Origin: a virus
Reading direction: 5' to 3' (one strand)
DNA: 20,160 nt
Virus record (IMG/VR): IMGVR_UViG_3300006749_000197
Location: 1-20,160 of that record
The translations under genes were made by a program, and so were the position numbers. The notes under the pieces were generated by a model. That model was not told the DNA's origin. It saw nothing but the letters and a program-made list of their open reading frames with translations, and searched no databases. This document shows, piece after piece, positions 1-20,160 of this stretch; position 1 is the stretch's first letter, and the number at the start of each line of letters is the position of its first letter.

Positions 1-119
1 GATGTTTCAGTAGAAAAAATTTCAGCATGCTGATTTTCATATCTACTATATTCCAGGCCGAATAAAGCATTCAAACCTGGCTCTAGTTCTTTAACTAGTT
101 GGGATCGTGATATAGCCAT
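1..119 (-). CDS. Major capsid protein, N-terminal part (cut by the left edge)
   Basis: The ORF starts at ATG 119 and runs off the left end, so only 39 residues are visible. The start is MAISRSQLVKELEPG, followed by LNALFGLEYSRYENQHAEIF. I recognise this opening from major capsid proteins of uncultured marine phages. A strong ribosome site (AAGGAG) lies a few bases upstream. The gene is the last of the scaffold and head-protein cluster, which is where a capsid gene is expected after a scaffold. Identity rests on the N-terminus and position only; the HK97-fold body is outside the window. Confidence 0.72.
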   Translation of the reverse strand, partial: MAISRSQLVKELEPGLNALFGLEYSRYENQHAEIFSTET

Positions 120-131
120 AGTTTATTCTCC

Positions 132-716
132 TTATGCTAAGCCTGTGCCACTTCTGTAGAAGTGATTGTTGATTCTAACAAGAATATTAGCATTTGCAGC
201 CGTAGTATCCGAATTGTTTGGATCCTGCGAAATGTCAATTGCTTGTACTGCGAAAGTAGTTGCAATACCTGAAGCACCAACATCAAGTTGAGCTTTAGAT
301 AGTCCTGTTTGTGTAACACCAGTAGTGTTTACAACTGAGTAGTTCTTATATAGATCCGCTCTCGTGAAAGCCGCGTCTGCATCTGCTAAGAATACTGCAT
401 CTGGATCATCAACAACAAAGGCAGTAATATCGCCTTGAGTTGGTGTAATTCCACCAGGGTAGAAATTCTTATAAGTCGGCTTTTGAGTAGTTGGATCATT
501 ATAAAAGCATCCGTTGAAAACGCCCACAATAGCATCACTAGTACCACCAGTATGTTTTTCAATATTTCCAGTAGAAGTAGGGATAACCATATCTCCTTGG
601 AAAATTAAAGTAGCATATCCAGGTTTAACTGTGTATCTATTTTGAGCACCTACTAATGGTGTGCCGTCTAGTTTTCTGTAAGGTCTAAGACCGAACTTTT
701 CTAACACGTTTGCCAT
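132..716 (-). CDS. Probable head/virion protein of unknown function
   Basis: This 194-residue protein starts MANVLEKFGLRPYRKLDG and lies directly upstream of the capsid gene, 12 bases away. It has no signal peptide or membrane segment. It is rich in small and polar residues (many T, G, N, D), with VDDPDAVFLADADAAF in the middle and a beta-like C-terminal half, a composition common in capsid decoration or head-stabilising proteins. A ribosome site (AAAGGAG) precedes the ATG. Position between scaffold and capsid suggests a structural or decoration role; that is inference from context, and I do not recognise a named family. Confidence 0.6.
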   Translation of the reverse strand: MANVLEKFGLRPYRKLDGTPLVGAQNRYTVKPGYATLIFQGDMVIPTSTGNIEKHTGGTSDAIVGVFNGCFYNDPTTQKPTYKNFYPGGITPTQGDITAFVVDDPDAVFLADADAAFTRADLYKNYSVVNTTGVTQTGLSKAQLDVGASGIATTFAVQAIDISQDPNNSDTTAANANILVRINNHFYRSGTGLA

Positions 717-779
717 AGTTGTTTTCTCCTTTAACTTATTTATTTAATCCAAGCTATCTAGGTAGGTAATGCAAAAAAA

Positions 780-1253
780 TTATTTTTTACTTTTCTGACT
801 ACCACCAAAGGTAACTCTAGACTGTCTATCAATATTGATAGGCATGTCCGGGTGTTGTTCCTTCATAAGATCTCTGTCCACCGCGTCTGTTCTGTCTTGA
901 GTTATTTTTTTAAAATACTCAGCACGACTTCTTAAAATCTCTTCCGGTATCCTTGCCAACACAAGGCCTCCAATTCCGATTAAACCAGCGTGTTGTCCGA
1001 GTTGGATTACAGGAAAATCATTTTCACCAATTTCACTTTTCAATGTATCGGCTCTAACAAATTCCCAGCCCTCTCGTAGTTTCTTAGATACATTACCTGG
1101 ATCTTCGAAACCATTTGCCGAAGTTCTTACCCATCTATGTGAGTATCCCTGTGGCGGCACTGGTGCATCCAAACTGGATGGTGGAGTCCAATCTTTTTTA
1201 CGAGCTAGTTTTTGCCTCGTATCAGACTCGCGTGAAGTTTTTATAGATGTCAT
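780..1253 (-). CDS. Conserved phage head-module protein, function unknown
   Basis: A 157-residue soluble protein with a basic N-terminus (TSRESDTRQKLARKKDWTPP), then a proline-rich stretch and the block QGYSHRWVRTSANGFEDPGN. A central hydrophobic glycine-rich stretch (LGQHAGLIGIGGLVLARIP) precedes an amphipathic helix containing EEILRSRAEYFKK, and the end is basic. The gene begins one base after the scaffold stop, so it is probably translationally coupled to it. Small proteins of this appearance commonly sit beside scaffold genes in marine phage contigs. A head-completion or capsid-accessory role is guessed from location alone. Confidence 0.6.
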   Translation of the reverse strand: MTSIKTSRESDTRQKLARKKDWTPPSSLDAPVPPQGYSHRWVRTSANGFEDPGNVSKKLREGWEFVRADTLKSEIGENDFPVIQLGQHAGLIGIGGLVLARIPEEILRSRAEYFKKITQDRTDAVDRDLMKEQHPDMPINIDRQSRVTFGGSQKSKK

Positions 1254-1254
1254 A

Positions 1255-2259
1255 TTATGCTCCTTCCTTCACGTATTTTGCGTATTCCTCTAGTGGCACC
1301 CCTAATTTCTTAGCGATAACTACCTGCGATTTGGTGAGTTTCACAGACTTGCGTCCTCCAGATCTACGACTAACAGAAGCAACATTTTGGACGGGCTCAC
1401 GTGTACTTTGTTTTACTTCAGTCGTTTCTTGAGCAAATTTCTGAGGGAAATACTCCTTCATACGTTTGTTGATTTGATTATAGTATTCATCACTCTCTGC
1501 GTCAATTCCCTGCTGTATAAGGTCTTCATGTATTCCCATTGCAGCAGATGTTAAAACTCTATCAGTGCCAAACCATTCGTTCTCTTCAGCCCAACCTTGA
1601 GCTTTACGACTAATTTGTGGCTGTGGAGCTTCTTGACCTTGCTCTTGCACAGGTTGTGATTCTACTTCTTTTTTCTTTGCCTCTTTTTCACCAAGCGACA
1701 TTGAAACTTTTTCTTTCTCAACTGCTAATTTAGTAAGGCTATCTTGAGCCTCTAAAATAGCATCTGTATCTTGAGAATCTAAAGCAGTTTTTAGGGCAGT
1801 TTTTGCCTTATCTCTTTCTGCTTCTATTCTTGCTTCATACTCTTTGAGATAATTAGTATCTTTCTCTTCAAATTGACTTTGAACAGAGTCATACTTATTT
1901 TTTAAACCTTTAGCATAATCAAGTGCAGCTCTTTCTTTACGTTCAGCTTCCTTAATTTGAAAGGTAAGTTTTTTTATTCGTTTTTGAACTTTCTCGGAGT
2001 AACCTTGCAAGTCATCATCAGATGCTGCAACTTCTTCCTTCTGTTCAACTTTTGCTTCTGGTTCTTTCTCAGCTTCTTTTGCTTCGTTTAAAAGTTCCTT
2101 TGCAGTTTTTTGATTTGAAACATCTGTATAACCTAAGTCTACATCTTCTTTTTTTTCAAAAGCAGTTGTATCTTCATTTGGTGTTTCGATTGTAATAGTT
2201 TCGTCTTTAACGCCATCAGTATCTAATTCAACTTCTGGATTTTTATTTTCTTCAGCCAT
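1255..2259 (-). CDS. Capsid scaffolding protein
   Basis: This 334-residue protein has the usual scaffold architecture. An acidic, low-complexity N-terminus (residues 1-85) is followed by a long Lys/Glu/Ala-rich predicted coiled coil (about 88-200) and a Gln/Pro linker (202-218). A mixed region with QGWAEENEWFGTDRVLTSAAMGIH comes next. The C-terminal basic helix-turn-helix-like tail is LTKSQVVIAKKLGVPLEEY (308-326). The tail would contact the capsid shell, as in P22-like scaffolds, and the coiled coil would drive oligomerisation. No protease motif was noticed. It precedes the capsid gene and follows the portal module, which fits. Start ATG 2259 has an AAGGAGGA-type ribosome site. Confidence 0.8.
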   Translation of the reverse strand: MAEENKNPEVELDTDGVKDETITIETPNEDTTAFEKKEDVDLGYTDVSNQKTAKELLNEAKEAEKEPEAKVEQKEEVAASDDDLQGYSEKVQKRIKKLTFQIKEAERKERAALDYAKGLKNKYDSVQSQFEEKDTNYLKEYEARIEAERDKAKTALKTALDSQDTDAILEAQDSLTKLAVEKEKVSMSLGEKEAKKKEVESQPVQEQGQEAPQPQISRKAQGWAEENEWFGTDRVLTSAAMGIHEDLIQQGIDAESDEYYNQINKRMKEYFPQKFAQETTEVKQSTREPVQNVASVSRRSGGRKSVKLTKSQVVIAKKLGVPLEEYAKYVKEGA

Positions 2260-2268
2260 TTGTCCTCC

Positions 2269-2715
2269 TTAATAATGGTGCAAAATATCGTTAGGGTCTT
2301 TAATATTGGCAATGATCTCATCATCATTCAATATTCTTACTTCCCCTCCGTCTATTTTGAATCTTGAACCTGCATACCTACTAAAAATTACCCATTCATT
2401 TAGTTTGCACCAAGGTCCTTTTGAGAATTTATCTTTATCTTGATAACAAAGATCTCCCATTTTCAATACAAGACCACATACTGTAGTCATTTGTATTGTT
2501 TCTTGTGTCGTATCAGATAACCACAAACCACCTTTGGTTTTTTTAGGACCAGCATAGGGTAATACTAATAATCTGTATCCTGTAGGTGTTGGTAGACTAT
2601 CTAATGTTGATTTTTTGATCGCTTTAGGATCAAGGACTGTTTTGACTTCTTCTTCGCTTTTATAAGCGTTTAAAAGTGCTTCAGTCCGTTTCGGTGTCTC
2701 CGTGGACTTGTTCAT
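2269..2715 (-). CDS. Phage-encoded GroES-like co-chaperonin (Cpn10)
   Basis: From residue 44 of the longer form the sequence fits the Cpn10 fold: TPTGYRLLVLPY is the first beta strand. KKTKGGLWLSD corresponds to the GroES mobile loop that docks on GroEL. VCGLVLKMGDLCY matches the GxVxxxGxG strand, and EWVIFSRYAGSRFKIDGGEV plus RILNDDEIIANI matches the GroES C-terminal half. The docking tripeptide is LWL where bacterial GroES has IVL. An N-terminal extension of about 40 charged residues is not typical of GroES (about 97 aa). The second ATG (2715) was chosen because GGAG lies seven bases upstream of it but only one base from the ATG at 2721. No GroEL is encoded here, so it presumably caps the host chaperonin for capsid folding, as T4 gp31 does. 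Confidence 0.85.
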   Translation of the reverse strand: MNKSTETPKRTEALLNAYKSEEEVKTVLDPKAIKKSTLDSLPTPTGYRLLVLPYAGPKKTKGGLWLSDTTQETIQMTTVCGLVLKMGDLCYQDKDKFSKGPWCKLNEWVIFSRYAGSRFKIDGGEVRILNDDEIIANIKDPNDILHHY

Positions 2716-2899
2716 CTTCATACTCCGTGTTTGTCAGCAGGTCTTTTAGATCCTGTTGCAGATCTTCTAATGATCTGATTTGACCTCTAACATATTGTAG
2801 TTTCTCCATAGTGTCAACACCATATATAGCGTGGTCTTTGAGTTGTTGAAGACTTTTCTTAATTCTTCTTTGTACTAATGAAATTGTATCTATATCCAT
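2681..2899 (-). CDS. Small coiled-coil phage protein
   Basis: A 72-residue acidic protein beginning MDIDTISLVQRRIKKSLQQL. It is almost entirely helical, with heptad-like leucines and isoleucines in RGQIRSLEDLQQDLKDLL and an acidic tail (YEDEQVHGDTETD). It overlaps the start of the GroES-like gene by about 35 bases in another frame, and its ATG overlaps the stop of the upstream methyltransferase-glycosyltransferase gene (TAATG). This indicates translational coupling. Such a short helical protein could be an oligomeric adaptor, but nothing in the sequence fixes a role. Confidence 0.65.
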   Translation of the reverse strand: MDIDTISLVQRRIKKSLQQLKDHAIYGVDTMEKLQYVRGQIRSLEDLQQDLKDLLTNTEYEDEQVHGDTETD

Positions 2900-4044
2900 T
2901 AAGTTAATTTCAAACTGTTAAAATGTTCATCTTCCAACATATCAATAACTTTTTTTGAATGTGGATATGGATCATCTGCTTTGTACCAATGATAAATGTA
3001 AATACCATTAACTACATGAAACTCATGACCACCTTCTACAATTTTTTTATGTATTAAATTGTCTTGGCCAAGTGTATCTCCTGTATATGGAAAGCCACCA
3101 AGATGTTTCATTGTTCCAATGTGAACACATAGGAATGTTCCTGAGTAATGTCCTACTTCTTTTGGGTTAATATGTAATGAAGTTTTACCCCATTGTGCTT
3201 TTGCTAGTCTTTTGCCTAATTTTCTGTGATAAGTCATATCATGATTATGTGGATCTACTCCAGGAATCATCTGTCTCAAACTTGCAAGTCTATTTACCCT
3301 ACAAGTAAATGCTTTGCCTTTTGGATTGTCCATTATTGCTTGCTGCAACTGTAAGTACCAATCATAACAACAAAACATAGCATCATGATCTATTATTGCT
3401 AACCAATCATTATCATCATGTTGATTTAAACAATCGTTATAGGCTGATCCCATACATCTTCTACCAAACTCATTATCATCCCAAGCTATGTGAGTCCAAA
3501 TCCTAGGTTTACTTTTTTTAATACCCCAAAAATATAAATCTTTGTGAGTTTTTTCATAAGTAAATTCAAAATCTACAAATATTTTTTCTATATCTAATAC
3601 TTCTCTAACATCTGCCTCAGTTAAATTTTTATAATAGTCAGACCACTCACCTTGTAGTAAAGGTGCATCTGATGGAGATGTTCTTCTAGTTCCATGCTCA
3701 GCTCTTCCTGTAGAGGCACAAGTAAACATAAACAATCCACCTGGTTTAAGTAAATTTACGCAGTTTCTTAATGTATCTCTGTAATACATGTCGTGCTCAA
3801 AACATTCTGTGCTAACTACAATGTCAAACTTGATATCAGAAACAAATTCGTGACCCTTACAAACAAAATCTACATTGGGTCCTTCACCAACATCTATTCC
3901 TATATACTTTGCGTTTTCGAAAAGAAATCTAGTATTACCATTTATATCTAATGATCCAATATCTAGTACGCTGCAATTTTTAAAATGAGGTTCAAACTTT
4001 GTTTTTACAGATTCTAAAAAATTTACCTGCTGTTGGTGAGCCAT
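2899..4044 (-). CDS. Methyltransferase-glycosyltransferase fusion protein
   Basis: Two enzymes appear joined in 381 residues. Residues 1-175 look like a class I SAM-dependent methyltransferase: motif I CSVLDIGSLDINGNT (24-38), the acidic end of strand 2 YIGIDVG (47-53), VVSTECFEH (76-84) and the LLKPGGLFMFTC post-motif (98-109). Residues 180-365 look like a GT-A glycosyltransferase: a WDDN block, DWLAIIDHDAMF with a DxD-type DHD at 219-221, and GGFPYTGDTLGQDNLIHKK near the end, matching the acceptor/catalytic region of family-2-like enzymes. The protein is cytoplasmic, with no membrane segment. It could decorate a virion protein or a host glycan; the substrate is unknown. The ribosome site is weak; the gene follows a small ORF by nine bases. 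Confidence 0.78.
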   Translation of the reverse strand: MAHQQQVNFLESVKTKFEPHFKNCSVLDIGSLDINGNTRFLFENAKYIGIDVGEGPNVDFVCKGHEFVSDIKFDIVVSTECFEHDMYYRDTLRNCVNLLKPGGLFMFTCASTGRAEHGTRRTSPSDAPLLQGEWSDYYKNLTEADVREVLDIEKIFVDFEFTYEKTHKDLYFWGIKKSKPRIWTHIAWDDNEFGRRCMGSAYNDCLNQHDDNDWLAIIDHDAMFCCYDWYLQLQQAIMDNPKGKAFTCRVNRLASLRQMIPGVDPHNHDMTYHRKLGKRLAKAQWGKTSLHINPKEVGHYSGTFLCVHIGTMKHLGGFPYTGDTLGQDNLIHKKIVEGGHEFHVVNGIYIYHWYKADDPYPHSKKVIDMLEDEHFNSLKLT

Positions 4045-4053
4045 GCATGGTTT

Positions 4054-4233
4054 TTAGCCGATATTTTTAGTATTTGCAACTTTGTTTTTATTGATACCCT
4101 TTTTAATTACATATTCTTGAGTACCATTTGCTCCAGTTTCTACCTCTGATTTTAAATCCTTAAATAGAAGCTTTTCTTTGCGTATTTTAGCAGTATTTGC
4201 AGAATACGTTGTCAGTAATTTAGTGTCTCTCAT
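4054..4233 (-). CDS. Small basic hypothetical protein
   Basis: A 59-residue Lys/Asn/Thr-rich protein beginning MRDTKLLTTYSANTAKIRKE. A longer reading from 4278 is possible, but that extension lies entirely over the upstream 46-residue gene, so the internal ATG at 4233, with a 14-base overlap, is preferred. No domain is recognised. The segment QEYVIKKGINKNKVANTKNI looks beta-strand-like. It sits in a string of small basic proteins between the holin-like gene and the methyltransferase fusion. The ribosome site is poor, which lowers confidence. Confidence 0.4.
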   Translation of the reverse strand: MRDTKLLTTYSANTAKIRKEKLLFKDLKSEVETGANGTQEYVIKKGINKNKVANTKNIG

Positions 4234-4360
4234 ATATATTCTTGATCTTACCTTGAGCTTTAAGTTTTTTAAGATCACCTTTTGTAAGTTTAGTTAAATC
4301 TATTTTAACTTCTTCATATTGTCTTCTTGGTTTAAAAATATTTTTAATCCATCTCCACAT
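4220..4360 (-). CDS. 46-residue basic protein, below usual gene-caller length
   Basis: The ORF reads MWRWIKNIFKPRRQYEEVKI and ends KAQGKIKNIYERH. The amphipathic, Trp-containing N-terminus could touch a membrane. Its ATG overlaps the TAA of the upstream 110-residue gene by one base (TAATG), the same junction seen elsewhere in this operon, and this is the main reason to believe it. The downstream gene begins inside its last codons. Function unknown; the length is normal for the tiny accessory proteins in this region. Confidence 0.5.
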   Translation of the reverse strand: MWRWIKNIFKPRRQYEEVKIDLTKLTKGDLKKLKAQGKIKNIYERH

Positions 4361-4692
4361 TATGTTCTCACATTAGTTGGTTTAGGTCCTGAATTCCCTG
4401 CAGCTCTTTTTCTGCTGACAGCACTCGCCTTTTGCGACTTTGACATCGCTGTGGCTTTTGCAAGTGGTACGCACTTCGGGTATTTCCTTTTTGAACCACT
4501 CGCGGATTTTCTTCCACACTCCTGATACTTGCCACCTTTTTTCTTTGCTCCAATATCTACCCATTTTTCTGCAAACCATTTTGTTAATCCGCCTGTTTTC
4601 ATTGCAGGCACACAATTAGGAACTGTACGGCCACCTTTTTTCTTCATGCCCTTTTGAACATAGCCTTCCCAACATGTTCCTTTTTTATACAT
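4360..4692 (-). CDS. Basic Cys/Lys-rich small phage protein (DUF5872-like)
   Basis: A 110-residue, strongly basic protein with five cysteines, two of them in similar elements: TVPNCVPA near residue 24 and YPKCVPLAKA near residue 71. The centre is WFAEKWVDIGAKKKGGKYQECG, and the C-terminus QKASAVSRKRA is highly basic. From memory this resembles small proteins of phages and giant viruses grouped as DUF5872; that assignment is unverified. It overlaps the next gene by one base (TAATG) at each end. A nucleic-acid-binding or virion-internal role is plausible from charge, but not shown. Confidence 0.6.
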   Translation of the reverse strand: MYKKGTCWEGYVQKGMKKKGGRTVPNCVPAMKTGGLTKWFAEKWVDIGAKKKGGKYQECGRKSASGSKRKYPKCVPLAKATAMSKSQKASAVSRKRAAGNSGPKPTNVRT

Positions 4693-5165
4693 TATCTTCC
4701 TAACAGTGATTTATCTCTGTTCGTCAATTTACTGCCGCCATGCATTTTAATTCCATACTTAACATCAGTTTTTGCGTCAGATCTTTTACCAGCACCTCTT
4801 ACACCGCTTTTCATAATTTCAATTATGTTTCTACCACCAGCTTTTCGGTATTGTTTGTATCCATATTTAATTCCTTTGGTTAACAAACCACCAACTAATT
4901 TTTTTTCTGGATTAATAGTCATAAGTGTTCTTGCTTGTTTAGCGTGAAGCTTTGATGCTTTTTTTAAACCCTTAACAACACCTTTAATTTTAACTTCCAT
5001 TCCTACTTTTGCTTTTTTAGGTCCCCAATCTTTTCTTCTTACACCAGAAGGATCTTTTGCTTTACCTGCACAAATTTTACTAGCGTATGCATTAGCATAT
5101 GCTGACGGGTATACCTTAAATTTTCTTTTTGCTGCCGCTTTACCTCTTGGACATAATTTAGTCAT
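4692..5165 (-). CDS. Basic small phage protein with CPRGKAAAK / VYPSAYANAYAS motif
   Basis: A 157-residue Lys/Arg-rich protein with the opening TKLCPRGKAAAKRKFKVYPS followed by AYANAYASKICAGKAKDPSG. I associate this motif with many marine phage proteins of unknown function. The rest is helical and very basic with glycine-rich stretches (KIKGVVKGLKKASKLHAKQA; GVRGAGKRSD). The cysteines at positions 5 and 32 may pair or bind a metal. The ATG directly abuts the stop of the holin-like gene with no gap. The high positive charge suggests DNA contact or packaging inside the capsid; this is inference. Confidence 0.6.
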   Translation of the reverse strand: MTKLCPRGKAAAKRKFKVYPSAYANAYASKICAGKAKDPSGVRRKDWGPKKAKVGMEVKIKGVVKGLKKASKLHAKQARTLMTINPEKKLVGGLLTKGIKYGYKQYRKAGGRNIIEIMKSGVRGAGKRSDAKTDVKYGIKMHGGSKLTNRDKSLLGR

Positions 5166-5549
5166 CTATTTTTTTCCTCCCTTAAATATTTGAGTTCCCT
5201 TAATACCAAAAATACTTCCCACGACAAGGATCCAAAGTGTACTGAACCAGGTCGGGAGTGCCGCGAAGTGTTCGAAAAAAGTTTTTACCTTATCAAGAGC
5301 TCCCGGATCCTCCGAGAAGACTCCCCAAGCGAGTACAATTATTGGAGCGGACAATATTATAAGAACGAACTCGTCCTTGTAATCGTTTTGTCTAGCTTCT
5401 AATAATTTACCTTGGTATTGTTCCTCACCTCGAGCTTGACGCTCTGCGTGTAGCAATTGTGCGTCTGACATTGCTACTTTTGCCTTTTGCTTGTTAGCAT
5501 AAATTTTTGAACCAGCACTTACTGCTAATTTAATTGCACTTAACCACAT
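5166..5549 (-). CDS. Holin-like membrane protein
   Basis: A 127-residue protein with a mildly hydrophobic N-terminal helix, then a charged Gln/Glu-rich helical region (about 20-58). Two clear membrane segments follow, FVLIILSAPIIVLAWGVF (61-78) and LPTWFSTLWILVVGSIFGI (98-116), and the tail is basic (KGTQIFKGGKK). This layout (amphipathic N-terminus, charged linker, C-terminal hairpin of membrane helices, Lys-rich end) matches phage holins, including the GTA-type three-helix family. No endolysin is visible in the window. The ribosome site is a good GGAG. Holin is a topology-based guess; a small virion membrane protein is the alternative. Confidence 0.6.
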   Translation of the reverse strand: MWLSAIKLAVSAGSKIYANKQKAKVAMSDAQLLHAERQARGEEQYQGKLLEARQNDYKDEFVLIILSAPIIVLAWGVFSEDPGALDKVKTFFEHFAALPTWFSTLWILVVGSIFGIKGTQIFKGGKK

Positions 5550-5871
5550 TATATTTCTCCTGTCTTCTAATACACATATATTCTATCAAAATATCGATGC
5601 AATCGTAAGCCCTACCACCTGAGAGCTTCCATTTGTACGTTTGTGACCAATGAGATTTTCTTAATCTAGGTTTTACTACTTTTCCACCAAAAAATTCGGC
5701 AAATTTATTTACAGAATCTTTATCACACATTTCAACAGAACATTGAAAGGATTTTCTACCATCTCCCTTACCCCAAACACCGAAACTTCCTTCGCCATCA
5801 AACAGTCCAGCCAAAAATATAATTTTATTTCTTTTTGGCAGCTTTTCGTAAGAATTTTTTAGCTTGTGCAA
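5530..5871 (-). CDS. LAGLIDADG homing endonuclease (single motif)
   Basis: A 113-residue ORF with FLAGLFDGEGSF at residues 19-30, a clear LAGLIDADG motif with E27 in the catalytic acidic position. After it come a beta-rich part and the family's typical C-terminal block (YKWKLSGGRAYDCIDILIEY, then RRQEKYNVV). With one motif it should act as a homodimer. The start is TTG at 5871 with GAGGA about eight bases upstream; there is no in-frame ATG. It overlaps the conserved 36-residue gene above it by 47 bases and the holin-like gene below it by 20. No intron or intein was seen in flanking genes, so it looks free-standing. Confidence 0.8.
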   Translation of the reverse strand: MHKLKNSYEKLPKRNKIIFLAGLFDGEGSFGVWGKGDGRKSFQCSVEMCDKDSVNKFAEFFGGKVVKPRLRKSHWSQTYKWKLSGGRAYDCIDILIEYMCIRRQEKYNVVKCN

Positions 5872-5935
5872 TGATTAATCCTCGTGGGTTGGGTCCTTTT
5901 TTTGGGGGTGGTCCATATTTTATTCCCCCACTCAA
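5825..5935 (-). CDS. Tiny conserved phage protein with GGIKYGPPPKKGPNPRG motif
   Basis: A 36-residue ORF, TTG start at 5935: SGGIKYGPPPKKGPNPRG, then an Ala/Lys-rich helix ending LRKAAKKK. I recall the GPPPKxGPNP motif from many short marine phage proteins located among virion genes. An earlier in-frame TTG (5959) would add eight residues inside the portal tail; which is used cannot be settled. The only purine-rich sequence before 5935 is too close, so the start is uncertain. It overlaps the homing endonuclease ORF in another frame. The Pro/Lys-rich opening and basic tail suggest a peptide that binds another virion component or DNA; role unknown. Confidence 0.5.
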   Translation of the reverse strand: MSGGIKYGPPPKKGPNPRGLIIAQAKKFLRKAAKKK

Positions 5936-5945
5936 GCCTTTTTCT

Positions 5946-8270
5946 TTATTTCTTCTCAATTTTGTCTCTCGCTATCTCTAATCTTTCATCAGATTGTGAA
6001 TCTTGTTGTGCTAATCGATCATATTCGAATTCCATTCGTTGATTATTTGTAATTCTCTCTTGTTCAGCTCTAAATCTAGTCTCTTCTGCTTTTCTTTGTA
6101 GATCCATTGCTCTTAAATCAACTTCTTGTTGTTTAATTTTAACTAATGGGTCTTGTTTTGCACCTGATGCTGCCATTTCACCCTTAACAAGTGACTCTGT
6201 AATCTCTGCTACAGCAGTTGCAACAGAATTATCGTATGCAATTTGAAATTCTTCTGGACTTTGTTGCTGCAGTTGCATCATATTTGGATCATTTTGCATT
6301 TGTTCCATAACTTCTTTTCTAGCTTTAAAAGAAACATGGTCAGATACGTGTGCTTGAAGCAATGCGTACACTGGTGGATTAATTTGTACCATTCTTGATT
6401 GCATAAATGCCATGTGAGCAGCAATATGTGCATCGTGATCTTGAAATTCAAAAGCAGTTGCAAACTTCATCTGCAATGCTCTAGCATTTTCTTTAGCAGG
6501 ATCCATAGGTTCTGGTTGTCTTGGTGGTGGTTTCAATAAAGTTTCTATTTGTTTTGTACCAAGTGCTTCGTAAACTCTTCTGTATGCTTCGTGTAAATTA
6601 TGCATTTGAGGATTTGATTGTGCAATTTGTAATTGTGCTTGGGCTAAAGTAACTCTTTGAGCCATTGACATAATATTTGGATCAGCAACAGGTAAAATAT
6701 CTACTCTTTCATCAAAATCAGATTGTTTAATTTGTCTTGGACCACCATAAACATCGTAAGGATATTCTGGTGGGAGACTGCTTGCACAAATTCTTGCTAA
6801 AATTTTAAATTCTAGACGCATTGCATAGTAACATCTTTTGTGAACACCACTCATTACTCTGCTTCCACGCTCCATAAGAGCTACTGTTGTTCCTACAGCT
6901 CTATTTTGTACATCATTACCAATGTTTTGATCTGTAATAGCTGCAAATTTTTGTCCTGCTTGTACTACAAAACCAAGTAAGTTGTATAAAGTTACTGAAG
7001 GCTCTGTAAAAGGTAAATTAAAAAATTGATCTCTTATGTTTCCGCCAGGTGCATCTACATCTCTAAACTCTCCTGGTTGTATAGGTTGATCATCATCTCT
7101 AACTCTTATACCTCTAGACTTAAATCCTGCTGGTAAATTTTTCAAAGTACCTGCATCCATTAGCTGTCTCAAAGCTTGTGTTGCTGCTCTAGACAAACCA
7201 CCAATCATATGTGTTAAGCCAAAACCATAAAAACCAAGACCAGGTAAAAATTTGTAGTGAACAAAAAATTCTACTCTTGCATAACCCGGATCATCAGGCA
7301 TATAATTTCTGTATATAGATAAAACCTCACCGCTTCCTTCATCAATACTAACTATGTAAGGAATTTTTATTTTTTTTGCTTTATCATCAAAGTTTTCATA
7401 ATCATCTAAATTTAAATCAACATGCATTTCTAAAATGTTATGCATGTAATCTGTTTCAGTTTTCTTAATACCTTCTAATTCATTTAATTTTTTTTGTAGT
7501 GAATCTGGTTCGTTGTCAGATTCTGTTAATTCTATATCTCTGTAGAAACCTGCTGCTTGTTTTTTAATTACATCGTTTTGTGTCATCTTAACAACATGAG
7601 TAATTCTTTCACAATCTTTTAAGTCAGATGCATAATAAGGAACTACTAAATCTTCTGCAGGTATAAATTTTGATACTGCTCTATTGAGCATTGCATCGTA
7701 ATAAACTTTTTTAAATGTTGATCCAGATAGCGGCAAATAAAATAACATCTGATCCATGTCAGGTGTGTATTCTTCCATCTCTTCCATAAGAAGATAATTC
7801 ATGTAGTCTTTAACTCTATCTGCTTGTCCTTCTGTAGCCGGTGTCTTTAATCCAACGACCTGTGTTCTTACAGGGCCATCACTAGGTACAAGTTCTTTAA
7901 AAGCTTGAGCTTGGAATTGTGTAACACTTTCTGCTAATAACGGATGAGTGACACTAGAAGCTCCTCTAAAAGGTTTTGTTACTTCTTTGTATTGTGTTCC
8001 AAGTAAATCAAGTCCTTTGATATAAGCGTCTTCCCATTCTTTTCTTGATAGCTTATCTTTTTTATATTCAGCAACTAAATCACTAGCCATGGATTTAAGA
8101 GTTCTCTCATCCATGTCCTCTGCTAAGTTTGCATTAAAATCTTGTTCTGGAGCTTCAGTAATCTCCTCTTCACCTTCGATAGTGACTTCAGGTAAACCCT
8201 CAGGTTGTTCCTGAATTGTCTCTTCTACTTGTGTATCTTCAATGATTTCGTTGTTCTTTTCTACAGCCAT
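5946..8270 (-). CDS. Portal protein
   Basis: A 774-residue protein located between the packaging genes and the scaffold. It starts with an acidic, disordered region (about 1-55), then LSRKEWEDAYIKGLDLLGTQ, THPLLAESVTQFQAQAFKEL and the portal-typical LPLSGSTFKKVYYD and FIPAEDLVVPYYASDL. Further blocks are GLTHMIGGLSRAATQALRQL, LMDAGTLKNLPAGFKSRGIR and QNIGNDVQNRAVGTTVALM. The long Gln-rich, helical C-terminus (from about 600) would form the barrel inside the head. Its length is close to that of large P22-like portals. It forms the dodecameric DNA gate on which TerL docks. Confidence 0.88.
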   Translation of the reverse strand: MAVEKNNEIIEDTQVEETIQEQPEGLPEVTIEGEEEITEAPEQDFNANLAEDMDERTLKSMASDLVAEYKKDKLSRKEWEDAYIKGLDLLGTQYKEVTKPFRGASSVTHPLLAESVTQFQAQAFKELVPSDGPVRTQVVGLKTPATEGQADRVKDYMNYLLMEEMEEYTPDMDQMLFYLPLSGSTFKKVYYDAMLNRAVSKFIPAEDLVVPYYASDLKDCERITHVVKMTQNDVIKKQAAGFYRDIELTESDNEPDSLQKKLNELEGIKKTETDYMHNILEMHVDLNLDDYENFDDKAKKIKIPYIVSIDEGSGEVLSIYRNYMPDDPGYARVEFFVHYKFLPGLGFYGFGLTHMIGGLSRAATQALRQLMDAGTLKNLPAGFKSRGIRVRDDDQPIQPGEFRDVDAPGGNIRDQFFNLPFTEPSVTLYNLLGFVVQAGQKFAAITDQNIGNDVQNRAVGTTVALMERGSRVMSGVHKRCYYAMRLEFKILARICASSLPPEYPYDVYGGPRQIKQSDFDERVDILPVADPNIMSMAQRVTLAQAQLQIAQSNPQMHNLHEAYRRVYEALGTKQIETLLKPPPRQPEPMDPAKENARALQMKFATAFEFQDHDAHIAAHMAFMQSRMVQINPPVYALLQAHVSDHVSFKARKEVMEQMQNDPNMMQLQQQSPEEFQIAYDNSVATAVAEITESLVKGEMAASGAKQDPLVKIKQQEVDLRAMDLQRKAEETRFRAEQERITNNQRMEFEYDRLAQQDSQSDERLEIARDKIEKK

Positions 8271-8278
8271 GATTTATA

Positions 8279-10231
8279 CTACCTTATTGGTTTAAATATA
8301 TCTACTACTAAACCTCCAGTAGATTTATAGGTTTTAAGTGTTTGCCTCATTAGTGGATTTACTTTTATAGCAAATGCATCGAAATACAAGTTTGGATCTG
8401 CTGCATCCATAAATTTGTAAGAACCTTTATCTTTTAAAGAATTATACTCATCTACTGAAATTGCATCATCATGGTATTTAGAAGTAAATTTTTTACCTTT
8501 CATACCAGAACTCTCTGGATAATCGAAGCTATCTGTTTGTTTTATTTTATATGGCTTTTTGGGATCAGACAAAGAAACTTTAATTGGCCCTGCCTTAGTA
8601 TCATAAAATCGTGCATCTCTTTTCATAAGATCTGGTAAAACAGCTTTACCCTTTTTTCCTATTCCCTTACCACTTGCATAACCGTAAAATCTTTCGTTAC
8701 CTGCTTTGTATCCTTGCCTAAAACTTAATTTGTCAAAAGGAATAACGGCAACATAATCAGCATTCTCTTTTGCTGCTTTATTCATCAGGTATTTAAGTGC
8801 ATGATCTCCGTAAGAGTCTGCCTCAACCAAAGGAAAATAATCAAAAGCTTTATCTGAATAATCATCTTTGGCTCTGTATGTTTGGTTAATTTTTCTATTA
8901 ACATCTGCTAAGTCTTTCATAATTGCATTAGCTCTATTTGTTTGACCTTGCTCTATTGCTGTATCTACTTCTTTAAGTAGCTGCGATCTATTTTTTGAAA
9001 GTAAACTAATTTCTAAATCTTTTTGAAAAGGGTTAATTCTTTTTGTGCCATCAAGTTGTTCAAATTTAGTTAAGGCTTTTGCAACTTTTTGATTAGCGTC
9101 TGATTGTATTTCATGAATCATTAACACTTTTTTATTATCTGGAGTAAATCTTGTATCAAACCTAACATGATATACCATGTTTTGGTTTACACCATCAAAG
9201 TGTCCAAATGTTTTTCTAAGTGCAGAGTTTCCTGGTATATCTTCATTTAATCTAAAAACTGTTTCTCTATAATCATCACCGCCTTGTAATGTATAGCTTG
9301 ATTCATTTTTATATCTTGTTGCAATATTTTTATCTGTGTATGGTTTTATAACTTTATTGGTTTCACCTATAAGTTGATTGATTTTTATTTTTTGTTGTTG
9401 GCTTAGGTCTTGTGATTTATTAATTTTTTTTAAATGATCTACAACTCCTTTACCTGCTTTAGAAATTGTAGAAGCATCCATTGAAGTTTTCATTGAAGCT
9501 GCTTTGTATGCTGCTTCTGTAAGTTCCTCACCAACTCCTAGTAAATTTTTTGTTTCAGCTTGTTTTGCTAAATCAGCTAAAGTTTTTCTAATAACTTCTC
9601 CTTGAACATTTAATACTTCACCTGCACCTTTAGGTAATCCTAACTCTACTGGTTGTAATCTATTAACAGGATTTAATTTTATCATTGCACCTAAAGTATT
9701 AGCATCTAACTTAAGACCAAATTTTTGTGCAGCATATAACAACCCACCTGTTAGTTCTCCCGCTTCGTCAAAGTTTGCAAGGTTAGCATCGAAAAGTTCT
9801 TCTTTATTAATTGTAACTTCTTTACCTTTAAACGGACCACTGTCATATTTAAATTGCTTGGGTCCTCTTTCAGTTTTACTTGCTGGTTTACCAAATATTT
9901 TAAAGTTTACTTTTCTTGTAGATGTTAAATGATCTAGCCATTCATCTGCAGAAAACTTACCTCTACCTTTTTTCATGATCCAATCATAAGTAGATGATCC
10001 AAACATAGGAGCAGTATCGTCTCCCATATGTAGAGGTTGTGTTTTATTTAGTGGGGTTGTTGTTGCAGGAAGGTTTAGTTCTTCCTTAGCAAGTTGTTCG
10101 CCAGTTTTTTTACTTGCTGCCTTATCGTAAGTAATTAACTTTTGTTGTTGTCCGGTGGCCGGTGAACTCGATACTTTTTTAGTACCAAGTATTTTTCTGC
10201 CTATCCCTTGGATTAGTGCTTTCAGGGACAT
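8279..10231 (-). CDS. Large virion-module protein with HEIQSD polyvalent-type domain
   Basis: This 650-residue protein lies eight bases before the portal. The N-terminal third is low-complexity and helical. The C-terminal half has YRETVFRLNED (321-331) and GHFDGVNQNMVYHVRFDTRF, followed by HEIQSD (373-378). Later blocks include FPLVEADSYGDHALKYLMNK and FYGYASGKG. This order matches a domain I know from large polyvalent proteins of phages and mobile elements, which usually read HVRFNDR...EEIQSDWHQ; its biochemical activity is, to my knowledge, unestablished. The WH after QSD is replaced by AN here. The location suggests a virion protein that may be injected. No signal or membrane segments were seen. 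Confidence 0.62.
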   Translation of the reverse strand: MSLKALIQGIGRKILGTKKVSSSPATGQQQKLITYDKAASKKTGEQLAKEELNLPATTTPLNKTQPLHMGDDTAPMFGSSTYDWIMKKGRGKFSADEWLDHLTSTRKVNFKIFGKPASKTERGPKQFKYDSGPFKGKEVTINKEELFDANLANFDEAGELTGGLLYAAQKFGLKLDANTLGAMIKLNPVNRLQPVELGLPKGAGEVLNVQGEVIRKTLADLAKQAETKNLLGVGEELTEAAYKAASMKTSMDASTISKAGKGVVDHLKKINKSQDLSQQQKIKINQLIGETNKVIKPYTDKNIATRYKNESSYTLQGGDDYRETVFRLNEDIPGNSALRKTFGHFDGVNQNMVYHVRFDTRFTPDNKKVLMIHEIQSDANQKVAKALTKFEQLDGTKRINPFQKDLEISLLSKNRSQLLKEVDTAIEQGQTNRANAIMKDLADVNRKINQTYRAKDDYSDKAFDYFPLVEADSYGDHALKYLMNKAAKENADYVAVIPFDKLSFRQGYKAGNERFYGYASGKGIGKKGKAVLPDLMKRDARFYDTKAGPIKVSLSDPKKPYKIKQTDSFDYPESSGMKGKKFTSKYHDDAISVDEYNSLKDKGSYKFMDAADPNLYFDAFAIKVNPLMRQTLKTYKSTGGLVVDIFKPIR

Positions 10232-10239
10232 AGTCCCTC

Positions 10240-11397
10240 CTATGTGATTTTAGTAGGTTTACTTCTACCTAGTTTGCATCCTCTTGCTTTAACCATTGTG
10301 CCAGTTCTATAACCACCCATAGGTTTCATCATCATGCCACCACCCATTTTTTTATCTTTTTTCTCAGACATTTTTCTTCCGATAGTCTGTCCAAGTTTAG
10401 CAGCACCCGCACCAGCTGTAAGTATAGCTGCACCAACTGCACCTACTCTTCCTGCTTTACCTAAAGCTTTAATTCCAGATTTAATACCGGATACTGCTTT
10501 AGATTTAGTTGACTCTGGGCTTCTATTTGGATTTTGACCTGATCTACTTTTTTGTTTATTAAACTGTTCTTTCATGACAGCAGTCTTCTGTGCTTTTTTA
10601 CTTTTGTGTACTGCAGGTTTGACTTTATTGATTACAGGAAGATCTAAACCACTTCCTTTTTTATAACCCATCATCTTACCTTTTTTTGCAGTCTTGATAG
10701 TTCCGTCTGCAATAGCTTGTCTTAAAAGTTTTGGTAGCATTGAACCCATACCTTTAGATCCACCACCTACAACTCTAGCTCCGCCACTTGATGCTGCTCT
10801 GCCCTTACCTTTGAACATGCTCTTAACACCTTTTACAATTTTACCTACAACAGCTTTTTCAACTTTTCCGGGTTGGACTTTCTCGTCTTGAAGACCCATG
10901 CCTCTACCCTTAGCTTTTTCTGCTTTTAAGATTTTAAAATCTTGTGCATCAATTCTACCGTTTTTATTCTTGTCAATTTTAGATTGACCACCTGTTAAAT
11001 ATTTTTCTGTTTTCATAGTCTTATTTATATCACCTCCACTAGATTTTTTAAAGAACTTGCTGATAGAAATATCACCATACATTCTATCCATTTCATCTCT
11101 CCAAGATGCTCTCGATTCAAAGCCTACTCTACTTCCAGGGCCAGTTCCTCTGACTTTATGGGTTTTAAATGAACTTCCTCTTTGAGATTGTTTTTGAATT
11201 GGAACTACTTGATCTCCAGGTTTTTTAGAACCTGCTCTTATATTGTATCTTTTTACGCTTTTTGTACTTCGTCCAGCTTTTTCTATGTTTGCTCTAGATT
11301 TCTTTGCACGCCTGTTTGCCTTTAATCTTTTTACTATTTCAGATATTTTTTTACCTGCAAATCTTCCACCAGCACCTATTACTTTTAATTTGCTCAT
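10240..11397 (-). CDS. Highly basic virion-module protein with a single EF-hand-like loop
   Basis: A 385-residue, strongly Lys/Arg/Gly-rich protein. Residues 142-153 read DKNKNGRIDAQD, a good EF-hand/dockerin-type calcium loop: D142, N144, N146, main chain of R148, hydrophobic I149, and D153 in place of the usual Glu. An Ala/Gly-rich hydrophobic stretch (VGAVGAAILTAGAGAAKLG) lies near 317-335. The C-terminus contains GGGMMMKPMGGYRTG and ends VKARGCKLGRSKPTKIT, a tail I recognise from other marine phage proteins. Its ATG overlaps the TerL stop by four bases (ATGA), so it is coupled to packaging. It may bind DNA or be a minor virion component; function unknown. Confidence 0.62.
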   Translation of the reverse strand: MSKLKVIGAGGRFAGKKISEIVKRLKANRRAKKSRANIEKAGRSTKSVKRYNIRAGSKKPGDQVVPIQKQSQRGSSFKTHKVRGTGPGSRVGFESRASWRDEMDRMYGDISISKFFKKSSGGDINKTMKTEKYLTGGQSKIDKNKNGRIDAQDFKILKAEKAKGRGMGLQDEKVQPGKVEKAVVGKIVKGVKSMFKGKGRAASSGGARVVGGGSKGMGSMLPKLLRQAIADGTIKTAKKGKMMGYKKGSGLDLPVINKVKPAVHKSKKAQKTAVMKEQFNKQKSRSGQNPNRSPESTKSKAVSGIKSGIKALGKAGRVGAVGAAILTAGAGAAKLGQTIGRKMSEKKDKKMGGGMMMKPMGGYRTGTMVKARGCKLGRSKPTKIT

Positions 11398-12875
11398 CCG
11401 TAGTACACATAGTCCTTTTCAAGTTTAATAGGAGGATCATCCCAATCATCAGAATAGGTCGAAACAAAACCGCCTTGTCTGTATCTTAACACAGCTTGTG
11501 TCATACTATCAACATAGTCGTCATACTGACCATTTGGAAATGCAGCACATTCTTCAATTACTTCTTGTGCCCAGTGTTCTTCTAATGGAGCAAACACCAT
11601 TCCAGACTCGAATACAGGAGAGCAAGAGTTAATTCTTGTATGTTTATCTCTACCTCTAGCAGGAACAAAATCAATTACTGGTATACCTGCTCTACGCAGT
11701 TCGTGTATTAATGGTTGACCACTAGCTTTTGCTTCAATGATTACTGTTTCAGGCTCCCAATATCTATATTGCTCTAAGGCAACATTTTTTAAATCTGGAA
11801 AATCATACCTACCTTTTAGAGCATCTAATAATATTATTGCTTTCTCGTACCCCTCAATAGGCTCAAATATTCCCCAAGTTGTAATTGCAGAATAGTCAGC
11901 GGTTTCTTTAGCACTGAAAGCTGTATCATAACTTTGAATTACGTGCAGCAATTTTGGAAGATGTGGTTTATCCCAGTCTTGCCACCAGTCCCTTTTAATA
12001 ATTGCACCTTCTTCTGAGGTAGGATCTTGCATGTATTGTGCATTCCAGTTCTTAGTTGAGATAGATGCTTTGACAGATTCTAAATCCTCAAGGGTCCAAT
12101 ACTCAGGCCACACAGGTTTTCCGTTGTCCAGTATCGCTGGGAACTCAATCACTTTCCATTTGTCAGCTTTAGTTTCAGCTTGTGCTCTAACGAGTCTACC
12201 TGTTAGATCATCAGTTGCCCATCGTGTCATTACCACTAAAATTCTACCGCCAGGTTGTAAACGCTGTCTAGGTCCAGAGCTGTACCATTCATATGTTCGT
12301 TCCATAGCAGTATCGGACAACGAATCTTGTTCAGTATGTGGGTCATCAATAATAAGCAAATCGGCCCCTCGTCCTGTAATCGAACCGCCAACACCCGCTG
12401 CAAAGTATTCACCACCATGATTGGTTTCCCACCTGCCTTTTGCTTTACTATCTTCTCTCAATGTAACATTACCAAATATTTGTTTATATTCTTTAGTAGC
12501 CATTAAGTTACGAACCTTAGAACCAAACCTTGATGCAAGTTCAGCATTGTGTGATACCTGCATTATTTTTTTCTTTGGATACTTACCAATGTACCAAGCA
12601 GGAAATAAGTATGATGCAAATTCAGATTTAGTATGTCTAGGTGGCATATTGATTATGAGCCTCTTAGCATCTCCATCAGCTATCTCATGAAAGGCTTCTG
12701 CAATAATCTGGTGATGCCCATAATTCTTTGGGTTATCAGTCTTACGATAAATAAAGTCTTGCCACATATTTTCTGCAAATAACAAAAAATTATCCTGGCA
12801 CAATTTAATCCATTCTAATTGTTTTTTTAAGATTACATCTTTAAGTTCGTCATCACTTAATCGTTCTAAATCCAT
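11394..12875 (-). CDS. terL: Terminase large subunit
   Basis: The 493-residue motor ATPase and nuclease that packages DNA. The Walker A-like segment MPPRHTKSE is at 77-85, Walker B LLIIDDP at 173-179, and the coupling motif VMTRWATDDL at 215-224. The RNase H-like nuclease domain follows: D317 in QSYDTAF, E381 in VIIEAKASG, and D452/D453/D456 in YDDYVDSMTQA. All expected catalytic acids are present and the length is normal. It begins a co-transcribed late block, downstream of a sigma70-like promoter (12932-12960). The only SD-like sequence is GGGGG within a CCCCCGGGGG palindrome, 12 bases away, so initiation may be weak or structured. Confidence 0.95.
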   Translation of the reverse strand: MDLERLSDDELKDVILKKQLEWIKLCQDNFLLFAENMWQDFIYRKTDNPKNYGHHQIIAEAFHEIADGDAKRLIINMPPRHTKSEFASYLFPAWYIGKYPKKKIMQVSHNAELASRFGSKVRNLMATKEYKQIFGNVTLREDSKAKGRWETNHGGEYFAAGVGGSITGRGADLLIIDDPHTEQDSLSDTAMERTYEWYSSGPRQRLQPGGRILVVMTRWATDDLTGRLVRAQAETKADKWKVIEFPAILDNGKPVWPEYWTLEDLESVKASISTKNWNAQYMQDPTSEEGAIIKRDWWQDWDKPHLPKLLHVIQSYDTAFSAKETADYSAITTWGIFEPIEGYEKAIILLDALKGRYDFPDLKNVALEQYRYWEPETVIIEAKASGQPLIHELRRAGIPVIDFVPARGRDKHTRINSCSPVFESGMVFAPLEEHWAQEVIEECAAFPNGQYDDYVDSMTQAVLRYRQGGFVSTYSDDWDDPPIKLEKDYVYYG

Positions 12876-12886
12876 AAATATATATA

Positions 12887-12925
12887 CCCCCGGGGGCTAG
12901 GGGACCCAATAAAAACAAAGGGTCC
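12887..12925 (-). promoter_or_regulatory. Structured 5' leader of terL: GC palindrome and GGACCC/GGGTCC stem
   Basis: CCCCCGGGGG at 12887-12896 is a perfect palindrome just before the terL start and contains the only SD-like G-run. Beside it, GGACCC (12902-12907) and GGGTCC (12920-12925) form a six-base stem with a 12-base A/T loop. On the plus strand this stem is followed by five T, so it could also act as a weak intrinsic terminator in that direction. On the minus strand it would sit in the terL leader. Either role is inference. Confidence 0.45.
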
Positions 12926-12931
12926 TTTTTA

Positions 12932-12960
12932 ACAATAGCTTAATAAAAAATTACTTTCAA
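12932..12960 (-). promoter_or_regulatory. Sigma70-like promoter for the packaging/structural block
   Basis: Read on the minus strand, TTGAAA (12960-12955), a 17-base spacer and TATTGT (12937-12932) form a good -35/-10 pair about 57 bases upstream of terL. It is the only clear promoter-like pair I found in the gap before terL, so it may drive the long late operon. GGGACCC-type elements lie on both sides. Confidence 0.5.
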
Positions 12961-13132
12961 CTATTCATACCGTTTGGGACCCTACTACATTTATATATCT
13001 TGCTTAGTAAAGCCCGACCTCTCGCAAAACGGGTAGCCAAAACGCAAGTAAAACCTAGTGCTTTTAAAAGTTTTTTTGTGGCAGGAATGAGCCTTCTAGC
13101 TGGAAGGCGTAGCTACAGGTATGTGGTGGGTG

Positions 13133-13159
13133 TGCGTTGCGTGGTGTACACGCAACGCA
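13133..13159. repeat. Perfect 11-bp hairpin at the early/late block junction
   Basis: TGCGTTGCGTG (13133-13143) and its exact complement (13149-13159) are separated by five bases. The hairpin lies nine bases after the stop of the preceding early gene in the direction of transcription. It has no adjacent T-run on either strand, so it would be a factor-dependent terminator or a protein/processing site rather than a classical intrinsic terminator. The remaining sequence to terL (12876-13132) holds no convincing gene; a smaller GCCTTC/GAAGGC hairpin is at 13091-13108. Confidence 0.55.
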
Positions 13160-13167
13160 ATCAAGTG

Positions 13168-13425
13168 TTATTCTTTACTGATTAGGTTTTTAAGTAATGG
13201 TGCAAAGTCATTCAGTAGTTCGTTTCTGAAATCATCTACAACTCCATTCCCTTGATTTTCAAGTATGAACTTCTCAACACGATTGTACAGTAGCCCATAC
13301 ATTATTTCGTAGTTCATCTCTCTCTTTGCGTCTGCTGAAATGTTTACATCTGCAATAGAGGTAGGTTTATCTTTACCTAATCGTTCAGCAAGTACATTAG
13401 CAATATTAATAATATCATTAGGCAT
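13168..13425 (-). CDS. Small hypothetical early protein
   Basis: An 85-residue acidic protein starting MPNDIINIANVLAERLGKDK. The ATG at 13425 was preferred over an upstream one (13452) because GGAG is six bases before it and it overlaps the previous gene's stop by eight bases. It is helical throughout, with EIMYGLLYNRVEKFILENQG and DDFRNELLNDFAPLLKNLI. No family was recognised. It is the last gene before the hairpin and the terL promoter. Confidence 0.55.
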   Translation of the reverse strand: MPNDIINIANVLAERLGKDKPTSIADVNISADAKREMNYEIMYGLLYNRVEKFILENQGNGVVDDFRNELLNDFAPLLKNLISKE

Positions 13426-13741
13426 TATTATCTCCAATCGCTTTGTATTCACTATACTCTAATTCAGTTGTGAACTTGTTGAATAAATCGTTGTGTGCAA
13501 TCTTAAAGTTTGCAGTTTCAAACTTCTTTCTTTTACGATTTATTTTCTGCAATCCAAAACTATTTCCATTCTCATCTTGAACAATAATTAAGTTTTGGTT
13601 TGTTCTATCAAACACATCTACAATATTTTGTTTCAATGTGTCTAACTCTTTAGCTAGTCTATTAGACTTCAGCTTTAGTTGAGCATAAGCAAGGACTTGT
13701 TTCTTTTCGTCTTGCTTTAGCTTTTTTATTGCTTGTGTCAT
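13418..13741 (-). CDS. Small coiled-coil early protein
   Basis: A 107-residue, Lys-rich protein. Its first half is a long amphipathic helix (KKLKQDEKKQVLAYAQLKLK, LAKELDTLKQNIVDVFD), followed by a short beta-like part (NLIIVQDENGNSFGLQKI) and a helical end. The start is preceded by a strong AAAAGGAG and by the shared AACTAACC leader. It is coupled by an eight-base overlap to the next gene. No named family recognised; a DNA- or protein-binding accessory role would fit, but is not supported further. Confidence 0.6.
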   Translation of the reverse strand: MTQAIKKLKQDEKKQVLAYAQLKLKSNRLAKELDTLKQNIVDVFDRTNQNLIIVQDENGNSFGLQKINRKRKKFETANFKIAHNDLFNKFTTELEYSEYKAIGDNNA

Positions 13742-13818
13742 ATTACTCCTTTTGGTTAGTTTGACACCATCAACTTATCAAATCTTATCATTTATGCAAT
13801 AGCTTATTTATCTTTTTT

Positions 13819-14010
13819 TTAATTAAGTTTTTTAGGTTTATCATCAATATTATCAGCAATAAATTCTCCTATTATTTTTAATTGGTTAAAAATTAATTTC
13901 TCCTGAGCCGTGCCAGACTGGTTGGTGCTATCCTTACAATTCTTGTTCTGACGAGAACGAGAACGAGGCGAGGCGACATTTGTCGCCTCATCAATTTTAT
14001 TTTTCGACAT
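13819..14010 (-). CDS. Small hypothetical protein containing the GAACGA repeat
   Basis: A 63-residue protein beginning MSKNKIDEATNVASPRSRSR. The ATG at 14010 overlaps the upstream stop (TAATG), which decides the start over an upstream alternative at 14025. The PRSRSRQ segment is encoded by the GAACGAGAACGAG repeat at 13951-13968, also found around the nuclease gene. The C-terminal half, KLIFNQLKIIGEFIADNIDD, is helical and looks like the protein's original core. No function recognised. Confidence 0.5.
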   Translation of the reverse strand: MSKNKIDEATNVASPRSRSRQNKNCKDSTNQSGTAQEKLIFNQLKIIGEFIADNIDDKPKKLN

Positions 14011-14435
14011 TACCACGAACACCAATACTCAACGACTTTCTTTTCATTGATAGCTTGTTCACAGAATTTTAAGAACTGAACATCTTGCTCTTTGTAATCC
14101 TTAACACTCTCCTCTTGGAACTGTTGCCCCCAGAAGAATCCGTCAGTTGCGTGGTAGTCAGAGAAACCTTTTTCAATTTGTTCGGCTAACTCCTTGACGA
14201 CATCTTCAGTTAAGTAGCAAGGGCTTTCTTGGTCACCATTAAAACCTAAATGTGAAAGCATACCATCAACTTTTACACTAGGGTTTTGCTCTGCCCATTT
14301 CTTTGCCATAAACTGCTGAAGTCTTGCGTGTTTTCTCCACACGAAAACTTTTGCGTTTTCCTCTTTGTCATCTTCGTAATATTTTTCCCAATTAACTTTA
14401 TGACCACGAAGATGTGCGTGTTGGTCTAATCCCAT
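14010..14435 (-). CDS. Phage protein of the GLDQ-x-A family, function unknown
   Basis: A 141-residue protein with the family opening MGLDQHAHLRGH. It continues with WRKHARLQQFMAKKWAEQNP, SHLGFNGDQESPCYLTEDVV, a TDGFFWGQQF block and a C-terminal KKVVEYWCSW. I recall proteins with this layout (GLDxxA, WRKHxxLQ, GFFxG, YxxSW) in many phages including cyanophages, sometimes mislabelled phosphoglycerate kinase; no kinase motif is seen. The ribosome site AAAAGGAG lies within the AACTAACC leader. The gene is coupled to the downstream 63-residue gene by TAATG. Confidence 0.68.
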   Translation of the reverse strand: MGLDQHAHLRGHKVNWEKYYEDDKEENAKVFVWRKHARLQQFMAKKWAEQNPSVKVDGMLSHLGFNGDQESPCYLTEDVVKELAEQIEKGFSDYHATDGFFWGQQFQEESVKDYKEQDVQFLKFCEQAINEKKVVEYWCSW

Positions 14436-14482
14436 AACTTTTCTCCTTTTGGTTAGTTAGACCTCTGTCTTATCGTATCCTA

Positions 14483-14521
14483 TGCACTAGTGCAAGTAAT
14501 ATCTTTTAGAATCATTCTAAA
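14483..14521. promoter_or_regulatory. Two palindromes upstream of the GLDQ-family gene
   Basis: TGCACTAGTGCA (14483-14494) is a perfect 12-bp palindrome, and TTTAGAAT-c-ATTCTAAA (14505-14521) is an inverted repeat with 8-bp arms. Both lie 50-90 bases upstream of the gene starting at 14435. The first overlaps a TTGCAC that could be a -35 element on the minus strand. They look like operator sites for a dimeric regulator. The rest of 14522-14617 shows no gene. Confidence 0.4.
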
Positions 14522-14617
14522 CTAGCTACACCATTCGGCATCAGAGCTGAGCTGCGATCCACGACCCTGAAGTTTATAGCTGCACGGATCCAGCTGCAAG
14601 TCAAACGAGACGAGAAT

Positions 14618-14749
14618 CTAGAAAACATGGGACAAACCGAGAATCAGAAGACCTGTGGTTACCAGGATCCCAGTGGGCCAGAGTAGAAGTAACAAAACAT
14701 ACAGGCCAATGATTAACGACACGAGGTTACCAGCTCCTGCAGCGTGCAC
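14618..14749 (-). CDS. Tiny two-helix membrane protein
   Basis: A 43-residue ORF starting at GTG 14749 (an alternative GTG at 14722 gives 34 residues). After a short polar start it reads LVSLIIGLYVLLLLLWPTGI followed by LVTTGLLILGLSHVF: two hydrophobic helices around a WPTG turn. It begins just after the stop of the 94-residue gene, and an AGGAG lies upstream of the second GTG. The coherent hydrophobicity argues for a real gene despite its size. A small phage inner-membrane effector or lysis helper is possible; nothing proves it. Confidence 0.5.
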   Translation of the reverse strand: MHAAGAGNLVSLIIGLYVLLLLLWPTGILVTTGLLILGLSHVF

Positions 14750-14755
14750 CTGATG

Positions 14756-15040
14756 CTACTCTTCATCACCGTCCTCCTTGACGACACTGTCCTTCCACGA
14801 GAATCCATTCGCAATGCACCTGGCACCGGTTCCGCCAGTCAAAGCATACGTCTTTCCTGCTTCAGGTTTATCCTGCTGCACGGCATCCTCCGGGGACCAG
14901 CCACCCGGTGGCGTGTTCTCCTTGTTAATTTTTTTTATTAGCTTCTTGAGCGGCATCTTCTTCGAAGGCTTTTCCGTTACTATGTATTCACATCCATAGT
15001 AATCATTCATTTGTTGAATCATTTTCTTACTTAGTGGCAT
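14756..15040 (-). CDS. Small hypothetical early protein in GC-rich patch
   Basis: A 94-residue protein: a basic N-terminal half (MPLSKKMIQQMNDYYGCEYI, KPSKKMPLKKLIKKINKE), then a Gly/Pro linker (NTPPGGWSPEDA) and TYALTGGTGARCIANGFSWK with a very acidic tail (VKEDGDEE). A good AGGAG ribosome site and the AACTAAC leader precede it. A consensus promoter lies about 90 bases upstream (15131-15159). The coding sequence is visibly more GC-rich than the structural genes. No family recognised. Confidence 0.6.
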   Translation of the reverse strand: MPLSKKMIQQMNDYYGCEYIVTEKPSKKMPLKKLIKKINKENTPPGGWSPEDAVQQDKPEAGKTYALTGGTGARCIANGFSWKDSVVKEDGDEE

Positions 15041-15130
15041 TGGTTCTCCTTTGTTAGTTAGCAGCTCACCCCACCCTTTCGTTTGTTACATAGGCTACTT
15101 GTTGATGTGCCAGCGTGATGAGCTAACCCT

Positions 15131-15159
15131 TATATAAGATACGATGGGATACCTGTCAA
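15131..15159 (-). promoter_or_regulatory. Consensus sigma70 promoter
   Basis: On the minus strand, TTGACA (15159-15154), a 17-base spacer and TATATA (15136-15131) match the bacterial housekeeping consensus closely. The -35 overlaps the stop of the 62-residue gene. It drives the gene starting at 15040 with a leader of about 85 bases. It shares GGTTGACAG-TATCCCA with the promoter at 15366-15394. Confidence 0.75.
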
Positions 15160-15344
15160 CCCTTTATTTTTTTTAATCTCTCTTCAAAAGACCATTTTTT
15201 TTCTTCAGGAAGTTCCGTAATTATTTGAGCTACCAGCGTGGTGAGCTCCCGAACCTGAGTCTGCAGTCCGTCTAGTTTCTTGTTGTATGTACGAGATCTG
15301 TTCTCGCCTCGAACGAGATCCAGTGCATCGAAATCATGTGCCAT
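15156..15344 (-). CDS. Small coiled-coil protein
   Basis: A 62-residue protein beginning MAHDFDALDLVRGENRSRTY and continuing with a leucine/valine heptad segment (LDGLQTQVRELTTLVAQIIT) and a charged helix (FEERLKKIKG). It probably forms a dimeric or trimeric coiled coil. A strong CTAAGGAG site and a consensus promoter directly upstream make it a confident gene. The codons around its RGENRSR segment carry a copy of the GAACGA-type repeat (15311-15318). Function unknown. Confidence 0.62.
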   Translation of the reverse strand: MAHDFDALDLVRGENRSRTYNKKLDGLQTQVRELTTLVAQIITELPEEKKWSFEERLKKIKG

Positions 15345-15365
15345 ATCTTCTCCTTAGTTGGGCTG

Positions 15366-15394
15366 ACCATACGACATCGTGGGATATCTGTCAA
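15366..15394 (-). promoter_or_regulatory. Sigma70 promoter
   Basis: On the minus strand, TTGACA (15394-15389), a 17-base spacer and TATGGT (15371-15366). Transcription would start about 15 bases before the ATG at 15344, giving a very short leader containing only the ribosome site. The -35 and the following bases are nearly identical to the promoter 235 bases downstream. Confidence 0.7.
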
Positions 15395-15457
15395 CCACAA
15401 ATTTCCAGCGACCCCCCTGAAGCGTAACCTTCACCAACTAAGCTGCATGGTTAACTT

Positions 15458-15683
15458 AAACGAGATTTGTCAGGAACGAGAACGAGATCCTGAACGAGCT
15501 TCCAGCATCACGCTGCACAGGCTCCCGCTGAAGGAACCAGCACCGGGCCGTTATTACTTATAAACGAGAACGAGAACGAGAAACGAGGGTACGAGCTTAC
15601 GCTTCAGGATCCAGCTGCACCAGCTCCTGAAGACTGGCCTGAACCTCCGGCCATTTAACAGGGAACGAGAACGAGAAACGAGG
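15458..15683. repeat. Dispersed GAACGA-unit repeats around the nuclease gene end
   Basis: Copies of a GAACGA-based repeat occur at 15458-15465, 15473-15499, 15561-15595 and 15663-15683. Others are at 13951-13968, 14604-14616 and 15311-15318. Positions 15568-15588 and 15663-15683 are identical over 21 bases, 95 bases apart, one just outside and one inside the nuclease coding region. The gene-free stretch 15395-15596 is otherwise made of these repeats plus CTGAAG/CCAGC-rich words; I see no convincing ORF there. Confidence 0.7.
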
Positions 15684-16004
15684 TTTCAGTAACCGAGGTT
15701 CGGTAAAACCGGACACAGGACACCTGTACAGTTTGAGTTTTCTCTCCGAGAGGGCCTCATTGCAGATAATAACTATACCACCTGCCTTGACATATTTATT
15801 GATCCAAACAACCTGCCACTTATTTAGCTTAGGATAACTGACATAATCTGATTTTAATTCCATCCAAAATACATTGCTAAAACCAACACAATGTATATCT
15901 GGAATACCATTGATTGTACTAGATTCTATGCGGGTAAAGAATACATTTTTAATATTCTTTTTTATTCTATTCCACAATAAAGATTCTCTATTTTTAGCTG
16001 CCAT
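15597..16004 (-). CDS. VRR-NUC type nuclease (PD-(D/E)XK fold)
   Basis: A 135-residue protein whose core fits the VRR-NUC/Holliday-resolvase-like nucleases. SLLWNRIKKNIKNVFFTRIE is an N-terminal helix carrying E27 on its far end. GIPDI holds D36, and FWMELKSD supplies the ExK pair E49/K51. KLNKWQVVWINKYVKAGG is the typical helix, followed by the strand GIVIIC. The domain seems complete by residue 100. The remaining tail (KPRFSFSFPVKWPE onward) is encoded by GAACGA repeats and GC-rich flanking sequence and looks added. It would cut branched or structured DNA during replication or packaging; no ribosome site is obvious. Confidence 0.78.
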   Translation of the reverse strand: MAAKNRESLLWNRIKKNIKNVFFTRIESSTINGIPDIHCVGFSNVFWMELKSDYVSYPKLNKWQVVWINKYVKAGGIVIICNEALSERKLKLYRCPVSGFTEPRLLKPRFSFSFPVKWPEVQASLQELVQLDPEA

Positions 16005-16010
16005 TTAAAG

Positions 16011-16310
16011 TCAAGAATTTATCTTTTTGATACTTACAATAACACTATTTGGTATGATTGTAGTGTTACCAATATCTTCAATCTCTCCCTTATCATTTGA
16101 ATTATAATCGCCAAATATTCTAGTCACGCCTTTGGCTTGACTTAATAGATGTCCATTCGTAACACAAGTTGCTAGCTTAGCTTTTTTTAATGAATCAAAA
16201 TTTTGCCAACCAGAATCACTAACGATGTCATTCCATGTTACAGAAACCATAGGGTATCTATCTTTCCAATGTTTTGCTTTTTTATTAATATTTATTTTTC
16301 GTTTCAACAT
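16011..16310 (-). CDS. Small conserved phage protein, function unknown
   Basis: A 99-residue protein with a basic start (KRKININKKAKHWKDRYP), then VTWNDIVSDSGWQN and LKKAKLATCVTNGHLLSQAK. It ends with a beta-rich block (VTRIFGDYNSND, TIIPNSVIVSIKKI). The WxDIxxxxxW...A.C.T.GxL pattern recalls short phage proteins next to terminase genes, for which I know no function. It overlaps the preceding small ORF by 26 bases and lies six bases before the nuclease gene, consistent with one operon from terS. Confidence 0.6.
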   Translation of the reverse strand: MLKRKININKKAKHWKDRYPMVSVTWNDIVSDSGWQNFDSLKKAKLATCVTNGHLLSQAKGVTRIFGDYNSNDKGEIEDIGNTTIIPNSVIVSIKKINS

Positions 16311-16491
16311 TTACAATACCTACTGAAGTGTTAAGTGTTGAGTTATGGATCTCGTTAAAAGCCTTGAGCCAGACAGACCAACTAGCTTTCTTCAATTTGT
16401 TCTGCTGTGCTTTCGACAACCTCGATGGTCTTTGCGTTATACCCATCGATTTTGTTTGAAAGTTCCTTGAGTTTACTTTCAAGTTCTTCAC
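16285..16491 (-). CDS. Possible small protein overlapping the terS 3' end
   Basis: A 68-residue frame from GTG 16491, which has GGAGGG eight bases upstream but lies deep inside terS. The C-terminal part, ASWSVWLKAFNEIHNSTLN, extends beyond terS through sequence with no other gene and looks protein-like. The first half is the shadow of terS and may not be translated; a TTG at 16395 would give a 36-residue product without overlap problems. The gene is plausible as filler between terS and the next gene, but the start is unresolved. Confidence 0.35.
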   Translation of the reverse strand: MKNLKVNSRNFQTKSMGITQRPSRLSKAQQNKLKKASWSVWLKAFNEIHNSTLNTSVGIVNVETKNKY

Positions 16492-16912
16492 GCGACATGC
16501 CCTCCAACCCGGTTACTTTAACTTCTTTTCTATCAACATACTGCCCTGCTAATTGGCCAGATCTATATTCAGCATTAATAGCAGCAGCATATTGTTTATC
16601 ACTCTCTGCACTCAATGCAATTCTTTCAAGTCTTTTGTAACGCCTAAGGTTATCACCCTCGTACTTCGCACATTCTTCTTTGTAAATTTTGTCCATGTAT
16701 CTAACAACATGTGGATTAAGTTTTCTATTTGTTAATCTAGATGCTATGACTGAGTAATCATTATCATTCTTACAATCAAATCCTGCTTCTTTAGCAGCAT
16801 CAGCTTTTGTAATGTTACCCCAGTTTTTAACATACACCTCAATGAATTTCTTTTGCTTTAAGGTCAAGTCGTCTTCAGTTCTGAGTTCTTTCTTTTTCAA
16901 TCCTCTAGTCAT
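16382..16912 (-). CDS. Terminase small subunit-like protein
   Basis: A 176-residue protein with LTLKQKKFIEVYVKNWGNIT then KADAAKEAGF near residues 16-44, the helix-turn-helix opening shared by Terminase_2-type small subunits. A helical middle part (YMDKIYKEECAKYEGDNLRR) follows, and then a C-terminal coiled-coil region (MSREELESKLKELSNKIDGY) expected for oligomerisation and TerL contact. It recognises the packaging site and stimulates TerL. The gene begins directly beside the iteron/inverted-repeat region, and terL is about 3.5 kb further on, with eight or more other genes between. The ribosome site is weak. A generic HTH regulator is the alternative. Confidence 0.7.
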   Translation of the reverse strand: MTRGLKKKELRTEDDLTLKQKKFIEVYVKNWGNITKADAAKEAGFDCKNDNDYSVIASRLTNRKLNPHVVRYMDKIYKEECAKYEGDNLRRYKRLERIALSAESDKQYAAAINAEYRSGQLAGQYVDRKEVKVTGLEGMSREELESKLKELSNKIDGYNAKTIEVVESTAEQIEES

Positions 16913-16915
16913 ATT

Positions 16916-17160
16916 TCTACTATATAGATTATTCTAACCTTTTGAAAGTGCAACCTAAAACAACCCAAGGTATCTATTTATGCAATATTATTGTTTAGGT
17001 GTCCCTCAGGGACACCATAGGGACACCACAGGGACACCATTAAAATCGTCTAAAAGCATTGGTATAATTGAATAATAGTCATTCAGGGACACCAGGGACA
17101 CCATATTAGGGTCCGATGTAAAATAAAATAATGAAAGGGTATAATAATCTATATAGTAGA
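16916..17160. repeat. Iteron cluster flanked by an imperfect 24-bp inverted repeat (possible origin or packaging/regulatory site)
   Basis: Five direct copies of AGGGACACCA start at 17008, 17019, 17030, 17085 and 17094, and one inverted copy (GGTGTCCCT) is at 16998-17006. The first three are spaced exactly 11 bases, one helical turn; the last two are nine apart. The cluster is enclosed by TCTACTATATAGATTATT at 16916-16933 and the same sequence in reverse at 17143-17160; over 24 bases (16916-16939 and 17137-17160) 22 match. Between are AT-rich stretches including TGGTATAAT at 17060-17068. This is the signature of a protein-bound origin, TerS pac site or operator array; which one is not decided by sequence alone. 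Confidence 0.8.
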
Positions 17161-17191
17161 ATTTAATAATTGACCACAAATACAGTAAATG

Positions 17192-17312
17192 CTACAAATA
17201 ATCATTCAAAAACGCGGCCACCATCATCCTTGCAGATATCCGGTGGCCGTTACCCATTAAAACTTGATCTCTCTGACCGAATACACTAAACTGTTAACTG
17301 AGCTTTTTTCAT
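17192..17312 (-). pseudogene. Small gene with apparent +1 frameshift (MKKAQLT / FSVFGQRDQV...)
   Basis: ATG at 17312 carries the shared AACTAACC leader and a purine-rich ribosome site, but the frame stops after eight residues (MKKAQLTV). Skipping one base leads straight into an open frame of 32 residues, FSVFGQRDQVLMGNGHRISA then RMMVAAFLNDYL, to a TAG at 17192-17194. The joined 39-40-residue product looks like a genuine small protein. Causes could be a disabling mutation, a sequencing error, or programmed +1 shifting at GTT-TAG. If only the ATG at the internal M is used the product is 21 residues. An 8-bp hairpin (17215-17222 with 17242-17249) lies within it. Confidence 0.4.
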
Positions 17313-17348
17313 TATTAGCTCTCTTAGGTTAGTTACCCTGCCAGTTTA

Positions 17349-17729
17349 TTATTCTTTTTTTCTTGGCAGGGTTAACCTGTCAATACCACGCTTAATAATT
17401 CTTCTCGATTCTTTATCATTAGCAGCTCTATATTTTCTATATTTATCTCGATACTCCATCCACATTAATTCTGTTTTATTAAATGTAATAGTTTTCTCTT
17501 GTCTTAATTTTAAAAATCTTTCTCTTACAAAGGTAGGGTCCAAATCAGCGTACCAACAAATTTTATCAAAATCTGCGTCACCATTTTTAAACCAATTATA
17601 ACTATCTTCCTTATTATAAGCGTCTACCTTACTCGATGTACTAAAGGCACAGTCTTCAAACGCCTGTACAATGATAGCTTGGAACAAGCGTTGCTCTGCA
17701 TGTTTAACATTCAATATAGCGTGTGCCAT
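17349..17729 (-). CDS. Conserved phage early protein, function unknown
   Basis: A 126-residue protein starting MAHAILNVKHAEQRLFQAII. The ATG at 17729 was chosen because it comes one base after the stop of the upstream gene; a GTG at 17771 would overlap it. Blocks seen are VQAFEDCAFS, DSYNWFKNGDADFDKICWYA and LDPTFVRERFLKLRQ. Another is TELMWMEYRDKYRKYRAAND. I recall this layout (LFQxxIVQAFEDA, WFxxxxxDFxxICxxAxxDP, WxxYRxxYxxYR) from phage proteins near replication and terminase genes; no activity is assigned. It resembles small DNA-binding proteins in being helical with basic ends. Confidence 0.65.
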   Translation of the reverse strand: MAHAILNVKHAEQRLFQAIIVQAFEDCAFSTSSKVDAYNKEDSYNWFKNGDADFDKICWYADLDPTFVRERFLKLRQEKTITFNKTELMWMEYRDKYRKYRAANDKESRRIIKRGIDRLTLPRKKE

Positions 17730-17730
17730 A

Positions 17731-17991
17731 TCAATGCCCAAAATTTTTAACAAGGTCGGTGAGTAATTCACGATATTGCCGCTGCTCCTTTTTAGGATGC
17801 CTCATGGCCATGAGTTCCGTGTAATCATCCAGAACACCATTAATGAATCGCATTTTACCTACACCATCTAATGAATCCAGGATCCTATAATGATAGTCAA
17901 TTAAAGCGTCTATAGTTAGATCATCGTCCATAATTACGCGACCGCAGAGTGGGAAAGATATCGATATGGAAAAAACTCTACGGTCACGCAT
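17731..17991 (-). CDS. Small hypothetical early protein
   Basis: An 86-residue reading from ATG 17991, which overlaps the upstream stop by eight bases (ATGCGTGA). A second ATG (17931) would give a more natural 66-residue acidic protein starting MDDDLTIDALIDYHYRI; neither has a clear ribosome site. The C-terminal half is helical (LDDYTELMAMRHPKKEQRQY, RELLTDLVKNFGH). It is one of three tightly coupled genes (18238 down to 17349). Function unknown. Confidence 0.5.
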   Translation of the reverse strand: MRDRRVFSISISFPLCGRVIMDDDLTIDALIDYHYRILDSLDGVGKMRFINGVLDDYTELMAMRHPKKEQRQYRELLTDLVKNFGH

Positions 17992-18238
17992 CTTTATTGT
18001 AGACCAGTTTTATGCCTTTAGCCTTAGCTGCAGCTTTTCTACCTGATCTCCAACACTCCTCAATTATCTCAAGGAATGAAAGACTGAAATTTCCTAAACC
18101 AAAATCATTTCCACAATACAACTGAAACATAAGACTAGTCATTTGATTATATGTCTTCTTGTCTGGACATATAATAACCAATTTTGTTAATGCTTCTCTT
18201 AAAGCATCTTCACTAGCTTTATTTTTCTTTTTAGCCAC
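17984..18238 (-). CDS. Small hypothetical early protein with GTG start
   Basis: An 84-residue protein starting at GTG 18238, just after a strong AGGAGAA; the longer reading to 18310 lacks a ribosome site. The protein opens AKKKNKASEDALREALTKLV and continues IICPDKKTYNQMTSLMFQLY, then FSLSFLEIIEECWRSGRKAA, and is mostly helical. A promoter-like pair at 18346-18372 lies about 110 bases upstream and just after a terminator, so it begins a transcription unit. No family recognised. Confidence 0.55.
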   Translation of the reverse strand: MAKKKNKASEDALREALTKLVIICPDKKTYNQMTSLMFQLYCGNDFGLGNFSLSFLEIIEECWRSGRKAAAKAKGIKLVYNKDA

Positions 18239-18345
18239 AATTCTCCTAATTAATTTAAAAAAATTTGTGCTCGTTGTTCTATGAAAATAAAGTGTTTTTG
18301 AAAGCCCCACTTTTTCATTTAGGCTTAGGAATACGTTATATTGTT

Positions 18346-18372
18346 ATTATAAAATTTGTGACCTTATTGCAA
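18346..18372 (-). promoter_or_regulatory. Probable promoter downstream of the 18.4-kb terminator
   Basis: On the minus strand, TTGCAA (18372-18367) and a perfect TATAAT (18351-18346) are separated by 15 bases, shorter than ideal. It sits immediately after the terminator and before the three coupled genes starting at 18238, a logical place for a promoter. Confidence 0.45.
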
Positions 18373-18379
18373 CATAAAA

Positions 18380-18405
18380 AAAAGGCCCAGTCTCCCGGGC
18401 CTTTT
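18380..18405 (-). terminator. Rho-independent terminator
   Basis: AAAAGGCCC (18380-18388) pairs with GGGCCTTTT (18397-18405) around an eight-base loop. On the minus strand the GGCCC...GGGCC stem is followed by eight T, a strong intrinsic terminator ending the ParB-like operon. On the plus strand the T-run is only four, so it may also work weakly in that direction. Confidence 0.85.
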
Positions 18406-18452
18406 GCGTAATTAGATTAAGGGTTAACCGTCTGCAGCTCTCAACCTAATTA

Positions 18453-18668
18453 CTATTTACCGTTCAGCAGGACGCGTCCCTGCTTAAGTAAAATCTCTCT
18501 CATCTGTGAAACAGATTTGCCTTCTTTCTTGGCAATTTTACGAATCTCTTCATCAACTAGTTTAGCTATCATATTTCCAGGTCTTCTGAAACCCTCTTTA
18601 CCCATAGCCCTAATTATACAATAGGATTCAATATCAACTGCACAAGACTTCCATTTATTTATGTCCAT
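18453..18668 (-). CDS. Small basic hypothetical protein
   Basis: A 71-residue protein starting MDINKWKSCAVDIESYCIIR. Its C-terminal part, GFRRPGNMIAKLVDEEIRKI and KKEGKSVSQMREILLKQGRV, is basic and helical, compatible with a small DNA-binding (ribbon-helix-helix-like) protein, though I cannot place it in a family. The ATG overlaps the ParB-like gene's stop by one base (TAATG), so the two are coupled and may act together. The terminator follows 50 bases downstream. Confidence 0.6.
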   Translation of the reverse strand: MDINKWKSCAVDIESYCIIRAMGKEGFRRPGNMIAKLVDEEIRKIAKKEGKSVSQMREILLKQGRVLLNGK

Positions 18669-19456
18669 TATGCTGCCTCTCGTTTGTCAAAGTCTCTATC
18701 CAAAGCAAATTTAAGTAGATCAATTTTTTTATCTCTAGTTAATCCACCATTATAAACTTTATCAAACTGTTCTATGTAATCTGAGCTAGATGTTACAGGT
18801 AACAACTTACCAGCTTTTGATTTCATAGCAGCCTTAAGTCTTTCGAATGAAAACCTAGGGTGTTTGACCATAATTAAATATGCTCTAATTAATTGTCGTT
18901 TAAGTTTTTTGCCATTTGGATCTATTTGATTTCCAATATAAGTTAACTCTTTAGCAATCTTATCAAACTTTGTGATATTACCTGCAGCAATCTTCCAACT
19001 TCCAAGTTTAAACTCTTCAGTTAGATCTCTTGCAACAGTTGCTTTGCCAGAAAGTAATGCCAGTGTTTCTGCAACAGGCATTTTATATTCATCCATTTTA
19101 GATCGACAGATTTTGTAATCTTGTCTGTTACGATCGCAATGAAATTTTAAGAAGTTATCTAAGTTCCAGTTCCGTTTTCCGGTATTCATTCTCGCAGTAT
19201 CTAAAGCATCTTCAGATTCTGAGATAATAAAATATACTTCTAAGCCTAAATCTTTTCTAGCTTGTAAAGTATGTTGTCCATCTATAACTTCGTATTTTTT
19301 ATTTACGATAATAGGTTGCTGCGTATCCTTATCAGCAATCAATCTTTTAATTCTCTCTACATGAGTAGAATCAACTTCTCTATTACCTTTTGATTTTCTA
19401 AACATCGAATAATCTTTCGTTGAATAGAATTTATTTTTTATTTCCTTAGTGCTCAT
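18668..19456 (-). CDS. ParB/sulfiredoxin-fold protein
   Basis: A 262-residue protein starting MSTKEIKNKFYSTKDYSMFR at 19456; the reading upstream to 19504 lacks a ribosome site, while AAGGA is present here with the CTAACC leader. Residues about 25-85 form a ParB N-terminal-like domain: VDSTHVERIKRLI, QPIIVNKKYEVIDGQHTLQA with the GxH-type motif at 60-62, then the ARKDLGLEVYFIIS strand. The rest is helical with MNTGKRNWNLDNFLKF. In phages such proteins act as transcription or replication regulators or nucleases; no partition partner (ParA) is present, so plasmid-style partition is unlikely. Substrate unknown. Confidence 0.72.
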   Translation of the reverse strand: MSTKEIKNKFYSTKDYSMFRKSKGNREVDSTHVERIKRLIADKDTQQPIIVNKKYEVIDGQHTLQARKDLGLEVYFIISESEDALDTARMNTGKRNWNLDNFLKFHCDRNRQDYKICRSKMDEYKMPVAETLALLSGKATVARDLTEEFKLGSWKIAAGNITKFDKIAKELTYIGNQIDPNGKKLKRQLIRAYLIMVKHPRFSFERLKAAMKSKAGKLLPVTSSSDYIEQFDKVYNGGLTRDKKIDLLKFALDRDFDKREAA

Positions 19457-19472
19457 ATTTATTTTCCTTTGG

Positions 19473-19580
19473 TTAGTATATGATTGTGTAAAGCAGTGCA
19501 CCAACTAAAATTAAAAATATTTTAGGTGGTATGACCAACAAACAAATTAACAAACAAAATTTATAAAATTGATTTATCAT
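19473..19580 (-). CDS. Tiny hydrophobic protein between the ParB-like gene and the 91-aa gene
   Basis: A 35-residue ORF with ATG at 19580: MINQFYKFCLLICLLVIPPK followed by IFLILVGALLYTIIY. It has one or two membrane helices around a PPK turn. It overlaps the end of the 91-residue gene by 20 bases, and an AAGGAG sits 12 bases upstream. Its stop codon falls within the AACC leader of the next gene. It resembles the 43-residue membrane protein at 14618-14749 in design. AT-rich sequence easily gives hydrophobic ORFs by chance, so this is tentative. Confidence 0.4.
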   Translation of the reverse strand: MINQFYKFCLLICLLVIPPKIFLILVGALLYTIIY

Positions 19581-19836
19581 TATCGTCTATCGCTCCTTGT
19601 ATGTGGCTGTAAAGTAAATCCATCGCGACCTGCTCATTAATCGGATAGATAGGATGCTCTTCAAAGTTCATAGAACACTGCTGCAACCTACGCATCTGTT
19701 CTTGGAAATGGGAGTCTGCATATTCTAATACTTCTCCATTCACATTATTGACTTGAGTCTTGTCTAAGACATCATCAACTTCTTTTATCCATGTAGCAAA
19801 ATGGTCACTACTGGTTTTCAACTTAAGTGTTTTCAT
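19561..19836 (-). CDS. Small hypothetical early protein
   Basis: A 91-residue acidic protein beginning MKTLKLKTSSDHFATWIKEV. It is helical, with EYADSHFQEQMRRLQQCSMN in the middle and an ending with QVAMDLLYSHIQGAIDDNDK. It is the first minus-strand gene after the divergent promoter (19864-19898). The leader AACTAACCAAGAGAG stands in for a classical ribosome site. No family recognised; its position suggests very early expression. Confidence 0.6.
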   Translation of the reverse strand: MKTLKLKTSSDHFATWIKEVDDVLDKTQVNNVNGEVLEYADSHFQEQMRRLQQCSMNFEEHPIYPINEQVAMDLLYSHIQGAIDDNDKSIL

Positions 19837-19863
19837 GTATACTCTCTTGGTTAGTTTTTTTCA

Positions 19864-19898
19864 TTGCATTAATATAGTTATTTTGATATTAAATGCAA
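19864..19898. promoter_or_regulatory. Overlapping divergent promoters in a near-palindrome
   Basis: The plus strand has TTGCAT (19864-19869), 17 bases, TATTAA (19887-19892). The minus strand has TTGCAT (19898-19893), 16 bases, TATATT (19876-19871). The two share the same DNA, with each -10 lying beside the other's -35, so polymerase can use only one direction at a time. The plus-strand gene at 19929 and the minus-strand gene at 19836 are the targets. Confidence 0.6.
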
Positions 19899-19928
19899 GG
19901 ATTAAATAAGATAGGATAATATAGGAAT

Positions 19929-20160
19929 ATGACTAAATTTTACATCGTTTTATACATGTGCAGTATGCTAAGTGGGCAATGTCCTTCTTATCATTACCCT
20001 GGCCATTCATTCCAATCTCACACTGAATGTGTAGAATTTGGCTACAGAATAGCTTATGGCACATTTAAAAATTTGTACGAATTGGAAGAATATGACAAAG
20101 AATTTATTGAAAATAGTAAAATTGTTGTAAAATTTCAATGTGAAGAAATTAAAGTACCTA
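19929..20160 (+). CDS. Plus-strand small cysteine-containing protein, cut by the right edge
   Basis: The only convincing plus-strand gene. The frame is open from ATG 19929 to the end of the window (77 residues seen): MTKFYIVLYMCSMLSGQCPS, then HYPGHSFQSHTECVEFGYRI and AYGTFKNLYELEEYDKEF with a later cysteine in VVKFQCEEI. The N-terminus is a short hydrophobic segment like a signal peptide or lipoprotein-type leader, and the mature part has paired cysteines, suggesting export to the periplasm. AGGA precedes the ATG closely. I have seen this kind of short, cysteine-containing protein in marine phages; function unknown. The C-terminus is missing. Confidence 0.62.
   Translation, partial: MTKFYIVLYMCSMLSGQCPSYHYPGHSFQSHTECVEFGYRIAYGTFKNLYELEEYDKEFIENSKIVVKFQCEEIKVP

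Follow-up and report, generated by a model that had tools for sequence, protein, structure and literature searches.

A cluster of short, regularly spaced repeats lies directly upstream of a terS gene in a marine phage, which raises the question of what the cluster does and which protein reads it. The DNA analysed here (the window) comprises a complete IMG/VR fragment, 20,160 bases long, which aligns gap-free at 99.8% identity with positions 29777-49936 of the 63-kb contig G001. An earlier note had described an iteron array inside an inverted repeat, had proposed that one protein binds it cooperatively and had offered three candidate binders: an initiator acting at a replication origin, TerS on a pac site adjoining the terS gene, or an early regulator such as the ParB-like protein. 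Sequence comparison makes it highly probable that the element is a replication origin of this phage and of a large set of related, uncultivated marine phages, with iterons that would be bound by a 524-aa primase. For these phages, which are abundant in the sea, the literature that we searched describes no replication origin, and the titles and abstracts of work on pelagiphage origins contained nothing relevant.

An iteron array between inverted arms

Five exact direct copies of AGGGACACCA lie on the + strand at spacings of 11, 11, 55 and 9 bp, together with one inverted copy (Table 1); exact and one-mismatch matching confirmed the earlier count of five direct copies, three of them at 11 bp, and one inverted. 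With up to one mismatch allowed, the repeat matches six times in the window, against 0.64 expected, and all six matches fall within the element. No second cluster of the repeat was found in the window or in G001, and the earlier description of this as the only gap of its kind is acceptable. The first direct copy (D1) and the inverted copy together form a palindrome.

The inverted repeat around the array had been reported as 22 of 24 paired positions between 16916 and 17160. It is present and extends slightly further, from 16915 to 17161, with arms of 28 nt that pair at 26 of 28 positions (93% complementary) and stand 191 nt apart. By a shuffle test alone the arm pair is only suggestive, the best observed pairing (22/24) being matched by the largest of 200 shuffles (also 22). 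We regard the arms as real because they are conserved: both cores occur in 213 of 229 distinct relatives, and the 10-mer ATCTATATAG is confined to the element in 9 of 12 related genomes, a distribution that also led us to reject the arms as genome-wide phage promoters.

Promoter-like sites occur at the element on both strands. The left arm holds a -10-like hexamer, TATAGT, within TTCAAA-16-TATAGT on the - strand, and the ATG of terS begins a few bases past this arm. The spacer between the iteron triplet and the iteron pair contains an extended -10-like site (TTAAAA-17-TATAAT, with TG before it) and has the consensus tAAAa..ga.TaAAA...TTG.TAt.atTga.TaATa among relatives; it is a candidate unwinding region, primer promoter or both. 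A hairpin to the right of the array probably serves, to judge from its sequence, as the terminator for the early genes that run leftward ahead of the element. Comparison of the element with Rfam gave no match of note.

Table 1. Features of the element and its neighbours in the window
Feature	Position	Strand	Description
terS	16382..16912	-	Transcribed away from the element; PHROG 51, E 4e-8
Left arm	16915..16942	-	28-nt inverted-repeat arm; outward motif AATCTATATAGTAGAA
Inverted iteron	16997..17006	-	AGGTGTCCCT on the + strand; one mismatch to AGGGACACCA
Iteron D1	17008..17017	+	AGGGACACCA
Iteron D2	17019..17028	+	AGGGACACCA
Iteron D3	17030..17039	+	AGGGACACCA
A+T-rich spacer, iteron triplet to pair	17040..17084	+	Conserved in relatives
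Iteron D4	17085..17094	+	AGGGACACCA
Iteron D5	17094..17103	+	AGGGACACCA; 9 bp from D4
Right arm	17134..17161	+	Same outward motif, AATCTATATAGTAGAA, as the left arm
Hairpin	17204..17249	-	CGGCCACC/GGTGGCCG with 19-nt loop, then CGTTTTTG on the - strand; by sequence
140-aa protein gene	17349..17771	-	Right of the element; conserved

Two other features of the window were noted. Positions 15463-15690, close to where a 135-aa gene ends, are G+C-richer and carry three groups of GAACGAGA/AACGAG units at intervals of about 94 bp. On the - strand, 5530-5871 encode a 113-aa protein, located between structural genes, with a LAGLFDGEG motif like that of LAGLIDADG homing endonucleases.

The element is conserved at one genomic border

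The double-iteron pattern alone matches more than 119 viral contigs. The whole element is found, with rigid spacing, at 323 viral loci representing 229 distinct sequences, and the repeats and arms are thus kept in relatives, as the earlier note had proposed to check. Of the 229 distinct relatives, 171 keep D1 and D5 precisely 86 bp apart, and 220 retain 8 or 9 of the 9 bases of the inverted copy. The left arm core is present in 228/229 and the right arm core in 214/229, the latter always 50-54 bp past the last iteron (214 of 214). An ATG lies 8-11 nt past the left arm core in 214 of the 228 relatives that have it, an arrangement that would suit, at the level of sequence, a leaderless late promoter. 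Conservation outside the iterons extends to the arms, the A+T-rich spacer and, on the right, a CCCC..GGGG palindrome; on the left, most relatives also have GTTCCCGCAAGA, which is absent from the window. Concerted change of the left and right arms was not clear (17.82 versus 17.62 ± 0.08 in shuffled comparisons).

Short direct repeats at conserved spacing, and an A+T-rich region beside them, are features by which iteron origins are recognized, and both are found here; the conserved spacer and arms make up the A+T-rich part and form a putative melting region. The element lies at the point where the leftward replication genes end and the leftward terS/terL/portal genes begin. Immediately to its left the window has terS, and other phages have small genes that precede terS. 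Occupation of this same replication/packaging border in about 300 loci, and not of varying sites, led us to reject a miniature transposon with terminal inverted repeats, and no clear target duplication was seen at the arm ends. Inspection by eye of contig ends, as possible termini, revealed no clear spike at the element. The GC-skew plot that the earlier note had suggested shows no change there; skew is uninformative because nearly all genes run one way in these genomes. No isolate carrying the exact element was found in 50,697 phage records, and GTDB genomes gave no exact match. In the 83-kb contig G007, the gene block at 0-20 kb is seemingly repeated, in diverged form, at 58-80 kb, and this contig may be a chimeric or multi-genome assembly.

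All repeats of an element change type together

The repeat is AGGGACACC in some phages, AGATACACC in others and AGACCCACC in part of a third set. These forms differ in the variable triplet of AG-NNN-CACC. The window and roughly half of the relatives found carry GGA there; the remaining half carry ATA. All copies in one element switch type together, with the exception of a small group in which the inverted copy, D3 and D5 read ACC while D1 and D2 are still GGA. Such mixed arrays (L100, L149, L185, L186 and L191), with AGACCCACC-like sequence at the first three of these positions and AGGGACACC at the other two, may represent an intermediate or an origin with two specificities. The concerted switching of the repeats argues that a single sequence-specific protein reads them. 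It therefore supports the earlier proposal of cooperative binding by one protein, which we treat as putative on this comparative evidence.

Three primase residues track repeat type

In a first screen of 24 phage protein families, only the primase had columns that fully track repeat type. The gene lies outside the window, beginning about 6.4 kb past its right end, and was assigned through the 99.8% identical contig G001 (56307-57881, 524 aa); in most genomes it is 7-10 kb from the element. A C-terminal motif reads PK-K-KF-Q-xI-[D/S]-SRHW in GGA phages and PK-[A/S]-KF-K-GI-Q-SRHW in ATA phages. When 46 distinct primases are compared over 540 columns, just three, 487, 490 and 493, have no residue in common between the types; they follow an i, i+3, i+6 pattern inside a block that is otherwise almost invariant. 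The resulting triad, K/Q/D-S with GGA and A-S/K/Q with ATA, tracks type in 46/46 distinct main-clade primases and is K-Q-S in G001. A distant ATA phage, G014, carries A-Q-Q, so 487 and 493 are the strict positions. The triad is K-Q-N in the mixed ACC/GGA phage G027, the sequence of which is partly masked.

A rule fixed on the discovery set (K487 predicts GGA; A/S487 with Q493 predicts ATA) was right for 14 of 14 primases from contigs outside that set, these contigs being relatives of the discovery set. A primase tree built without the motif, and with G014 left out, needs seven parsimony changes of type, three to four of them on well-supported branches. A sign test on independent pairs was not significant (p 0.125-0.25), there being few independent switches. 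In near sisters such as G022 (GGA) and G019 (ATA), a difference in type is accompanied by one in the triad. Across 37 families and 9179 columns, no other protein had conserved discriminating columns, and the only other columns that fully separate the types are variable residues, from families with just 4-6 ATA members. Given the number of columns screened, we rely on the conservation of the residues and on the outside test. We conclude that the evidence supports the first of the three proposed candidates, an initiator at a replication origin, and that, on comparative grounds, the primase encoded beyond the window is the likely initiator.

Other readers and other functions

The element could also be an origin that is read by another phage protein, such as the adjacent 140-aa protein, or by a host protein, with the primase residues acting as a linked marker. 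The 140-aa gene almost always neighbours the element (a homologue lies on the right at 287 of 323 loci), the protein has no family above the cut-off, and its best cross-type identity is 96%, so identity alone does not exclude it. We rejected it as the reader on the finding that none of its columns tracks type among 185 sequences. Moreover, genes closer to the element lose the link to type, whereas the primase at 7-10 kb keeps it, and the tracking residues have the regular i, i+3, i+6 spacing within their nearly invariant block. Reading by a protein other than the primase is consequently unlikely.

A promoter-operator, in which the repeats would be operators for the late (terS) operon and perhaps for a divergent transcript, with the primase conceivably as the regulator, would account for the promoter-like sites on both strands and for the -10-like TATA(A/G)T of the left arm, placed as for a leaderless mRNA at the distance from the ATG given above. 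The residues that track the repeats sit in a primase, not in a regulator, and the regulators nearby do not differ as the repeats do: 71-aa ribbon-helix-helix-like proteins are identical across both repeat types, for which we rejected them as readers, and the ParB-like proteins are nearly so. A promoter role of the arms is in any case compatible with an origin, and we judge an operator function in its place to be improbable.

A packaging site, pac or cos, bound by TerS beside its own gene would fit the location directly upstream of terS at the border of the packaging module. Lambda cosB and phage pac sites likewise have spaced repeats upstream of terS, and the cosB repeats bind TerS. Unlike in those sites, TerS here does not follow repeat type: identical 176-aa TerS proteins (L173 and L066) adjoin GGA and ATA arrays, which rules TerS out as the reader of the variable bases, and no TerS column tracks type. 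Many relatives also have other small genes separating the element from terS. The second candidate of the earlier note is therefore very unlikely. Binding by the ParB-like protein of the third candidate, at a parS-like partition or anchoring site, finds some encouragement in a ParB-like gene 1.5-2 kb from the element in many relatives and in the palindrome of D1 with the inverted copy, but is hardly credible given that ParB-like proteins 99.6% identical accompany both repeat types, which rules them out as readers of the variable bases, and that no ParB-like homologue was found in the element-bearing contigs G013, G014 and G019 (43-60 kb; two near genome size, one of 43 kb).

The primase has a predicted winged C-terminal tail

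The favoured reader, the 524-aa protein, is an archaeo-eukaryotic-type primase: it matches Pfam AEP-TOTE (E 1e-12) and PHROG 21866 (primase; E 6e-71), and in a fold search its N-terminal model matches a CRISPR-associated Prim-Pol (E 5.5e-8). The C-terminal model consists of strand, helix, helix, strand, wing and strand at low to moderate confidence (mean pLDDT 63 for the full length and 58 for the C-terminal domain alone), from which we infer a winged-helix-like tail. In this low-confidence model the triad is part of the predicted wing that separates strand 484-486 from strand 496-500. A fold search with the C-terminal domain returned nothing significant.

Comparison with known origins

The layout resembles that of satellite phage P4, for whose ori the record lists five type-1 repeats in one orientation and a sixth inverted, arranged as a triplet and a pair at 10-11 bp spacing; the element likewise has five direct copies, split three and two, and one inverted copy. 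Read on the opposite strand, its repeat begins with GGTG, the only part shared with P4, whose type-1 repeat is GGTGAACAG, in contrast to GGTGTCCCT (the form in the window), GGTGTATCT or GGTGGGTCT. P4 has a second cis region, crr, whereas only one repeat cluster is present in G001, G005, G006 and G008. The P4 alpha protein includes a helicase and is annotated as one 777-aa protein, whereas the helicase is a separate gene here. Both systems would have a primase with a C-terminal origin-binding domain, putative here on sequence grounds; that of P4 alpha is described as a winged helix (Yeo et al. 2002, in PMC10516667). An hhalign comparison with the P4 origin-binding domain was not significant. 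In geometry and in its proposed logic the element parallels the P4 origin; membership of the P4 type is not claimed. In SaPI Rep and SCCmec Cch2, the C-terminal domain of the replication protein likewise recognises short repeats (PMC7581432). Those readers are helicases with the origin beside the helicase gene, whereas here the candidate reader is a primase whose gene, in most genomes, stands 7-10 kb from the origin.

HTVC023P-type pelagiphages share the gene order primase, helicase, polymerase, terS, terL (PMC9599517); TerS and primase of the phages studied here are 54% and about 26% identical, respectively, to those of HTVC023P. Upstream of terS, in the gap at 11.3-11.9 kb, cultured HTVC023P has a similar 3+2+1 array with the repeat TTTTCCTAG instead of AGGGACACC: in L194:6524-6615, TTTTCCTAG occurs three times and then, after a 44-bp step, twice, the last copy being short, with TTAGGAA inverted. 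This array is a candidate origin in a laboratory phage; the HTVC023P-type genome paper mentions neither an origin of replication nor iterons (PMC9599517). Phage 023Pt_psg01 (L487:5014-5236) has paired GTGTGCCA and inverted copies inside a 47-nt, 70% inverted repeat, a candidate origin of the same plan. The arrays of these two phages suggest that the arrangement is older than the phage group described here.

Discussion

Conservation, rigid geometry, concerted repeat types and the tracking of type by the triad led us to infer both an origin and its binding by the primase, the element being an origin if a primase reads its iterons. The tail of the primase would bind the iterons, with the predicted wing reading the variable triplet of AG-NNN-CACC, and several copies would occupy the iteron triplet and pair. 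The bound primases could then bend and open the A+T-rich spacer, the arms or both, and their catalytic domains would lay the first primers at the opened DNA. The phage UvrD-like helicase and family-A polymerase, encoded nearby, would extend these primers, and the outward arms may double as promoters.

It may also be, with about even chances, that these elements form an origin family in which a stand-alone TOTE-type primase is the sequence-specific initiator. Several switches of specificity would then have come about through three wing residues, with all six iterons changing in concert to match, and would have left otherwise very similar phages with origins of incompatible types. Such switching perhaps evades competing phages or satellites that target the origin. 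The analysis offers a location, a likely initiator and a two-sided code of three primase residues against three iteron bases, for which natural alternative residue/iteron pairs exist. Origin recognition by a primase, and the natural switching of its specificity, thereby become directly testable, and origin type would be predictable from sequence in uncultivated phages.
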